Positions 1 to 64,000 of a stretch of 64,000 nucleotides of DNA are shown here, piece after piece. Positions within the stretch are counted from its first letter, which is position 1. Each line of letters opens with the position of its first letter. The translations under genes and the position numbers were made by a program. Source of the stretch: Streptomyces sp. NBC_00162 (GTDB taxonomy: Bacteria; Actinomycetota; Actinomycetes; Streptomycetales; Streptomycetaceae); NCBI RefSeq assembly GCF_024611995.1, contig NZ_CP102509.1, positions 7,564,001 through 7,628,000 on the forward strand, given 5' to 3'. The notes under the pieces were generated by a model. It worked only from the letters and a program-made list of their open reading frames with translations, had not been told where the DNA came from and made no database searches.

Positions 1-987
1 GTCCGCGACGGCCGCGCCGAGGTCCCGGCGACCGCACGCGCCGTGCAGTACGGCAGCGTGGAGTCCTGGGAGCTGCTGGCCCGCGCCCGCTACTACGTGA
101 CGAACGACAACGTGCCGCTGCGCTTCGAGCGCCGCGCCGGGCAGGTCGTCGTCCAGACGTGGCACGGCACGCCGATCAAGCAGATCGGCCACGACTTCGT
201 GCACGACTACTACACGAGCCCGGAGATCCTGGAGGGCCTGGAGCACGACAGTGCCCAGTGGACCCTGCTCGCGTCCCCGAGCTCGTACGCGACGCCCATC
301 CTCAAGCGCGCCCTCGGCTACGACGGCGAGGTCATCGAGGCCGGCAGCCCGCGTACGGACGCACTGGTACGGCCCGACGCGGAGCGCATTGCCGAGGTCC
401 GGCGGCGGCTCGGCCTGCCCGAGGGCAAGAAGGTCGTGCTGTACATGCCCACCTGGCGGGAGAACTGCGAGGGCTGGTCGGGCGGCTACAAGCTCGACCT
501 GCGGATCGACCTGGACCAGGCCCGCCGCGAGCTGGGCGAGGACCACGTCCTGCTGGTCCGCGGCCACCACCACGTGGGCGAGCAGGTGCGCGAGGGCGTG
601 CGCGACGGCTTCGTCGTCGACGTCTCCCGCTGGCCCGACGCCGCGGACCTGCTGCTCGTCGCCGACGTGCTGATCTCGGACTACTCCTCCGCGATCTTCG
701 ACTTCGCGCTCACGGACCGGCCGATCCTGCTCTTCACGTACGACCTGGCGCACTACAAGGGCACCCTGCGCGGCTTCAACTTCGACCTGGAGGAGAAGGC
801 CCCCGGTCCGCTGCTGGCGGACTCGGCGAGCCTGATCGAGGCCGTACGGAACGCGGACACCGTCGGGGAGCAGTACGCCCAGGCGCGTGCGGCGTTCCGC
901 GAGGAGTTCTGCGACCTGGACGACGGCCGGGCCACCGAGCGAGTCGTCGACCGCATGCTCGCGATGGGCGCCGAGCCCGCGAAGTAG
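1..987 (+). CDS. CDP-glycerol glycerophosphotransferase (TagF-like), 3' part
   Basis: The reading frame is open from the first base, so the gene starts upstream of the window; 328 codons are visible. The protein carries the C-terminal part of the CDP-glycerol poly(glycerophosphate) glycerophosphotransferase fold: WHGTPIKQIG near the visible N-terminus, YMPTWR, RGHHH, and the DVLISDYSSAIFDF segment typical of the nucleotide-binding half. Members extend wall teichoic acid or similar polyol-phosphate polymers at the inner face of the membrane. An internal GTG at 43 is not needed as a start because coding character continues through base 1. A strong hairpin follows the stop. Family is clear; the exact polymer is not. 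Confidence 0.88.
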   Translation, partial: VRDGRAEVPATARAVQYGSVESWELLARARYYVTNDNVPLRFERRAGQVVVQTWHGTPIKQIGHDFVHDYYTSPEILEGLEHDSAQWTLLASPSSYATPILKRALGYDGEVIEAGSPRTDALVRPDAERIAEVRRRLGLPEGKKVVLYMPTWRENCEGWSGGYKLDLRIDLDQARRELGEDHVLLVRGHHHVGEQVREGVRDGFVVDVSRWPDAADLLLVADVLISDYSSAIFDFALTDRPILLFTYDLAHYKGTLRGFNFDLEEKAPGPLLADSASLIEAVRNADTVGEQYAQARAAFREEFCDLDDGRATERVVDRMLAMGAEPAK

Positions 988-1015
988 GCCGAACGGGCGA
1001 ATTCGCCGCCGAACA

Positions 1016-1063
1016 CAGACCGGCCCCGGGCCACCGATGAAATTCGGGCCCGGGGCCGGTCTG
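1016..1063 (+). terminator. Rho-independent-type hairpin after the TagF-like gene
   Basis: A perfect 17-bp stem, CAGACCGGCCCCGGGCC at 1016-1032 pairing with 1047-1063, closes a 14-nt loop 29 nt after the stop codon. There is no clear U-tract, which is usual for Streptomyces terminators. Confidence 0.8.
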
Positions 1064-1124
1064 TATGTGAGGACGTACGCACGCCGCACGCGCGCAGCAT
1101 GCACGCACTCGCATGGAGGCAGCC

Positions 1125-1613
1125 ATGAGCAGCAACGGATTCACCACGTGTCTGTGGTTCGACGGCGACGCGGAGGCCGCCGCCGACTATTACCTGTCCG
1201 TCTTCAAGGACGGCAAGATCGGCCGGATCGGCCGCTACACGGATGCGGGCCCCGGGCAGCCGGGCTCGGTGATGATCGTCGAGTTCGAGGTCAACGGGCA
1301 GAAGTTCGTCGGCCTCAACGGCGGACCGGAGTTCCCCTTCACCGAGGCGATCTCCTTCCAGATCCACTGCGCCGACGAGCCCGAGGCGGACTACTACTAC
1401 GACGCGCTGACCAAGGACGGCGGCCAGGAGTCCGCGTGCGGCTGGGTCAAGGACAGGTTCGGGGTGTCCTGGCAGGTCATCCCGCCCGGCGCCATCGACC
1501 TGGTCAGCGACCCGGACCCGGAGCGGGCCGCCCGCGCCACGGCCGTCATGATGAAGATGAAGAAGCTCGACGTGGCGGAGATGCGGCGGGCGGCCGACGG
1601 GTTCTCGGGCTAG
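1125..1613 (+). CDS. VOC (PhnB-like) family protein
   Basis: A 162-residue VOC superfamily protein of the PhnB / 3-demethylubiquinone methyltransferase-like group, with the typical opening in which a short strand (TTCLWFDGDAEAAADYY) leads to the helix, and later PFTEAISFQI and WQVIPP. The substrate cannot be predicted; many members act as small metal-dependent binding or dioxygenase folds. The start at 1125 is preferred over the ATG at 1113 because GGAGG at 1115-1119 lies 5 nt before it. The stop codon lies in the first copy of a 23-bp tandem duplication shared with the end of the convergent sirtuin gene. Confidence 0.85.
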   Translation: MSSNGFTTCLWFDGDAEAAADYYLSVFKDGKIGRIGRYTDAGPGQPGSVMIVEFEVNGQKFVGLNGGPEFPFTEAISFQIHCADEPEADYYYDALTKDGGQESACGWVKDRFGVSWQVIPPGAIDLVSDPDPERAARATAVMMKMKKLDVAEMRRAADGFSG

Positions 1614-1642
1614 AGCGTCACGGGTTCTCGGGCTGGAGCGTC
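1597..1642. repeat. 23-bp tandem duplication at a convergent gene junction
   Basis: Two adjacent 23-bp copies, 1597-1619 and 1620-1642, differ by one base (A or G at the position of the first copy's TAG). The first copy holds the stop codon of the VOC gene; the second encodes the last residues of the sirtuin on the other strand. The sirtuin stop codon sits at the join. Confidence 0.85.
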
Positions 1643-2373
1643 ACCCGGTCGGCGGCGATCCGGGCCAGGAGGGCCGGCAGGGCGGTTCCGATCGGTTCGC
1701 GGACGATCTCGTCGGCGAGGGAGTCGTACGGGGTCTCCTCGGCGTTCACGATGATCAGCCGGGCCCCGGCCTCCGCGGCCATCCCGGCCAGCGAGGCAGC
1801 GGGCTGCACCTGGAGGGTCGACCCGGCGGCGATGAAGACCTGGCAGCCCTTGGCCACGGCCATCGCCTGACCCAGTACCTCCGGGTCGAGCCGCTGGCCG
1901 AACATCACGGTCGCCGCCTTGAGGATCCCGCCGCACGCCAGGCAGGCGGGATCCGGCTCCCCGGCGGCGACCCGGGCGAGCGCCTCGTCCATGCCCGACC
2001 GGGCGCGGCAGACCGTGCACACCACCGACCGGGCCGTGCCGTGCAGTTCGAACACCTTGCGGGCGGGCATCCCGGCGAGCTGGTGCAGCCCGTCCACGTT
2101 CTGCGTGATGACCCGTACCGGGGTCCCGCCGCGCTCCAGCTCCGCCACGGCCAGGTGCGCGGCATTGGGCCGCGGCCGGAGCGCGCCGAGCTCGGCACGC
2201 ATCAGCCAGGACCGGCGCCGGATCTCCGGATCGGCCATGTAGTACTCGTACGTCACGAGCTTCTCGGCGTCCGGATCACGCCGCCACAGCCCCTGCGGCC
2301 CCCGGTAGTCCGGAATCCCGGAATCGGTGGACATCCCGGCCCCACTGAACACTGCGACAAGCGGCTTCCCCAT
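1618..2373 (-). CDS. cobB: SIR2-family NAD-dependent protein deacetylase
   Basis: A 251-residue sirtuin. GAGMSTDSGIPDYRG at residues 11-25 is the NAD-binding motif, TQNVDGLH holds the catalytic-site Asn and Asp, HGTARS carries the catalytic His, and two cysteine pairs (CTVC and CLAC) form the zinc site. Sirtuins remove acyl groups from lysines with NAD as co-substrate; in actinomycetes targets include acetyl-CoA synthetase. The length matches bacterial CobB types. It converges on the VOC gene with a 4-bp gap inside the tandem duplication. The specific substrate is inference. Confidence 0.93.
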   Translation of the reverse strand: MGKPLVAVFSGAGMSTDSGIPDYRGPQGLWRRDPDAEKLVTYEYYMADPEIRRRSWLMRAELGALRPRPNAAHLAVAELERGGTPVRVITQNVDGLHQLAGMPARKVFELHGTARSVVCTVCRARSGMDEALARVAAGEPDPACLACGGILKAATVMFGQRLDPEVLGQAMAVAKGCQVFIAAGSTLQVQPAASLAGMAAEAGARLIIVNAEETPYDSLADEIVREPIGTALPALLARIAADRVTLQPENP

Positions 2374-2611
2374 GATCCGACCCTACGTACGTGGCCCGGG
2401 TGCCCGCGACCCGATTACCGCGCCACCCTTTCGGCTGCCCAGGCGTGTCCCCGTGCACCCGTCTGGGCCTTCCCCGGAACACGTCACCGGGGGCGGGAAC
2501 CGGTGTGCCCGGGGCCGGAGGGTCGTTTCTGCGGTGAATCAGGGCCTCCACTGGGGTGAGATCCGGGCCGCGTTCCGGCCCTTGCCCCCGACAGGCGGGT
2601 ACAAACCCGAC

Positions 2612-3049
2612 ATGAAGCTCAAGCCGTACAGCCTTGGCGCCCTGCTGCTGACCCTGCTGGCGTCGGCGACCCTCTCGTCCGTTCCCGTTCCCGCTCTTGC
2701 CGCGCCGGTGGCCACCCCGGTCCCGGTGCACCACACCGCCGACGTGATCGGCCGCTTCCTCGTCGGTTTCTACGGCGACCACGGCCCGTCCCTCCACGAC
2801 CGCGAGACCCGGGTCTCGCAGCTGCTCAAGGACAAGCAGAAGGAGAGCCTGGGCGCCGACGTCCTGCTCTGCGCCCAGAACGAGCCGCAGAGCATCGCGG
2901 TCGGCCCGGTGACCGTCGCCCAGTCGGCCGGGGTCGGCTGGGCCACCGTCACCACCCATTGGGAGGAGGGACTCACCGACACCTTCACCGCCTACGTACG
3001 CCTCGACTCCGAGCCCATCCGGGTGGACGACGTGATCTGCGCGGGCTGA
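2612..3049 (+). CDS. Small secreted protein, unknown function
   Basis: A 145-residue protein with a clear Sec signal peptide: KLK near the N-terminus, a hydrophobic stretch and an AlaXAla-type site near residue 30 (ALAAP). The mature part of about 115 residues has a pattern like small NTF2/DUF3828-type secreted proteins (a helix VIGRFLVGFYGDHG followed by strands ending DDVICAG), but I cannot assign a family firmly. Two cysteines in the mature chain could form a disulfide. Upstream in-frame codons to 2327 lack a signal peptide and overlap the sirtuin promoter region, so ATG 2612 is chosen. Confidence 0.7.
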   Translation: MKLKPYSLGALLLTLLASATLSSVPVPALAAPVATPVPVHHTADVIGRFLVGFYGDHGPSLHDRETRVSQLLKDKQKESLGADVLLCAQNEPQSIAVGPVTVAQSAGVGWATVTTHWEEGLTDTFTAYVRLDSEPIRVDDVICAG

Positions 3050-3158
3050 CATCCGTACACAGGGCTGAAGAATGGCCATGAACTCACCTGCCGCTACGAG
3101 TGGTTCGCGGTGCTCCGCCCTCGAACCGGTCCGCTCGGGCATCTGCTACAACATCGGC

Positions 3159-4007
3159 ATGACGGGATTCGAGATCACCGGCGCGAGCGCCGCAGACATG
3201 GAGATGATCCGCGGCTGGGCCGACGAGGAGGGCTGGAATCCGGGGAACTCGGACCGGTTCGCCTTCGCGGTCGCCGACCCGGAGGGCTTCCTCGTCGGCC
3301 GGCTCGACGGCGAACCGGTGGCCTGCGTCTCCGCGGTCCGTTACGGCGCCGGCTTCGGTTTCATCGGCTTCTACATCGCCCGTCCCGCCTTCCGCGGGCA
3401 GGGCTACGGCATCCGGCTCTGGGACGCGGCGATGGAGCGGCTCGACGGGCGGCTCATCGGCCTGGACGGGGTCGTCGAGCAGCAGGACAACTACCGCAAG
3501 TCCGGCTTCCGTCACGCCTGGAACAACGTCCGCCACGAAGGCGTACCGCAGGGGGAGGCTGCGGGTGCCGACGGCGTCGAGGTGGTGGACGCGGCCTCGC
3601 TGCCCTTCGGGCAACTCGCCGCCTACGACCGGCGGTTCTTCCCCGAGGCGCGCGACGCCTTCCTCTCCGCCTGGACCGCACTGCCCGGCCGGACCGCCCT
3701 GGCCGCCGTCCGCGCCGGCCGGATCGAGGGAATCGGCGTCGTCCGCCCGTCCAGCGGGGCCTCCCGGATCGGCCCGCTCTACGCGGCCACCCCCGGCGTG
3801 GCGGCCACCCTGCTGCGCGGGCTCGCGGAGCAAGCGCCCGGCGGGCTGGTGTCCGTGGACGTACCGGACGCGAACCCGGAGGCCGCCACCCTGTTCGCGG
3901 GCCTCGGGCTGGTCCCGGTCTTCGAGACCGCCAGGATGTACACGGGCCCGGCCCCCGCACTCGAACTGGCCGGCATCTACGGGGTCACGAGCCTCGAACT
4001 GGGCTGA
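3159..4007 (+). CDS. GNAT family N-acetyltransferase, two-domain
   Basis: 282 residues with an N-terminal GNAT domain; RPAFRGQGYGIRLWDAAM is the acetyl-CoA pyrophosphate-binding motif A. A second C-terminal domain of about 120 residues resembles the Acetyltransf_18 half seen in YitH-like proteins. The likely role is transfer of an acetyl group to a small molecule or protein amine; the substrate is unknown. ATG 3159 is preferred because the protein from there begins in the first GNAT strand, while the in-frame ATG at 3072 would add an uncharacteristic 29-residue tail. Confidence 0.86.
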   Translation: MTGFEITGASAADMEMIRGWADEEGWNPGNSDRFAFAVADPEGFLVGRLDGEPVACVSAVRYGAGFGFIGFYIARPAFRGQGYGIRLWDAAMERLDGRLIGLDGVVEQQDNYRKSGFRHAWNNVRHEGVPQGEAAGADGVEVVDAASLPFGQLAAYDRRFFPEARDAFLSAWTALPGRTALAAVRAGRIEGIGVVRPSSGASRIGPLYAATPGVAATLLRGLAEQAPGGLVSVDVPDANPEAATLFAGLGLVPVFETARMYTGPAPALELAGIYGVTSLELG

Positions 4008-4013
4008 CACACG

Positions 4014-5360
4014 TCATGCCGAGAGTCTGAGGACCGCGTCGAGCAGGCATTTGCCGCCGAACATCAGGTCGGTGATCCGGGCGTGTTCGTCCGGTGCGTG
4101 GATGAGGCGCATGATGTCCGCGTCACTCGCCGAGGGGAAGAATCCGACCACCTTCGTGTCGGGGAAGGCGCGGGCGTCCGTGGCGGCCGGATTGATGTAC
4201 GGGAGGACCCGCGCACCCGGTTCGTGGGCGGCGAGGGTATCGCCCAGAACCCGCAGGAGTTCCGGGTCGTCGTGCACGCCGGTGCTCACTCTGCCGTGCA
4301 GCAGCGACACCTCGACACGGTCTCCAACTGCCTTCTGCACCCGCTCCGCCCACCCATCGGGCAGCTCACCCGGCAGCAGGCGGCCGTCCAGCACCACACT
4401 CGCTTCGACAGGCACCACGTTCTGCCGGTGTCCCGCGGACAGAACGGTGGGAGTGGCGGTGTTGTGCATCCCGGCGACGACGAACTCCCGCAGCACGGGG
4501 TCGATGGGCAGGCTGTGCGCACGGGCCCAGGTCGGCTCCTGCGTCAGCCGCTCGATCGCCTCCGCGCCCGCACCCGGGTGCAGCTCGGCCAAGGTGCTGA
4601 GCATGCGCCGCGCGGTCGGACTCAGCACCGACTCCGGGGCGAACGCGCGCAACCGGAGCAGGGCCTCGGCCAGCGTGAACACCGCCGACTCCGAGCGCGG
4701 GACGGAGGCATGGCCGCCCGGCCCGCGAGCGGTGACCCGCATCCTGGCGCTGCCCTTCTCGGCCACCTGGACGGTGTAGACGGGGCCGCCGGGAGTCATG
4801 AAGCGCTGGCCGCCGCCTTCGTTGAACGCGAATTCGGCCTCGACGAGGCTGCGGTGGTTCTCCCACAGCCAGTACGCCCCCAGCCGGCTGCCGGCCTCCT
4901 CGTCGGCGGTGACCACCAGCAGCACATCCCGGCGCAGCGGGATCCGGTGCGCAGCGAGGAGTTGCATGACCAGCAGGCTCGCGGCGACCTGGCCCTTCAT
5001 GTCGAGCGCCCCGCGGCCCCACACGCGGCCATCCGCCACCTCGCCCGAGAACGGGGGACGACTCCATCCGCCGGGTTGGGCGCCGACCACGTCGGCGTGG
5101 CCCAGCAGCATGAGCGGCGGCTCCTGTCCGGTCCCGGGAAGCCGGGCAATGAGGTTGGCCCGTCCGGGCTCGGACTCCAGAACCTTGTGGGCGATACCGG
5201 AGCGGGACAGCTCGCGTGAGAGATGGCGTGCGACGGTGATCTCATTGCCGGGCGGGTTCGAGGTGTCCAGACGGATCAGCGCCGAAAGATGGCCGACGAG
5301 GTGTCGTTCCTGGTCGGCCCAGGAGAAGGGCAGCGGCATCGGATGGAGTGAAGTGGGCAT
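4014..5360 (-). CDS. M20/M25/M40 family zinc metallopeptidase
   Basis: 448 residues of the M20 amidohydrolase family. LLGHADVVGA supplies the first metal His and catalytic Asp, GRGALDMKG the bridging Asp, and VVTADEEAGSRLG the catalytic Glu pair; the central dimerisation domain starts near AEKGSARMRVTARGPGGH. Such enzymes hydrolyse dipeptides or N-acyl amino acids in the cytoplasm. Start at 5360 is chosen because GGAG lies 5 nt before it; an upstream ATG at 5447 would place a palindrome (5418-5431) inside the coding region. Divergent from a VOC gene. Confidence 0.88.
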   Translation of the reverse strand: MPTSLHPMPLPFSWADQERHLVGHLSALIRLDTSNPPGNEITVARHLSRELSRSGIAHKVLESEPGRANLIARLPGTGQEPPLMLLGHADVVGAQPGGWSRPPFSGEVADGRVWGRGALDMKGQVAASLLVMQLLAAHRIPLRRDVLLVVTADEEAGSRLGAYWLWENHRSLVEAEFAFNEGGGQRFMTPGGPVYTVQVAEKGSARMRVTARGPGGHASVPRSESAVFTLAEALLRLRAFAPESVLSPTARRMLSTLAELHPGAGAEAIERLTQEPTWARAHSLPIDPVLREFVVAGMHNTATPTVLSAGHRQNVVPVEASVVLDGRLLPGELPDGWAERVQKAVGDRVEVSLLHGRVSTGVHDDPELLRVLGDTLAAHEPGARVLPYINPAATDARAFPDTKVVGFFPSASDADIMRLIHAPDEHARITDLMFGGKCLLDAVLRLSA

Positions 5361-5417
5361 CCAGGCTCCGGAGTTGGTGCGGCGCAGGGCTGCGAAGCAG
5401 AGCAGGGCGTTAATGTT

Positions 5418-5431
5418 GTTACTCGTGTAAC
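5418..5431. promoter_or_regulatory. Palindrome between divergent M20 peptidase and VOC genes
   Basis: GTTACTCGTGTAAC has 5-bp arms GTTAC/GTAAC around a 4-nt centre. It lies in an AT-richer patch 58 bp before the peptidase start and 78 bp before the VOC start, a position suited to an operator serving both promoters. No regulator gene is adjacent. Confidence 0.4.
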
Positions 5432-5508
5432 CCATTCTGTGTAGCATCGTCCTGCGTTCTGGACCAGCCCGTTTGCTCAGGCCTGCCGTCCTCTCGGAGG
5501 TTTCACTG

Positions 5509-5922
5509 ATGGCTCCTGCTCCCGATCCGAAGCTGTTCTCCGCGCTTGGCCGAACGGTGGTGCTCGTCGCGGATGCCGAAGCCGCCCTGGGTTTCTACCG
5601 AGACGTCCTGGGCTTTTCGGTCCTGCACGATCAGACGGCTGATGGTTACCGCTACCTGCACATCGGTCTGCCCGGCCAGGAGCAGGTGGGCCTCTGGCTG
5701 ATGCCTGCGACCACGACGCGGGAGCGTGAGCTGATCGGCCGTCAGTGCGGTGGCCAGCCCTTGCTCGTCTTGTACACGGGCGATGTGCAGCAGACCGGCA
5801 GAGACCTGCGCGGTCGCGGCGTGCGGGTGTGGGGCGAGCGGGAGGACGGTGAAAGCCGTTCCCTGCACTTCGCAGACCTGTACGGGAACGTCATCGTCGC
5901 GGCGCAGCCGCCCGTCCTGTGA
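5509..5922 (+). CDS. VOC (glyoxalase/bleomycin-resistance) family protein
   Basis: A 137-residue single VOC module pair: VADAEAALGFYRDVLGF is the signature opening and LHFADLYGNVIV the closing strand with the metal-ligand region. Function could be glyoxalase-like, dioxygenase or antibiotic binding; nothing here decides. ATG 5509 is set by GGAGG at 5496-5500, 8 nt upstream; the in-frame codon at 5473 lacks one. The stop overlaps the start of the following methyltransferase (TGATG), so the two are probably translated together. Confidence 0.85.
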   Translation: MAPAPDPKLFSALGRTVVLVADAEAALGFYRDVLGFSVLHDQTADGYRYLHIGLPGQEQVGLWLMPATTTRERELIGRQCGGQPLLVLYTGDVQQTGRDLRGRGVRVWGEREDGESRSLHFADLYGNVIVAAQPPVL

Positions 5923-6749
5923 TGTGGCGTGCGCCCATGACGACCGCCGACGACTACGAGACGTACGTCGCGGAAGCCCAGCAGGCCACGATGAAAGGCT
6001 GGGACTTCAGTTGGCTGAACGGTCGTGCGGACGGCGGGGGACCCTCCTGGGACTACGAGCAGCGTGCCCGCGTCCTGCTCTCGCGTGCGCGAAGCCTCCT
6101 GGACATCGACACCGGCGGCGGTGAATTCCTCGCCGCACTCACCCTGCTGCCACCGCGAAGCGTGGCCACCGAGTACTGGGTGCCCAACCTTCGCCTGGCC
6201 CGGCAACGCCTTTCCCCGCTGGGCGTAGAGGTCCACCAGGCATCGGGCTCGAACCTGCCCCCCGGCCCCTTCGACCTGGTCCTCAACCGTCACGGGGTGC
6301 TCGATGCGGCAGGCATCCGCACGGCACTCGCGCCGGGCGGCCGGCTCCTCACCCAGCAGGTGGGCAGCCGCAACCAGCTGGAACTGAACGAACCCCTCGG
6401 CATCCCCGCACCGGCCGACCCGGACAGCTGGACGCTGGATGTCGCCGTACGGGCACTGGAAGGCGCGGGCCTTCGCGTGGCAACGGCGCGAGAGGAGATG
6501 AGCCCCTACACCTTCCACGACATCGGAGCGGTGATCTTCCAACTTCGGGCCATCCCCTGGCAGTTCCCCGGTTTCGAGCCCTCCGAGCACGAATCCGCGC
6601 TGCGCCGACTCGATCGGCGCATCAGAATCGCAGGCGGATTCACAGTGCGCGACCACCGGTTCCTGATCGAAGCGCAAGCAGGAAGGTGGTCGGCGGTTGA
6701 GCCCGGCCGGGCGGCTGTCGACGTGCCGCCCGGCCGGTGCCCGCACTGA
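5922..6749 (+). CDS. Class I SAM-dependent methyltransferase
   Basis: 275 residues with a Rossmann-type methyltransferase core: LLDIDTGGGEFLAAL is motif I, followed by a strand containing STEYWVPNLRLARQRL-like motif II, and FDLVLNRHG as the motif IV strand. The substrate is unknown. The start overlaps the upstream VOC stop codon in TGATG, giving translational coupling; a second ATG at 5937 is also possible. Together with the VOC protein and the divergent peptidase it forms a small uncharacterised cluster. Confidence 0.8.
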   Translation: MWRAPMTTADDYETYVAEAQQATMKGWDFSWLNGRADGGGPSWDYEQRARVLLSRARSLLDIDTGGGEFLAALTLLPPRSVATEYWVPNLRLARQRLSPLGVEVHQASGSNLPPGPFDLVLNRHGVLDAAGIRTALAPGGRLLTQQVGSRNQLELNEPLGIPAPADPDSWTLDVAVRALEGAGLRVATAREEMSPYTFHDIGAVIFQLRAIPWQFPGFEPSEHESALRRLDRRIRIAGGFTVRDHRFLIEAQAGRWSAVEPGRAAVDVPPGRCPH

Positions 6750-6756
6750 GAGGCTG

Positions 6757-7200
6757 TCAGAAGCCGAACAGCGCGCCGGTGGTGTTGCGCATGCCGCACG
6801 GGTTGCCGAAGGTGTACTCGTAGTTCAGCCGGCGGCCCTGCCACACGCCGTCGGCCGTCACCGTCATGGGGTTCCACTCCTTGGTACACGCGGTACCGGG
6901 CTCGGGCGCCGCGAGGGCGTCCAGCCGGGGCGCGTTCGACCGTAATTCGGCACAGGCGGCGGCCGGGTTCGGGTGCGTCCCGCCCGGTGTCGGCGCACAC
7001 ACCAGCGTCACCGCGCGCAGCACGGTGCCGGTCGCGGTGTCGTCCCCGGCGGTCACCCCGAGTACGAGCGCGGACGGGGCGTACAGGCTTTCCGTGCCGG
7101 AAGGGGCGGCTCCGGCCGACCCGGGCCAGGCCAGCGCGGTGAGCGCGGTGAGCGCCATGGCGGCGGAACCGAGCCCGAGACCCCTGGTGATGGACCGCAT
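6757..7200 (-). CDS. ssi: Subtilisin inhibitor-like (SSI family) secreted protein, Lys at P1
   Basis: 147 residues: a signal peptide of about 30, then the SSI fold. Family marks are LYAPSALVLGV, AVTLVCAP, THPNPAAACAEL, DGVWQGRRLNYEYTFGNPC and the C-terminal GALFGF. Four conserved cysteines (68, 83, 105, 135) make two disulfides. The reactive loop reads CTK-EW, so P1 is Lys107 where classical SSI has Met; Lys P1 members inhibit trypsin-like as well as subtilisin-like proteases. GGGAG lies 8 nt before ATG 7200, excluding the longer frame. Typical Streptomyces product secreted in quantity. Confidence 0.95.
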   Translation of the reverse strand: MRSITRGLGLGSAAMALTALTALAWPGSAGAAPSGTESLYAPSALVLGVTAGDDTATGTVLRAVTLVCAPTPGGTHPNPAAACAELRSNAPRLDALAAPEPGTACTKEWNPMTVTADGVWQGRRLNYEYTFGNPCGMRNTTGALFGF

Positions 7201-7597
7201 TTCGAACACTCCCTTGGGTTGTTGTTTCGGATAGCGGACAGAGTCTTGCCCACGCGGGCCGTGAACGCCCGTTCGCACCCCCATTTTTCGTCACCGATCG
7301 TGTACGGATGATTGCAGACCGGAGCGGTGTGGCAAGGGCTGACCTGTGGGGGAGCGGCTCGCCGAATCGGCTGAACACCGACCGGAGACACGCGCGAAAC
7401 CCTTGCGAAATCCGTCTGCGAGGAGGTTTGGGACCCCTGCCCGGGGTCCTGCCGCACGTCCGCAGCGGCATCGTGATCCCCTGGGAGGCCCTCGGTACGA
7501 GGGCGCGCGGGCGCACGCGTGCGCGGCCCTGGCGGTGCTCTGCGCCACCGTCCCGGCCGCGGTGTCCCTGTGCTGCCTTGCCGGGCCCGACTTCCGC
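7201..7597. other. Intergenic region upstream of the inhibitor gene
   Basis: 397 bases without a supportable gene. The half nearest 7200 must hold the inhibitor promoter; around 7280-7330 there is an AT-richer patch (CATTTTTCGTCACC). Short open frames here have no plausible ribosome site or family. The part next to 7598 is the 3' flank of the cNMP-binding gene. Confidence 0.6.
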
Positions 7598-8053
7598 CTA
7601 GGCCGAGGCGCGCGGGGCGTACAGGTCGAGGAGCCGGGTGCGGGTCTGGTGCAGCCGCAGGGCCAGGACCCGCCCGACCCAGTGACCGATCGCGGACCCG
7701 AAGGCGGGATCGGCGTCCATGAGCATCCGTACCCTCCCGCCGTCGAACTCGTACGCGCGCACCGGCGTCATCGCCTCGGCGCTCAGCTGCCACACGTACG
7801 GCGGGAACAGCCAGGACCAGCCCACCAGCTCACCGGGACCGAGGTTCTCCACGGGCGCCGGCCGCCGCCCGTGCACGGGGATCTGCAGGGTCACCGTGCC
7901 GGAGCGGACGATCCAGAAGGAGTCCGCCCGGGTGCCTTCCTCGAAGATCGCCGCATTCTCGGAAAAATTGACCTCGCGGGCCTGGGACATCAGCCGGCCA
8001 CGATGCTCGGTGGACAGCACGGCAGCCATCCGGACGGGGGAAGGTGTGCTCAC
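7598..8053 (-). CDS. Cyclic nucleotide-binding domain protein without HTH
   Basis: 151 residues consisting almost only of a cNMP-binding (CAP_ED) beta roll: the FSENAAIFEEGTRADSFWIV strand pair, the glycines of NLGPGELVGW, and AYEFDGGRVRML. It ends about 40 residues after the roll, so there is no Crp-type helix-turn-helix. It may sense a nucleotide or act as a protein-interaction module; the canonical phosphate-binding Arg of cAMP receptors is not evident. GTG 8053 is preceded by GGAGG at 5 nt. Confidence 0.8.
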   Translation of the reverse strand: MSTPSPVRMAAVLSTEHRGRLMSQAREVNFSENAAIFEEGTRADSFWIVRSGTVTLQIPVHGRRPAPVENLGPGELVGWSWLFPPYVWQLSAEAMTPVRAYEFDGGRVRMLMDADPAFGSAIGHWVGRVLALRLHQTRTRLLDLYAPRASA

Positions 8054-8222
8054 GACGGCCTCCGATCACGACCCCCCACGGCGCACTGATACACCCAGTG
8101 TCGCCGACGCACGCCCGATCCAGACCGGATCGGGCGGCGCTTCTTCCGGGCAGCGCGGATCGGCCCGTATGCCGTCCGTCCCGGCGCGGCCGCGGATTCG
8201 GTATGCGCCGTGCCCGCCCCCG

Positions 8223-8525
8223 CTACTCCTCGGCGTTCGCCTCCAGACAGGCCAGCTCCATGGCGTCCAGCACCGCCTCGTGGCTGCGCCCGCTCAGCTC
8301 GGCGACGTTCTCGATCTGCGCCGTCGCCCAGGCCGCCAGCGTCATCGCGAGCACCCGCAGCCCGTCGGTGCCGTAGTCCGCCAGAACCGCGTCGGTGACG
8401 ATCATGGCGTCCTCGGGCACCTGCTCCGGCGGCTCCAGGCCCGCGAGGCCGCGCAGCATGGCGAGAGTGCGGCGCGAGATCTCCGGAGTCAGCCTCGCCA
8501 GCCGCATGTCCTCTTCTTCGTCCAT
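8223..8525 (-). CDS. Conserved small hypothetical protein
   Basis: A 100-residue, mostly helical acidic protein opening MDEEEDMRLARLTPEISRR and rich in Ala, Leu and Glu. No family is recognised. The start at 8525 is placed by GGAGG 10 nt upstream and by the change to low-complexity Pro/Arg codons above it. Soluble, no signal peptide or membrane segment. Codon use fits a genuine gene. Confidence 0.6.
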   Translation of the reverse strand: MDEEEDMRLARLTPEISRRTLAMLRGLAGLEPPEQVPEDAMIVTDAVLADYGTDGLRVLAMTLAAWATAQIENVAELSGRSHEAVLDAMELACLEANAEE

Positions 8526-8882
8526 CCGCCCCACCCCTCCACCCTCCGGTGCCGTGCCCATCACCCTCAAGGCACGGTAGAGGGGACGCGGCCCCGCGCG
8601 GGGCCGTTTCGTCAGGGTGGCCACCCGGGGGCCGGGACCTACCGGAAACATGACCGGCGGCAGCCGTCCGGATCCGGACGGCCGGACCCCGGCAGGCGCG
8701 GGACGAAGGTGTACGGGCGCGGCGCGATTCGGCATCCGATACGTCAAGTGGGGTGAACCGAGCGCCGATTAACCCTAAGGTGCGCCCGTACGCATGGCCG
8801 CGGCCCGCCGTCCGGCGGATTCCGGCCATGACTCGGCGGCCGCGCGCGATACGGCCGCACAGCACACCGAACTGGGGGGTTC
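8526..8882. other. Intergenic region with two perfect palindromes
   Basis: 357 bases between divergent genes. Two self-complementary elements stand out: CGGCCCCGCGCGGGGCCG at 8588-8605 followed by TTTCG, which is terminator-like, and CCGTCCGGATCCGGACGG at 8664-8681, an uninterrupted 18-bp dyad more like an operator. The stretch next to 8883 should contain the promoter of the secreted composite protein. No small gene is supportable. Confidence 0.5.
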
Positions 8883-11615
8883 ATGCGTACATCCAGACGA
8901 CTGGCGGCTGCTCTCGCCCTGTCCCTGGCCGGAACCGGCGCAGGCCTGGGCCTCGGCCTCGTCCCGCAGGCGGCGGCCATCACCCCGCCCGTGGCGTTCA
9001 CCGCGGACGCACTGCCGACCTGGCAGCCCAACGGCGTGGTCTGGGCCCTCGCCGAGGCGGGCGGCAAGGTCTTCGTCGGCGGCACCTTCTCCGCCGTACG
9101 CCCGCCCGCGGGCGGCGCCGGCAGCGAGCAGCCAGCCGTGAACTTCGCGGCGCTCGACGCCGCCACCGGCGCCCCGACCTCCTGCGCGCTGTCCTTCACC
9201 ATCGGCTCCGGCACCGCGACGGTCCGCGCGCTCACCCTCTCGCCCGACAAGCAGACCCTCTACGCGGGCGGCTACTTCGGCGCCGTCAACGGCACCCCGG
9301 TCTCCAGCCTCGCCGCCATCGACGTGGCCACCTGCGCCGTGAAGCCCGCGTTCCGTCCCGCCTTCGCGGCCACCGTACGGGCCCTCGCCGTCACCGGCGA
9401 CACCGTCTACGCGGGCGGCGACTTCCTCAGCGTGGCCGGCCAGCCGCGCGAACGCTTCGCCGCCGTCGACGCGGCCGACGGGGCGCTGAAGCCCTTCACC
9501 GCCGACGCCGACGAGCCCGGCCGCGCCGTCGAGGTCACCCCGGACGGCAACCGGGTGGTCCTCGGCGGCGACTTCTTCACCGTCAACGGTACGAACACCC
9601 ACGCACTGGCCGTCGTCGACGCGACGAGCGGCGCGCTCACCAAGTCCTACCCCGGCTTCATCGAGACCAACTCGGTCGTCAAGGACATCGCGACCGACGA
9701 GACCGGGTTCTACACCGCCAACGAGGGCACGGGCGGCGGCGTCTTCGACGGCCGGATCGCACTCAACCTCTCCGACTTCGGCCAGCGCTGGCGCGACACC
9801 TGCCTCGGCGCCACGCAGGCCGTGCTGCCGTACCAGAGCGTGCTCTACAGCGCCTCGCACGCCCACGACTGCTCCAGCGTCGGCGAGTTCCCCGACGGCC
9901 AGCGCCACCACCTGCTCGCCCAGCCCACCGGCGGCACCGGCAAACTGGGCTGGGCCCCCGACACCAACGACGGCATCGGCGAGGGCATCGGCCCGCGCGT
10001 GATGACCGTCGGCTCCAAGGGCGGCGTCCAGTACCTGTGGGTCGGCGGCGAGTTCACCACCGTCAACGGCGCGGCGCAGCAGAGCCTGACGCGTTTCGCT
10101 TCCACCGGGGACACCGGCGCGCCCAGCGTGCCCGTCGCAAGTGCCGTCAGCTTCAAGCCCGGTGAGGCCCAGGTGCGCTGGCGCACCAGCCTCGACCTCG
10201 ACGACAGCGCGCTGACCTACCGGATCTACCGCAACGGCGCGGCCACGCCGGTCGCCACGGTCACCGCGGACTCGCTGTTCTTCCGCCGCCCCCAGGCCTC
10301 CTGGACCGACACCACCGTGACCCCGGGCCAGACGTACACGTACCGGGTGACCGCGACCGACGCGGCCGGGAACACCAGCGCCCTGTCGAGCACCGCGAGC
10401 GTGACGGTCCCGACCTCGGTGGACGGCTACCCGAACCAGGTGCGCGCCGACGGAGCCCAGCAGTACTGGCGCTACGACGAGTCCGCCCTGCCCTTCGTCG
10501 CCGACTCCTCGGACGGCGGCAACCAGAGCGGCGTGCACCTGAACGCCCCCGCCGTGCGCCAGACGCCCGGCGCGGTCTCCGGCGCGAGCACGGCGATCGG
10601 GTTCAACGGCACGGACACCCAGGTGTACGGGGACAAGCGCCAGAACGTGGGCAGCGCCTACACCATCGAGACCTGGTTCAAGACGAACACCGCACGCGGC
10701 GGCAAGCTCTTCGGCTTCGGGAACAACCAGTCGCGCGGCAGCAACCAGTACGACAAGCACCTCTACATGACCAATGACGGCCGCCTGGTCTTCGGCGTCT
10801 ACACCGGCGCCACCCGCACGGTCACCACCGGCGCCGCGTACAACGACAACCAGTGGCACCACGCCGTCGCCACCCAGGGGCCCGGCGGGATGACCCTCTA
10901 CGTGGACGGCGTACAGAAGGGCACGCTGAACGTCACCACGCACGAGAACTTCTCGGGCTACTGGCACGCCGGCGGCGACAGCCTCGGCGGCTGGCCGGAC
11001 CGTCCGACGAGCGAGTACTGGGCTGGCCAGCTCGACGAGACCGCCGTCTATCCGACCGTCCTGAGCGCGGCGCAGGTGCAGAACCACCACGCCCTCGCCA
11101 CCGCCCCGGCCGACTCGGTGGTGCGGGTGACCGCCTCGGAGGACACGTACGCCAACGCGGGCGCGCCCGACACCAATTACGGGACCTCGAGCTCGCTCGC
11201 CGTGCGGGGCACCTCGTTCTACGCGAGCTACCTCCGCTTCAACCTGCCCGCCGCGCCCGCGGGCACGGTGCTGAAGTCGGCCACCCTCAGCGTCAAGACG
11301 AGCACGATGAGCGGCGCCAGTACGGCGGATACCGTCTCGGTCGTCCCGGTCACCGGGTCGTGGACCGAGGGCGGGACCACGTACTCCAACCGCCCGGCCC
11401 TGGGCGGACCGGCGCTCGGCAGCTTCGCGGGGATCCCCGACGGCTCGGCGGTGCACACCGCTGGGCTGGACACCCAGACCGTCGCCGCGGCCCTCGGCGG
11501 CGGATACGGCCTGGCCCTGACCAGCGCCGGTACGGACGCCTTGTGGCTGTGGTCCTCGGAGGCGCAGGCCAACGAGGGCCCCCCGCAGCTGACGCTGACC
11601 TTCGGCGCGCCGTGA
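8883..11615 (+). CDS. Secreted composite protein: propeller-like, FN3, LamG and DNRLRE domains
   Basis: 910 residues with a signal peptide ending near residue 32. Residues 45-410 contain repeated VFVGGTFSAV / LYAGGYFGAV / VYAGGDFLSV / VLGGDFFTV units of the DUF5122 beta-propeller type. A fibronectin III domain follows (about 415-512), then a LamG/concanavalin-A-like domain (about 519-735, with AYTIETWFKT and QWHHAVATQG) and a C-terminal DNRLRE/CBM96-like domain (about 742-910). No catalytic site is seen; the protein probably binds extracellular polysaccharide or other surfaces. ATG follows GGGGGTTC. Monocistronic, followed by a convergent DUF3224 gene. Confidence 0.87.
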   Translation: MRTSRRLAAALALSLAGTGAGLGLGLVPQAAAITPPVAFTADALPTWQPNGVVWALAEAGGKVFVGGTFSAVRPPAGGAGSEQPAVNFAALDAATGAPTSCALSFTIGSGTATVRALTLSPDKQTLYAGGYFGAVNGTPVSSLAAIDVATCAVKPAFRPAFAATVRALAVTGDTVYAGGDFLSVAGQPRERFAAVDAADGALKPFTADADEPGRAVEVTPDGNRVVLGGDFFTVNGTNTHALAVVDATSGALTKSYPGFIETNSVVKDIATDETGFYTANEGTGGGVFDGRIALNLSDFGQRWRDTCLGATQAVLPYQSVLYSASHAHDCSSVGEFPDGQRHHLLAQPTGGTGKLGWAPDTNDGIGEGIGPRVMTVGSKGGVQYLWVGGEFTTVNGAAQQSLTRFASTGDTGAPSVPVASAVSFKPGEAQVRWRTSLDLDDSALTYRIYRNGAATPVATVTADSLFFRRPQASWTDTTVTPGQTYTYRVTATDAAGNTSALSSTASVTVPTSVDGYPNQVRADGAQQYWRYDESALPFVADSSDGGNQSGVHLNAPAVRQTPGAVSGASTAIGFNGTDTQVYGDKRQNVGSAYTIETWFKTNTARGGKLFGFGNNQSRGSNQYDKHLYMTNDGRLVFGVYTGATRTVTTGAAYNDNQWHHAVATQGPGGMTLYVDGVQKGTLNVTTHENFSGYWHAGGDSLGGWPDRPTSEYWAGQLDETAVYPTVLSAAQVQNHHALATAPADSVVRVTASEDTYANAGAPDTNYGTSSSLAVRGTSFYASYLRFNLPAAPAGTVLKSATLSVKTSTMSGASTADTVSVVPVTGSWTEGGTTYSNRPALGGPALGSFAGIPDGSAVHTAGLDTQTVAAALGGGYGLALTSAGTDALWLWSSEAQANEGPPQLTLTFGAP

Positions 11616-11634
11616 TGTAGCGCGCGCCCGGAAC

Positions 11635-12045
11635 TCAGGCGAGGGAGTACACGAAGGTGTATTCCACGGAGGAGTCGCCGTGCCGGAAGGTGAACCCGCC
11701 GGAGCCCGTCAGTCCGGCGAGATCGCCGGTGCCGGAGCCCGGCACCACCTCGAAGCGGCAGACGGTGCCGGCCGGGTCGAAGCTGCCGCACTCCTCCAGT
11801 ACGAAGGTGCCCTTGCGGCCGTCGACGCTGCCGGAGAGCAGTTCCATGCCGGTGTACGTGCCGACGTTCTCCCCGGTGTAGGCGATCGTGTAGGCGCAGG
11901 TGGTCCGGTTCGCCTCGACCCCGCCGGTGAAGGAGTTGGCGACCTCGGCGTGGGCGAGGCGCGGGGTGGCCTCCGCGGGGCCGACGGGCTGCTCCTGCCA
12001 GTCGGCGAAGGTGAAACGGCCGCCGGTCTCTACGGACGTGGGCAT
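11635..12045 (-). CDS. DUF3224 domain protein
   Basis: 136 residues of the DUF3224 family, an allene-oxide-cyclase-like barrel: FTFADWQEQPVG, YTGENVGTYTGMELLSGSVDGRKGTF is split over two strands, and GLTGSGGFTFRHGDSS. Biochemical role unknown. Such genes often sit back to back with WYL-type regulators, as here; the shared gap holds a perfect inverted repeat, so this gene is the likely target of that regulator. AAAGGA precedes the ATG at a normal distance. Confidence 0.88.
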   Translation of the reverse strand: MPTSVETGGRFTFADWQEQPVGPAEATPRLAHAEVANSFTGGVEANRTTCAYTIAYTGENVGTYTGMELLSGSVDGRKGTFVLEECGSFDPAGTVCRFEVVPGSGTGDLAGLTGSGGFTFRHGDSSVEYTFVYSLA

Positions 12046-12124
12046 GGTGATCCTTTCGGCGGGACCCGGAGGGCTCGTCCCCGCCCGGGCCGTTCATCGG
12101 TCTGTGTCCACAGGCTGGCAGCCG

Positions 12125-12147
12125 TACCTGACACCTTGTGTCAGGTA
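12125..12147. promoter_or_regulatory. Perfect operator-like inverted repeat, DUF3224/WYL intergenic
   Basis: Arms TACCTGACAC and GTGTCAGGTA (10 bp each) flank a 3-nt centre CTT. It lies 18 bp before the WYL regulator start and about 80 bp before the DUF3224 start. The spacing suits binding by the adjacent dimeric regulator. Confidence 0.75.
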
Positions 12148-12164
12148 GGGCGACAATCAGTGCC

Positions 12165-13127
12165 ATGCGCGCCGACCGGCTTCTCTCCCTGCTCCTGCTC
12201 CTGCAGAACCGCGGCCGGATGACCGCGCCCGAACTCGCCGCCGAGCTCGAGGTGTCCGTCCGTACCGTCTACCGCGACGTCGAAGCCCTCGGCGCCTCCG
12301 GAGTCCCCGTCCTCGCCGACCGCGGCCCGGCCGGCGGGTACCGGCTGGCGGACGGCTACCGCACCCGTCTCACCGGCCTGACCGACGCACAGGCCGGCTC
12401 CCTCTTCCTCGCCGGCGCCCCAGGCCCCGCGCGGGAACTCGGCCTCGGCGCCGAGCTGGCCGCCGCCCAGCTGAAGCTCCAGGCCGCGCTCCCCGCCGCA
12501 CTCGCCGAACGGGCGCGGACGATCCAGGACCGTTTCCACCTCGACGCGCCCGCCTGGTTCCGGGACGCCGACCCCGTCCCGCACCTCGCGCGGATCGCCC
12601 AGGCCGTCTGGGACCAGCGGGTCCTGCACACCCACTACCGCCGCTGGGGCGGCGAGGTGCACCGCGCTCTGCATCCGCTCGGCCTCGTCCTCAAGGGCGG
12701 CATCTGGTACCTCGTGGCCCGGGCCGTGGATTCCGTTCGGACCTACCGGGTCTCCCGGTTCCTGGCGGTGGACACCGCGGCCGACGCCTTCGAGCGGCCG
12801 GCCGGATTCGAACTCGCCGCGTACTGGGGGGAGTCCACCCGCCGCCTGGACGCCGTCCTCCACCAGCAGACCGCCGATCTGCGGCTCTCGCCCCGTGGGC
12901 AGCGGCTGCTGCCGATGCGGTTCGGCGCGGCGGGCGTACGGGCGCTCGAGGCAGCCGGCCCGGCCGACGCGGAGGGCTGGGTGCGGATCCGGCTGCCCGT
13001 GGAGTCCGAGGCCGTCGCGGTCGGCGACCTCCTGCGGCTGGGCGCGGACGCCGAGGTCCTCGGCCCGTCCGAGCTGCGCTCGGCCCTCGCCGGCACGGTC
13101 GCCGCGCTCGCCGCCCGCTACCGCTGA
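12165..13127 (+). CDS. WYL-domain transcriptional regulator (YafY type)
   Basis: 320 residues. An N-terminal winged helix (LLLLLQNRGRMTAPELAAEL, then VSVRTVYRDVEAL recognition helix, residues about 5-55) is followed by a WYL domain (HTHYRRWGGEVHRALHPLGL, KGGIWYLVARA) and a WCX C-terminal extension. WYL proteins bind small ligands or nucleic acids and control neighbouring genes. The palindrome just before the start suggests autoregulation and control of DUF3224. ATG 12165 rather than 12138, because the latter falls inside the palindrome. Confidence 0.9.
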   Translation: MRADRLLSLLLLLQNRGRMTAPELAAELEVSVRTVYRDVEALGASGVPVLADRGPAGGYRLADGYRTRLTGLTDAQAGSLFLAGAPGPARELGLGAELAAAQLKLQAALPAALAERARTIQDRFHLDAPAWFRDADPVPHLARIAQAVWDQRVLHTHYRRWGGEVHRALHPLGLVLKGGIWYLVARAVDSVRTYRVSRFLAVDTAADAFERPAGFELAAYWGESTRRLDAVLHQQTADLRLSPRGQRLLPMRFGAAGVRALEAAGPADAEGWVRIRLPVESEAVAVGDLLRLGADAEVLGPSELRSALAGTVAALAARYR

Positions 13128-13173
13128 CACCCGCCGCCGTGTTCGGGCCGCCCGAGGGCGGACGTCGTCCTGC

Positions 13174-14025
13174 TCACCCTGAGCCGAGGGACTCCCAGCG
13201 GATCTCGCCGTCCTGGCGGTACGGGGTCGGGCGCAGCCCGCAGGCCGCGGCGACGGCCGCCGAGGCGGCGTGGTCCGGGTGGACGTGCGCGACCAGCAGG
13301 CCGACGGGCAGCTCCGTCAGCCAGTCGGCGAGGGCCCGGGCGGCCTCCGTGGCGAGCCCGTGGCCCTGCCAGGGGGCGCCGACGGTCCAGGCCAGCTCGG
13401 CCCGGTCGAGGGCCGCGCCGATCGTGGCCTGGACGGTGCCGACCAGCCGCCCCTGGCCGCGCAGCCGCAGCACCCAGTTGGCCCAGACGACCGCCGGGTC
13501 GGGGGAGCCGGCGGCGAGCCGCTCGTAGCGGGCGCGCAGCGCGGGGGCCGACAGCGGTGCCCCGCCGGTGAAGGCGTGGAGAGCGGGATCGGCCAGGACG
13601 AGGGCCATCTCGTCGGCGTGCGAGGGGTGCAGGGGGACCAGGTCGAGACGCCGGGTGGCGAGCAGGGGCGGCCGGACACCGGACCGGCGGACCTTGCCCG
13701 CCGCGCCCGGGCGGGCGACGCCGTCCACGGCCAGGCAGATGCCGAACACCCGGTCGTGTCCGGTCCAGCCGTTCACGCGGCCTCGGTTGTTGCTGATCTG
13801 CACGCGCCGGCGGGCGGTGTCCACCGCCGAGACCAGATGCAGGTACACGGAGCCGGAGACGCGGGCCAGGACGATGTCGCCGACCTCGAGCAGCGCCGGG
13901 TCGACCGGTGCGACCCGGCACTGCCGACGGCTGTGGATCAGGGGCGCCATCGATCCGCCGGCCGGCCGGAACTCCACGGTCTCGCCCCGGCCGATGCGGT
14001 CCGCCAGTGCGTCGAGCATGCCCAT
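13174..14025 (-). CDS. Fusion of S24/S26 peptidase-like domain and GNAT acetyltransferase
   Basis: 283 residues in two parts. Residues 15-105 look like an S24/S26 (signal peptidase/LexA) beta fold: GGSMAPLI with Ser25 at the nucleophile position, LLEVGDIVLARV, and YLHLVSAV; the usual general-base Lys is not obvious where Arg-Arg-Arg stands. Residues 120-283 are a GNAT domain (TRRLDLVPLHPSHAD, then WQGHGLATEAARAL for acetyl-CoA binding). The pairing is unusual; it may be a modification enzyme with a sensing or processing front end. Convergent with the WYL gene. Start 14025 or 14019 both possible. Confidence 0.72.
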   Translation of the reverse strand: MGMLDALADRIGRGETVEFRPAGGSMAPLIHSRRQCRVAPVDPALLEVGDIVLARVSGSVYLHLVSAVDTARRRVQISNNRGRVNGWTGHDRVFGICLAVDGVARPGAAGKVRRSGVRPPLLATRRLDLVPLHPSHADEMALVLADPALHAFTGGAPLSAPALRARYERLAAGSPDPAVVWANWVLRLRGQGRLVGTVQATIGAALDRAELAWTVGAPWQGHGLATEAARALADWLTELPVGLLVAHVHPDHAASAAVAAACGLRPTPYRQDGEIRWESLGSG

Positions 14026-14079
14026 CCGTCGAGTGTCTCGGTGCGGGGCGGCGCGGGCCACCGGTTTTGGCGGCGGCGG

Positions 14080-14532
14080 TCAGCGCGGGGGTTCCACCTC
14101 GAGGAAGCGGCGGCGGCGGGGGCCCCGGTAGAGGAGGCAGACCCAGCCCAGCCGTTCCAGTGCGGCCGCGCAGGCGGTCAGCCGCTCCTGTTCCTCCTCG
14201 GCCGCGCCGCTGCCCTTGGGGCCGGCCCAGGTCACCTCGGCCCGGCCGGGCTCCGGGCCGGCGGCCACCCGATAGCCCTTCCGCGTCGGCAGGCCCTCCG
14301 CGTCCGCCGCCGACGGTGTGATCCCCGACGCCTCCAGTACGAGGGCCACCGCGCGGGGCAGCTGCCGCACCTCCCACGGCGCGGGAACCGCCTCGCCCGC
14401 CGGGCCGTTGACCAGTCGGCGGATCTGCAGCAGCCCCTCGTAGGCCGTGCGCAGTTCCGCCGCACGGCCTACGTCCGGCGCGGCCGGGCCGTCGCCGGTC
14501 GCGGGCTCGAAACCCTGCCCGGGTACCGCCAT
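14080..14532 (-). CDS. Conserved hypothetical protein
   Basis: 150 residues, soluble, no recognised family. The core has helices around RTAYEGLLQIRRLVNG and LERLGWVCLLYRG with a basic C-terminal tail RRRRFLEVEPPR. The start at ATG 14532 has G-rich sequence upstream; a GTG at 14553 would add seven residues. Its role is not predictable; the gene lies 54 bp downstream of the fusion-protein start in the same direction only by strand, so no operon link can be claimed. Confidence 0.6.
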   Translation of the reverse strand: MAVPGQGFEPATGDGPAAPDVGRAAELRTAYEGLLQIRRLVNGPAGEAVPAPWEVRQLPRAVALVLEASGITPSAADAEGLPTRKGYRVAAGPEPGRAEVTWAGPKGSGAAEEEQERLTACAAALERLGWVCLLYRGPRRRRFLEVEPPR

Positions 14533-14638
14533 CACCCACCACCCCGCCGCCACGCGTCATCCGTCTGAGTACGTTGTGCCCAACGGCCTGAGTATCCGCC
14601 CCGATTCCCCGCCGCCCCGCCGCTGGTCGAATGGGGCC

Positions 14639-14935
14639 ATGATCTCCGAGGCCCCCAGCGGCGCGCCGACCCGCCCGCGCATGCAGCACGTGACCACCGC
14701 CGGTTCGGCCCTGGCCGTCGCCCTGGTCCCGCTCGTCGTCGGCGTGCTGCTCGCCAAGGCGATGGCCGCCGACCCGATGACCCCGGTCAACGCCCTCATC
14801 GCGGGCGGCGGCCAGCGGGCCGCGCTGCCCCGGGGCGAATGGCGCCGCCGCGGCCGCAGCACCGTGCACCGGCTGCGCACCGCCCGCCGGGACACGGTCC
14901 GCCGCTGCGCAGGCGTCTGCGGCCGCCGCCCCTGA
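14639..14935 (+). CDS. Small single-pass membrane protein
   Basis: 98 residues with one hydrophobic helix (about residues 19-42, GSALAVALVPLVVGVLLAKAM) and a strongly basic C-terminus with many Arg residues, which predicts the C-terminus on the cytoplasmic side. No family is recognised. GGGG lies just before ATG 14639. The reading frame extends upstream to 14447 but without family or ribosome-site support. Confidence 0.5.
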   Translation: MISEAPSGAPTRPRMQHVTTAGSALAVALVPLVVGVLLAKAMAADPMTPVNALIAGGGQRAALPRGEWRRRGRSTVHRLRTARRDTVRRCAGVCGRRP

Positions 14936-14960
14936 GACTCCGATTCCCCGGCCCGCGCGG

Positions 14961-15401
14961 TCAGCGGCCGTACTGGCGCAGGCACAGGTCGACGATGGAC
15001 GGCGGAACAGCCCCCTCCACGGCCGAGCACAGCTCGTCCAGACCGGGTGGCGGGGCAGGCCGACGCAGCGGGTGGGGGAGCGTGGGCTTGGCCGAGCGCG
15101 AGCGCCGGGGCGGCGCCGCCGGTTTCGCGGGCCGCGAGGCGGGCGGCCGGGCGGCCCTGGCCGGAGGCCGCCCTTCCGACGGATCCGGACCCGGCGTGTC
15201 CGCCGCGGCCGCCGGCAGCTCACCCAGCGGCAGCGACTGCGGCAGGGGCGCCGGTACGGGAGGCGGCGCGTCGGGCGCGTCGGTGGGCGATACGGAACCG
15301 CCCGAGGGAACCGGAGCCGAATCCTGCGCGCCGACGGAGACGCAGCCGGCGCTCGCCAGGAGCGCGAGAAGGGAGAGGGGCACGGCCCGGCGTAACTGCA
15401 T
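14961..15401 (-). CDS. Pro/Ala-rich putative lipoprotein (paralogue of 43804-44265)
   Basis: 146 residues. The N-terminus MQLRRAVPLSLLALLASAGC is a lipoprotein signal with Cys at residue 20. A long Pro/Ala/Arg-rich linker leads to a short conserved C-terminal block, LCSAVEGAVPPSIVDLC, flanked by two cysteines. The gene at 43804-44265 has the same plan, the same C-terminal block and near-identical DNA around the start (GGCAAGGTGGTCGGATGCAG here). The protein probably sits on the outer membrane face with the block reaching into the wall. Function unknown. Confidence 0.75.
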   Translation of the reverse strand: MQLRRAVPLSLLALLASAGCVSVGAQDSAPVPSGGSVSPTDAPDAPPPVPAPLPQSLPLGELPAAAADTPGPDPSEGRPPARAARPPASRPAKPAAPPRRSRSAKPTLPHPLRRPAPPPGLDELCSAVEGAVPPSIVDLCLRQYGR

Positions 15402-15592
15402 CCGACCACCTTGCCGTACGGCCCGGCCGGCCGGGTCCACCGCCTCACGCGTCCGGGTGACGGCGGCTTCCGGGAATTACCGGGGCGGCCGGAGAATTGG
15501 AACGGCAGTGCGGGTGACGGGGGAGGCGCGACCCCCGGCGCCCCGTGCTGCCGCGTTCTGCCCGCCGATCAGCCCGTACGGAGTACCGATCC

Positions 15593-16894
15593 ATGACCTC
15601 AGCCGCCGCGCCCGGCACCCCCGCGCCGACTCCCGAGCCCGACCACGAGCCTGACCGCGAGCTTGACCGTGAGCCCGTTTCATCCGCATATGCTGCGAAA
15701 TCTGATGAAGGGCCTGCCTGGAAGGGCTGGGCGGCCGTCTGCGCCCTCGCGCTCGGGATCTTCTGCCTGATCACCTCCGAGCTGCTGCCCGTCGGCCTGC
15801 TCACCCCCGTCGGGGCCGACCTCGGCGTCTCCGACGGGACCGCCGGTCTGATGGTCACCGTGCCCGGACTGGTCGCCGGGTTCTGCGCACCACTCGTCAC
15901 CGTCGGCGCCGGCCGGCTCGACCGGCGGCTCGTGCTCTGCGTGCTCATCGCCCTCATGGCCGCCGCCAACATCGTCGCCGCCCTCGCCCCGACCTTCGCC
16001 GTCGTCCTCGCGGCCCGCGTCCTGGTGGGCGTCAGCGTGGGCGGGTTCTGGGCCATCGCGGGCGGGCTCGCCGTACGGCTGGTCCCCCGGCGCCACGTCG
16101 GCCGGGCCACCGCGCTCGTCTTCGGCGGCGTCCCCACCGCCTCGGTGCTCGGCGTCCCCGCAGGGACCCTGCTCGGCGAACTCGGCAGCTGGCGCACCGC
16201 CTTCGCGGCGGTCGGGGCCCTCGGCCTCGTCACCCTGACCGCGCTGCTCCTGCTCCTGCCCCCGCTGCCCCCGACCCGGAACATCACCTTCGCCCAACTC
16301 CCCGCCCTGCTCCGCTCGAACCGCGGAGTCCGCGCGGGAGTCATCGTCACCTTCCTCGTGGTGACCGGGCAGTTCGCCGCCTACACCTTCGTACGGCCCG
16401 TCCTCCGGGACGTCTCCGGCATCGACGCCGAGTACGTGAGCACCCTCCTGCTCGGGTACGGGGTCGCGGGCGTGGCCGGCAACTTCCTGGCCGGGGCCCG
16501 CGGGGCGCACCGCACGCTGCTCACGATCAGCGCCTGCCTCACCGTGGTCCTCGCCCTGATCGCCGTCCTCCCCGGAGCCGTCGCCGGGACCGCGCTGCTG
16601 CTCGCCTGGGGGCTCGCGTACGGCGGGGTCTCGGTGACCCTGCAGAGCTGGATGCTCACCTCGGCTCCGGCCTCGGCCGAGGCCGCCACCTCCCTCATGG
16701 TGGCCATGTTCAACCTGGCCATAGCGGCGGGCGCGTTGCTCGGCGGGCTCGCGGTCGACGGAATCTCGGCCCCCGCCGCCCCGCTCGGCGGAGCCGCCCT
16801 GATGCTCCTGGCCGTGGGCACCGTATGGGCCACGTCGGTCCGCCGGCAGCCCGGCAGAACGGATGGACAAGGGCAGACCGGACACCCGGCTTGA
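15593..16894 (+). CDS. MFS transporter (DHA1-type exporter)
   Basis: 433 residues. After a 50-residue cytoplasmic tail rich in Pro, Asp and Glu, twelve hydrophobic helices follow. FCLITSELLPVGLLTPVGADL opens helix 1 in the style of AraJ/YdhP-type exporters, and GRLDRRLVLC is the MFS loop 2-3 motif. These proteins export sugars, nucleosides or drugs by proton antiport. ATG 15593 (codon after CGATCC) starts at the conserved tail; the in-frame ATG at 15545 is less likely. Divergent from the lipoprotein gene. Confidence 0.88.
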   Translation: MTSAAAPGTPAPTPEPDHEPDRELDREPVSSAYAAKSDEGPAWKGWAAVCALALGIFCLITSELLPVGLLTPVGADLGVSDGTAGLMVTVPGLVAGFCAPLVTVGAGRLDRRLVLCVLIALMAAANIVAALAPTFAVVLAARVLVGVSVGGFWAIAGGLAVRLVPRRHVGRATALVFGGVPTASVLGVPAGTLLGELGSWRTAFAAVGALGLVTLTALLLLLPPLPPTRNITFAQLPALLRSNRGVRAGVIVTFLVVTGQFAAYTFVRPVLRDVSGIDAEYVSTLLLGYGVAGVAGNFLAGARGAHRTLLTISACLTVVLALIAVLPGAVAGTALLLAWGLAYGGVSVTLQSWMLTSAPASAEAATSLMVAMFNLAIAAGALLGGLAVDGISAPAAPLGGAALMLLAVGTVWATSVRRQPGRTDGQGQTGHPA

Positions 16895-16989
16895 CCGGGG
16901 CCGCCGTGGAGGCAAGAGTGCGCCGGTCGAGAACCACCGCTTGAGCTGCACTTCGGAGATGCCTCAGATGTCCCAGCCGGGGAGACACC

Positions 16990-17718
16990 GTGTCCCACGA
17001 CTCCGATGAGAGCGCGGGCATCCCCGACGACCATCTGCTCGTACGTCCGTACGTCGCCCCCTCGGGCGGGCCGTCCCCGGCGACGGCCCCCGCCTGGCCG
17101 CAGACCGGGCCCCTCGCGTTCCCGGGCCCGGCGACGGCGCCCCGCGGCGCTGCTCCCGCCCCGGTGCCCGCTCCGGCCCCCGCGTCCCCCGGCGCCCGCA
17201 GGCGCGGCGGCGGGCGGGGGGCGGCCGTCGCCACCCTGCTCGCGCTGGCCGCGGCCGGCGGGATCGTCCTCCTGCTGAACGGCCCCGATCCGGAACCGCC
17301 GGCCCGCTCCGAGCGGCCGCCCGAGCTGTCCGTGCCGGTGCTCCCGGCGCGCGGTGCGGATTCCGGCGGCGAGCCCGGGCCCGGCGCCTCCGCACGGTCC
17401 GGCGCGCCCTCGGCCAAAGCCAGTGCCTCCGCGTCGCCGGGACCGTCCGCCGGCCAGGGCACGAAGCCGGCGCCCTCGCCGAGTGCGTCGGCCGTCCGAC
17501 GCGCGGCCCCCGCCGCGACGCTGCGCATGGGGGACAGCGGGCCCGAGGTGCGCGCCCTGCAGGAACTGCTCTTCGGGCAGGGGTTCACGTACGTCTCGAT
17601 CACGGGCGTGTACGACGGCCAGACCAAGCGCGGTGTCAGCCAGCTCCAGCGCGACCGGGGCATCAAGGGCGACCAGCCGGGCGTCTACGGCCCGGCCACG
17701 GCCGCGGCCTTCGGCTGA
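16990..17718 (+). CDS. Membrane-anchored peptidoglycan-binding protein
   Basis: 242 residues: a Pro/Ala-rich cytoplasmic part, one membrane helix at residues 78-97, a disordered Ser/Ala/Pro linker and a C-terminal PG_binding_1 domain (LRMGDSGPEVRALQELLFGQGF, ITGVYDGQTKRGVSQLQRDRG, residues about 176-240). The topology places the binding domain in the wall space. No catalytic domain is present. GTG 16990 is preceded by GGGGAG. It converges on an SDR gene with an 8-bp gap. Confidence 0.88.
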   Translation: MSHDSDESAGIPDDHLLVRPYVAPSGGPSPATAPAWPQTGPLAFPGPATAPRGAAPAPVPAPAPASPGARRRGGGRGAAVATLLALAAAGGIVLLLNGPDPEPPARSERPPELSVPVLPARGADSGGEPGPGASARSGAPSAKASASASPGPSAGQGTKPAPSPSASAVRRAAPAATLRMGDSGPEVRALQELLFGQGFTYVSITGVYDGQTKRGVSQLQRDRGIKGDQPGVYGPATAAAFG

Positions 17719-17726
17719 CGCCCGAC

Positions 17727-18470
17727 TCAGCGCCCGCCGGAGACCCGCAGCACGGCTCCCGTCGTGTACGAGGACTCCGGGGAGAGCAGCCAGGCGATCG
17801 CCCCGGCGATCTCCTCGGGCTGCCCGGGCCGGCCGAGCGGGATCCCGGCCGCGGCCCGGGCCGGGCGGTCGGGGTCGCCCATCGCCGCGTGCATGTCGGT
17901 CTCGATGATGCCCGGCGCCACGGCGTTGACCCGGATGCCGTCCGGGCCGAGCTCCTTGGAGAGGCCGATGGTCAGCGCGTCGGCGGCGGCCTTGGTCGCG
18001 GCGTAGTGCACGTAGTCGCCGGGGCTGCCGAGGGTGGCCGCCGCCGAGGAGACGTTCACGATCGCCCCGCCGCCCGACTCCGCCATGTCCCGGGCCGCGC
18101 GGCGGCAGCACAGCAGGTACCCGAGGAGGTTGACCTCGACGACCCGCCGCAGATCCTCGGTGCGGGCATCGGCGAGGCGGCCCAGCGGGCCGGTCACCCC
18201 GGCGTTGTTGACGAGCCCCGTCACCGTGCCCAGTTCGGCGCCGGCGATGTCGAAGAGCCGCTCGACGCCGCACTCCTCGGAGGTGTCCCCGCGTACGGTC
18301 ACGCAGCGGGCACCGGTGGCCCGTACCCGCTCGGCGACGGCCTCGGCGGCTGCCGCGTCCTGCGCGTAACCCAGCACCAGGTCGTGCCCGTCGGCCGCCA
18401 GGCGCAGGCAGGTCGCCGCGCCGATGCCCCTGCTGCCGCCGGTGACGACAGTGACCGGACGAGGTGACAT
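17727..18470 (-). CDS. SDR family NAD(P)-dependent oxidoreductase
   Basis: 247 residues of the classical short-chain dehydrogenase family: cofactor motif TGGSRGIG, NNAG, catalytic Ser in VNVSSAAAT and the YVHYAATK Tyr-Lys pair, and the C-terminal RVSGG. FabG-like in sequence but not in a fatty-acid locus; the substrate is unknown. AGGAG sits 6 nt before ATG 18470. Divergent from the RNA ligase gene at 18624 with a 153-bp gap. Confidence 0.92.
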   Translation of the reverse strand: MSPRPVTVVTGGSRGIGAATCLRLAADGHDLVLGYAQDAAAAEAVAERVRATGARCVTVRGDTSEECGVERLFDIAGAELGTVTGLVNNAGVTGPLGRLADARTEDLRRVVEVNLLGYLLCCRRAARDMAESGGGAIVNVSSAAATLGSPGDYVHYAATKAAADALTIGLSKELGPDGIRVNAVAPGIIETDMHAAMGDPDRPARAAAGIPLGRPGQPEEIAGAIAWLLSPESSYTTGAVLRVSGGR

Positions 18471-18623
18471 GGGGGGCTCCTGGATGCCGAAGGTGCGTTC
18501 GGGGGCGAGGATACGCCAGGCGCCGAGACGGCCCTTAGCATCCCGAAATGCGCTGGACCAGTGGAAATGGCGGCGCCGAGAGTGGTCGTCGCTTCCACAT
18601 CCGTACGTCCGAGGAGACCTTTC

Positions 18624-19700
18624 ATGTCGACCTTGCGGGTCACCGCCGAAGAGCTGACCGTCCATGAGCATCCGAACGCCGACGCGTTGGAGCTGGCCCA
18701 GGTGGGCCTCTACCGAGCCGTGGTCGCCAAGGGCGCCTATCACACCGGAGAGTTCGCCCTCTACATACCCGAGCAGGCCGTGCTGCCCGCCGAGTTGATC
18801 GAGGAGCTCGGGCTGACCGGGCGGCTCGCCGGAAGCTCCGCCGACCGCGTCAAGGCGGTCCGGCTGCGCGGAGAGCTCTCGCAGGGGCTGGTGTGCCGGC
18901 CGCGCGCGCTCGCCGACGTCGACCTGGTGCAGGCGGCCAAGGAGGGCACGGACTTCGCGGAGCTGCTCGGCATCACCAAATGGGCTCCGCCCGTCCCGAC
19001 CACGATGAACGGCGACGTCGAGTCGGCTCCGGACCTGATGTCGTGGGTGGACATCGAGAACCTCCAGCGCTATCCGCACATCTTCGAGCCCGGCGAGCCC
19101 GTCGTCCTCACCGAGAAACTGCACGGCACCGCCTGCCTGTTCACGTACGTCGCCCAGGGCGAGCGGGTGCTGGTCTCCTCGAAGGGCTTCGGTGCGAAGG
19201 GGCTCGCGCTGAGCGAGGACGAGCGTAACGTGTACTGGCGGGCCGTACGCGGCCACGGCGTACCGGCGGTCGCGGCCGGGCTGGCCGCGCGGCTCGGCGC
19301 GTCGCGGATCGGGATCTTCGGCGAGGTGTACGGGGCGGGCGTCCAGGACCTGGCGTACGGGACCGACGTGCGCACCGCCGACACGCCGCCCGGGTACGCC
19401 GTCTTCGACGTGTCCGCCGAGATCGACGGGCAGGTGCGGTGGCTGGACCCGGCGGAGGTGCTGTCGGACGGTGAACTGCCGGTGGTGCCGAGGCTGTACG
19501 AGGGGCCGTACGAGCTCGACAGGGTGCTGGAGGTGGCGAGCGGTCGGGAGACCGTGTCCGGGCGGGGCCTGCACCTGCGCGAGGGGGTCGTCATCCGCCC
19601 GGCGACGGAGCGGTACAGCCCGGTTGTGGGCGGCCGCGCGATCGCCAAGGCGGTCAGCCCGGCGTACCTGACCCGAAAGGGCGGCACGGAGTACGAGTGA
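18624..19700 (+). CDS. DRB0094-family RNA ligase
   Basis: 358 residues. An N-terminal OB-like domain (residues 1-120, STLRVTAEELTVHEHPNADAL) precedes a nucleotidyltransferase domain with the ligase nucleophile Lys165 in TEKLHGT, motif IV EGVVIRP around Glu320, and motif V AIAKAVS with Lys342. This is the Deinococcus Rnl5 / DRB0094 architecture, whose founder seals 3'-OH/5'-phosphate RNA nicks. The start is fixed by GGAG before ATG 18624; the longer frame adds a basic tail unlike the family. No repair partner gene is adjacent, but a second RNA-ligase operon lies at 35842-40445. Confidence 0.9.
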   Translation: MSTLRVTAEELTVHEHPNADALELAQVGLYRAVVAKGAYHTGEFALYIPEQAVLPAELIEELGLTGRLAGSSADRVKAVRLRGELSQGLVCRPRALADVDLVQAAKEGTDFAELLGITKWAPPVPTTMNGDVESAPDLMSWVDIENLQRYPHIFEPGEPVVLTEKLHGTACLFTYVAQGERVLVSSKGFGAKGLALSEDERNVYWRAVRGHGVPAVAAGLAARLGASRIGIFGEVYGAGVQDLAYGTDVRTADTPPGYAVFDVSAEIDGQVRWLDPAEVLSDGELPVVPRLYEGPYELDRVLEVASGRETVSGRGLHLREGVVIRPATERYSPVVGGRAIAKAVSPAYLTRKGGTEYE

Positions 19701-19759
19701 CGGCCCCCGGCCGGGGGGCTCGCCCCGCGCAGCGGCAGCACCCCGCCCCGGCACGGGCG

Positions 19760-19807
19760 TTGACACTGTCCGTGGGGCCCGGAACCATACTGGGAGAGCG
19801 CTCTCCC
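19760..19807 (+). promoter_or_regulatory. GH3 promoter with LacI-type operator
   Basis: TTGACA at 19760-19765 and CATACT at 19786-19791 could form -35 and -10 boxes, though the 20-bp spacer is long. The perfect 16-bp palindrome GGGAGAGCGCTCTCCC at 19792-19807 follows at once, 30 bp before the GH3 start. Its core GAGAGCGCTCTC is the form bound by Streptomyces LacI-family sugar regulators, and a LacI gene is immediately downstream. Confidence 0.7.
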
Positions 19808-19837
19808 GAGATCCTCCGCGGCGAAAGGGACACCGGC

Positions 19838-22258
19838 ATGGACGGCCGTGACGAGCCTCGGCTCGATCTGCGCGCGGCGGTGCGGCTGCTGACCGGCGCC
19901 GACACCTGGCGGACCCACGCCGAACCTGCCGTCGGGTTACGGGAGATGGTGTTCTCCGACGGCCCGGCCGGGGTGCGCGGTCCCGGCTGGGACGAGGGGC
20001 GGACCTCCGTGCTGCTGCCCTCCGCCAGTGCGCTCGGCCCGCTCTGGGACGAGGAGCGGGTGCACCGGCTCGGCGCGCTCCTCGGGGACGAGGCCCGCCG
20101 CAAGGGGGTGCACGTCCTCCTCGCGCCCACGCTCAACCTGCACCGCAGCCCGCTCGCCGGACGGCACTTCGAGTGCTTCGCCGAGGACCCGCTGCTCGCG
20201 GGCCGCACCGGGGCGGCCCTCATCCGCGGGATCCAGTCCCGCGGGGTGGCGGCCACCGCGAAGCACTACGTCGCGAACGACTCCGAGACCGAACGGCTGA
20301 CCCTCGACGTCCGGGTCGAGGAACGCGTGCTGCACGAGCTGTACCTCGCGCCCTTCGAGGCCGCCGTACGTGCCGGGGTCTGGGTGGTGATGTCGGCGTA
20401 CAACAAGGTCAACGGCCACACCATGACGGAGAGTTCCCTGCTCGCGGATCCCCTGAAGGAGGAATGGGGCTTCGACGGGGTGGTCGTCTCCGACTGGGGT
20501 GCCGGCCGGTCCTCGGTCGCCTCGGCCGCCGCGGCGCAGGATCTGCTCATGCCCGGCCCCGGCGGGCCCTGGGGCGAGGCGCTCCTGGCCGCCGTGGAGC
20601 GCGGACTGGTTCCGGCCGCGGCGGTCCGGGACAAGGCGCGCCGGGTACTGAGGCTCGCCGGCCGGGTCGGCGCCCTCGGGCCCCCCGCCCCCGCCCCCGG
20701 CGGCGGCGGTGCCGAGGAGACCGACGCGCGGCGCCTGCTGCGCGAGGCCGCCGCCGCGAGCTTCGTCCTGCTCGAGAACCGGGGCGTGCTGCCCCTGGAC
20801 CCCCGGGCCCCGGCCGCCGCCGCCGTCATCGGGACGCACGCCGACGACCCCCGCGTTCAGGGCGGCGGCAGTTCCGAGGTGTTCCCGCACGCCGTGGTCA
20901 CCCCGCTGGCCGGGCTGCGGGCCGCACTGCCCCCGCAGGCGCGCCTCGTGTACGAGCCGGGCCCGCCCCCGGACGGCAGCGGCGGTCCGGCGCCGCTCGG
21001 CGCACGTCATGCCAGAGACCCGGAGACCGGCGCCCCCGGCGTACGGCTGCGCGTGCTCGACGCCACCGACGCCGTGCTGCACTCCGCGCACCAGCCCTCC
21101 GGCCGGGTGCTGGAGCCCGAACTGCCTCCGGGCGCCCACACCGTCGAGCTGGCCGCCGTACTCCATCCGGATGCGACCGGAACCTGGACCCTCGGGCTCG
21201 GCGGCTTCGGCGCACTCGGCCTCACCGTGGAGAAAACGGCCGTGCTGGCGGGGGAGTTCCCGCCGGAGACGGACGATCCGGCCGTGGTGCACGTCCGCCC
21301 GCCTCAGCGGACCGCCCGCGTCCACCTCACCGCCGGCCGACCCGTCGAGGTCCGCGCGCGCCGCCAACTGGCTCCCGGCACGGGCCGGGCCACCGTTCTG
21401 ACGGCCGCCGGGCCCGCTCCCGACCCAGCCGGGGCACTCGCCGCCGCCGTGGCCGCCGCCCGCGAGGCCGACGTGGCGATCGTCTGCGTCGGCACCACCG
21501 ACGGCGACGAGTCCGAGGGCCACGACCGCCGCTCGCTCCAACTGCCGGCGTCACAGGACCAGTTGGTGCGGGAGATCGCCCGCGCCCAGCCCCGTACCGT
21601 GGTCGTCGTCAACGCGGGCGGACCCGTCGAGCTCCCTTGGCGCACCGAAGTCGCCGCCGTCCTCCTCACCTGGTTCCCCGGCCAGGAGGCCGGCCACGCC
21701 CTCGCCGACGTACTCCTCGGCCGCGCCGAGCCCGGCGGCCGGCTCCCCACCACCTGGCCCGCGACCCTCGCCGACGCCCCCGTCCGCACCACCCGCCCCA
21801 CAGGCGGCGTCCTCCCGTACGAGGAGGGGCTGCACATCGGCCACCGGGCCTGGCTGCGCACGGGCACGGCCCCCGCCTACTGGTTCGGCCACGGCCTCGG
21901 CTACACCACGTGGCGGTACGAGGCCCTCGGGGTGCCGCGGCCGCACGCGGGCGGCGGCTGCGAGATCCCCGTCGTGCTCCGCAACACCGGCGCCCGGCAG
22001 GGCCGCGAGGTCGTCCAAGTCCACCTGTCCCGGCCCGATTCGGCGGTCGAGCGGCCGGTGCGCTGGCTCGCCGGGTGGGCCGCCGTGCAGGCCGGACCGG
22101 GGGAGCGGGTGACGGCGTACGTACGGATCCCCGCGCGCGCCCTCCAGCACTGGTCCCCGGCGGCCCGCGCCTGGGTGACGGAGCCGGGCCGGTTCACCGT
22201 ACGGGCGGGACCCCACGCCGGTGAACTGCCGCTGCGGGAACGGCTGGACCCCGTCTAG
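19838..22258 (+). CDS. Glycoside hydrolase family 3 beta-glucosidase/xylosidase-like
   Basis: 806 residues, cytoplasmic (no signal). The GH3 N-terminal barrel has MVFSDGPAGVRG, LLAPTLNLHRSPLAGRHFE, ATAKHYVANDSE and the nucleophile Asp219 in VVVSDWG. The C-terminal sandwich starts near FVLLENRGVLPLD and is interrupted by a PA14-like insert (about residues 380-510); a fibronectin III-like domain ends the protein. It should cleave short imported beta-linked oligosaccharides. AAAGGGA precedes ATG 19838. A LacI operator overlaps the promoter and the LacI gene follows by 31 bp, suggesting one regulated unit. Confidence 0.92.
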   Translation: MDGRDEPRLDLRAAVRLLTGADTWRTHAEPAVGLREMVFSDGPAGVRGPGWDEGRTSVLLPSASALGPLWDEERVHRLGALLGDEARRKGVHVLLAPTLNLHRSPLAGRHFECFAEDPLLAGRTGAALIRGIQSRGVAATAKHYVANDSETERLTLDVRVEERVLHELYLAPFEAAVRAGVWVVMSAYNKVNGHTMTESSLLADPLKEEWGFDGVVVSDWGAGRSSVASAAAAQDLLMPGPGGPWGEALLAAVERGLVPAAAVRDKARRVLRLAGRVGALGPPAPAPGGGGAEETDARRLLREAAAASFVLLENRGVLPLDPRAPAAAAVIGTHADDPRVQGGGSSEVFPHAVVTPLAGLRAALPPQARLVYEPGPPPDGSGGPAPLGARHARDPETGAPGVRLRVLDATDAVLHSAHQPSGRVLEPELPPGAHTVELAAVLHPDATGTWTLGLGGFGALGLTVEKTAVLAGEFPPETDDPAVVHVRPPQRTARVHLTAGRPVEVRARRQLAPGTGRATVLTAAGPAPDPAGALAAAVAAAREADVAIVCVGTTDGDESEGHDRRSLQLPASQDQLVREIARAQPRTVVVVNAGGPVELPWRTEVAAVLLTWFPGQEAGHALADVLLGRAEPGGRLPTTWPATLADAPVRTTRPTGGVLPYEEGLHIGHRAWLRTGTAPAYWFGHGLGYTTWRYEALGVPRPHAGGGCEIPVVLRNTGARQGREVVQVHLSRPDSAVERPVRWLAGWAAVQAGPGERVTAYVRIPARALQHWSPAARAWVTEPGRFTVRAGPHAGELPLRERLDPV

Positions 22259-22289
22259 GTCCTGTCTGCCCGGACGTTACAGTGCCGCC

Positions 22290-23378
22290 ATGGACACGGG
22301 GCGGGGTACGGGAACGGGCGCGACGGGAGCGGGGACGGGGGCGGGCGGAGCCCCGACCCTGGAGGACGTGGCCCGCGCGGCGGGGGTGTCCCGGGCCACG
22401 GTGTCCCGCGTGGTCAACGGCGTCCGGAACGTGGACCCCGCCATCCAGCAGGCGGTCCGGCAGGCCGTCGCCGCGACCGGCTACGTGGCGAACCGGGCCG
22501 CCCGTTCCCTCGTGACCCGCAGGTCGGGAACCGTCGCCCTGGTGGTCTCCGGCGCGGGCTCCCGATCTGCCGGCACGCGGGACGAGTTCGCGGCCCGGGT
22601 CTTCGAGGACCCCTTCTTCGGGCGAGTGGTCAGCGGGGTCGTCCGCGTGCTGCGGCCGCTCGGTGTGCACCCGGTGCTGATGTTCGCCGACACCGGGGAG
22701 GATCGCGCGGAGGTGCTCGCGTACCTGGCGCAGGGCAGCGCGGACGGAGCCCTGCTGGTCACCACCCATCCCCGGGACCCGCTGCCCGGGATGCTCGCGG
22801 CGGCCGCACTGCCCGCCGTACTGTTCGCGCGTCCGGCGGCGGGGGTGCCGCTCGACCACGTGGACCTGCGCCACCGGGAGGGCGGGGCGCTGGCGTCCCG
22901 GCACCTGCTCGCGCTGGGGCGCGGCCGGCTCGCGGCGATCGGGGGCCCGGCGGACGTGCCGGCCAGCCGGGAGCGGCTGGCCGGCTTCCGCGAGGCGGCG
23001 GAGGGCCGCGACCGGGTGGTCCGTGTCGCCGAGGGGGACTTCACGCTCGACGGGGGCGAGCGGGCCATGAGCTGCCTGCTGGCCGAACGGCCCGACCTGG
23101 ACGGGGTGTTCGCCGCCAACGACCTGATGGCGCAGGGGGCCTGCCTGGTGCTGCGCGAGCACGGCCGCCGGATCCCGGAAGACGTGGCCGTCGTGGGCTT
23201 CGACGACTCCGGCGCTGCCGCGGCCTGCCGGCCGCGGCTGACGACCGTACGGCAGCCGGTGGAGGACATGGCTGCCGAGATGGTCCGCCTGCTCCTGGAC
23301 CGCATTGCGGGCACCGCGGCCCCGGAACCGGCCTCGGTGCTGTTCGCCCCCGCTCTGGTGATGCGGGATTCCGCCTGA
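22290..23378 (+). CDS. LacI family transcriptional regulator
   Basis: 362 residues. After a Gly/Thr-rich lead of about 20 residues, TLEDVARAAGVSRATVSRVVNG is split over the classic LacI helix-turn-helix, followed by the hinge helix NRAARSLVTRRSG and a periplasmic-binding-like effector domain (DGVFAANDLMAQG, VAVVGFDDSGAA). It lies 31 bp after the GH3 gene in the same direction. The GAGAGCGCTCTC palindrome in front of GH3 is its probable operator, with a second copy at 33273 before the DUF1996 gene. Confidence 0.92.
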   Translation: MDTGRGTGTGATGAGTGAGGAPTLEDVARAAGVSRATVSRVVNGVRNVDPAIQQAVRQAVAATGYVANRAARSLVTRRSGTVALVVSGAGSRSAGTRDEFAARVFEDPFFGRVVSGVVRVLRPLGVHPVLMFADTGEDRAEVLAYLAQGSADGALLVTTHPRDPLPGMLAAAALPAVLFARPAAGVPLDHVDLRHREGGALASRHLLALGRGRLAAIGGPADVPASRERLAGFREAAEGRDRVVRVAEGDFTLDGGERAMSCLLAERPDLDGVFAANDLMAQGACLVLREHGRRIPEDVAVVGFDDSGAAAACRPRLTTVRQPVEDMAAEMVRLLLDRIAGTAAPEPASVLFAPALVMRDSA

Positions 23379-23393
23379 TCGGCAAGATGCCCC

Positions 23394-24716
23394 TCAGAGA
23401 GCCGCCGCGCCGCCCGCGTTGCGGACCTCCAGGGCCGTGCGCCAGCCCGGGGGTTCGGTCCGTGGCCCGGGAGCCGTGCGGCGGCCGCCCATCGCGAAGA
23501 AGGCGGAGAGCGGGAGCGTGGCGGCGCCGACCGTGACCGCGTCGGGGCCCAGGGAGCCCATGCCGACGGTGACCCGCCCGGCCGGATGGCGCAGCGCGTA
23601 CCGGGTCGCGTGCTCCCGTACCGCCGGGAGGATGTGGGGTCCCAGCATCAGGCCCGCCCAGCCGCCGATCAGGATGCGCTCCGGCTGGAACAGGTTGATC
23701 AGGTCCGACAGTCCGGCGCCCAGGTACTCCGCGGTCTCCTCCAGCACCTCCCGTGCCACCGGGTCCCCCGTGCCGGCCGCCGCCAGCAGGGCCGAGAGGG
23801 CCTCCTCCTCGTCCACGGAGTCCACCGGTCGCCCGCCCGCAGCGCCTCCCCGTTCCGCCCAGCGCGCCAGCAGGGCCTCGGCCCCCGTGTACGCCTCCAG
23901 GCAGCCCAGCGCCCCGCACCGGCAGCGCCGGCCGCGCACGGAGACCGTCAGGTGGCCCCACTCCAGCGGGGTTCCCTCGGTCGTCCCGCCGTCCGGCGAG
24001 CCGTCGGTGATCAGGCTCGCGCCGACCCCGGAGCCGAAGAGCACGACGACCGCCTCCCGGGCCCCGCGCCCGGCACCGAACCACATCTCCGCCTGGCCGA
24101 GCGTCCGCGCGCCGTTGTCGATGATGTACGGGACCTCCTCCGGCAGGGCTCCGGTGGCGCGCAGCAGTTCCTCCAGCGGCACCGCGTCCCAGCCGATGGT
24201 CTGGCCGTGCACCACTGTCCCGCCCGGTGCGTCGCGGTCCACGATGCCCGGTACCCCGACGCCCACCCCCAGCAGCCGCTCCGTGCCGACCCCGGCCTCG
24301 GCGAGCACGGTGGCGATGCCGTGCCGGATGTGGTCGACGATCGGGCCGACGTCGTAGCAGCCGCGCGGCAGCAACGGCATTTCGGTACGGGCCAGTTCGG
24401 TGAGGGTCAGGTCGAACAGCTCGACGCGTACCCGGGTTTCGCCGACGTCGACGCCGATCATGTGGGCGCTGCCGGGCGCCACCCGCAGCAGGGTGCGGGG
24501 CCGTCCACCGTCGGAGTCGACGATCCCGGCCTCCTCCAGCAGTCCGTCCGCGACGAGTTCGCCGACGACGTTGCTGACGGATCCCGAGCTCAGCCCGGTG
24601 GCGGGGCCGAGTTCCTGGCGGCTCATCGGGCCGCCGAAGTACAGCCGTTGGAGGACGGCGCTCCGGTTTCCCCGCCGCAGGTCCCGCACCGTTCGTCCGC
24701 TACGCCCCGTGGTCAT
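23394..24716 (-). CDS. ROK family transcriptional repressor
   Basis: 440 residues: a winged helix (residues about 10-65, PMSRQELGPATGLSSGSVSN) and a ROK sugar-kinase-like domain. The zinc motif is intact: His255 in LEWGH and Cys265, 267 and 272 in CRCGALGCLE. The kinase catalytic Asp region reads IIDNGA, so it is a regulator rather than a kinase. It is divergent from the sugar ABC operon at 24874, which it probably represses until a mono- or disaccharide binds. An imperfect inverted repeat lies in the shared gap. Confidence 0.92.
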   Translation of the reverse strand: MTTGRSGRTVRDLRRGNRSAVLQRLYFGGPMSRQELGPATGLSSGSVSNVVGELVADGLLEEAGIVDSDGGRPRTLLRVAPGSAHMIGVDVGETRVRVELFDLTLTELARTEMPLLPRGCYDVGPIVDHIRHGIATVLAEAGVGTERLLGVGVGVPGIVDRDAPGGTVVHGQTIGWDAVPLEELLRATGALPEEVPYIIDNGARTLGQAEMWFGAGRGAREAVVVLFGSGVGASLITDGSPDGGTTEGTPLEWGHLTVSVRGRRCRCGALGCLEAYTGAEALLARWAERGGAAGGRPVDSVDEEEALSALLAAAGTGDPVAREVLEETAEYLGAGLSDLINLFQPERILIGGWAGLMLGPHILPAVREHATRYALRHPAGRVTVGMGSLGPDAVTVGAATLPLSAFFAMGGRRTAPGPRTEPPGWRTALEVRNAGGAAAL

Positions 24717-24766
24717 CCGGCCCCTTCCGCAGTGATATCGCTCGCAACATACCCTTGCGCGACCCC

Positions 24767-24811
24767 TTGACGCGACCCTTTCACGAGGCTTAACTCACGT
24801 TCTAAATTAAG
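24767..24811 (+). promoter_or_regulatory. Promoter and possible ROK operator of the sugar ABC operon
   Basis: TTGACG at 24767-24772 and TTAACT at 24790-24795 are spaced 17 bp and could be -35 and -10. The -10 overlaps an AT-rich inverted repeat, CTTAA at 24789-24793 and TTAAG at 24807-24811, about 60 bp before the lipoprotein start. The AT-rich dyad stands out in this GC-rich DNA and is of the kind ROK repressors bind. Confidence 0.45.
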
Positions 24812-24873
24812 GCCTGGACGGAGTGCCTCGCGTCGGCCTTCCCCCTGGACCCGCCGAAAGGGACCGAGCCGCC

Positions 24874-26187
24874 ATGCGCAGAACCAGAGCCGCTGCCACC
24901 GCCGCCGTCGCAGTCTCCCTGCTCGCCACCGCCTGCGGCGGCGGATCCGCGGACAGCGGGGGCGGTACCAACACCGCCCCCAAGGAGCTCACTTACTGGG
25001 CCTCCAACCAGGGGCCCGACATCGCGGCGGACCAGGCGACGCTCGGTCCGGAGCTGAAGAAGTTCGAGCAGCAGACCGGCATCAAGGTCAAGCTCGAGGT
25101 CGTTCCCTGGTCGGACCTGCTCAACCGGATCCTCGCCGCCACCGCCTCCGGACAGGGCCCGGACGTCCTCAACATCGGCAACACCTGGTCCTCCTCCCTC
25201 CAGGCCACCGGAGCCCTGCTCCCCTGGGACGCGAAGAACTTCGAGGCGATCGGCGGCAAGGACCGCTTCGTGGAGTCCGCCATCGGCTCGGCCGGCGCCG
25301 CCGGCAAGGACCCGGCCGCCGTTCCGCTCTACTCGATGTCGTACGCCCTCTACTACAACAAGAAGATGTTCCAGGAGGCGGGCATCGAAAAGCCCCCGGC
25401 CACCTGGGACGAGCTGGTCACCATCGGCCAGAGGCTGTCCAAGGACGGCAAGTGGGCACTGGGCGCCGAGGGTTCGAACCTCTCCAACAACATCCATCAG
25501 GCCTTCGTCCTGTCCCGGCAGCACGGAGCCGAGTTCTTCGACGCCGCCGGCAAGCCCACGTTCGACACCCCCGCCAACGTCGAGGCCGTCAAGCAGTACG
25601 TCGACCTGATGGCCAAGGACAAGATCATCTCACCCGGCAACGCCGAGTACGACAAGAACCAGTCCCTCCAGGACTTCGCCAACGGCAAGACCGCCATGGT
25701 CCTGTGGCAGAGCGCGGCCAGCAGCTTCAAGGCGCACGGAATGAAGGAGGGCGACTGGGGCGTCGCCCCCGTCCCGGTCCCGGCGGGCGGCGCCCCCGGC
25801 AGCGGCCGGAACACCAACTCCATGGTCGCCGGCATCAACATGGCCGTCTTCAAGAACACCGACAACATCGACGGCGCCCTGAAGTTCGTGAAGTTCATGA
25901 CCAGCGACGAGGAGCAGAAGCTCCTCAACAAGACCTACGGCTCCATCCCCCCGGTCAAGGCGGCCCAGACCGACCCGTCCTTCGCCACCGAGGACCTCAC
26001 CGTGCTCCGCAACACCCTCTCCACCAGCGCCGCCCCGCTCCCGCAGGTCCCCGAGGAGTCCCAGTTCGAGACCACCGTCGGCACCGCCGTCAAGGAGCTC
26101 TTCGCCGACGCCGCGGCCGGCCGGCCCGTGACCACCGAGTCGGTCAAGGCGAAGCTCACCAAGGCCCAGCAGCAGATGGCGAACTGA
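24874..26187 (+). CDS. Sugar ABC transporter substrate-binding lipoprotein
   Basis: 437 residues of the extracellular solute-binding family 1. The lipoprotein signal ends in LLATACGGG with Cys22. The mature chain shows ELTYWASNQGPD, a central hinge and NNIHQAFV/WGVAPVPVP segments typical of CUT1 binding proteins. It captures oligosaccharides outside the membrane for the two permeases that follow by 10 bp. AAAGGGA precedes ATG 24874. Position before a GH1 enzyme suggests a beta-glucoside or similar disaccharide as substrate; this is inference. Confidence 0.93.
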   Translation: MRRTRAAATAAVAVSLLATACGGGSADSGGGTNTAPKELTYWASNQGPDIAADQATLGPELKKFEQQTGIKVKLEVVPWSDLLNRILAATASGQGPDVLNIGNTWSSSLQATGALLPWDAKNFEAIGGKDRFVESAIGSAGAAGKDPAAVPLYSMSYALYYNKKMFQEAGIEKPPATWDELVTIGQRLSKDGKWALGAEGSNLSNNIHQAFVLSRQHGAEFFDAAGKPTFDTPANVEAVKQYVDLMAKDKIISPGNAEYDKNQSLQDFANGKTAMVLWQSAASSFKAHGMKEGDWGVAPVPVPAGGAPGSGRNTNSMVAGINMAVFKNTDNIDGALKFVKFMTSDEEQKLLNKTYGSIPPVKAAQTDPSFATEDLTVLRNTLSTSAAPLPQVPEESQFETTVGTAVKELFADAAAGRPVTTESVKAKLTKAQQQMAN

Positions 26188-26197
26188 GTCCCGCCCG

Positions 26198-27196
26198 ATG
26201 ACTTCCGCACCCACCGTCCTGCCACCCGACACCACCACGGAGGGGCCGCGCGGTACGGCGGCCCGCGTGCGCCGCCCCGGCCGCCTGCGCCGCGGCGCCC
26301 TTCCCTACCTCCTGCTGTTGCCCGCCCTCCTCTTCGAACTGCTCATCCACCTCGTCCCGATGGTGATGGGCATCCTCATGAGCTTCCGCGAGCTCACCCA
26401 GTTCTTCATCCGGGACTGGTCCCGCGCCCCGTGGACGGGCTTCGACAACTACGAACTCGCCGTCGACGTCAACCGGCCGGTCGGCGAGGCCCTCCTCGGC
26501 TCGTTCCTCACCACCTGCCTGTTCACCCTGCTCTCCGTGGCCCTGTGCTGGCTGCTCGGCACCGCCGCTGCCGTGTTCATGCAGGAGACCTTCCGCGGCC
26601 GCGGCATCCTGCGGGCCCTGTTCCTCGTCCCGTACGCCCTGCCCGTCTACGCGGCCGTCATCACCTGGGCGTTCATGTTCCAGCGGGACAACGGCCTGGT
26701 GAACCACGTCATCCACGACCAGCTGGGCATCGGGGGCGCCGAGCACACCTTCTGGCTGCTCGGCGACAACAGCTTCTGGGCGCTGCTGACCGTGTCCGTG
26801 TGGAAGGGCTGGCCGTTCGCCTTCCTCATCGTGATGGCCGCCCTGCAGAACATCCCGAAGGATCTGTACGAGGCGGCCGCGCTGGACGGGGCCGGCATCT
26901 GGCAGCAGATCCGCCGGATCACCCTGCCCTCGGTCGGCGCGGTCAACCAGGTGCTGATCCTGGTGCTGTTCCTGTGGACCTTCAACGACTTCAACACGCC
27001 GTTCGTGCTGTTCGGCAAGTCGGCCCCCGAGGCCGCCGACCTGATCTCCATCCACATCTACCAGTCGAGCTTCGTCACCTGGAACTTCGGCACCGGATCG
27101 GCCATGTCCGTCCTCCTGCTGCTCTTCCTCCTGCTGGTCACCGCCGCATACCTCCTCGTCACCAGCCGAGGCCGGAAGGACGCCGATGCCCGCTAG
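26198..27196 (+). CDS. Sugar ABC transporter permease (MalF type)
   Basis: 332 residues with six membrane helices and the EAA loop LYEAAALDGAGIWQQIRRIT near residue 225, which docks to the ATPase. CUT1 family, first permease. No ATPase gene is in this operon; Streptomyces usually share MsiK for such systems. The stop overlaps the next permease by 11 bp. Confidence 0.93.
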   Translation: MTSAPTVLPPDTTTEGPRGTAARVRRPGRLRRGALPYLLLLPALLFELLIHLVPMVMGILMSFRELTQFFIRDWSRAPWTGFDNYELAVDVNRPVGEALLGSFLTTCLFTLLSVALCWLLGTAAAVFMQETFRGRGILRALFLVPYALPVYAAVITWAFMFQRDNGLVNHVIHDQLGIGGAEHTFWLLGDNSFWALLTVSVWKGWPFAFLIVMAALQNIPKDLYEAAALDGAGIWQQIRRITLPSVGAVNQVLILVLFLWTFNDFNTPFVLFGKSAPEAADLISIHIYQSSFVTWNFGTGSAMSVLLLLFLLLVTAAYLLVTSRGRKDADAR

Positions 27197-28049
27197 AACG
27201 CGCAGCCCGCTCGACCCGCCCCGCACCTTCAAGGTGATCCGGGCCGTCTTCCTGACCCTGCTCTCCGGCTTCGTGCTGCTGCCCGTCTACGTGATGGTCA
27301 CCAGCTCGCTCAAGCCGCTCAAGGACGTGGCGGGCCAGTTCCGGTGGATCCCCACCGGGCTCACCGTCCGGCCCTACGTCGACATCTGGCACACCGTCCC
27401 GCTCGCCAAGTACTTCGTGAACTCCCTGATAGTGGCCGGCGCCGCCACCGTCTGCTCCGTGGTCATCGCCGTCTTCGCCGCGTACGCCGTCAGCCGCTAC
27501 CGATTCCGCGGCAAGCGCCTGTTCACGGTGACCGTGCTGTCCACCCAGATGTTCCCCGGGATCCTGTTCCTCCTCCCGCTGTTCCTGATCTTCGTGAACA
27601 TCGGCAACAGCACCGGGGTCGCGCTCTACGGGTCCCGCGGCGGGCTCATCCTCACCTACCTCACCTTCTCCCTTCCCTTCTCCATCTGGATGCTCATCGG
27701 CTACTTCGACTCGGTGCCCCGCGACCTCGACGAGGCGGCCACCGTCGACGGCTGCGGCCCGCTCGGCGCGCTGTTCCGGGTCGTGATCCCGGCGGCCGTC
27801 CCCGGCATCGTCGCCGTCGCCGTGTACGCCTTCATGACCGCCTGGGGCGAGGTGCTCTTCGCCTCCGTCATGACGAACGACACCACCCGCACCCTCGCCG
27901 TCGGACTGCAGGGCTACTCCACGCAGAACGACGTGTACTGGAACCAGATCATGGCCGCCTCGCTCGTCGTCAGCATCCCCGTCGTCGCCGGATTCCTGCT
28001 GCTGCAGAAGTACCTGGTGGCCGGACTCACGGCAGGAGCCGTCAAATGA
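27186..28049 (+). CDS. Sugar ABC transporter permease (MalG type)
   Basis: 287 residues, six membrane helices, EAA loop [20 protein letters not shown] near residue 180. CUT1 family, second permease. Its start lies 11 bp inside the preceding gene and its TGA overlaps the ATG of the GH1 gene (ATGA), so the four genes are translationally linked. Confidence 0.93.
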
Positions 28050-29452
28050 CCCTTTCCGAAAGCCTTCCCGTGACCGAAGCGCACGCCGTGGACCGCGCCG
28101 TCGACCGCACGGTCGACCTCGCCGCCCTGCCCGCCGACTTCGCCTGGGGCACCGCCACCTCCGCCTACCAGATCGAGGGCGCGGTCGACGAGGACGGACG
28201 CGCCCCCTCCATCTGGGACACCTTCAGCCGCGTCCCCGGCGCCGTCGACGGCGGCCACACCGGCGACACCGCCTGCGACCACTACCACCGCTGGCCGGAC
28301 GACATCGCCCTGATGAGGCAGCTCGGCACCAACGCCTACAGGCTCTCCGTCGCCTGGCCGCGGATCCTGCCCGGCGGCGACGGCCCCGTCAACACCAAGG
28401 GCCTCGACTTCTACGACCGGTTGACCGACGGACTGCTCGCGGCCGGCATCGAGCCCAACGTCACCCTCTACCACTGGGACCTGCCCCAGGCGCTCCAGGA
28501 CCGCGGCGGCTGGCCCGAGCGCGCCACCGCCGAGCACTTCGCCGCGTACGCCGGTCTCGTGGCCGAACGCCTCGGCGACCGCGTCACCCAGTGGGCCACC
28601 CTGAACGAGCCGCTGTGCTCGGCCTGGATCGGACACCTGGAGGGCCGGATGGCCCCCGGCTGGACCGACCTCACCGCCGCCGTCCGCGCCTCCTACCACC
28701 TGCTGCTCGGCCACGGCCTCGCTGCCCAGGCCGTCCGCGCCGCCCGCCCCGCCGCGCGCATCGGCATCGTCAACAACCTCTCCACCGTCGAGCCCGCCAC
28801 CGGCAGCGAGGCCGACCGGGCCGCCGCCCGGCGCATGGACGGCCACGTCAACCGCTGGTGGCTCGACCCCGTCCACGGCCGCGGCTTCCCCGCCGACATG
28901 CGCGAGGTCTACGGCGTCGACCTCCCCGAACGCCCCGGCGACCTCGCCACCATCGCCGCCCCCCTCGACTGGATCGGCCTCAACTACTACTTCCCGCAGG
29001 TGGTCACCGCCGACCCGGCCGGCCCCGCGCCCTTCGCCCGCCAGATCGACCGGCCCGGCGTCCCGCGCACCGGCATGGACTGGGAGGTCGACGCCGACGG
29101 CCTGGAAACGCTCATCATGCGCCTGCACGAGGAGTACGGGGACCGGCGCATCCACATCACCGAGAACGGCTCCTCGTACCCCGACACCGTCGCCCCCGAC
29201 GGCCGCGTCCACGACCCCGAACGGGCCGCCTACCTGACCTCCCACCTGGCCGCCTGCGCCCGCGCGGCCCGCCGCGGCGCACCGGTGGCCGGCTACTACG
29301 CCTGGTCGCTGCTGGACAACTTCGAATGGGCCTACGGCTACGACAAGCGCTTCGGCCTGGTCCACGTGGACTACGCCACCCAGCGCCGCACGGTGAAGAC
29401 GAGCGGCCGCCGCTACGCCGAGATCATCGCCGCGCACCGCTCCGCCCGCTGA
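28046..29452 (+). CDS. Glycoside hydrolase family 1 beta-glucosidase
   Basis: 468 residues, cytoplasmic. [15 protein letters not shown] opens the GH1 barrel; acid/base Glu188 is in TLNEP and nucleophile Glu373 in [20 protein letters not shown] and the [11 protein letters not shown]-terminal motif complete it. It splits imported beta-glucosides such as cellobiose into monosaccharides. ATG 28046 overlaps the permease stop as ATGA with GGAG upstream. Last gene of the operon; a hairpin follows. Confidence 0.95.
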
Positions 29453-29478
29453 CACCCCGCCGCCGACGGTTCGCCGCC

Positions 29479-29511
29479 CCGCGCCCGCCCTGCTTCTCGG
29501 GCCGGGCGCGG
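29479..29511 (+). terminator. Terminator hairpin after the sugar operon
   Basis: CCGCGCCCG at 29479-29487 pairs with CGGGCGCGG at 29503-29511, extended inward by CCC/GGG across one bulge, 27 nt after the GH1 stop. Confidence 0.65.
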
Positions 29512-29568
29512 CGTGCGTGGTGGGATGGCTCCGGGGCGGGTCCAGCAGCTCACGGAGAGGTCGGGTAC

Positions 29569-30504
29569 ATGCCGCAGGACAACACCATGCGAGGGATGGC
29601 GTACGAGACGTACGGAGGAACGGAGGTGCTCAGGGACACCCGGCTCCCGGTGCCGAAGTTCGGCCCGGGCGAGGTCCTCGTACGGGTGAAGTACGCCTCG
29701 GTCAATCCGGTCGACTGGAAGATCATGGCGGGCGGGCTCGACGCTCTTATGGACGTCGTGTACCCCGTGGTGCCCTGTTGGGACGTCTCCGGCACCGTCG
29801 AGAAGGTCGGCATCGACACCCCCGAATTCGCCGAGGGCGACGAGGTCATGGCCTACGCCCGCAAGGACTACGTGCACGGCGGGACCTGCGCCGAGTTCGT
29901 CACCGTGCCCGTACGGGCCCTCGCGCGCAAGCCCGCCTCCCTCGGCTGGGCCGAGGCCGCCGGGCTCCCGCTGGCCGGGCTCACCGCCTACCAGGTGCTG
30001 ACCCGGCTCGGCACCGGCAAGGACGACACCGTCCTCATCCACGGAGCCGCGGGCGGCGTCGGCTCCTTCGGCGTGCAGATCGCCCGCGCCCTGGGAGCCC
30101 GGGTCATCGGCACCGCCTCCCCGCGCAACCACGACCGCGTACGGGAACTCGGCGCCGAGCCCGTCGCGTACGGGGACGGGCTCGCCGAGCGGGTCCTCGC
30201 CCTCGTCCCCGACGGTGCGACCGTCGTCGCGGACTTCGTCGGCGGCGTCCTCGACGTCACCCGCAGGGTGCTGCACGACGACGGCCGGCACGCCTCCATC
30301 GCCGACCCCACGGTGACCGGCTCGGGCGGCGAGTGGATGTGGGTGCGCCCGGTCGGCAGCGACCTGGCCGCGCTGGGACAGCTCACCGAGAGCGGGCAGC
30401 TCACGGTGCCCGTCGCACGCACCTTCCCGCTGGGCGAGCTGGCGGCGGCCTTCGAGCTCAGCCAGGGCGGACACACTGCGGGCAAGATCGTCATCGAGGT
30501 CTGA
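29569..30504 (+). CDS. MDR-family NADP-dependent oxidoreductase (quinone reductase-like)
   Basis: 311 residues of the zinc-free medium-chain dehydrogenase group: MRGMAYETYGGTEVL, VKYASVNPVDWKIM, the NADP motif HGAAGGVGSFGVQIA and the closing GHTAGKIVIEV. It should reduce quinones or activated alkenes. GGAGAGG lies upstream of ATG 29569; ATG 29587 is an alternative. It is separated from the GH1 gene by a terminator, so it has its own promoter. Confidence 0.9.
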   Translation: MPQDNTMRGMAYETYGGTEVLRDTRLPVPKFGPGEVLVRVKYASVNPVDWKIMAGGLDALMDVVYPVVPCWDVSGTVEKVGIDTPEFAEGDEVMAYARKDYVHGGTCAEFVTVPVRALARKPASLGWAEAAGLPLAGLTAYQVLTRLGTGKDDTVLIHGAAGGVGSFGVQIARALGARVIGTASPRNHDRVRELGAEPVAYGDGLAERVLALVPDGATVVADFVGGVLDVTRRVLHDDGRHASIADPTVTGSGGEWMWVRPVGSDLAALGQLTESGQLTVPVARTFPLGELAAAFELSQGGHTAGKIVIEV

Positions 30505-30528
30505 GCACCCCGCTCCGGACCCGCGCGA

Positions 30529-30567
30529 CCGGGCGGCTGCGTGAGCGCGTGACCGCGCGCCGCCCGG
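30529..30567 (+). terminator. Inverted repeat after the oxidoreductase gene
   Basis: CCGGGCGGC at 30529-30537 pairs with GCCGCCCGG at 30559-30567; the 21-nt loop can pair further. It lies 25 nt after the stop. Confidence 0.5.
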
Positions 30568-30609
30568 CGGGGAGAAGGGCGGCGCGCGGAGTACACGGAG
30601 CCGCGCCGG

Positions 30610-31056
30610 TCAGGCGTAGACGCCGAAGTGGAACAGGGAGTAGCCGTAGCCGGTACCGCGCTGGGTCAGGTCCAGCCGGACGTAGCGGCCCGACGCGGAG
30701 ACGTCGAAGTCGTCGATCCCGCCGTCACCGGACGACGTGGCGTACGCCGTCCGCCAGTTCCGGCCGTCGTCCGAGACCTGGAGGGAGTACGCCTTCCCGT
30801 ACGCGCTCTGCCACACCAGCTGGGCTGTACGGTCCGTCCCAGTAACCGGTGGACTGCATAAGGATGTTGAGCTGGGTCCTGGCCGGGTGGTTCGCCGGGA
30901 ACTCGGCGCTCTGGAAGGTCGCCGCGCTCCCAGCCCTCGGCCCAGCCCCGGTGGCCACGGAACTCGGCCGCCGTCTGGGTCGGGCTGCCGACGACGAAGC
31001 GCACGCCCTGGGGGGAAGGGGTGCACGCTCTTGTCGTCGGTGACACCGGTCTTGTA
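30610..31056 (-). pseudogene. 3' remnant of a DUF1996 protein joined to a CBM32 fragment
   Basis: Reading leftwards, three frames are needed in turn: TGVTDDKSVHPFP, then VRFVVGSPTQTAAEFRGHRG, then FPANHPARTQLNIL ending TGYWDG, all matching the middle-to-late part of DUF1996 proteins, and finally a discoidin (F5/8 type C, CBM32) half beginning TAQLVWQSAYGKAYSLQVSD and ending YGYSLFHFGVYA. The CBM32 half resembles that of the neighbour at 33385-35541. The usual DUF1996 C-terminus after the Trp-Asp-Gly is missing, so a deletion has joined the two parts. With the IS element next to it, this gene is broken by insertion, frameshifts and deletion. Confidence 0.75.
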
Positions 31057-31094
31057 TTGGAGTGCTCTTCCGCATGAATGCGAGAGATTCAGGC
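31057..31094 (-). ncRNA. Putative omega-RNA (reRNA) scaffold hairpin at the tnpB-side end
   Basis: Between the tnpB stop and the element end, CTCT-TC-CGCAT and ATGCG-AGAG (31065-31075 with 31078-31086) form an imperfect hairpin. In TnpB systems the guide RNA comes from this end and overlaps the tnpB 3' part; the guide would read into flanking DNA below 31057. Confidence 0.45.
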
Positions 31095-32375
31095 CTACCT
31101 TGCGGTGGCGGGTTTGACGCGACGGGCGCGCCTGGCGACTGCCCTCCCGGCAGCCGGGATGAGCGCGAGGCCCATCTGGTACAGGTGCAAGACGTTCCGG
31201 GACGCGTTGTGGTCGGCGTTGCCCGACCATCCGCAGTCGGGGTTCTTGCACACGAACGTGGCCTGGTTCTCGCGGCTGCCCGGCGTGATGAAGCCGCAGG
31301 CTGAACAGCGCCGTGACGTGTGGGGTGCGGGGACTTTGACGAGGGTGCCGCCCTGGCGGGCGGTCTTGTACGTCAGCATCGTTACGGTCCGGCCCCAGGC
31401 CTCGCCGCTGATGGAGCGGTTGAGGCCGGACTTCTGGGCGACGTTCTTCCCCGGCTCCCGGGCGGTGCCTCTGGCGGACTTGACCATGTTCGTGATGTGG
31501 AGTGCTTCAACCACCACGGTGCCGTACTTCTTGGCGATGTCGATGGTGGTCTGATGCTGCCAGTCGATGGCCCTGCGCTTGGCTTTCGCACGGAGTCCTG
31601 CGATCTGGTCATACGTGGTCCGCAGCCGCCCGGAGGTACGTTCCCCGCGCTTCCGGGCGATCTCGCGTTGTGCGGCGCGCTGCTCCAGCCGGAGGAGTCT
31701 GGCCTTCTCCTTGGCGGTCAACCACTCGTCGTGCCCGTAGGTGGTGCCGTCGGAAAGGGCCAGGGGCACGGTGATACCGACGTCGATACCGATCTCCGGG
31801 CCGGTGTGCGGCTCGGGCTTGCGCTCAAAGGTCTGGACGCGGAAGGCGATGTGCCAGCCGAGGGCGTCCCTGACCAGACGGGCCCCAGTGATCCGGTTGT
31901 CGCTGTTGGCGCGCTTGCCCACGGGCAGGTCCTTGGTCCACCGGAAGCGGACACGTCCGACCTTGGGGATGTTGACCACGCCCCAGCGGCGGTGCACTCG
32001 GGTGATGTTCAGGTCCCGGCCCTGCGGGATGTCCACCGACATCACCGACCTGAACCGGCCCTTGAAGTTCGGAGCATCCGCACGTCCGTCCCAGCAGTTC
32101 TTCCACGCTTGGAAGTACGTCTTCAAAACCGCCTGCGCGGCCTGCGCGGGAAGAACAGCGAGGAAGTCGATGTCCTTGCGGGCCTGGCGTATCGCGGCGT
32201 CCGCGTTCGCCAGAGTCCGTTCATCCTTCGGCATCATCCGCCACCACGCGTGAAGGAGGTTCCACATGGTTCGGGCGGCGTGCGCCTGGTCATCGGTCTT
32301 CCGTGAGAGCGCAGGGTCAAGCGCCAGCCGGGCGCGATGCCCGAACTGCCGCTTGGACAAGGTCCCTTGACTCAC
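31095..32375 (-). CDS. tnpB: TnpB, RNA-guided endonuclease of an IS605-type element
   Basis: 426 residues from GTG 32375. The RuvC-like catalytic acids are all present: Asp198 in IGIDVGI, Glu290 in VVVEAL and Asp388 in NADHNASRNV. A zinc finger with Cys357, 360, 376 and 381 lies between the last two. The N-terminal bundle begins SKRQFGHRARL. TnpB proteins cut DNA guided by an RNA from the element end and so help keep the element in the genome. The coding sequence is intact although the companion tnpA is decayed. Start codon choice is tentative because no clear ribosome site is seen. Confidence 0.85.
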   Translation of the reverse strand: MSQGTLSKRQFGHRARLALDPALSRKTDDQAHAARTMWNLLHAWWRMMPKDERTLANADAAIRQARKDIDFLAVLPAQAAQAVLKTYFQAWKNCWDGRADAPNFKGRFRSVMSVDIPQGRDLNITRVHRRWGVVNIPKVGRVRFRWTKDLPVGKRANSDNRITGARLVRDALGWHIAFRVQTFERKPEPHTGPEIGIDVGITVPLALSDGTTYGHDEWLTAKEKARLLRLEQRAAQREIARKRGERTSGRLRTTYDQIAGLRAKAKRRAIDWQHQTTIDIAKKYGTVVVEALHITNMVKSARGTAREPGKNVAQKSGLNRSISGEAWGRTVTMLTYKTARQGGTLVKVPAPHTSRRCSACGFITPGSRENQATFVCKNPDCGWSGNADHNASRNVLHLYQMGLALIPAAGRAVARRARRVKPATAR

Positions 32376-32395
32376 AACCGCAAGAGTATCCGCGC

Positions 32396-32785
32396 ATGTC
32401 GCGCACTGAAGGCTTGATCCGGATATACACACCATTCATCACTTCGTCCACAACCTCCATGCCCACGTGGCTTTCGTCACCGCGTGCCAGCCCAGAGCGT
32501 TCGCGGACCGGGATGCTTTGGGGATCACGCACGAGGTGTGCGCTGACTTCGAGGCTCAGCTGAAGCAGTTCAACGGCGAGGAGGATCACGTGCACCACCC
32601 ACCGAAGGAGCAGCTCTCCAAGCTGGTCAACAGGCTCAAGGGCGTATCCGCCCGGCCTCTGCGCAAGAAGTACGACACCCACGTACACGCCGGTATCTGT
32701 GCGGCGGCCACTTCTCGTCCGGTTCCTACTTCGCCGAAAGCTGCGCAGGTGCACCGCTGGCAGTCGTCCGCCAGTACATCGAGTA
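32396..32785 (+). pseudogene. tnpA: Degenerate IS200-type Y1 transposase (tnpA)
   Basis: Family sequence is readable but broken. HHFVHNLHAHVAFVT, then VCADFEAQLKQFNGEEDHVH (the HUH region, here HVH), LSKLVNRLKGVSARPLRKKY, and after a frameshift SSGSYFAES with APLAVVRQYIE. An in-frame TGA precedes the conserved start, the stretch that should hold the catalytic Tyr region is garbled (THVHAGICAAA), and the 3' end stops at the element edge. The protein cannot be functional, so the element is unlikely to move unaided. Confidence 0.75.
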
Positions 32786-33235
32786 CCCGGAGAGGTCGCC
32801 GGGAGCGTTGCAGACCGTCCCGCCGGCGCTGAGCGAGGCGGTGGTGCTGAAGGCGTCGGTCGTGGTGTTGCCCAGGAAGGTGTGGTTGTGCGAGGCGCCG
32901 GGCCGGCCGGGGAAGACGAGCGGGTCGTCCGGGGCGGTGCGGCTGACCGCGCAGTTGGCCTGGAACTCGTGGAAGTAGCGGTCCGGGGGGTTCTCCCAGG
33001 ACGGAGTGACCCCTGTGACCGGAGGGACGGCCGGGATGTAGCCGTCCCCGTCCGGATCGTCTCCGGTCGCCAGGGGGGCGGCGTTGGTGTGACCCGAGTG
33101 ACCCGCGCGTACGGCGGATCCGCTGTCGGGGGAGGCCTGAGCCGTCAGCGCGAGGCCGCTGAGTCCGGCGGCCGCGGTCACGGCGAAGGCCGCCGAGACC
33201 AGGAGGGCGGACAGGGTCCGCGGTCGGAGTTTCAC
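32786..33235 (-). pseudogene. 5' part of a secreted DUF1996 protein gene, interrupted by the IS element
   Basis: GTG 33235 with GGAG upstream starts a signal peptide (MKLRPRTLSALLVSAAFAV, cleavage after AQA near residue 34). The mature part shows DUF1996 marks: FHEFQANCAVSRTAPDDPL, VFPGRPGASHNHTFLGN and a Cys before GDLSGY, where family members continue with Trp. Here the frame runs into antisense tnpA sequence for 20 residues and stops at 32726. A GAGAGCGCTCTC operator lies upstream. DUF1996 proteins are secreted and probably act on or bind polysaccharide. Confidence 0.8.
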
Positions 33236-33272
33236 TTCTGCTCCTCCGGTGGATGGGGGCTCGCCCGGTTGG

Positions 33273-33284
33273 GAGAGCGCTCTC
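33273..33284. promoter_or_regulatory. LacI-type operator upstream of the DUF1996 gene
   Basis: GAGAGCGCTCTC, identical to the 12-bp core of the palindrome in front of the GH3 gene, lies 38 bp before the DUF1996 start codon. No other copy was noticed elsewhere in the window. Confidence 0.65.
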
Positions 33285-33384
33285 TCGCTCGGCCCGGAAA
33301 ACGCGGGACGGCCGCCGGGCCGCCCCGCGTCCTCCGGGGGCCAAGGGTGGATCAGGGATGGATCAGGGGTGTGTCAGGGGTGTG

Positions 33385-35541
<2,157 letters not shown>

Positions 35542-35620
35542 GCGGGGTGCTCCTGACGTCATGGATCCGGGGGATCGAAGCGTGAGTGAACTGCCCGCCG
35601 ACTGGGCCGTCAAGGGTTCC

Positions 35621-35641
35621 GGCGTTCATGAACTGAACGCC
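35621..35641. promoter_or_regulatory. Inverted repeat upstream of the CBM32/beta-helix gene
   Basis: GGCGTTCA and TGAACGCC (8-bp perfect arms) flank TGAAC, about 80 bp before the start codon at 35541. Position and size fit an operator for the secreted protein gene. Confidence 0.45.
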
Positions 35642-35745
35642 AAATGCCATGTCAATTGCCCATCAGGCCTGTGAACTTGGAGTTTCTTCAATCCTTGTGA
35701 AAAGTGTTGACGAAAAAACTTCGCAGGGCTGTACTGATGCTCTGA

Positions 35746-35784
35746 CCGCTCCGTCCCGCCTGCCCGCTGGGCGGTACGGAGCGG
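35746..35784 (-). terminator. Hairpin downstream of the RNA-repair operon
   Basis: CCGCTCCGT at 35746-35754 pairs with ACGGAGCGG at 35776-35784, with GC-rich pairing inside. It starts 58 nt beyond the operon's TAA. Confidence 0.6.
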
Positions 35785-35841
35785 CCGGGCCCGGCTTCAG
35801 GAAGTGGCCCCGGCTCGGGGCCGGTTGCCGCCTTGTGTTCG

Positions 35842-38694
35842 TTACTCGTCGACAGTCGCGTGCGGATCCGGTACCTCGCCGCAGGCCGCCCAGGCCACTT
35901 CCACGCCGGGAAGGCCCCTCGACCACGGCGCGGCCACGGCGGCGAGACCCGCCGCGTCGGGCGGGGTCGCGCCGAGCCCGATCGCGTACCGGGCCAGGCC
36001 CGGACCCGTCGCGAAGGGGTGCGGCCAGGCGTGCGCGTCCGCGGCGCCCGCCTCCTCCAGCGCACTGAGCAGCGCCCGCAGACGGCCCCGCACCCGGCCC
36101 AGCGCCGCCTCGAACTCCCGCTCCGCGGGCGTCCGTACGGTCACCACCGCCCACGCGGCGTGCCGCCGGTGCAGCGGCGGCGCGGCCAGCACCTCGCCGA
36201 ACGACCCGGGATCCGCGTCCAGCAGCTCCCAGGCCCGGTACAGCTCCCGCCCCAGCAGATCGCGCAGTCCGGGGCCCGCCTGGGCCGTGCAGCCGCGCAC
36301 CGGCTCCGAGGGGGTCAGGACCGTCAACGCGTCCGGACACGTCACCGCAGTCGCGGGCGCCAGGCCGACCGGGTCCCGCCAGTCCCAGGCCGCCCAGGTC
36401 CCGAAGAATTCGAGCAGCAGGGCCGCCGGAGACAGGCCGGGGGCCTCGCGGACCGTGCGCGCCGCCAGTACCGCCCAGGCCAGCCCCGGCAGTCCGCCGA
36501 ACGGCGCCGAGTCCAGCCCCCGGGCTCTGGCCCAGGCCTTGACCTCCCGCGCCAGCCGGGCGAAGGCGGCATGTTCGGCCCCCACGAAACCCCGTACCGC
36601 ATCGGCGTCGCTCACCGCGCTCAGCGCGACCGCGGCCCGCTCGTCCAGCTCCGCCCGGCGCGCCACCGCCTCCGCCGGGGCCAGCGTGCCGGTGGGGACG
36701 ACCACCAGGTCCACGTCCAGTCCGGCCACGCTCAGCCGCAGCCCCGGCACCCGTGCGCCCGTCACCTCGCGCATCCGCACTGCCTCCGGCAGCGCCGCGG
36801 CGACCCGCTCCCGAACCTCCGCGATGTCCGCGGTGCCCGGCAGCGCCGCCACCAGGTCCAGGTCCGCTCCCGGCAGCGCGCAGCCCATGCGGCGGGATCC
36901 GGCCTCCCACACCACCCCGTCGCCCAGCGCGTCCGCGATCCGGGCCGTGACCGAGACGGCCCGGCCGGGCGCTGCGACGGTGTCCGGGAACGCGGGCTCC
37001 GGCAGCCACCGGACCCGTCCCGTGCCCAGTTCCACGACCGCCCGCGGCCGCATCGGCCCGTCCCCGCGCCGTGAGAGCACGGCCAGTTCCCCGACCCGCT
37101 CGGACACGCCGCCGCCGAGGCGGGCGGCGTACTGCGCGACCGCCCGCTGCGGATCCCGGCTGCGCCCCAGCGTCAGGTGCGGGGTGTAGCCCTCGACGCG
37201 CTCCCGGCATCCCGGGAACCGCTGCGCCAGCGCCTGCCGCAGCTCCTGCCACGGCGCCTCGCCGGCCGCCGCCGGATCCAGCCAGACGGTCGCGTCCTCC
37301 CGGTGCCCGAAGCTGTGCACGCCCTCCAGCCGGGCGGTGAACGCCGGTGTCCCCGCTGCCACTTCGGCCAGCAGCGGCACGGCCTCCTCGAACGAGGACT
37401 CGGGTACGAAGCCGAAGAGCAGGTTGACGTGTGCGGGCCAGCGGCCGGACTGCGGGTCGTGCTCCCGCCGCAGCGCGTGCACCGCGTCCGGGAGGCGGGA
37501 CGGCAGCCAGGCCACCGCCGTGCGCGCCGTCCCCGGCACGTCGAGCGTCGCGGGCCCGGCGCACCCGAACTCCACCGTCGCCTCCACGCCGTAGTGGTCG
37601 GAGATGAACAGCCCGTCCGGGCCCGGCGCGTCGCCGCGCAGCGCCGCCCCGGTCACCCGCGAGGCCGGCCCGGAGGCCCTGAGCAGGATCCGGTCCAGCC
37701 GCGCCGCCCGCCCCGACAGCGAGCCCACCGCGGCCAGCGGATTGGCCACCGGATCGAAGGTGGGCGTCCCGTCCGCCGCTCCGTGCACCTCGCTCCAGGC
37801 GTCCCGCATGCCCAGTGCGGCGGCCGGCCCCTCGGCCCCAGCGCTGCCGTCGTTGAAGTCGCCGAGCAGCGCCACGGAGGCTTCGACGCCGCTCAGCCCC
37901 TTGGTGAGCCGGGCCAGTTCGGCCCGTCGGCGGAGCTCCCCGTTGTCGGTGTGGTCGCTGGTCAGGTGAGTCGCGGCGACGACGAGGGGGCCGCTCGCGG
38001 TGTCCACCGTCACGGCGGTGACCGCCTTGTGCGGGCCGAGCGCGTGCAGCCCCGCCTCACGCACCGGCAGCCGGCTCAGCACCAGCAGCCCGCACTCGGC
38101 GACGTCCCGGCCGCCCGGATCCGTGCCGAGCGTGTACCCGGCCCGTACCCAGTCCGCCGCCAGCAGCATCCGGAGCAGTTCGGGTTCGGCCTCCTGGAGC
38201 GCGATGACATCGGCATCGGCGGCCGCCAGATCGGCCAGCAGCAGCGGCCTGCGCCGCGCGGTGGCGATCCGCGGGCCGTCGTAGCGGTCCCAGAGGGTGT
38301 TCCAGGTCAGCAGCCGCACCGTGGCGGGTGCCCCGGCCCCGAGGCTCCCCGGGGCAGGTGCTTGCGCCGGCCGCCAGGCGCCGCCGGCCGCCGGATCCCA
38401 CGCGTGCGGGGTCCGGGCGGTGAAGAACGGCGCCCGCAGCAGGCGCGGGTCGCGCACCCGCCCGGCCCCGGTGGCGTCGATCCGGTCCACTCCCGTGGCC
38501 CGGTCCCACACCAGCTCACCGTCCGCCTCGACGAACAGCACGCGGTGCCAGGGGATGTCGCCGCCGGGCACGAAGGACGGCAGCGGCACGCGCTTCGGGG
38601 CGGCCCCGCGCTGGAGCAGCCCGAGGACGAACCGGGCGGGATCGAAACGCGGGTCCCAGCGGACCTGGTGGTAGAGCTCCTCACTGGTGCGCAT
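35842..38694 (-). CDS. Four-domain RNA-repair protein: DUF504 - EEP - 2H phosphoesterase - poly(A)-polymerase-like NTase
   Basis: 950 residues. Residues 1-75 are a DUF504/MJ1316 domain (ELYHQVRWDPRFDP, IPWHRVLFVE), proposed to recognise RNA cyclic-phosphate ends. Residues 125-375 are an endonuclease/exonuclease/phosphatase domain with Asn132, Glu168, His243, Asp279, Asn281 and the SDH triad Asp366-His367. Residues 395-540 are a 2H (2'-5' RNA ligase-like) phosphoesterase with HVN at 422 and HLT at 506. Residues 570-900 are a nucleotidyltransferase with GSRRMG at 599, Asp611/Asp613 and probable Asp662, plus a PAP-like helical part. ATG 38694 overlaps the upstream stop as TGATG. Expected work: trimming, end healing and tailing of damaged RNA. 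Confidence 0.85.
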   Translation of the reverse strand: MRTSEELYHQVRWDPRFDPARFVLGLLQRGAAPKRVPLPSFVPGGDIPWHRVLFVEADGELVWDRATGVDRIDATGAGRVRDPRLLRAPFFTARTPHAWDPAAGGAWRPAQAPAPGSLGAGAPATVRLLTWNTLWDRYDGPRIATARRRPLLLADLAAADADVIALQEAEPELLRMLLAADWVRAGYTLGTDPGGRDVAECGLLVLSRLPVREAGLHALGPHKAVTAVTVDTASGPLVVAATHLTSDHTDNGELRRRAELARLTKGLSGVEASVALLGDFNDGSAGAEGPAAALGMRDAWSEVHGAADGTPTFDPVANPLAAVGSLSGRAARLDRILLRASGPASRVTGAALRGDAPGPDGLFISDHYGVEATVEFGCAGPATLDVPGTARTAVAWLPSRLPDAVHALRREHDPQSGRWPAHVNLLFGFVPESSFEEAVPLLAEVAAGTPAFTARLEGVHSFGHREDATVWLDPAAAGEAPWQELRQALAQRFPGCRERVEGYTPHLTLGRSRDPQRAVAQYAARLGGGVSERVGELAVLSRRGDGPMRPRAVVELGTGRVRWLPEPAFPDTVAAPGRAVSVTARIADALGDGVVWEAGSRRMGCALPGADLDLVAALPGTADIAEVRERVAAALPEAVRMREVTGARVPGLRLSVAGLDVDLVVVPTGTLAPAEAVARRAELDERAAVALSAVSDADAVRGFVGAEHAAFARLAREVKAWARARGLDSAPFGGLPGLAWAVLAARTVREAPGLSPAALLLEFFGTWAAWDWRDPVGLAPATAVTCPDALTVLTPSEPVRGCTAQAGPGLRDLLGRELYRAWELLDADPGSFGEVLAAPPLHRRHAAWAVVTVRTPAEREFEAALGRVRGRLRALLSALEEAGAADAHAWPHPFATGPGLARYAIGLGATPPDAAGLAAVAAPWSRGLPGVEVAWAACGEVPDPHATVDE

Positions 38695-40445
38695 CACAGC
38701 TCCCCGCCCGGCGCGGCCAGCGTGCCGGCCGTGTCCTCGACGCTGCCGCCCGCGCCGATGTACCAGGTCCGGTGCGCCTGACCGGGATACGGCGGGCTGA
38801 ACCGGTGCAGCTGGGCGTCCAGGACCTGCGGCGGAACCGGATGCGGGCGCACGGCATTGCGCCGCAGCAGCTCCTCCTCGCCGACGAGTACGACGGCATG
38901 GGTGACCAGTGCGTCGCGGCGGCGGGCGACCGAGCCCGCCAGCCCGCGCTGCTGGTCGGTGAGCGAGGTGGCGTCCCACAGGACCGTGCCCCCGCGGGCC
39001 AGCGCGGCGTCGAGCCGGTCGAGGCCCTCGCTCAGCACCTCCGTGTTGGCCCGCTGGTCCGCGCGCGAACCCCGGGCGGTGCGCAGGTCGTCGAGACTGA
39101 TGCAGGTGTCCACGCCGGGCAGGGCGCGGCCGAAGGTGCTCTTGCCGCTGCCCGAGGGCCCGCACAGCTGCACCAGCCGGGGAAACGTTCCCTCACGCCA
39201 TCGCCAGGTCGCCGCCACCGCCTCCTCGGCCGTGGCGATCCGGCCCTGCGCGAAGGCCCGCCGCGCCTCGGCCCAGCAGCGGTCGGCCGCGTCCGGACCG
39301 AGCGCGCCCAGCGGCTCCCGGAGCTCCGCGCGCAGGGCGCCGAGCGGGTCGGGGCCGAGCAGCCCCGCCTCCTCGGCGCACAGCGCGGACCACTCCACGC
39401 ACTCGCGGGCCTGCGCGTCCCCGGCCGTCACGGCGGCGAGCGCGTGCAGCACCCCCGGATCGGCCGCGGCGGCCATCCGGACCAGCCCCGCCCGCCGTTC
39501 CGCGTCCGGGAACGGCCGCTGGAGGTACGGGTACAGCCCGACCAGGTCCGAGACCCGCCGCGCGAGCCGCATCCCGAGCGGTCCCGCCGCGAGCCGCGCC
39601 GCGAGCCGCGCCCGCGGCGCGCGGTGCAGTACACCGGCCAGTACCGCGGCCAGCCGGTCCTCGCCGGTACGGCCCAACGCGTCGATCCGGGCGGTGACTT
39701 CGGCGAACACATCGGCCTCGGCGCCCTCGCCGGCCCACGCCGCACCCGTCACCCCGGCCGCGGTCAGCAGCTCCGCCGCATCGGCCTCGGCCCCGGAGCG
39801 GACCGCCCACAAGGGGGCCGCGGGACCGAGCCCGTTCGGCACCACCGGCGCGAACATCCAGTGCGTACCGGTCTGTACGTGTCCGCCGCGCACCCACTTG
39901 GCCACGCACCGGCCGAATTCCTCGTACGCGAAGCCGTCCACCGTCCGTACGACGTATCCCTCTTGCCGTGTGGTGTCGAGCTTCAGCTTGCGCAGCACGC
40001 GCTCGTCGAAGATGCCCCGCCACAGCACGCGCGGAGTGGGTACGCCGAGCCCCCGCAGGAACCGTACGGTCCCGTCCCAGTCCAGGCAGTGCTCCCCGTC
40101 CCACACGGAGAACCCGTAGAACCAGCTGTCGAGGTCCTCGTACGCGAGCGAGTGCCGGGCGTACAGGTTCTCCCCGCACACCCGCCGCCCGTCCGGGATG
40201 CGCGCGGCGATCCGGCCCTGGAGGCCCTTGACCCACGCCCGGGAGGGATGGTGCGCCGAGTCGAGCGAACGCGCGTGCAGGCCGTCCGCGTACAGGGTGG
40301 TGTTCTCCCCGTCGAGCTTCTCGGTCACCACGACCTCACGCCCGGCCAGCCCCGCGAACGCCCCCGGCCCGGCCACCCGGACATCGTCCGCCGCGGCCCC
40401 GGGAGACCAGGGCAGATGGGGCGTACGGGGGTAGTGCGTGCGCAT
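38694..40445 (-). CDS. RNA ligase fused to P-loop polynucleotide kinase
   Basis: 583 residues. Residues 25-200 are an ATP-dependent RNA ligase: nucleophile Lys43 in TEKLDGEN, CGENLYARHSLAYEDL, GFSVWDG, motif IV Glu162 in EGYVVR and motif V Lys183 in AKWVRGG. A helical middle follows, then a kinase of the AAA_33/T4-PNK type from residue 423: P-loop GPSGSGKST at 429-437, DDLRTARG and the GTVLWDATSLT strand. Kinase and ligase in one chain can phosphorylate a 5'-OH and seal it. AGGAG lies 6 nt before ATG 40445; the TGA overlaps the next ATG. No separate phosphatase gene, but the partner has 2H and EEP domains. Confidence 0.9.
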   Translation of the reverse strand: MRTHYPRTPHLPWSPGAAADDVRVAGPGAFAGLAGREVVVTEKLDGENTTLYADGLHARSLDSAHHPSRAWVKGLQGRIAARIPDGRRVCGENLYARHSLAYEDLDSWFYGFSVWDGEHCLDWDGTVRFLRGLGVPTPRVLWRGIFDERVLRKLKLDTTRQEGYVVRTVDGFAYEEFGRCVAKWVRGGHVQTGTHWMFAPVVPNGLGPAAPLWAVRSGAEADAAELLTAAGVTGAAWAGEGAEADVFAEVTARIDALGRTGEDRLAAVLAGVLHRAPRARLAARLAAGPLGMRLARRVSDLVGLYPYLQRPFPDAERRAGLVRMAAAADPGVLHALAAVTAGDAQARECVEWSALCAEEAGLLGPDPLGALRAELREPLGALGPDAADRCWAEARRAFAQGRIATAEEAVAATWRWREGTFPRLVQLCGPSGSGKSTFGRALPGVDTCISLDDLRTARGSRADQRANTEVLSEGLDRLDAALARGGTVLWDATSLTDQQRGLAGSVARRRDALVTHAVVLVGEEELLRRNAVRPHPVPPQVLDAQLHRFSPPYPGQAHRTWYIGAGGSVEDTAGTLAAPGGEL

Positions 40446-40554
40446 GATCCGCTCCTGCTCGACGACGTGGTGCCCCGTCACTCTAGGTATCGGGGGCGGC
40501 CACCTCCATCGATTATCAGGCGGTCCGCGCCGTGCGGCGGACCGGCCCGCCCGC

Positions 40555-41187
40555 TCAGGGGCGGCGGCCGGACCAGGCCACCAGCCGGTCGAGGGCGGAG
40601 GCGTCCGCGGCCACGGGGACCACCTCGGCGAACGGGATGCGGCCGCCGCGGGTTTCGGCCGGCAGTGCCCGGCGTACCACCTCGACCAGCCGCTCCAGCA
40701 GGTCGGTGTCCCAGTCCGGCCGCTGTCCGGTGGCGGTGGCGAGGTCCCAGGTGTGCACGATCAGTTCGTTGGTGTACACGGCCGCGGCGACCACCCCGGG
40801 CCGGACCCCCATCGGCAGGCGCAGGTCGCGGTCCAGCACGCCCGGGTCCGCCCACACCCGCGCCGCCTCACGCGCGGCCGGTTCCCAGGCGGCCGCCCAC
40901 TCACCGTCCGCGAGCTCGTCGGCGAAGGAGGGAACGCTGAAGGGGTCCTCACCGCGCCCGATCACCGAGATCCGCCGCAGCACCCCGACGAGGTGGCTCG
41001 ACAGGCGCCGGACGTCGAACTCGGCGCAGGGCGTGGGGGAGTCGTACTGTTCCGGCCGGACGGCGGCGAGGGTGCGCCCGGCGAGGGCGACGGCAGCCGC
41101 CAGATCCGGACGGGTGTCGACGGCGGCGGAGGCGGACGGGGTGGAAGGGGTGGAAGCGGTGGCGGTGAACTGCTCGGTTTCGGTCAT
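40555..41187 (-). CDS. TIGR03086-type maleylpyruvate isomerase-like (DinB fold) protein
   Basis: 210 residues of the mycothiol-dependent maleylpyruvate isomerase / TIGR03086 group: SPTPCAEFDVRRLSSHLVGV holds the first metal-ligand His of the four-helix bundle, and AAAVYTNELIVHTWDLA the HxxD pair. These DinB-like proteins bind a metal and often a low-molecular-weight thiol; exact function unknown. Divergent from a WYL regulator, a pairing seen repeatedly in actinomycetes, with an inverted repeat in the gap. Confidence 0.87.
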   Translation of the reverse strand: MTETEQFTATASTPSTPSASAAVDTRPDLAAAVALAGRTLAAVRPEQYDSPTPCAEFDVRRLSSHLVGVLRRISVIGRGEDPFSVPSFADELADGEWAAAWEPAAREAARVWADPGVLDRDLRLPMGVRPGVVAAAVYTNELIVHTWDLATATGQRPDWDTDLLERLVEVVRRALPAETRGGRIPFAEVVPVAADASALDRLVAWSGRRP

Positions 41188-41206
41188 GAGCTCATCCTGG
41201 CGGCCA

Positions 41207-41229
41207 AACTGGCCATCCTCTGGCCACTT
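41207..41229. promoter_or_regulatory. Operator-like inverted repeat, TIGR03086/WYL intergenic
   Basis: AACTGGCCA and TGGCCACTT flank TCCTC; 8 of 9 arm positions pair, with the TGGCCA core perfect. It lies 19 bp before the TIGR03086 start and 36 bp before the WYL start, so it can serve both promoters. Confidence 0.6.
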
Positions 41230-41265
41230 TCCCGGAGAGAATCCACTTCATGCGAAACGACCCTC

Positions 41266-42231
41266 ATGAAGGCTGACCGGCTGGTGGCGACCCTGCTCTT
41301 CCTCCAGGAGCGCGGGCGCGTCACCGTCCCCGAAGTGGCCGCCGAACTCGACGTCTCGGAGCGGACGGCGCGGCGCGACCTGGAGGCACTGGCCGCGGCC
41401 GGGATCCCCGTCTACTCACAGCGCGGCCGCGGCGGCGGCTGGTCCCTGGTCGGCGGCGCCCGCACCAACCTCACCGGCCTCACCGCCGACGAGATCCGCG
41501 CGCTGTTCCTCGTCGCGGGCCCCCTGGCCACCACCCCCGAACTGCGCACCGCCCTGCGCAAACTGGTCCAGGCCCTGCCGGCCACCCTCCGCGGCGGCGC
41601 CGAGGCCGCCTCGCGGGCCGCCGCCGTCGACGGCACCGACTGGTCGCGCAATCCCGTCACCGCCGACGCCCCCCACCGTGCGGCCCTCCAGCGGGCCGTG
41701 GTGGACGGCACGCGGATCCGCCTCGGATACGCGGGCGCCGGCAAACCGGCCGGGGTCCGCGAGGTCGACCCGCTCGGACTCGTGGCCAAGGCGGGGGTCG
41801 ACTACCTCGTCGCCGGTACGGAGAAGGGGCTGCGCACCTTCCGGCTCAGCCGGGTCACCTCGGTCGAGCCGACCGGCGAACCCGCCCACCGGCCGCCCGG
41901 CTTCGACCTCGCCACGGCCTGGCGGGAACTGGCCGGGGCGATGGAGGACAGGCTGTACGCGGTGACCGCCCGGGCCCGCGTCGCACCCGGCGCGGTGGCG
42001 CTGCTGGCCCGGCTCTCCGGCGGCCGGCTGCGCGTCGGCGGCCCGCTGCCCGACGGCTGGACGGAGGTCTGGGTCGACGGCCCGGCGCCCAGGGCGCTGG
42101 CCGCGCACCTGTCCGGGCTGGGAGCCCGGATCGAAGTGCTCGAACCACCGGAGGTACGGGAGTTGCTGGCCCGGCTGGGCGCCGAACTCGCGGGGCTCTA
42201 CGGACCGCCCCCGGACGAGGGCCCGGGGTGA
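41266..42231 (+). CDS. WYL-domain transcriptional regulator (YafY type)
   Basis: 321 residues, same plan as the regulator at 12165: winged helix (LLFLQERGRVTVPEVAAEL, VSERTARRDLEALAAAG), WYL domain (IRLGYAGAGKPAGVREVDPLGLVAKAGVDYLVAG) spread over its strands, and a WCX tail. The two proteins are paralogues of one family with different recognition helices, in line with their different palindromes. Probably controls the divergent TIGR03086 gene and itself. ATG 41266 begins MKADRLVATLLF, matching the family N-terminus. Confidence 0.9.
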   Translation: MKADRLVATLLFLQERGRVTVPEVAAELDVSERTARRDLEALAAAGIPVYSQRGRGGGWSLVGGARTNLTGLTADEIRALFLVAGPLATTPELRTALRKLVQALPATLRGGAEAASRAAAVDGTDWSRNPVTADAPHRAALQRAVVDGTRIRLGYAGAGKPAGVREVDPLGLVAKAGVDYLVAGTEKGLRTFRLSRVTSVEPTGEPAHRPPGFDLATAWRELAGAMEDRLYAVTARARVAPGAVALLARLSGGRLRVGGPLPDGWTEVWVDGPAPRALAAHLSGLGARIEVLEPPEVRELLARLGAELAGLYGPPPDEGPG

Positions 42232-42254
42232 CAGGCCGGCCAGGGGGCCGGGGC

Positions 42255-43742
42255 TCAGCCGCCGGCCGGTACCGCCGCGGCCAGCCCGCCGCCCGCCGCG
42301 AAGTGCAGCCGGTCCAGCCGGGCCGCGTACGGCCAGCCCGCCGCCCGGTAGAAGCACAGGTCGCTCGGGATCGGTACCGCCCGCAGGTCGGCGGCGTGCG
42401 TGCCGGCCGGCAGTCCGGCGGCCGCCGCGAGCAGCGGGTCCGCAGATCCCGCCCACTCGCCGACCGGGGCGGGCCGCGGCCACGGCTCCCCGGTGTTGGG
42501 GAACAGCCACCGGGTGTCCCCGGTGACCCGGCCGGCGAAGTCCGGGCCGTCCACGGCCTGCCGGGCCAGCCGGGCGAAGGTCAGCAGCAGGTCCGGCAGG
42601 GATTCGGCGAGCAGGGCCAGCTCCGGGTACTCCCGCAGCGCCTTCGCCTCGGCGGGCACCGAGACGGCGTACCCCCACCGGCCGGTCTCCGGGTCGACGC
42701 GGATCTGCAGGAGCGCGGGACTGTGCCCGTAGCCGATCCGGGCCAGCGGCCAGTACGTGCCCTCGCCGCCCATCATGTAGTGGACCTCCGGGGCCACCTC
42801 GTGCTCCGGGGCCCCGGGCAGCAGCCGCAGCGCGGGCAGTCCCGCGATCGCCACCGCGCCGATCTCCCGCAGCACGGACCGGATCTCGGCGGGCACCGGG
42901 ACCGGCCAGCCGTCCATGGTGCGGTCGTCGACACCCGCGTCGAGGACGACGAAGGAGGGGAACTCGGCGGCCAGAGCCCGTAGTCCGGCGACCGCGCGGT
43001 CCGCGGCATCCGCCGGCAAGTGGTGCCTGCGTACCGGCCGTCCGAGGAAGTCCCCGCTCACCACACTGCGCAGCAGCAGCGCCCGGCCGTCCCCCACGAT
43101 CCGGAACTGGACCTCGCTGCTTCCGGTGTCGGCGGTGTTGTGGGAGGTGGAGAAGTACGGTTCCCAGCCCACCGCGCACGGGTAGCCGGGCAGGTCGCGC
43201 AGGTCGACGAGATCGGTGAGCGAGTCTCCGCGGCCGACGAGCGCACCGAGTCCGGTGTCCGTCCCCTCGGCCACCTCGACGGTCGGGACGGCCGGCACGA
43301 AGTGCTTCGCGGCTGCCCTGTCCGCCACCCCGTCGGCAAGCCGCTCCGTGAACCCGGCGAGCCAGCCGACGAACTCCGGGGCCTCGACCGTGACGTCCGG
43401 GTCGTCCCCCCACGGACGCACGGCCACGACCGGCCCCCAGCCGCAGGAGCCGACGCCGACGATCAACGAGCCCTCGCCGAAGTCCAGTTCGCCGAGGGTC
43501 CAGTAGCCGTCCGCGAACACCGCGCGGCCGCGCGGCCCGAAGCGGTACTCGTGCTCCTCGGTCTCCAGCCCGCCGATCTGCCGCAGCACCACCCGGACGT
43601 CCTCCGGGACCGGGACTGCCCAGTCGTCCAACTCCGCGTCCGTGAACCCGTCGAACAGCTCGACCTCGTCCGCCCGTACCCGCGCCAGCTCCCGCAGCGC
43701 ACGGACGACGGCCGCGGCCGCCTCCGGTCCCGCGTCGTTCAT
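42255..43742 (-). CDS. Protein with two SUKH (SMI1/KNR4)-like repeats
   Basis: 495 residues with internal duplication. The repeat signature is DDWAVPVPEDVRVVLRQIGG at residues 40-58 and DGWPVPVPAEIRSVLREIG at 277-295, each preceded by an acidic strand and followed by a tryptophan-containing strand (YWTLGELDFGEGSL; YWPLARIGYGHSPAL). This matches the SMI1/KNR4 (SUKH) core, used in many bacteria for immunity proteins against secreted toxins. No toxin gene is adjacent. Cytoplasmic, no signal. Function by analogy only. Confidence 0.75.
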   Translation of the reverse strand: MNDAGPEAAAAVVRALRELARVRADEVELFDGFTDAELDDWAVPVPEDVRVVLRQIGGLETEEHEYRFGPRGRAVFADGYWTLGELDFGEGSLIVGVGSCGWGPVVAVRPWGDDPDVTVEAPEFVGWLAGFTERLADGVADRAAAKHFVPAVPTVEVAEGTDTGLGALVGRGDSLTDLVDLRDLPGYPCAVGWEPYFSTSHNTADTGSSEVQFRIVGDGRALLLRSVVSGDFLGRPVRRHHLPADAADRAVAGLRALAAEFPSFVVLDAGVDDRTMDGWPVPVPAEIRSVLREIGAVAIAGLPALRLLPGAPEHEVAPEVHYMMGGEGTYWPLARIGYGHSPALLQIRVDPETGRWGYAVSVPAEAKALREYPELALLAESLPDLLLTFARLARQAVDGPDFAGRVTGDTRWLFPNTGEPWPRPAPVGEWAGSADPLLAAAAGLPAGTHAADLRAVPIPSDLCFYRAAGWPYAARLDRLHFAAGGGLAAAVPAGG

Positions 43743-43803
43743 GTACCTGCTCCCCGCGTCGTCCGCCGTTCGGCTCAGAGGGTAACCGCCGGTCGGCCCG
43801 GCC

Positions 43804-44265
43804 CTAATGACAGAGGGCCACGATGGAGGGTGACACCGTGCCGTGGGCCGCCTCGCACAGCGGCGTCATGTCGTACGTGCGCTGCGGTGCGGCGGGCCTG
43901 GCCGCAGGTTTCGCCGGAGGCCGCTTGCGGGGCTTGGCCGGGGCGGCGGGGCGCACAGGGCGTACGGGGCGTGCGGGCTTGGCCGCCCGGGGCGGCCGCG
44001 CGGGCCGCACCTGCCGTACCGCCGCCTCCGGTTCCTCCGGTTCTGCCGGTTCTGCCGACTGCGCCGACGGTGCCGATCCGGGCTCAGGCGAGACCGGCAG
44101 GCGGCCTAAGGGCCCGGCGGGCGGCGCGGGTTGGAGTGGACCAGGGCGGGCCGCCGCAGTTCCCGGACGCGGAGCGTCCGGCGGAGCGGCGGGATGCACC
44201 GTCACGCATCCGGTGGTCATGGCGAACGCGGCAAGGGTCAGGGTCAGGGCCCGGCGCATCTGCAT
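43804..44265 (-). CDS. Pro/Ala-rich putative lipoprotein (paralogue of 14961-15401)
   Basis: 153 residues. MQMRRALTLTLAAFAMTTGC is a lipoprotein signal (Cys20), followed by a long Pro/Ala/Arg linker and the conserved end LCEAAHGTVSPSIVALC, closely matching LCSAVEGAVPPSIVDLC of the paralogue. The DNA at the start, GGCAGGGTGGGCGGATGCAG, differs from the paralogue at only two of twenty positions, so ATG 44265 is well supported. It lies 41 bp downstream of the membrane-protein gene on the same strand. Function unknown. Confidence 0.78.
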   Translation of the reverse strand: MQMRRALTLTLAAFAMTTGCVTVHPAAPPDAPRPGTAAARPGPLQPAPPAGPLGRLPVSPEPGSAPSAQSAEPAEPEEPEAAVRQVRPARPPRAAKPARPVRPVRPAAPAKPRKRPPAKPAARPAAPQRTYDMTPLCEAAHGTVSPSIVALCH

Positions 44266-44306
44266 CCGCCCACCCTGCCGCACCGCCCGCACCGGAGCCG
44301 CCCCCA

Positions 44307-45560
44307 TCACCCGTACGGGTGCGCTCGCTTGCTCGCGCTCGCCCGTACTCCGCCGCGGGGCCGGGTCGCCAGGCGGAGGGCGTGTTCCAGGGGGCCGCGG
44401 CGGAGGGGGCTGTCGGCGCAGGCACGCTGCCAGGCCCAGGTCAGGGTCAGTGCGGCGGCGCTGAAGGCCAGCCACGCGGACCAGGACCCCGCGCCGTGGG
44501 CCGGGCCGGCCAGGACCAGGGCGTGGACCACGTACGCGCTCAGCGCCATGGCCCCGAGCACCGTGAACGGCCGCAGCAGGCGGGCGCCCAGTCGGCGGCG
44601 GGCGGCGAGGGCGCACAGGCCGATGAGCGCACAGCCCACGCCCGCGTTGCCGAGCGTCTCCGGCGGCGTCTGGCTGTACGGGTCGGCCAGGAGGAGCCAG
44701 TCCCAGGAGGTGCTGGGAATGGCGCCGTACTGCCCGCCCAGCACCTCGTGTACCGGGTCGGCGGCGGTCAGGGCCTCCGGGTGGTGGACGGCGATCGCCG
44801 CCAGGAGCCGCTCCCGGGCGCCGAACACGTGGGTGGCGAGCCAGGCGGAGCCGTAGCCCGCCACGGCCGCCGCCGTGCCCCACACCGCCATCCGCAGCGC
44901 CACCGTCCGCTCCCGGATGTCGCACAGGCGGGCGAGCGCCATCCCGGCGAGAACGTACGGGAGGTAGGTGGCCAGTGGATACGCACCGGTGAGCAGCAGC
45001 TCGCACAGCACCTCGCCCAGCCCGGCCCAGCTGGTCAGACCGGCGGCCTCGGGGACCAGGCCGCGCCCGGAGGCCTCGTGCCCGAACACCGGGCCCAGCA
45101 GGAAGGACAGCAGCGGGCCCGCCACCACCGAGACCCCCGCGACGGCGGTGAGCACCGGCGCGGAGAGTCGGGTGAAGGGTTCGGCGGCGAGGAAGTACAC
45201 GGCGAAGAAGGCCAGGATGACCAGGATCCCGGGCCACAGCGAGGCCAGGAACAGGCCGAGCACGGCCAGGACGGTGCAGCGGATCAGCAGCGGACGGTAG
45301 CGCCCGCTCCAACCGGCGGGCCGCGCCGCCGGGTCGAGCCCGCGCTGGGCCAGGACCAGGGAGAAGCCGGCGAGGAGGGTGAAGAGAGCCGGGGCGCGTC
45401 CGTCGGCCGCGACGATCACGTAACCGGCGCCTTCGGGCTGGGGGCCGGGGCCGACGTGCACGGCGAACATGCCGAGGACGGCGAGGCCGCGCACCGCGTC
45501 CACTCCCGCGAGCCGGCCGGACCCTGCCGTTCCCGCCCCCGGACGGCTCACGCGCCGCAC
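44307..45560 (-). CDS. DUF418 / DUF1624-type multispan membrane protein
   Basis: 417 residues, about ten membrane helices. RLAGVDAVRGLAVLGMFAVH is the signature start of heparan-alpha-glucosaminide N-acetyltransferase-like and DUF418 proteins; the C-terminal DUF418 half contains LGNAGVGCALIGL and PFTVLGAMALSAYVVHAL. Such proteins may acetylate cell-envelope glycans, but the substrate is unknown. GTG 45560 has no ribosome site of its own; a 19-codon open frame with a good site (45548-45607) overlaps it, suggesting coupled translation or a frame problem at the N-terminus. Confidence 0.85.
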   Translation of the reverse strand: MRRVSRPGAGTAGSGRLAGVDAVRGLAVLGMFAVHVGPGPQPEGAGYVIVAADGRAPALFTLLAGFSLVLAQRGLDPAARPAGWSGRYRPLLIRCTVLAVLGLFLASLWPGILVILAFFAVYFLAAEPFTRLSAPVLTAVAGVSVVAGPLLSFLLGPVFGHEASGRGLVPEAAGLTSWAGLGEVLCELLLTGAYPLATYLPYVLAGMALARLCDIRERTVALRMAVWGTAAAVAGYGSAWLATHVFGARERLLAAIAVHHPEALTAADPVHEVLGGQYGAIPSTSWDWLLLADPYSQTPPETLGNAGVGCALIGLCALAARRRLGARLLRPFTVLGAMALSAYVVHALVLAGPAHGAGSWSAWLAFSAAALTLTWAWQRACADSPLRRGPLEHALRLATRPRGGVRASASKRAHPYG

Positions 45561-45607
45561 GTCACGCTGGGGCGGCGCGGGGGGCCCGTACGGGAAGCGC
45601 GTCGCAT
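45548..45607 (-). CDS. Possible 19-residue leader peptide overlapping the DUF418 start
   Basis: ATG 45607 is preceded by AGGAG at 8 nt. The 19-residue product MRRASRTGPPRRPSVTCGA ends at a TGA at 45548-45550, inside the beginning of the DUF418 gene, whose GTG lies 13 nt earlier. It could couple translation or act in attenuation; it might also mark a frameshift at the true N-terminus. Confidence 0.35.
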   Translation of the reverse strand: MRRASRTGPPRRPSVTCGA

Positions 45608-45831
45608 GCAGGGGTCTCCTCGGTCCGGTCCGGTGACGTGGTCGGACCGGCGGTTTTCATGCCGCCAGTCCGCTCCCGGAACGTAGCAAGGACTGCATAA
45701 CCAGGTAATAAGGAGGTATAGGGGCGGCAAAGCGGAGGCAGTTCGTCCAAGGGCGCGGTGCCGCCGTAACCAGGTGGCCGCGCCCGCTGTTGCACAGGCC
45801 GACGGGGCCACCCACGGTGAACGGAGTTCCG

Positions 45832-46872
45832 ATGCCGCAGCTGACCGACGAGGCCGTGCCCGACAGGTCCGCGCCCGACCAGGGCGGGGCGGCCGGGACC
45901 TGGATGACCCCCGAGGAGTACGGCGCCTCGCGCGCCGCGCTGTGGACCGGAGCCGTGGTCCTCGTCACCGACACGGACGGCCGGGTCCTCGTACAGAGCG
46001 TCGACTACCGCACCGACCGGCTGCTGCCCGGCGGAGCCGTGGACGCCGGGGAGGCGCCCTCCGCCGCGGCGGCCCGCGAAGTGCGCGAGGAGCTGGGCAT
46101 CGACGGCCACTACCCGCGAGGTCTCGCCGTGGACTGGATTGCCGCCGACACCCCCGGCTACCCGCCCGAGATGCGGTTCCCCGGCGAGATCCTGCACGTC
46201 TACGACGGCGGCACCTGGAGCCCGGAGCGGATCGCCGCCGTCCGGCTCCCGGCCCAGGAGATCACCGGCATCGACTTCGCCGAGCCCGCCGACCTGACCG
46301 CCCTGATGGACGCGGGCGACGCCCGCCGCACCCTGTCGGCGCTGCGCGCCCGCATCAACGGCGCGGGCCCCGCCCTCCTGGAGGGCGGCCGCCCCACCGT
46401 GCCCACCGCCCTCGACCGGCTGGGCGTGCTGCGCACCCGCCGGATCGCGCAGCACGGCGCGTGGCACGCGGGTCCGGTCCCGGCGCAGCTGCCCGTACGG
46501 GACCGCCAGGGCTGGCTGTTCGCCCCCGACGGGCGGGTCCTGCTCCTGATCGCCCGCGCCACCGGCGCGGCCCACCTCCCGCCCCCGACGGCCGCACCGA
46601 CGGCCGGTGCGTTCCCGCTCGGCTACCGGTACGGCGACGACCAGGGCGCCCACGCCCGCACCGCGGCCCGCCTCACCGGCCTCCCGCCGGCCGCGGACGC
46701 GGCGTACGCCCGCCTGCTGGCAACTCCCGAGCAGGTCCGCGAACTGAGCGACTGGGGCCCGGCGGGCGTCCACGAACTCGCGGCGGTGCACACGGCCCGT
46801 ACCCGCCTCTCGCTTCCCGCACCCACCCGCACCCCGCCCACGGAACTCCCGGAATCGGCGGCCCACTGGTGA
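45832..46872 (+). CDS. NUDIX hydrolase with C-terminal extension
   Basis: 346 residues. The Nudix box runs from LLPGGAVDAGE (residues 65-73) to AREVREELGI (81-90), so the catalytic Glu set is intact. The domain covers residues 35-170; the remaining 170 residues form a second alpha/beta part with its own strands (GWLFAPDGRVLLLIARATGA, GAFPLGYRYG) that may be a degenerate second Nudix fold. It should cleave a nucleoside diphosphate linked to some group. ATG 45832 has GGAG at 6 nt, excluding the upstream in-frame start. Confidence 0.85.
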   Translation: MPQLTDEAVPDRSAPDQGGAAGTWMTPEEYGASRAALWTGAVVLVTDTDGRVLVQSVDYRTDRLLPGGAVDAGEAPSAAAAREVREELGIDGHYPRGLAVDWIAADTPGYPPEMRFPGEILHVYDGGTWSPERIAAVRLPAQEITGIDFAEPADLTALMDAGDARRTLSALRARINGAGPALLEGGRPTVPTALDRLGVLRTRRIAQHGAWHAGPVPAQLPVRDRQGWLFAPDGRVLLLIARATGAAHLPPPTAAPTAGAFPLGYRYGDDQGAHARTAARLTGLPPAADAAYARLLATPEQVRELSDWGPAGVHELAAVHTARTRLSLPAPTRTPPTELPESAAHW

Positions 46873-46950
46873 CCGGGCCCGCCCGGCCGCGGTCGTCGCC
46901 ATGATCGGGAAATCCGGCGTCCGGCGTCCGCGGTCCCGCAGCATGGGGCC

Positions 46951-47463
46951 ATGAGCGACAGTGCGATCACCTACACCCTGTACATCCAGGCCGATCCCGC
47001 CCGGGTCTGGCAGGCCCTCACCGAACCTGCCTTCACCCGCCGGTACTGGGGCCTGAGCTTCGAGACCGACTGGGCGGTGGGCTCGCCGATGGACTGGGTC
47101 GAGCGCGGGGCCCGTACCAGCGACCCCGAGCAGGTGGTCCTGGACTGCGTCCCGGACCGTCTGCTGTCCTACACCTGGCACACCTTTACCCCGCAGTGGG
47201 CGGCCTCGGTCGGGATCGGCGAGGAGCTGCGGGCCGAACTGGCCCAGGAGCGGCGCACGAAGGTGACCTACGAGATCGAGCCGGTCGGCGACACCCTCGC
47301 ACGGCTGACCATCCTGCACGAGGGCTTCCAGCCCGGCGGCACCTTGATCGGCATGTGCGGGCGGGCCTGGCCCATGCTCGCCTCCAGCCTCAAGACCCTC
47401 CTGGAGACCGGCGCCCCGCTGCCCGAGCCGGAGGAGGAGCCCCGCGAGACCGACGGCCCCTGA
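46951..47463 (+). CDS. SRPBCC (AHSA1-type) family protein
   Basis: 170 residues of the START/AHSA1 hydrophobic-pocket fold: ITYTLYIQADPARVWQALTEP opens it, RYWGLSFETDWAVGSPMDW gives the next strand, and the C-terminal helix WPMLASSLKTLLETG closes it. Members bind small hydrophobic ligands or assist stress responses. GGGG precedes ATG 46951. A polar tail rich in Glu and Pro ends the protein. Confidence 0.87.
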   Translation: MSDSAITYTLYIQADPARVWQALTEPAFTRRYWGLSFETDWAVGSPMDWVERGARTSDPEQVVLDCVPDRLLSYTWHTFTPQWAASVGIGEELRAELAQERRTKVTYEIEPVGDTLARLTILHEGFQPGGTLIGMCGRAWPMLASSLKTLLETGAPLPEPEEEPRETDGP

Positions 47464-47582
47464 CCGCCGGATCCGGAGAGCCGGTCCGTGCGCCGCACCG
47501 CACCGGCTCCCACCGGCCCGCCCGAACACGCTTGCCCCGCACCTGAGATCATGTGTACCGAACATGAACCGGGAGCGCAGCC

Positions 47583-48254
47583 ATGGCACTTGAACCCTTC
47601 CGCGTCGTCGGCACGCTGGCCGAGATCCTGGACGACGCCGCCCACGGGCGCTTCCCGCCTCCCGACGGGGGGACGACGGTCGTGCCCCAGGAGAACCGGC
47701 GCGACGCGGGAGTCATCGCCTTCACCGCCCATTCCGTGGTGTTCACCGACGAGGATCCGCAGTGGGTGCGGGCCACCCTCGCCGCCGTCGAGTGCGACGA
47801 CCTCGCCGCCACCATGAACGCGCGCTTCCTCGCCGCGCTGCTGGACCGTACGGGGCGCACCACCGACACGATCGACCTGCTCACCGTCGCCGGACCGCTG
47901 CCCGGCGAACCCCCGCTGGAACTCCGCGAGATCGCCGACCCCGACCACCCCCGGGTACGGCGGGCCCTGGGCCGCCGAGACGACGTACGGGTCTGGGCGG
48001 CGGACGGAGGAGTGCTCATCCTCGGCCGGGGCGTCGCGGGCCGCTGGGAGACGGCGATCGAGGTCGACGAGGACGTCCGCCACCGGGGCCTGGGACGGGA
48101 CCTGGCCCGCGCCGCCCGCCACCTGGTCCCCGACGGGCAGCCGGTCTGGTCCCAGCAGGCCACCGGCAACGCCCGCAGCGTCCGCGCCTTCCAGGCGGCC
48201 GGCTTCCGGCCGGTCGGCGCGGAGGCCCTGATGCTGGCGCCCGCCCGCCGATAG
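47583..48254 (+). CDS. GNAT family N-acetyltransferase
   Basis: 223 residues. The C-terminal 110 residues are an FR47-like GNAT domain: WETAIEVDEDVRHRGLGRDL carries the acetyl-CoA motif and GNARSVRAFQAAGFRPVGAE the closing motif. The N-terminal 110 residues (ALEPFRVVGTLAEILDDAA onward) form a separate cap of unknown role. GGGAGC lies just before ATG 47583. Substrate unknown. Confidence 0.85.
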   Translation: MALEPFRVVGTLAEILDDAAHGRFPPPDGGTTVVPQENRRDAGVIAFTAHSVVFTDEDPQWVRATLAAVECDDLAATMNARFLAALLDRTGRTTDTIDLLTVAGPLPGEPPLELREIADPDHPRVRRALGRRDDVRVWAADGGVLILGRGVAGRWETAIEVDEDVRHRGLGRDLARAARHLVPDGQPVWSQQATGNARSVRAFQAAGFRPVGAEALMLAPARR

Positions 48255-48332
48255 TGCCCTGACCGCACCCGCCCCGCCCGGCCCCCGCCCGAGGCCACCC
48301 TGACCGTCGGCCGTTGAAGGAGGTCGTGTGGA

Positions 48333-48884
48333 ATGGGTGCCATGGGGAGAGGGAAGAAGAGTCCGCACGTCCGCGAAGGCGCCACGCCGCCCGAGCACTG
48401 GCGCTACGAACGCCACCTGGAGTCGCTGGCCGTGGCGCCGGGGGAGTCCGCCGAGGCCGAGGCCGTGGCCGCCGTGCTGCGCGACCCCGACCCGGTGATG
48501 GCCGAGAGCGCGGTGGTCACCCACCTGAACCGCCGGGCGGCACGGCTGCTGTCCGACGAGGGCTTCCCCGTCTGGGCCCAGGCCATGACCGCGGCGCTCG
48601 CCGGACGTGCCTTCCCCGAGCGGCGGCTGCGCGAGTGGACCCTGCTCAAAGCCATCACCCACGGCGAACCCTGGTCGGCGGCGGAGCTCACCGCCGCCTC
48701 CGACTGGTGCCAGCGCACCGCCGCCCAGTCTCTGACCTCGTACGAGGCCCTGAGCCTGCTGGCCGACGCCGCCCGCACCCGCCGGGTCCGCAACGCCGCC
48801 GCCGAACGGCTGCGCCGGCGGGCCGCCGGGAACGGCCCCGCGCCGGGGCCCGTACTGACGCGAGGCGGGTATACCCGGACGTAA
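48333..48884 (+). CDS. Hypothetical all-helical protein
   Basis: 183 residues, rich in Ala, Arg and Glu, with repeated helix pairs (VAAVLRDPDPVMAESAVVTH, LLADAARTRRVRNAAAE) reminiscent of HEAT-like repeats; no family is recognised. A full AAGGAGGT ribosome site at 48317-48324 lies 8 nt before ATG 48333, so the gene is well expressed on paper. Soluble, no signal. Confidence 0.7.
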   Translation: MGAMGRGKKSPHVREGATPPEHWRYERHLESLAVAPGESAEAEAVAAVLRDPDPVMAESAVVTHLNRRAARLLSDEGFPVWAQAMTAALAGRAFPERRLREWTLLKAITHGEPWSAAELTAASDWCQRTAAQSLTSYEALSLLADAARTRRVRNAAAERLRRRAAGNGPAPGPVLTRGGYTRT

Positions 48885-48960
48885 GGTGGTAAAAGGGCCG
48901 ATACGGGAAGGTCGGGATGCTGATTCCACGCATACCGCGCTGGACTCTCGTCACAGGCCC

Positions 48961-48985
48961 GTAACGGGCCTTAGGGTGCCGTTAC
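48961..48985. promoter_or_regulatory. Inverted repeat upstream of the class I methyltransferase gene
   Basis: GTAACGG and CCGTTAC flank 11 nt containing TTAGGGT, a possible -10. It overlaps a second dyad, GGCCCGT-A-ACGGGCC at 48956-48970. It lies 54 bp before the GTG at 49039. Confidence 0.4.
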
Positions 48986-49038
48986 CCGGCCGGGTGTACG
49001 TATTGAACTGCTCCCGTTTCGCTGGAGGATGACGCTCC

Positions 49039-49977
49039 GTGTCACATGTTTCACAGGCTCCCGTCACCACCCCCGAGGGTGAGCCGACCCCGTCCGTCCC
49101 CACCGCGTACAGCGCGGTCGAAGGCTGGTTCTCGGCATCCGACCAGGTGCTCTTCGACTGGTTCCTCACGCGTCAGGACACCGGCGACCCGCTGGCGGGG
49201 GATCTCCTGGAACTCGGTGCGTTCATGGGGAAGAGCGCCATCCTCATCGGCGGCCACCTGCGCCCCGGGGAGGAGTTCACCATCTGCGACCTCTTCGGCT
49301 CGCCCGTGACGGACGACTCGAACCTCGCCGAGACCCAGAGTTCGTACCCCACCCTCACGCGCCGCGGATTCGAGACGAACTACCTCGCCTTCCACCCGGC
49401 GCTGCCGACCATCATCCAGGCCCCGACCTCCGTGGTCGCCGACCGGGTCCGCCCCAAGAGCTGCCGCTTCGTCCACATCGACGCCTCCCACCTGTACGAG
49501 CACGTGGCGACGGACATCGAGACCTCGCGGACCGTGACGGCCCCCGGAGGGGTCGTGGCCTTCGACGACTACCGGTCCGAGCACTGCCCCGGCGTCGCGG
49601 CCGCCGTCTGGGCCGCCGTCGTCTGCGGTGAGCTGCACCCGATCTGTGTGTCGGCCTCCAAGCTCTACGCCACCTGGGACGACCCGGAGCCCCACCAGGC
49701 GGCGCTCCGGGCCTGGCTGGAGGGGCGTACGGACCTCTGGCACGGCATCGACACCGTCGCGGGACGTCCCCTGGTCCGCATAGGCGACCAGGGGGTCGTG
49801 GTGCCCACGCCGCCGCAGCTTCTGCACCCCGCGCCCCCGGCGGAACCGGCAAAGCCGGCCCCGGTCCCCGTGCGCAGGCCGGGCGCCAGGTGGCGCAGGC
49901 TCGCCAAGGACCTGCTGCCTCCCGTCGTCACCCGGGCGATCGTCGCCCGGAACAAGCGGCGCCGCGCCCACGGCTGA
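49039..49977 (+). CDS. Class I SAM-dependent methyltransferase (Methyltransf_24 type)
   Basis: 312 residues. LLELGAFMGKSAILIGGHL is the SAM motif I of the macrocin O-methyltransferase-like/Methyltransf_24 group, FVHIDASHLYEHVATDI the Asp-containing strand and GGVVAFDDYRSEHCPGV the metal-binding-like strand. The C-terminal 60 residues are a Pro-rich linker and a basic tail. Such proteins modify sugars or cell-wall and capsule glycans. GGAGG lies 10 nt before GTG 49039. Confidence 0.85.
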   Translation: MSHVSQAPVTTPEGEPTPSVPTAYSAVEGWFSASDQVLFDWFLTRQDTGDPLAGDLLELGAFMGKSAILIGGHLRPGEEFTICDLFGSPVTDDSNLAETQSSYPTLTRRGFETNYLAFHPALPTIIQAPTSVVADRVRPKSCRFVHIDASHLYEHVATDIETSRTVTAPGGVVAFDDYRSEHCPGVAAAVWAAVVCGELHPICVSASKLYATWDDPEPHQAALRAWLEGRTDLWHGIDTVAGRPLVRIGDQGVVVPTPPQLLHPAPPAEPAKPAPVPVRRPGARWRRLAKDLLPPVVTRAIVARNKRRRAHG

Positions 49978-49980
49978 CCG

Positions 49981-50022
49981 GCGTACCCGCAGGCCCCCGC
50001 ATCCGGGGGCCTGCGGGTACGC
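49981..50022. terminator. Bidirectional terminator between convergent genes
   Basis: A perfect 19-bp stem around a 4-nt loop (CATC): CGTACCCGCAGGCCCCCG at 49982-49999 pairs with 50004-50021, plus one outer G-C pair. It fills the gap between the methyltransferase stop and the helicase stop. Confidence 0.88.
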
Positions 50023-50023
50023 G

Positions 50024-51511
50024 TCAGAGGCCCTTGCGCACCCGGGCGGCGCGGCGGGCCTCGGCGGTCTGCCGGGCCTCCATCGTCTTGCGGGACTCCT
50101 TGCCCTTCCCCGGGCGGCCCGGCCGGGTGCCGATCCCGCGGAAGCCGAGGTCCGAGCCCGAGGGCCTGCCCTTGGCGTCCGTGGGCGCGGATCCGGCCAG
50201 CGGCACCCCGGAAGGGGCCTTCGCGCCGGTGATCCGGCTCAGGGCCGCCTCGCCGGACCGCACCTGGGTGATGGTCGGCCGGATCCGGGCGTCCGCCATC
50301 AGCCGGACCATGTCCCGGCGCTGGTTCGGGGCGACGAGGGTGACGACCCGGCCGGACTCGCCGGCCCGGGCGGTACGGCCGCCCCGGTGCAGGTAGTCCT
50401 TGTGGTCGGCCGGCGGGTCGACGTTGACCACGAGGTCGAGGTCGTCGATGTGGATGCCGCGCGCCGCGACGTTGGTCGCCACCAGCACGGTCACGGCCCC
50501 GCTCTTGAACTGGGCCAGGGTCCGGGTGCGCTGCGGCTGCGACTTGCCGCTGTGCAGGCCCTCCGCCCGAACGCCCATGGCCCGCAGGTGCTTCACGAAC
50601 TGGTCGACCCCGTGCTTGGTGTCGAGGAACATCAGCACGCGGTTGTCGCGGGCCGCGATCTCGGTGGCCGCCGAGATCTTGTCGGCCGCGTGGATGTGCA
50701 GCACGTGGTGGTCCATCGTGGTCACCGCGCCCGCCTGCGGGTCGACCGAGTGCGAGACCGGGTCCTTCAGGTACGTGCGCACCAGCTGGTCCACGTTCCG
50801 GTCCAGGGTCGCCGAGAACAGCATTCGCTGCCCCGCGTGGTGCACCTGATCCAGGATCTCGGTGACCTGCGGCATGAAGCCCATGTCGCACATCTGGTCG
50901 GCCTCGTCGAGCACGGTGATCTTCACGCGCTCCAGGTGCACGTCACGCCGTCCGACCAGGTCGCTCAGGCGCCCGGGGGTGGCCACCACGACCTCGGCGC
51001 CGGTGCGCAGCGCACTCACCTGCCGTCCGATGGACAGTCCGCCGACCACCGTGACCATCCGCAGCTTCACGGCCTCGGCGTACGGGGTCAGCGCCTCGGT
51101 CACCTGCTGCGCCAGTTCGCGCGTCGGTACGAGGACCAGTGCCAGCGGGCGCTTCGGGTCCGCCTGCTGTCCCGCCGTACGGGCCAGCAGCGCCAGGCCG
51201 AAGGCGAGGGTCTTGCCGGAGCCCGTCCGCGCGCGGCCCAGGACGTCCCGTCCGGCCAGCGCGTTCGGCAGCGTCGCGGCCTGGATGGGGAAGGGGTCCT
51301 TGACCTCCAGCCGGCCCAGGGTCGTCATCAGCTCGGCGGGCAGGTCCAGCTCGGAGAACGAGGTCACGGGCGGCAGCCCCGGCACCTTCGGCTCGTGCAT
51401 CGTGAACTCACCCTGCGGCCCGGTGCTCCGGGGTGCCTTGGCGGCGGACTTGCCGCCGGGCCTGGCACCGACCTTCACACCGAAACGGCCATGAGCTGAC
51501 GGGTTCCTCAT
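50024..51511 (-). CDS. DEAD-box ATP-dependent RNA helicase
   Basis: 495 residues. All superfamily 2 motifs are present: Q-motif region FPIQAATLPNAL, motif I ARTGSGKT (94-101), PTRELAQQV, LDEADQM (motif II), SAT (III), VATNVAARGIHI (V) and HRGGRTARAG (VI). The basic, low-complexity tail after residue 420 probably binds RNA. RhlE-like helicases remodel RNA, often in cold or ribosome assembly; a cold-shock protein gene lies 2 kb away. ATG 51511 is chosen because AAAGG precedes it. Confidence 0.93.
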   Translation of the reverse strand: MRNPSAHGRFGVKVGARPGGKSAAKAPRSTGPQGEFTMHEPKVPGLPPVTSFSELDLPAELMTTLGRLEVKDPFPIQAATLPNALAGRDVLGRARTGSGKTLAFGLALLARTAGQQADPKRPLALVLVPTRELAQQVTEALTPYAEAVKLRMVTVVGGLSIGRQVSALRTGAEVVVATPGRLSDLVGRRDVHLERVKITVLDEADQMCDMGFMPQVTEILDQVHHAGQRMLFSATLDRNVDQLVRTYLKDPVSHSVDPQAGAVTTMDHHVLHIHAADKISAATEIAARDNRVLMFLDTKHGVDQFVKHLRAMGVRAEGLHSGKSQPQRTRTLAQFKSGAVTVLVATNVAARGIHIDDLDLVVNVDPPADHKDYLHRGGRTARAGESGRVVTLVAPNQRRDMVRLMADARIRPTITQVRSGEAALSRITGAKAPSGVPLAGSAPTDAKGRPSGSDLGFRGIGTRPGRPGKGKESRKTMEARQTAEARRAARVRKGL

Positions 51512-51581
51512 GCAGGACCTTTCGAGACAGAAAACACGAGACAGAAAGAAGATGGTCAACCGCCCATGGTACCAGCGGAGG

Positions 51582-52076
51582 CTATGCCTCCGCGGTGTCC
51601 GGTTCCCCCGACCGCACCTGCGCGCAGTGGGTCCGGACCTCGACCGCGGCGCGCTCGAACCAATCGGCGATCACGGCGATCTCGTCGGGGGTGTAATCGG
51701 CGAACAGGGCGCCGAGCCGGTCGTAGAAGGGCTGGTAGACCGCGACGACTCGGGCGGCGGCAGCAGGCTCGGCCACTACCCGTACGCGCCGCCGGTCGGT
51801 GGGGTCGGGCTGCCGCCGCGCGTATCCGGCCCGCTCGAGGCGGTTGAGGACCCCGGTGACGGCGCCGGTGGTGAGATCCACCAGCTCGGCGAGGTCGCCG
51901 GCGGCCAGTGGGGTGTCCCCGGCGCCCAGGATGTGGCCCAGGCAGGTCAGGTCGGTGACGTTGAGGCCGAGCCGCTGCGCCACCTCCTGCTGGCCGACGA
52001 TGCCCAGGGCGACGTACTGGTCCATGCGCGACATGGCCTCCGCGGCCGTGGCCGGGGGGCGGGGCTTGCCCTCCAC
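51582..52076 (-). CDS. MarR family transcriptional regulator
   Basis: 164 residues with the MarR winged helix: LNVTDLTCLGHILGAGDTPL, AELVDLTTGAVTGVLNRLER as recognition helix, and the wing RRQPDPTDRRRVRV. AAGGAG at 52084-52089 lies 7 nt before GTG 52076 but only 1 nt before ATG 52082, so GTG is preferred; ATG 52094 is also in frame. The palindrome at 52095-52107 overlaps the 5' region and is the likely autoregulatory operator. The divergent gene is a small membrane protein. Confidence 0.87.
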   Translation of the reverse strand: MEGKPRPPATAAEAMSRMDQYVALGIVGQQEVAQRLGLNVTDLTCLGHILGAGDTPLAAGDLAELVDLTTGAVTGVLNRLERAGYARRQPDPTDRRRVRVVAEPAAAARVVAVYQPFYDRLGALFADYTPDEIAVIADWFERAAVEVRTHCAQVRSGEPDTAEA

Positions 52077-52094
52077 GGACATACTCCTTAGCAT

Positions 52095-52107
52095 CTAAGT
52101 GACTTAG
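52095..52107. promoter_or_regulatory. MarR-type operator palindrome
   Basis: CTAAGT and ACTTAG flank a single G. It lies 19 bp upstream of the MarR start and 62 bp before the divergent membrane-protein start. AT-rich against its surroundings and typical in size for MarR dimers. Confidence 0.6.
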
Positions 52108-52168
52108 CTCGTGAGATAAATGAACCTTTCTCCGAGCCTACTGCCGACCGCACGACCTGGGAGAATTC

Positions 52169-52537
52169 ATGAGCGCCCACGGCCACGTCGACCTCGGCCA
52201 CACGGTGGCGGGCTGGACCGGTACCGGTATCGCCCTGCTCGGCTTCACCGGAGCGGGCCTCGCCGTGTGCGCGGCCTGGATCCCCGGGATCTGGATCGGG
52301 CTCGCCGTCGTCGCCGCCGCCGGGATCACCACCTGGCTGCTGCACCTCGCCGGGTGGGGCAAGCCCAGCGGCCCCCGCCCCGAGACCGAATGGGACTGGC
52401 GCACCCGGGACACCACCGCCCGTGCGGGGCACGCCGACTGCCTGGGCTGCCGGGTCAGCGGACCGCGCCGAGCCGTCGCAGCAGCCCCTCGGCCTCGATC
52501 CGCCGTGTCGTTGCCCGCTGCGGATAGCAGCGCATGA
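52169..52537 (+). CDS. HGxxPAAW-like small membrane protein
   Basis: 122 residues. [20 protein letters not shown] is close to the opening of actinomycete HGxxPAAW-type proteins, followed by two membrane helices (about residues 17-35 and 40-60) and a hydrophilic tail with a conserved-looking [13 protein letters not shown]. Function unknown; related genes occur in tryptophan loci but none is here. GGGAG lies 8 nt before ATG 52169. Its last 83 bp overlap the end of the convergent ethylene-forming-enzyme gene. Confidence 0.75.
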
Positions 52538-53492
52538 ACATGCGGGTGAAGTGCTCCCCGTAGTGGATCACGGTGTCGTCGCCGGGATCCGGCCGCAGGG
52601 GCCGGATCCGGGCGCCGAAGCGCGGCTCGTGGAAGTAGGCCAGCGTGTACCGCTCCCGGTCCGCGAGCCGCACCTTGTGCGGGGTGGACAGCAGGGCGCC
52701 GCCCGTCAGGAACTGCAGGATGTCCCCGGGGAACACGGTGAGCACCCCGGGTACGGGGGTCACGTACGTCCAGCCGGGGGAGTCCTGGGCGAAGCCCGCC
52801 GTGCTCTCCCCGGGGAGCCAGTTCCGCGGCCGGCGCTCCCCGGCGATGGGCGGGCGCACGAAGAGCCCGCCCACCTCGTCCTGGGCTGCGATCACGAGCA
52901 GCCCGTAGTCGGTGTGCGCGCCGATCCCGCGCTCCGTCGTCCGGGAGGCCGCCGGGAAGCGCAGCACCCGCATGTGATGCCAGCCGCCCCGCGTCAGCCC
53001 GGCCAGCCGGTCCATGCCGGCCGGTCCCGGGCCCCCTTCCAGGCCGGGGCCGAGCCCGAGCGCCACCAGGCGCAGCAGCCGCTCCCCGAGGCCGCCCACC
53101 CCGGCGAGATAGGCCTCCATGGCCGCGCGGTAGCCGGGATCGGGCCAGGGCACCGGCCCGTGGCAGGGCAGTCCGGGCCCGTCCGTCAGGTCCGGGGTGA
53201 TGGTGAAGATCTCCGAAGCGTCCCGCTCGCCCGCCGTGACCTCCTCGCCCGAGGCGATGTACCCGCTGTACGAGGTGTCGTTGACGCACGCCGCCTTCTC
53301 CGCCGGAGGCCGGGCGAAGAACCGGCGGCTCGCCGCCATGGCCTCCCGCGTCCGCGCCCGCTGTCCGGCGTCGGCGGCGATCTGGAAGATCCCGTCGCGC
53401 TGCCAGGCGGCCGTCATCGCCCGGCCGAGCGCCTCGTCCGCCGCCGTTCCGGTCACCCGGTCCGGCACCTGGAATGTCGCGAATCCGCTCAT
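52455..53492 (-). CDS. efe: Ethylene-forming enzyme homologue (2-oxoglutarate/Fe(II) oxygenase)
   Basis: 345 residues, aligning along the whole length with the Pseudomonas ethylene-forming enzyme as I know it: [121 protein letters not shown]. Iron ligands are His193, Asp195 and His272; 2-oxoglutarate binds Arg281; Arg175, Tyr196, Phe287, Glu84, Thr86 and Arg321 of the EFE active site are all kept. The family makes ethylene from 2-oxoglutarate and also hydroxylates L-arginine. ATG 53492 matches the family start. No pathway genes are adjacent. Confidence 0.93.
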
Positions 53493-53532
53493 GTCCGCCC
53501 CTCTCGAAGGTGTCCCTCGGCCGCCCCCGAGG

Positions 53533-53565
53533 GGCCGCCTCCCCCGTTTCACGGACGAGGCGGCC
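53533..53565. repeat. Inverted repeat in the EFE/cold-shock divergent region
   Basis: GGCCGCCTC at 53533-53541 pairs with GAGGCGGCC at 53557-53565 around 15 nt. It lies 41 bp before the EFE start and 126 bp before the cold-shock start; it could act in the leader of either transcript. Confidence 0.45.
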
Positions 53566-53690
53566 GGAAGTTCGATTACGCGCCACGCCACGGTTGGCCG
53601 CGTTCAGCGTGTGCTGTGCGCAACCGTTGGGCAGGATTCGAGACGGCCGCGTGTGCGGCCCGCAGTGGAACGTTGAGAAGGATCAGCCAG

Positions 53691-53897
53691 ATGGCAACAG
53701 GCATCGTGAAGTGGTTCAACTCGGAGAAGGGCTTCGGCTTCATCCAGCAGGACGACGGAGGCCCGGACGTGTTCGTGCACTTCTCCGCCATCGAGTCCAC
53801 CGGCTTCAAGTCGCTGGAGGAGAACCAGAAGGTCGAGTACAACGTCACCCAGGGCCCCAAGGGTCCGCAGGCAGAGCGGGTGGTCCCCCTCTCGTAG
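53691..53897 (+). CDS. cspA: Cold-shock domain protein (CspA family)
   Basis: 68 residues, a single cold-shock OB fold: [19 protein letters not shown] with RNP1-like KGFGFI and RNP2-like VFVHFSAI. Binds single-stranded RNA and DNA as a chaperone. GAAGGA precedes ATG 53691. The 5' region from 53493 is long for such a small gene, as is common for cold-shock transcripts. A strong terminator follows. Confidence 0.96.
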
Positions 53898-53926
53898 TGC
53901 CGCTTCACGGGCCCGGCCCGTGATGT

Positions 53927-53955
53927 GAGCCCCGCCGGTCCGCCCGGCGGGGCTC
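53927..53955 (+). terminator. Terminator after the cold-shock gene
   Basis: GAGCCCCGCCGG at 53927-53938 pairs perfectly with CCGGCGGGGCTC at 53944-53955 around a 5-nt loop. A smaller hairpin, CACGGGC/GCCCGTG, precedes it at 53906-53922. Confidence 0.85.
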
Positions 53956-54177
53956 TCGCGCGTACCGGGCCGGCCCGGCGACCAGGGCGTGTCCATCCGC
54001 TCGAACTCGCAGGCCCGCCTGTACGGGAGCCCGGGGCGGAGTCCATATTTTTGTGGTTTCCGCCAAGCCTGACGGCCTGCCAGGTTGGGAGAGACTGCCA
54101 GCCGGAGGCAGCGGCCCGTCCCGATCGCGGGCGGCCGGGGCCGATGACATGGTGAAACACACGGGGAGGACGACGCG

Positions 54178-54921
54178 ATGAGCGCGCAGCAGCAGTACGA
54201 CGAGATCGGTGAGGCGTACGAGGGGTTCAAGGCCCTGCCCCTGGAGCAGTACGCAGTGGTGCCCGGCTTTCTGGCCCTGGTCGGGGACGTGAGCGGCAAG
54301 TCGGTGCTCGACCTGGCCTCCGGCACCGGCTTCTACAGCCGGGAGTTCAAGCGGCGCGGCGCCACGGACGTGCTCGGAATCGACATCTCCGGCGAGATGG
54401 TCGCCGTGGCGCAGAAGCTGGAGGAGCACGACCCGCTGGGCGTGCGCTACGAGGTCGGCGACGTGTCCACGCTGCGGACCTTCGAGCAGCCCTTCGACGT
54501 GGTCCTGGCGGTCCAGCTGCTCAACTACGCACCGGACATCGCCACCACGGAGCTGATGTGCCGCAACATCCACCAGAGCCTGAAGCCCGGCGCCGAGCTC
54601 TTCCTGCTCAACCAGTCGCCCGACTTCCGCTTCGACGGGCCGACCCCGGACAAGTACGGCTTCCGCAGCGAGCTCACCGGCGAGGAGGCCGAGACCGGAC
54701 CGAAGGTCCGGACCACGGCGCTGCTCGACCCGTCCGTCTCGTTCGTCGCCAACCGCCCGCGCCGCGAGGTCTACGAGGACTGCCTGAAGGCGGCCGGATT
54801 CACTGAGCTGACCTGGGTCCCGGTGGAGGTGTCCGAGGCCGGCGTACGCGAGTTCGGCGCGGACCACTGGGCGGACCTCTACGCCAACCCCCCGCTGGAA
54901 ATGCTGCGCTGCCGCGCCTGA
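54178..54921 (+). CDS. Class I SAM-dependent methyltransferase
   Basis: 247 residues. YDEIGEAYEGFKALPLEQYA then motif I VLDLASGTGFYSREFKRRGA, VLGIDISGEMV, the acidic strand FDVVLAVQLLNYA and a C-terminal strand pair. Resembles ToxA-like small-molecule methyltransferases. The substrate is not predictable. GGGGAGGAC lies about 9 nt before ATG 54178. It converges on the TetR gene with a 7-bp gap. Confidence 0.87.
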   Translation: MSAQQQYDEIGEAYEGFKALPLEQYAVVPGFLALVGDVSGKSVLDLASGTGFYSREFKRRGATDVLGIDISGEMVAVAQKLEEHDPLGVRYEVGDVSTLRTFEQPFDVVLAVQLLNYAPDIATTELMCRNIHQSLKPGAELFLLNQSPDFRFDGPTPDKYGFRSELTGEEAETGPKVRTTALLDPSVSFVANRPRREVYEDCLKAAGFTELTWVPVEVSEAGVREFGADHWADLYANPPLEMLRCRA

Positions 54922-54928
54922 CGGACCC

Positions 54929-55507
54929 CTAGACGGCCCGGTGGAGGGCCAGCAGGAGCCGCCACAGGTGGTCCGCCAGGCCGGGCGGATCGGCCGGGAT
55001 GCCGCCGTGGAGCCAGTCCGCGAGGACGCCGGTGAAGGCGGCGGCGACCGCCGAGGCGACGAGATCCGGGTTCGGGGCGCCCGCGGCAGCGCGCTCGGCG
55101 CGGGCGCGCTCGCGCAGCTCCCGGTGGAGGCGGTCGCCGAGCGGGCCCCCGCCGCCGGGGAGGAGCAAGGTGCGGTAGAGCGGCGCGCGCTCGGCGGCCC
55201 CGGCCAGGAAATCCGCCAGCGCGGCGGGGGGCCGCGCCGGGGGGAGCGCCGCCGGGCCGGTCTGCCAGGCGTGCAGGGCGTCGACCGCGGCGTGCACCAC
55301 ATCGGCGCAGGCGTCCACGGCGAGCGCGGTGAGGTCCTCGTAGTGCAGGTAGAACGTGGCCCGGCCGACCTTCGCCCGGCGGACCACCGCCGAGACGCTG
55401 ACCTCGGCGAGCGGGCTGCCGGCGCACTCCGCGAGCAGGCTCTCGCGCAGCCGTGCCTTCGTCCTGGCCGTGCGCGGGTCCGGTGCGCGCCCGTCCTGCG
55501 GGCTCAC
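54929..55507 (-). CDS. TetR family transcriptional regulator
   Basis: 192 residues with a TetR helix-turn-helix: TARTKARLRESLLAECAG, VSVSAVVRRAKVGRATFYLH and the YEDLTAL helix, followed by a ligand-binding helical domain. GTG 55507 overlaps the TGA of the upstream DUF1304 gene (GTGA), so both are on one transcript. The 40-bp palindrome before DUF1304 is the likely operator for this regulator. Confidence 0.88.
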   Translation of the reverse strand: MSPQDGRAPDPRTARTKARLRESLLAECAGSPLAEVSVSAVVRRAKVGRATFYLHYEDLTALAVDACADVVHAAVDALHAWQTGPAALPPARPPAALADFLAGAAERAPLYRTLLLPGGGGPLGDRLHRELRERARAERAAAGAPNPDLVASAVAAAFTGVLADWLHGGIPADPPGLADHLWRLLLALHRAV

Positions 55508-55893
55508 CCGGCCAGCAGCGCCGCGCCGAGCGCGAGCGCGCCGGGCAGGGCCTGGGCGAAGAGGATCCGCCGGTTCGCGGTCGCGGCCCCGTACACCCCG
55601 GCGACGATCACGCAGACCAGGAAGAAGATCTGCGTGGCGAGCGAGTCGATCACTAGGGCCCAGACCAGGCCCGCGGCGAGGAACCCGTTGTAGAGGCCCT
55701 GGTTGGCGGCGAGCGGCGCGGTGAGAGCGGCGGTGTCCGCGTCGAATCCGGACAGTGCGCGCCCCGGCGGCCGCTGCCACAGGAACATCTCCAGCACCAG
55801 GAAGTACAGGTGCAGGGCGGCCACGAGGCCTATCAGGATCTGAGCGACCGTGTGCACGGGCCGCCTCCACTTCTTGGGGGATGCATCAGGCAT
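55504..55893 (-). CDS. DUF1304 family membrane protein
   Basis: 129 residues with four membrane helices and the family motif APLAANQGLYNGFLAAGLVW. Function unknown. First gene of a two-gene operon with TetR, 17 bp from a perfect 15-bp-arm palindrome. Substrates or partners are not evident; repressor-plus-DUF1304 pairs suggest induction by a membrane-active compound, which is inference. Confidence 0.9.
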   Translation of the reverse strand: MPDASPKKWRRPVHTVAQILIGLVAALHLYFLVLEMFLWQRPPGRALSGFDADTAALTAPLAANQGLYNGFLAAGLVWALVIDSLATQIFFLVCVIVAGVYGAATANRRILFAQALPGALALGAALLAG

Positions 55894-55910
55894 CCGAGGG
55901 ATGAATCCGA

Positions 55911-55950
55911 GGACCGTATTTCCTGGACAACTGTACAGGAAATACGGTCC
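55911..55950. promoter_or_regulatory. 40-bp palindrome before the DUF1304-TetR operon
   Basis: GGACCGTATTTCCTG at 55911-55925 and CAGGAAATACGGTCC at 55936-55950 are perfect 15-bp arms around GACAACTGTA. On the minus strand TACGGT could be the -10 of the DUF1304 promoter. A role as terminator of the ferredoxin transcript cannot be excluded, since it lies just after that gene. Confidence 0.7.
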
Positions 55951-55958
55951 TCCGTGAC

Positions 55959-56168
55959 TCAGTCCTCCCGTACGGAGATGGCCGAGACCGGACAGGCCCG
56001 GGCGGCCTCCCGGACCAGCGCGCTCCCGGCGCCGTCCTCACGCCCCGGGAGCAGCTCGCCGAAGCCGTCGTCGTCCTGGGTGAACACCCCGGGGGCGGTC
56101 AGCGCGCACTGACCCGCGCCGATGCAGACGCCCGTGTCGATGTCGATGTGCAGACGTGCGGTCGACAC
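55959..56168 (-). CDS. [3Fe-4S] ferredoxin, P450 partner
   Basis: 69 residues. Cysteines in CIGAGQC and ACPVSA give a three-Cys cluster site with Gly in place of the fourth, typical of [3Fe-4S] ferredoxins that serve actinomycete P450s. The GTG start lies 6 nt after the P450 stop, so the two are co-translated. Confidence 0.92.
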   Translation of the reverse strand: MSTARLHIDIDTGVCIGAGQCALTAPGVFTQDDDGFGELLPGREDGAGSALVREAARACPVSAISVRED

Positions 56169-56174
56169 GACGGA

Positions 56175-57371
56175 TCACCAGGCCACGGGGAGTTCGACCA
56201 TGCCCTGGATGGTGTCGCCGGGTTTGAAGGGGATCCGGTCCGGCTCGGCCGCCAGCCGCAGCCCGGGCAGCCGCTCGAACAGCGTGCCCAGCGCGATCTC
56301 CATCTCCGCACGGGCCAGGTTCTGGCCGAGGCACTGGTGGATGCCGAACCCGAAGGCCACGTGGTGCCGGTTGGGGCGGTGCCAGTCCAGTGCGTCCGGA
56401 TCCTCGAAGGCGGAGTCGTCGCGGTTGATGACGGAGGTGGAGAAGACCACCCCGTCGTCCGCGCGGACCGTGACCCCGCCGATCTCGATGTCCTCGGTAG
56501 CCACCCGCAGCATCCCGTCCGCGATCGACAGGAACCGCATCAGTTCCTCCACGGCCGTGGACATCAGCGTCGGGTCCGCCCGCAGCTCGGCCAGCTGCTC
56601 CGGGTGGCGCAGCAGGGTGAAGGTGCCGAGCGAGATCATGTTGGCGGTGGTCTCGTGCCCCGCGATCAGCAGGATCGCGGCGAGGTCGGCCAGTTCCCCG
56701 ACGCCGATCTCACCGGTCTCCAGGCGCTGCTCGATCAGCTCGTCGAGCAGGCCGTCCCCGGGCTCCCGGCGTTTGCGCCCGATCAGGTCGACGAGGTACT
56801 CGTCCAGCCGGCGGCGGGCGTCCTCCACATCGGCGGATTCCGGGCCGCGCAGCAGCCGCCGTGACTCTCCCTCGAAGAACTCGTGGTCCTCGTACGGGAC
56901 TCCGAGCAGGGCGCAGATCACCATCGAGGGCACCGGCAGGGCGAAGGCGGCGACCAGCTCCGCCCGCGGGCCCGCGGCGACCATCTCGTCGATCAGCCGG
57001 TCCACGGTCTGCTGGATGCGCGGCCGCAGTGCGGCGGTCCGCTTCAGGGTGAAGGAGGGGATCAGCATCCGGCGCTGGGTGTTGTGCTCGGGGTCGTCGA
57101 ACCCGAGCAGCGCGGCCCGCCGGTTCTGGAGTCCCTTGAACCGCCTGGTGGGCGTGGGGAAGCCCGCGTTGCGGCGGTCGGTGGAGAGCCGGCCGTCGGC
57201 GAGCAGGGTGCGCGCCTCGGCCAGTCCGGTGACCACCCATACGGAGCGGCCGTCGAAAAGAGTGACGCGGGAGAGCGGCCGGGCCTCCCGCAGGGGTTCG
57301 TAGGCGGCCGGCGGGTGGTAGGGGCAGGTTCGGTCCTGGGGGAAGGCAACGGTCTCTGACGTGAAGGACAT
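56175..57371 (-). CDS. Cytochrome P450 (CYP105-like)
   Basis: 398 residues. I-helix AGHETTANM (237-245), ExxR at Glu276-Arg279, and the heme loop FGFGIHQCLGQNLAR with Cys347. QDRTCPYHPP near the N-terminus and the heme-loop wording are typical of CYP105, a family of broad-substrate Streptomyces P450s used in xenobiotic and secondary metabolism. The partner ferredoxin follows directly; no reductase or biosynthetic genes are adjacent. GAGG precedes ATG 57371; the in-frame ATG at 57428 is unlikely. Confidence 0.93.
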   Translation of the reverse strand: MSFTSETVAFPQDRTCPYHPPAAYEPLREARPLSRVTLFDGRSVWVVTGLAEARTLLADGRLSTDRRNAGFPTPTRRFKGLQNRRAALLGFDDPEHNTQRRMLIPSFTLKRTAALRPRIQQTVDRLIDEMVAAGPRAELVAAFALPVPSMVICALLGVPYEDHEFFEGESRRLLRGPESADVEDARRRLDEYLVDLIGRKRREPGDGLLDELIEQRLETGEIGVGELADLAAILLIAGHETTANMISLGTFTLLRHPEQLAELRADPTLMSTAVEELMRFLSIADGMLRVATEDIEIGGVTVRADDGVVFSTSVINRDDSAFEDPDALDWHRPNRHHVAFGFGIHQCLGQNLARAEMEIALGTLFERLPGLRLAAEPDRIPFKPGDTIQGMVELPVAW

Positions 57372-57501
57372 GAGCACCTCGCGAGCGATGGTTCCGTTGT
57401 GCCGGACTCCATTACATGCCTGAGGCACCTATCCCACCTATGCCACTTTCGGCCAGATCACCCCAAGTTCGCCCACAGGGCCCAGTGGGCGTCCCCGGAC
57501 C

Positions 57502-57840
57502 TCAGAGATGGGCGTCCAGGAAGGCCCGGAACTCCTCGCGGGTCATGGGACCGGCCTGGCTCGCGACCGCCTCGCCGTCCTTGACGAGCACGGCGGTCGG
57601 GGCGCCGGTCACGCCGAAACGCCTGGTCGGCCCCGGGCAGCGGGTGATGTCCGTACGGACGGCCGTGAACCGCGTCCCGTACTCCTCGGCCAGCTCGCCG
57701 ACGACCGCGTCCATCGCGCGGCACGCCTCGAGGGCCTTCGGCCAGGTCCCGCAGAAGTAGGCGAGAACCGGCCCCGGCGCCATGGAGAGGATGAAGTCGA
57801 ACTCCTGGTCCTCCAGTGGCTGGTGTACCCGACGTGCCAT
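57502..57840 (-). CDS. Thioredoxin-fold protein without the CXXC active site
   Basis: 112 residues. The thioredoxin pattern is visible (PGPVLAYFCGTWPKALEAC, FTAVRTDITRCPG, GVTGAPTAVLVKDGEA with cis-Pro81), but the WCGPC site is replaced by CGTWPK; cysteines remain at 30, 40 and 68. Redox activity through another Cys pair, or loss of redox function, are both possible. It lies upstream of the P450 on the same strand, separated by 130 bp. Confidence 0.8.
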   Translation of the reverse strand: MARRVHQPLEDQEFDFILSMAPGPVLAYFCGTWPKALEACRAMDAVVGELAEEYGTRFTAVRTDITRCPGPTRRFGVTGAPTAVLVKDGEAVASQAGPMTREEFRAFLDAHL

Positions 57841-57947
57841 GCGTGCCGCTCCTCGCTCCCGGGCCCCCCGTGACCAGGGAGGCGGCCACCATCATCGCCG
57901 CTGCGCGCGGCGGCCGATTGTCAGTGGTGCCTGTGAAGCTGAACGGT

Positions 57948-58217
57948 ATGGACGACAGGATGCTCCGGCGCCGGGTCTACGGCGCCGACCACGAAGACCC
58001 CGACCCCGGCCCGCGCCCCGGCCACGCCTACGGCGAACTCGTGGGCGGCCCCCTGGACGGGCTCCTCCTCGACATCACCGGCTGGAGCGCCCGGCAGCTC
58101 GCCGAAGAGGCCAGGCTGCCCACGGAGATAGGGCGCTACGGGGCGGGCGGCCGCGCCCACTACCGCCGCCGGGCGGCGGACCCCGGCCGCTGGGACTGGG
58201 TGGGGGACAGCCGCTGA
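57948..58217 (+). CDS. Conserved hypothetical protein
   Basis: 89 residues, basic, opening MDDRMLRRRVYGADHEDPDP with HAYGELVGGPLDGLLLDITGW as central strand-turn-strand. No family is recognised; the GGPLDG motif occurs in small Streptomyces proteins of unknown role. No signal or membrane segment. The ATG at 57948 matches the first conserved residues. Confidence 0.6.
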   Translation: MDDRMLRRRVYGADHEDPDPGPRPGHAYGELVGGPLDGLLLDITGWSARQLAEEARLPTEIGRYGAGGRAHYRRRAADPGRWDWVGDSR

Positions 58218-58288
58218 CCGCCGGGGCCGGTCACCACCTGCCGCCGGTGTCGGCGATCATGGAAGTTCGACGTACGAGGAATGGGGCC

Positions 58289-58906
58289 ATGGGGAACCTG
58301 GAGATGAGCACCGGCGACATGCGGGCCGTGATCCGGCTGCTGACGGCGGTGGAGCGGACACCCGAACAGGAGCGCGTTCTCGGATTCGCGCGGGAACAGT
58401 GCGCGCGGACCGACGCCCGCTTCGAAGACCAGGGCATCAAGCTGGACGTGCCGGTCGTACAGGCACTGGAGGAACTGCTGGAAGGCAGCCCCAGTGCGGA
58501 CATGGAGCCCGCCTACACCTACGCCTTCCAGTCGCTGGTCGCGGTGAACTTCTCCGACACCTACGACCTCGGCTACTGGCGGCGGCCCTCCTGGTTCTAC
58601 ACCGTGGACGAGGAGATGACCCGGCACGGGGTCCCGGCCGACCTCGCGCCCGCGGCCATCCTGTTCGGCGGCCCGCCGATCCGGCTCCCGCACCCGGGCG
58701 ACGCCGTCCCGTGGATGGGCACGTTCCCGGCGTCCCGGGCCGCCGAGCTGGTCGAGGCGTACGAGGCGGTCCTCGACCGGCTCGACCCGGAAGTCCGCGA
58801 GACGGCGGAAGTGCTGCTGGAGCCCATGCGGGTGGAGGCCGACGAGTGGGAGGAGACGAAGAAGGCGGGCCGGACCCAGGACACCGTCTTCTTCTGGCTC
58901 CGCTGA
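58289..58906 (+). CDS. Conserved hypothetical protein
   Basis: 205 residues, acidic and mixed alpha/beta. Segments such as LDVPVVQALEELLEG, ADMEPAYTYAFQSLV and GYWRRPSWFYTVDEEM look well conserved in style but I do not recognise a family. GAGG lies 9 nt before ATG 58289; upstream ATG 58259 lacks a site. No signal peptide. Followed by the promoter of the DGPF-ECF42 operon. Confidence 0.65.
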   Translation: MGNLEMSTGDMRAVIRLLTAVERTPEQERVLGFAREQCARTDARFEDQGIKLDVPVVQALEELLEGSPSADMEPAYTYAFQSLVAVNFSDTYDLGYWRRPSWFYTVDEEMTRHGVPADLAPAAILFGGPPIRLPHPGDAVPWMGTFPASRAAELVEAYEAVLDRLDPEVRETAEVLLEPMRVEADEWEETKKAGRTQDTVFFWLR

Positions 58907-58980
58907 ACGGGTGAGCGGCTGAGCGGCAGAGCCCCGGTGGTGGCGGCTCCCGAAAATTCTCCGAAGAATCTTCGAGGAGC

Positions 58981-59007
58981 TGTCGATCCGGGCGTCTCCC
59001 GTTCGAC
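58981..59007 (+). promoter_or_regulatory. ECF42-type promoter of the DGPF operon
   Basis: TGTCGA at 58981-58986 and CGAC at 59004-59007 are separated by 17 bp, 52 bp before the DGPF start. This fits the motif reported for ECF42 sigma factors (TGTCGA at -35, CGA/TC at -10) and predicts autoregulation by the sigma gene downstream. Confidence 0.7.
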
Positions 59008-59058
59008 GCAGGGGTGAGAGGCAGGGAAAGCCCCCGCCCTCCCGACCGAGGAGTCACC

Positions 59059-59415
59059 ATGCCGCGCTTCCTGACCATGATCCGCATCAACGAGCAGGAC
59101 CTGCCCCCCGAGGCCTTCCCGCCGGAGTTCGAGCAGCGCATGGGCGCCCTGCTGGAGGAGATCACCAAGGCCGGGGTCATGCTCGACACCGCCGGACTCC
59201 TGCCCACCTCCGAAGGGACCCGGCTCAGCTGGTCCGGCGGGAAGATCAGCTACACCGACGGTCCCTTCACCGAGACCAAGGAGGTCGTCGGCGGCTACTC
59301 CCTGACCCAGTGCAAGGACAAGGCCGAGGCCATCGAGTGGACCAGGCGGTTCCTGGAGATCCACCCGGCGGAGTGGAACGTCAGCGCCGAGGTCCGGGAG
59401 ATCCAGGAGATGTGA
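59059..59415 (+). CDS. DGPF (YCII-related) domain protein
   Basis: 118 residues. FLTMIRINEQD opens the YCII fold and the hallmark TDGPFTETKEVVGGY is present. DGPF proteins are the conserved partners of ECF42 sigma factors; enzymatic role unknown. GAGGAG lies 7 nt before ATG 59059. An ECF42-type promoter is upstream and the sigma gene follows by 42 bp. Confidence 0.93.
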   Translation: MPRFLTMIRINEQDLPPEAFPPEFEQRMGALLEEITKAGVMLDTAGLLPTSEGTRLSWSGGKISYTDGPFTETKEVVGGYSLTQCKDKAEAIEWTRRFLEIHPAEWNVSAEVREIQEM

Positions 59416-59457
59416 CCGCGCCGCGTTTGCCCTGCCTCGTCACGGCTGCTCTGATGG

Positions 59458-60705
59458 GTGGCCGTGACGGCAGTGAGTACGGCCCAGGCGGTCGAAGCGG
59501 TGTTCAGGATCGAGTCGGCGCGGATCATCGCCGGCGTCGCCCGTATCGTCCGGGACGTCGGCATCGCCGAGGAACTCGCCCAGGACGCCCTGGTCGCCGC
59601 GCTTGAACAGTGGCCCGAGTCCGGCGTCCCGGACCGGCCGGGCGCCTGGCTCATGGCCACCGCCAAACACCGCGCGATCGACCTCGTCCGCCGCAAGGAG
59701 ACCTACGCGCGCAAGCTCGCGGAGGTCGGCCGGACCCTGGAGGACGTACCGCCGCCCGCCGGACCGGCCGAGCTCGCGGACCCTGAGCACATCGACGACG
59801 ACCTGCTACGGCTGATCTTCACCGCCTGCCACCCGCTCCTGGCGACCGAGGCCCGGATCGCGCTCACCCTGCGGCTGATGGGCGGCCTGACCACCCAGGA
59901 GATCGCCCGCGCCTTCCTCGCGTCCGAGTCCGCCGTCGCCCAGCGCATCGTCCGGGCGAAACGGACCCTGGCCACGGCGGGGGTGCCCTTCGAAGTCCCG
60001 TACGGGGCCGACCGCGAGGCACGGCTCGCATCGGTCCTCGAGGTCATCTACCTCGTCTTCAACGAGGGCTACTCGGCCACCGCGGGCGAGGACCTGGTCC
60101 GCCCCGCCCTGTGCGAGGACGCGCTGCGGCTGGTCCGCGTCCTGGCGGGCCTGATGCCCAAGGAGCCCGAAGTGCACGGCCTCGCCGCGCTGCTGGAGTT
60201 CCAGGCGTCCCGGATGGCCACCCGGACCGGACCCGACGGGGAACCGGTCCTGCTCGCCGACCAGAACCGGGCCCGGTGGAACCGCATGCTCATCCACCGG
60301 GGCATCGAGGCCATGCGGCACGCGGGCAGCGGCCCCTACTCGGTACAGGCCGCCATCGCCGGCTGCCACGCGGCGGCCGTCCGCTACGAGGACACCGACT
60401 GGCCGACGATCGCCGCCCTGTACGGGCGGCTGGTCACACTGATCCCGTCCCCGGTGGTGGAGCTCAACCGGGCGGTCGCCGTCTCGATGGCGCAGGGACC
60501 GGAGGCCGCGCTCCCGCTGGTCGACGCGCTGGCGCAGGAACCGGCCCTGCGCGCCTACCACCTGCTGCCGAGCGTACGGGGAGACCTGCTGGAGCGGCTC
60601 GGCCGCCCGGCGGAGGCCCGCGCCGAGTTCGAACGGGCGGCCTCGCTCACCCGCAACGAGCGGGAACGCTCCCTGCTCCGCGGGCGCGCCGACCGGCTCC
60701 AGTGA
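59458..60705 (+). CDS. ECF42 RNA polymerase sigma factor
   Basis: 415 residues. Sigma-70 region 2 (IVRDVGIAEELAQDALVAAL, AWLMATAKHRAIDLVRR) and region 4 (LMGGLTTQEIARAFLASESA) occupy the first 185 residues; the remaining 230 are the long C-terminal extension (FNEGYSATAGEDLVRPALCE, NRAVAVSMAQGPEAAL, TPR-like helices) characteristic of ECF42 and needed for its activity. No anti-sigma factor is present, as expected. GTG 59458 or GTG 59464 may start it. Partner: DGPF gene upstream. Confidence 0.93.
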   Translation: MAVTAVSTAQAVEAVFRIESARIIAGVARIVRDVGIAEELAQDALVAALEQWPESGVPDRPGAWLMATAKHRAIDLVRRKETYARKLAEVGRTLEDVPPPAGPAELADPEHIDDDLLRLIFTACHPLLATEARIALTLRLMGGLTTQEIARAFLASESAVAQRIVRAKRTLATAGVPFEVPYGADREARLASVLEVIYLVFNEGYSATAGEDLVRPALCEDALRLVRVLAGLMPKEPEVHGLAALLEFQASRMATRTGPDGEPVLLADQNRARWNRMLIHRGIEAMRHAGSGPYSVQAAIAGCHAAAVRYEDTDWPTIAALYGRLVTLIPSPVVELNRAVAVSMAQGPEAALPLVDALAQEPALRAYHLLPSVRGDLLERLGRPAEARAEFERAASLTRNERERSLLRGRADRLQ

Positions 60706-60819
60706 GGTGTTGGCTGCCCGGCCGGGCTGTCCGGGACCGCACTCTTGTGCCGTCGGGCGCGGCCGGGGAATCTGGGGCGCCCCCACACCCGGTCGACGAA
60801 AGGTCCAGGTGCACCGGAG

Positions 60820-62043
60820 ATGACCGCCACCAGACGCTTCTCGAGGCTGCTGCCGTCCGCCGTCCTGCTCGCCGCCGCCCTCCTGCCGATCGCTCCCCCC
60901 GCCTCCGCCGCCCCCGCGGGGGAGTTACAGCTCGCGGGCCCCGCCGAGAACGCGGTCCCGGACAGCTGGATCGTCGTCCTGAAGGAGTCCGCCGCCGGTA
61001 CCCGAACCCTCCCCGACCTCCTGGCCAAGGCGGGCGGCGCACGGCTCGGCCACGTCTACACGAACGCGCTCCACGGCTTCTCCGCGCGCATGGACCAGGC
61101 CCGGGCGGCCAGGCTCGCCGCCGACCCGCGGGTGGCCAGGGTCCAGCAGGACACCGTGGTCACCCTCGACGCCACGGCCCCGGCCGGCCCGGCGGCCGTC
61201 CAGCCGGGCGCCCCCTGGGGACTGGACCGCATCGACCAGCGCGCGCTCCCGCTCTCCACCACCTACGCCTACCGCACCACCGCCCCCGGCGTTCGGGTGT
61301 ACGTCATCGACACCGGACTGCGCACCACGCACACGCAGTTCGGCGGCCGGGCCTCCGTCGGCACCGACACCGTCGGGGACGGCCAGAACGGCAACGACTG
61401 CAACGGCCACGGCACCCACGTCGGCGGGATCGCCGCGGGTTCGGCCTACGGCGTGGCCAAGGAGGCCCGGCTGGTCGCCGCACGGGTCCTGAACTGCCAG
61501 GGATCCGCCAGTACCTCGGGGGTCATCGCGGGCGTCGACTGGGTCACCGCGAACGCGATCCGCCCCGCAGTCGCGAACATGAGCCTGGGCGGGGCCGCCA
61601 ACACCGCCCTCGACGCGGCCGTCCGCGGCTCCATCCGCGCCGGGATCACCTACACCGCCGCGGCCGGCGGTTCCGCCCGGCCCGACGGAGCCTGCGCCAA
61701 CTCGCCCGCCCGGCTGCCCGAGATCATCACCGTCGGCGCGAGCGACAGCCTCGACCGCCGTGCCGCCTCCTCCAACTACGGCAACTGCGTTGCCCTGTTC
61801 GCCCCCGGTGTGGCCATCCCCTCCGCCTGGAAGGACGGCGACACCGCCACGGCCGCCCTCAGCGGCACCTCGGCGGCCACCGCCCACACGTCCGGAGCCG
61901 CCGCCCTCCATCTCGCCTTCCGGCCGGGCGACACCCCCGCACAGGTCAAACAGGCCCTCGTCGCGAACGCCACGACCGGCGCCCTCCAGGGCAGCCCGCC
62001 GGTCGTGCCGAACAGGCTCCTCTACACCCTCTACCTGCCGTAG
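60820..62043 (+). CDS. Secreted S8 (subtilisin/proteinase K-like) serine protease
   Basis: 407 residues: signal peptide to about 30, an I9 propeptide (DSWIVVLKESAAGT to VQQDTVVTL) and the catalytic domain from about 130. Asp164 in YVIDTGL, His200 in GHGTHVGG and Ser351 in LSGTSAATAH form the triad. The segment that normally reads AAGN reads AAGG, so the oxyanion-hole Asn is Gly284, and GTSMATPH reads GTSAATAH. The enzyme may be weak, altered or inactive. It overlaps the end of the convergent condensation-domain gene by 13 bp. Confidence 0.88.
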   Translation: MTATRRFSRLLPSAVLLAAALLPIAPPASAAPAGELQLAGPAENAVPDSWIVVLKESAAGTRTLPDLLAKAGGARLGHVYTNALHGFSARMDQARAARLAADPRVARVQQDTVVTLDATAPAGPAAVQPGAPWGLDRIDQRALPLSTTYAYRTTAPGVRVYVIDTGLRTTHTQFGGRASVGTDTVGDGQNGNDCNGHGTHVGGIAAGSAYGVAKEARLVAARVLNCQGSASTSGVIAGVDWVTANAIRPAVANMSLGGAANTALDAAVRGSIRAGITYTAAAGGSARPDGACANSPARLPEIITVGASDSLDRRAASSNYGNCVALFAPGVAIPSAWKDGDTATAALSGTSAATAHTSGAAALHLAFRPGDTPAQVKQALVANATTGALQGSPPVVPNRLLYTLYLP

Positions 62044-63518
62044 CGGACCGCCACATCGAGCGGCGTCCGCTCGGGCCGGCGCGGCGCGGTCAGCGCGACG
62101 GGCCGGCGGAAGCCGCCCGAGCGGGCGATGTCCTGGACCGTCCGGCGCAGCGCCTCCTGGAGGTCGCCCATGGTGCGGCGGGCCGCCGCGGTGTCGACGT
62201 AGAGGGAGTTCATGTGCAGCCCGTCGGCATCGCGCTGGAACCACGAACAGGCACCGTTGGCACGCGCCGACCACACGTGGGTCGAGGGCCGCCACTCGTC
62301 GTGCCGCTCGGCACCCCGGCACCTGCGCATGTCGATGTACGAGAAGAAGTTCACCGGGTACGGCCAGGAACGGGCGGCGAACTCCTCGGGGGCGAGCAGC
62401 TCCCAGGCCCGTACGAACGGCACGTCGATGTGGCCGATCATCTCGCTGAACCCGGCCCGGACCCCCGCCATGATCTGGGCGAAGTCCCGGCCGGGCGAGG
62501 CGTCGAACTCGATGGGCATGGTGTTGACGAACCAGCCCACCGAGTCCCCCCAGCCCTCCCGGCCGCGCTCGCTCACCGGCATGAACCCCCGGTAGACGCC
62601 CGGTCCGCCGGCCTCGCGCAGGCATACGGCGACGGAGGCGAGCACCCCCATGAAGGGCTTGCCGCCGACGGCCAGACAGGTCTTCTCGAAGACCTCGGTC
62701 TCGGCGGCGTCCAGCAGTGTGGAGGCCTCGTTGACGATCGGGTACATCCGGTCCGGCTCCACGCCGAGGTCGAGCGGGAAGCGGGGGAAGAACTCGCCGC
62801 CGCGCGCGATGAACTCCTTCCAGTAGTCCAGGCGTTCGTCGCGGGCGTCGATGGACAGGTAGCGGCGGCGCTGCTCGTCGGCGAAGTCGAGATAGCTGGG
62901 CGCGGCCGCCGGCAGTACGGTGTCCTCGCCGCGGCACAGGGCCTCGTACGCGGTCAGCACCTCGTGGACGACGATCGGCATCGACATGCCGTCGCACACG
63001 ATGTGGTCGAAGGCCAGGTAGACCGTCGCGGAGTCCTCGCGCAGCACCGCGCCCATGACGAACAGCGGCCAGGACAGCGTGTCGATGCTCCGGGTGAACC
63101 GCTCGACGAGAAAGCCCCGCAGCGCCGCGGAGGTCTCGAAGTTCCCCACCGTCGCGGCGTCGAGGGCGAGTTCGGCCGGGTCGAAGGGCTCACAAGCCAG
63201 CTCCCCGGCCAGGCGGAGGAACGCGCACCTGAGCACCTCGTGCCGCTGCACGAAGGCCAGCAGGGCCTGCGCCAGGGCCGGTTCGTCCAGCCGCCCGGCC
63301 ACCTCGAAGGTGACCGCGATCCACGATGCGACGGGGTCGTCGGCGGCCCGGCTCTCCTCGGCGACGGTGAAGTGCTTCTCCTGGTTGAAGGACGCCCTCC
63401 TGCCCGACTCGTCGTCGGGGCCGCAGGCCTCCGCGACCGCGGACCTGAGCCGCCACTCGACCACCCGGCCGGGTGCCACGTGGAGCATCTCCAGAGGAAA
63501 TTGCCGCATTCCGTTCAT
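62031..63518 (-). CDS. Stand-alone condensation-domain protein
   Basis: 495 residues in one NRPS-condensation fold. The active-site motif HHxxxDG reads DHIVCDG at 171-177: the catalytic second His172 and Asp176 are kept, the first His is Asp. Other marks are RHEVLRCAF, SYLDFADEQRR, DSVGWFVNTMPIEF and a final strand. Free-standing members join an acyl or aminoacyl donor to an amine or alcohol, or act as acyltransferases of the PapA type. No NRPS or carrier-protein gene is visible. GGGGGCGAAGGG precedes ATG 63518. Confidence 0.85.
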   Translation of the reverse strand: MNGMRQFPLEMLHVAPGRVVEWRLRSAVAEACGPDDESGRRASFNQEKHFTVAEESRAADDPVASWIAVTFEVAGRLDEPALAQALLAFVQRHEVLRCAFLRLAGELACEPFDPAELALDAATVGNFETSAALRGFLVERFTRSIDTLSWPLFVMGAVLREDSATVYLAFDHIVCDGMSMPIVVHEVLTAYEALCRGEDTVLPAAAPSYLDFADEQRRRYLSIDARDERLDYWKEFIARGGEFFPRFPLDLGVEPDRMYPIVNEASTLLDAAETEVFEKTCLAVGGKPFMGVLASVAVCLREAGGPGVYRGFMPVSERGREGWGDSVGWFVNTMPIEFDASPGRDFAQIMAGVRAGFSEMIGHIDVPFVRAWELLAPEEFAARSWPYPVNFFSYIDMRRCRGAERHDEWRPSTHVWSARANGACSWFQRDADGLHMNSLYVDTAAARRTMGDLQEALRRTVQDIARSGGFRRPVALTAPRRPERTPLDVAVRYGR

Positions 63519-63596
63519 CCCTTCGCCCCCGAGTCAACCCCGAGGCCCTAACGACCCCTGGGCCGCGAAAGTGACGAAACCATTCGCGGGGGCGCC

Positions 63597-64000
63597 TCAG
63601 CCCCCGTCCGCGTCGGAGTCGTCGCGGCGCACCTCGATGTGGTCGGCGGCGAGGTCGACGGCCACGCGCTGCTCCATGCCGAGGGCCTCCAGGAACTTCT
63701 GCGGCAGCTGGACGCGGCCGGTGCGGTCCAGCATCACGTACTCGCGTTCGCTCACCGATTCCGCGCCGTGTTCGTCGGTCACGGTGCGGCGCAGCACCTC
63801 GCTGCTGGTGCGGCCGTCGCGGATGGCCACCGTACGCCGGACCTCTCCGGCGACGAGCGGATCGTGGGTCACGATGACCACGGTGGCGCCCAACTCCCGG
63901 TTCACCGTGCGGAAGGCCTCGAAGATGGCGGCGCCGGTCTCGGAGTCCAGCTCGCCGGTGGGCTCGTCGGCGAGGAGGACCGCCGGGTCGTTGGCCATGG
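63597..64000 (-). CDS. ABC transporter ATPase with AbrB-like C-terminal tail, partial
   Basis: The 5' part lies beyond the window. Visible are Walker B and D-loop VLLADEPTGELDSETG, H-loop VIVTHDPL and a MacB/LolD-type C-terminal end, then about 45 residues with a SpoVT-AbrB-like pattern: EYVMLDRTGRVQLPQKFLEAL and VAVDLAADHIEVR. ATPases of this type work with FtsX-like permeases in export or lipoprotein release. The ATG at 63998 is internal; coding continues across the window edge. Confidence 0.87.
   Translation of the reverse strand, partial: MANDPAVLLADEPTGELDSETGAAIFEAFRTVNRELGATVVIVTHDPLVAGEVRRTVAIRDGRTSSEVLRRTVTDEHGAESVSEREYVMLDRTGRVQLPQKFLEALGMEQRVAVDLAADHIEVRRDDSDADGG

Follow-up and report, generated by a model that had tools for sequence, protein, structure and literature searches.

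A candidate RNA repair module encoded by two coupled genes in Streptomyces sp. NBC_00162

Two overlapping genes of Streptomyces sp. NBC_00162 encode, as we propose with moderate confidence from sequence and structural models, an RNA repair module that would phosphorylate 5' ends, heal and extend 3' ends, and seal the break. The predicted ligase, kinase, MJ1316, EEP, 2H, and poly(A) polymerase (PAP) parts all have intact active-site residues. An RNA repair operon, as the initial annotation had interpreted the locus, is the best reading available, and that interpretation was supported in part. The window analyzed is a stretch of 64,000 nucleotides (contig NZ_CP102509.1, positions 7,564,001-7,628,000; assembly GCF_024611995.1).

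The two-gene unit and its ligase-kinase protein

The unit spans 35842..40445 of the window, with both genes on the minus strand and with exactly the boundaries first noted (Table 1). The coupling of the genes through TGATG, as initially claimed, was borne out by the ORF coordinates (40445..38694 and 38694..35842). For each gene, 8000 candidate database clusters were scored; 1455 matched gene 1 and 1290 matched gene 2, and the best 120 of each set were listed. Given these numbers of matching clusters, the two genes are not chance ORFs. Conservation was checked in 50 rows for gene 1 (window included) and in 84 rows for gene 2 (45 from outside Actinomycetota), the latter picked for long open frames. 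The initial annotation had named loss of catalytic residues in most homologs as an argument against its reading. Such loss was not observed; the residues checked were kept in the aligned relatives, invariant or almost so in both sets.

Table 1. Features of the two-gene unit and its upstream region (window coordinates).
Feature	Position	Strand	Size or residues	Description
Promoter-like element TACCTAGAGTGA	40478..40489	-		Conserved; upstream of gene 1; alignment of 17 upstream regions
Gene 1	38694..40445	-	583 aa	Predicted RNA ligase fused to HD-Pnk-like part (degenerate HD + polynucleotide kinase)
Ligase nucleotidyltransferase domain	39891..40340	-	36-185	Lys43 in KLDGEN, Glu92, Glu162, Lys183
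Helical middle region	39216..39857	-	about 197-410	Homologous to HD part of DRB0098; HD aspartate replaced
Polynucleotide 5'-kinase domain	38790..39176	-	424-552	P-loop GPSGSGKS 429-436, Asp452, Arg455, Arg533
TGATG stop-start overlap	38692..38696	-		Gene 1 TGA 38696-38694, gene 2 ATG 38694-38692; couples the genes
Gene 2	35842..38694	-	950 aa	Predicted MJ1316 - EEP - 2H - poly(A) polymerase
MJ1316 (DUF504) domain	38500..38694	-	1-65	PF04457, 65.1 bits vs cut-off 26.3
EEP domain, TDP2-like	37594..38310	-	129-367	Asn132, Glu168, His243, Asp279, Asn281, Asp334, Asp366, His367
2H phosphoesterase domain	37060..37503	-	398-545	His422, His506; PF13563
Eukaryotic-type poly(A) polymerase, predicted complete	35854..36987	-	570-947	Gly599-Ser600, Asp611, Asp613, Asp662

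The N-terminal part of gene 1 is a predicted Rnl-type ATP-dependent ligase. Pfam assigned RNA_ligase (PF09414, 3.7e-32) and AAA_33 (5.4e-20) to the protein, both above the family cut-offs. The Rnl-type motif residues K43, E92, E162, and K183 were each found in 50/50 rows, including the three (Lys43, Glu162, and Lys183) named initially. The structure model of the ligase was poor, with low confidence at residues 1-21, 58-69, 95-107, and 187-206. At the other end of the protein, the Pnkp-type 5' kinase signature is complete (P-loop, catalytic Asp, and acceptor-site Arg), and the kinase fold was supported. The initial description of gene 1 as a ligase plus P-loop kinase held for both parts by Pfam and residues, but was incomplete, for hhalign revealed a degenerate HD domain between them.

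Gene 1 residues 197-578 aligned with the whole of Deinococcus radiodurans DRB0098 (1-413; hhalign Prob 100, E 3e-42), and the match was weakest in the middle (HD) region. Position 274, the partner of DRB0098 His81, was H in 47/50 rows. Position 275, the partner of Asp82, was R in 23 and G in 19 of the 50 rows, and D was not among its five commonest letters, which account for 48/50 rows. The HD dyad is broken by this alignment, and gene 1 is not classed as a working HD-Pnk. The ligase is 57.5% identical to DRB0100 (DR_RS15960) over query residues 1-206. Gene 1 is, as predicted from these alignments, a fusion of a DRB0100-type ligase and a DRB0098-type HD-Pnk with loss of the HD aspartate. Because HD-Pnk relatives keep this aspartate, gene 2 has probably taken over 3' healing.

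In the D. radiodurans operon, DRB0100 is the ligase, DRB0099 a PARG-like macrodomain protein, and DRB0098 the HD-Pnk. The ligase and HD-Pnk are separate there and fused here; the two-gene unit has no macrodomain and adds the four-domain gene 2. Two reports describe induction of DRB0098-0100 by ionising radiation (PMC1997131, PMC1978522) and 5'-kinase activity of DRB0098 (PMC1997131). DRB0100 alone was adenylated, yet ligated neither DNA nor RNA in the first of these reports (PMC1997131). DNA end joining by DRB0100 with PprA has been reported (PMC3893189, PMC5128194), and a review, writing in the context of DNA repair, describes DRB0100 as an active ligase only when DRB0098 and PprA are present (PMC5128194). 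The need for DRB0098 agrees with the ligase-Pnk fusion found here. However, a ligase that joins nothing alone and joins DNA with PprA counts against an RNA repair module. The unit might instead repair DNA ends, alone or together with RNA, a role put forward for DRB0098-0100. The radiation induction and the PprA-aided joining point that way, as does the action on DNA of TDP2 (per structure titles), to which the EEP domain of gene 2 is closest. We consider this quite improbable, as the MJ1316, 2H, and PAP-type domains are RNA families, DRB0100 alone did not ligate DNA either, and one DRB0100 disruption left radiation resistance unchanged (PMC1978522). The last result conflicts with the review, which cites lost tolerance to DNA damage when DRB0100 is missing (PMC5128194).

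The four-domain protein

The DUF504, 2H, and nucleotidyltransferase domains anticipated for gene 2 were all found by profile search. MJ1316 (9.6e-18), Exo_endo_phos (8.3e-15), 2_5_RNA_ligase2 (2.2e-33), and PAP_central (2.1e-10) scored above the Pfam cut-offs, and the AlphaFold2 model had a mean pLDDT of 91.4. MJ1316 residues Trp13, Asp14, Pro48, His50, Arg51, Trp63, and Arg65, all eight EEP active-site residues (the Asn, Glu, Asp-x-Asn, Asp, Asp-His pattern), and both 2H histidines were each conserved in 84/84 rows. The MJ1316 domain is a putative binder of cyclic-phosphate RNA ends, as suggested by the Pfam family name and by a citing paper, which ties the family to such binding (PMC6514570).

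Among the solved EEP structures listed, TDP2 was the closest to the EEP domain by both sequence and fold. The profile comparison gave 9.7e-22 for TDP2 versus 0.0036 for ANGEL2 (6rvz), the latter only over profile columns 18-51. The EEP domain had been described as a trimming nuclease; profile and fold comparison placed it nearest TDP2, a phosphodiesterase, instead. Close kinship with ANGEL2 was not supported by these values, which count against the RNA repair module, and the domain may still have an ANGEL2-like activity. Sphingomyelinases and Nocturnin matched the EEP fold at a Z only somewhat lower than that of TDP2; therefore, the nearest fold leaves the substrate unfixed. This weighs against an alternative in which the domain keeps TDP2 chemistry and clears the 5' end of a tyrosine-linked protein or stranded adenylate, so that the ligase receives a 5'-phosphate, and in which the 3' end is left to 2H and MJ1316. 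We know of no such protein-RNA adduct in these bacteria, and the alternative appears unlikely.

The 2H signature consists of two H-x-[T/S] motifs. The first 2H motif is HxN in the window protein (third position N in 60, T in 23, and S in 1 of 84 rows), and the second is HxT (third position S in 46 and T in 36 of 84 rows). The 2H domain was missing from nine Streptomyces proteins that retain the other gene-2 domains, which counts against the module. Therefore, 2H cannot be obligatory inside the gene 2 protein, and the view of it as indispensable was weakened. PF13563 proteins were encoded elsewhere in 16/16 genomes tested, nine of them carriers without 2H; hence, 2H could act in trans.

Gene 2 is predicted, from sequence and model, to carry a complete eukaryotic-type poly(A) polymerase, with the GS...DxD...D motif and the central and C-terminal domains all present. 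PAP_NTPase scored under its cut-off in the window protein and over it in a Calothrix relative. For both PAP and EEP, profile and fold comparison gave the same assignment. A full eukaryotic-type PAP with an intact active site, fused to healing domains, would also suit a repair-or-discard switch, in which gene 2 heals the 3' end, the polymerase tails the RNA for degradation, and gene 1 reseals only breaks whose ends are held together. Bacterial poly(A) tails promote decay, and the Myxococcota gene 2, with no ligase or kinase found alongside, fits a role that does not need sealing. In Streptomyces, however, the ligase-kinase tracks the long gene 2 almost perfectly, and we think such a switch possible but unlikely.

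Proposed repair pathway and related systems

In the preferred reading of RNA repair, a ribonuclease cut would leave a 2',3'-cyclic phosphate and a 5'-OH. The cyclic end would be held by MJ1316, opened to a 2'-phosphate by 2H, and freed of the remaining phosphate by EEP to give a 3'-OH/2'-OH end. The polymerase may add nucleotides at the healed 3' end. The kinase would supply the 5'-phosphate, and the ligase would seal the break. In this scheme the sequence of events, how EEP acts, which nucleotide is added, the target RNA, and the trigger are all inferred.

A wider proposal is more speculative, and we rate it as rather unlikely. In bacterial RNA break repair, a healing protein with a complete eukaryotic-type PAP and a TDP2-like 5'-end cleaner would mend both ends, extend the 3' end untemplated, and pass the RNA to a ligase-kinase with a decayed 3' healing domain; Deinococcus DRB0098-0100 would be recast as wholly or partly RNA repair. 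If the repair module itself works as proposed, bacteria would have a two-protein pathway that acts on both sides of an RNA cut to heal, extend, and reseal it. A frequent Streptomyces operon would be tied to DRB0100 and DRB0098, on whose substrate and role the cited papers disagree, and healed or extended RNA ends would be suggested as an untried substrate for them. Proteins from several bacterial phyla would also carry a eukaryotic-type poly(A) polymerase in complete form.

A close arrangement is a cyanobacterial three-gene operon (ligase, HD-Pnk, and MJ1316-EEP-2H-PAP; e.g. loci L131 and L133), with the same four-domain protein and the same partner activities. Unlike here, ligase and HD-Pnk are encoded separately, the ligase carries EKVDGAN rather than KLDGEN (and was missed by tblastn with the gene-1 ligase), and the HD motif is intact (L131), whereas that of gene 1 is degenerate. 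Systems of this general kind were predicted earlier. Burroughs and Aravind in 2016 reportedly predicted RNA repair sets of MJ1316, 2H, EEP, ligase, kinase, and nucleotidyltransferase. Among the papers listed in literature searches, with the 2016 work outside the comparison, none dealt with this fusion as judged by title and abstract opening. In contrast to Clostridium Pnkp/Hen1, neither protein has a metallophosphoesterase or methyltransferase by Pfam. ANGEL2, an EEP enzyme, removes 3'-terminal phosphates ahead of polyadenylation according to one paper (PMC9525292). As proposed here, an EEP-fold phosphatase acts before a poly(A) polymerase, the mitochondrial one; however, these are separate proteins, and the EEP domain here is nearer TDP2.

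Distribution and genomic setting

A gene-1-type ligase-kinase was found in 40 of 199 Streptomyces genomes, and 39 of the 40 had an MJ1316 gene. Among these 39, 37 read as the long form, one (G475) was cut by a contig end, and one (G533) lay on a 3.8 kb contig, where the gene-2 domains beyond MJ1316 fell outside what was read. The sole ligase-kinase genome without an MJ1316 gene (G444) has an assembly that is 82% complete. Conversely, in a single long-form genome (G476) no ligase-kinase was found at the 1e-30 limit. The ligase-kinase was found in 0/15 genomes with only short or odd gene-2 forms, whose membership in the 199 was inferred.

The four-domain protein also occurs in Cyanobacteriota, Myxococcota, Acidobacteriota, and one Bacteroidota MAG. 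HD-Pnk precedes the four-domain gene in 8 of 21 cyanobacterial loci, with the ligase as well in 6; it was not seen beside it in the other 13, some of which are on short contigs. A ligase or kinase was not found beside gene 2 in the Myxococcota loci (tblastn, 1e-4). A gene-1 match to 1e-6 was not reached in 5/7 other-phylum genomes; the same search gave a ligase-type match in a Cytophagales MAG (39%, 6.2e-20) and a weak kinase match in Paraliomyxa. This search missed the known HD-Pnk of L126; hence, its zeros are not proof of absence. The near-perfect Streptomyces linkage (39/40) and the cyanobacterial recurrence (8/21 and 6/21) support the repair module; the Myxococcota loci with no ligase or kinase found beside gene 2, the 13/21 cyanobacterial loci with no HD-Pnk seen there, and the 5/7 other-phylum genomes without a gene-1 match at 1e-6 count against it.

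Genes of the rpsJ-operon, tuf, or fusA type were present at 23/53 long-form, six short-form, and one contig-end loci, although two of these loci, L078 and L098, are doubtful: one shows just an EF-G-like gene and the other a 60-residue S10 piece. This placement was at first suggestive of a functional ribosome link. In system-negative genomes (20 stretches from 25 genomes), the same tuf-rpsJ interval held other, varied genes; its length ranged from 3.1 to 14.4 kb across the 15 stretches reaching tuf. The interval is therefore a variable hotspot, and the ribosome link was rejected. Location and 2H labels together took 6 changes on a quick tree versus 22.8 when shuffled; placement is inherited within clades.

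No toxin or regulator neighbor was evident within nine genes in the 53 long-form loci (clustering, with clusters read by eye), and a dedicated neighbor of this kind was rejected on that basis. In the window an MDMPI_N gene lies upstream, and a member of its family was at the same place in 5/53 loci; for the gene downstream the count was 11/53. No RNA family was found in 33000-43500 at E up to 0.1. PADLOC anti-phage models gave no credible match for six proteins; gene 2 had none, and the sole match of gene 1 was a 28-residue P-loop stretch (0.0067). A motif related to TACCTAGAGTGA was found in 20/51 upstream regions. The exact 12-base TACCTAGAGTGA pattern has a single occurrence in the genome; thus, at the stringency of an exact match, no shared regulon emerges.

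A phage origin of gene 2 was rejected, as 50,697 phage records gave 0 matches and a pattern scan of viral contigs gave none. Jumbo phages do have the ligase domain by itself, with identities of 33-56% in matches covering most of the domain.

Composition and kin of gene 1

The ligase of gene 1 shares 57.5% identity with Deinococcus radiodurans DR_RS15960, which in our reading is DRB0100: the cloning primer matches its first residues, its catalytic lysine falls at residue 40, and the order of the genes is consistent. Gene 1 residues 197-578 align with the entire HD-Pnk protein DRB0098 (Prob 100, E 3e-42), most weakly at the HD part, and in 42 of 50 rows the HD aspartate is replaced by arginine or glycine. 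Given the DRB0100-like ligase, the DRB0098-wide alignment, and the replaced aspartate, gene 1 is, judged by sequence, a ligase-(degenerate HD)-kinase fusion.

Unlike gene 1, cyanobacteria encode ligase and HD-Pnk separately and retain the HD motif, with HD barely above the Pfam cut-off in locus L131. In 8 of the 21 cyanobacterial loci the four-domain gene follows an HD-Pnk gene, itself preceded by a ligase in 6. Locus L165, where HD-Pnk is followed by MJ1316 and PAP with no EEP or 2H match, is possibly a reduced form. Gene-1-like ligases (33-56% identity where the domain was mostly aligned) also occur in jumbo phages, including Xanthomonas phage XacN1 (L116), whose ligase is annotated as a 2'-5' RNA ligase.

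Linkage, architecture and distribution of gene 2

The ligase-kinase lies immediately upstream of gene 2 in 49 of 53 long-form loci; the exceptions are tabulated. A gene-1 search of 199 Streptomyces genomes found it in 40. MJ1316 is present in 39 of these: 37 have the long form, in one the gene runs off a contig end, and one was read for MJ1316 only; the fortieth is an assembly 82% complete. The ligase-kinase was found in none of the 15 genomes whose MJ1316 genes are all short or odd forms, which were assigned to this sample from their handle numbers.

Among 84 gene-2 rows, 45 of them from outside Actinomycetota, no substitution occurs at any of the eight EEP residues or at either 2H histidine; the residues of the polymerase triad are kept in 84, 83, and 82 rows. 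The rows were required to have an open frame of 800 residues or more, which had excluded degenerate copies beforehand. Frame-split or rearranged copies occur in L077, L040/G489, and G407.

There were 83 Streptomyces MJ1316 matches, 81 of them read in 80 stretches; the remaining two were a 3.8 kb contig and the window itself. Across 81 loci (the window plus the 80 stretches) there are 44 complete four-domain proteins, the window's among them, nine 2H-less forms, and 25 copies of a short MJ1316-2H protein (~290 aa), one beside a full copy; the four other loci (L077, L095, L105, L109) are tabulated. No ligase-kinase was found in stretches with the short protein, save L043, which also holds the full operon. 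The 2H domain was probably lost once in Streptomyces, since the 2H-less proteins form a single clade in a quick tree (SH-aLRT 93, slightly below the 95 mark).

Loci and features
Location	Strand	Feature
L039		Long-form exception; locus stops at contig end
L054		Long-form exception; ligase-kinase present by tblastn, missed by gene caller
L100		Long-form exception; only kinase part visible upstream
L107		Long-form exception; no ligase-kinase
L077		Full-type gene broken into two frames
L095		MJ1316-EEP form
L105		Locus at contig end
L109		No BLAST match
L106:9016-9897	+	Short MJ1316-2H protein, example
L037:8332-9204	-	Short MJ1316-2H protein, example
Window 40478-40489 and ~30 bases upstream		Conserved promoter-like block TGG ... 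T[AC]CCTA[GC]AGTGA, ~45 bases before gene 1
L145:13731-15880	-	Two neighbouring RlaP-family nucleotidyltransferases (PF10127)
L113:11531-14290	-	919-aa protein, Calothrix conjugative plasmid
Window 48784-48864	-	ARAGORN tRNA-Gly(ccc)
Window 60612-60686	-	ARAGORN tRNA-Arg(gcg)

The host genome (9.02 Mb) has a single MJ1316 gene. MJ1316 was detected in 81 of 295 Streptomyces genomes sampled, in three of 396 Actinomycetota (all Streptomyces), in 63 of 193 Myxococcota (all with genomes of 8.4-13.8 Mb; in some, the open frames at MJ1316 are all short), and in two of 194 Cyanobacteriota, one being the genome on which sampling was centred. Embleya, Kitasatospora, Nonomuraea, and Planomonospora also have relatives. 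When 84,980 species were scanned with a pattern guided by the Calothrix protein, 341 relatives emerged; the 79 loci retained represent, judged by record title, Cyanobacteriota, Myxococcota and other 'Deltaproteobacteria', Acidobacteriota, a Cytophagales MAG, a 'Proteobacteria' MAG, and Actinomycetota.

Proposed mechanism and earlier work

Gene order, homology, active sites, and co-occurrence were observed, and the substrates, order of steps, target, and trigger are inferred. Gene 2, with its 3'-healing domains, would ready ends for gene 1; the best single argument is that gene 1 has lost the HD site and is linked to a protein with such domains. A strict partnership is weakened by the Myxococcota loci, where neither ligase nor kinase was detected beside gene 2.

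The Deinococcus papers, in the passages cited here, cut both ways. DRB0100 alone was described as adenylated and inactive on DNA and RNA (PMC1997131); a review states that its ligase activity requires both DRB0098 and PprA (PMC5128194), and PprA reportedly restored DNA end joining by DRB0100 (PMC3893189). The need for DRB0098 agrees with the ligase-Pnk fusion of gene 1, but the reported activity is on DNA. Reported effects of DRB0100 loss disagree (PMC1978522 versus PMC5128194). The DRB0098-0100 operon also encodes a PARG, and bacterial-type PARGs are described as removing ADP-ribose from 5' ends of RNA and DNA (PMC11833690).

The general kind of system is already known and predicted, since passages in citing papers name Burroughs and Aravind (2016) as the source for RNA repair and for the recognition of cyclic ends by MJ1316 (PMC6514570, PMC7824862), and 'RNA repair domain-containing protein' and 'poly(A) polymerase' are already among the database names. 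Within the searchable literature, the present analysis adds the link to DRB0098-0100, the degenerate HD domain, the TDP2-like EEP, and the three-gene form of cyanobacteria.

Genomic surroundings

The promoter-like block before gene 1 is retained in one clade despite divergence of the sequence farther upstream. The two tRNA calls, each within a predicted gene of the opposite strand, are likely false. In Myxococcus and relatives, the RlaP pair lies a few genes from the four-domain gene, on the opposite strand (gene families in six loci; Pfam run for one). The Calothrix plasmid protein, likewise near a four-domain gene on the opposite strand, looks by eye like a dynamin-type GTPase. In Streptomyces, the interval between tuf and rpsJ is a hotspot where gene content varies (L033-L112, L201-L220). 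Of 20 system-negative stretches (from genomes lacking the operon), tuf was reached in 15, and in these the interval spans 3.1 to 14.4 kb; in many Streptomyces genomes, the operon or its short form is located there.
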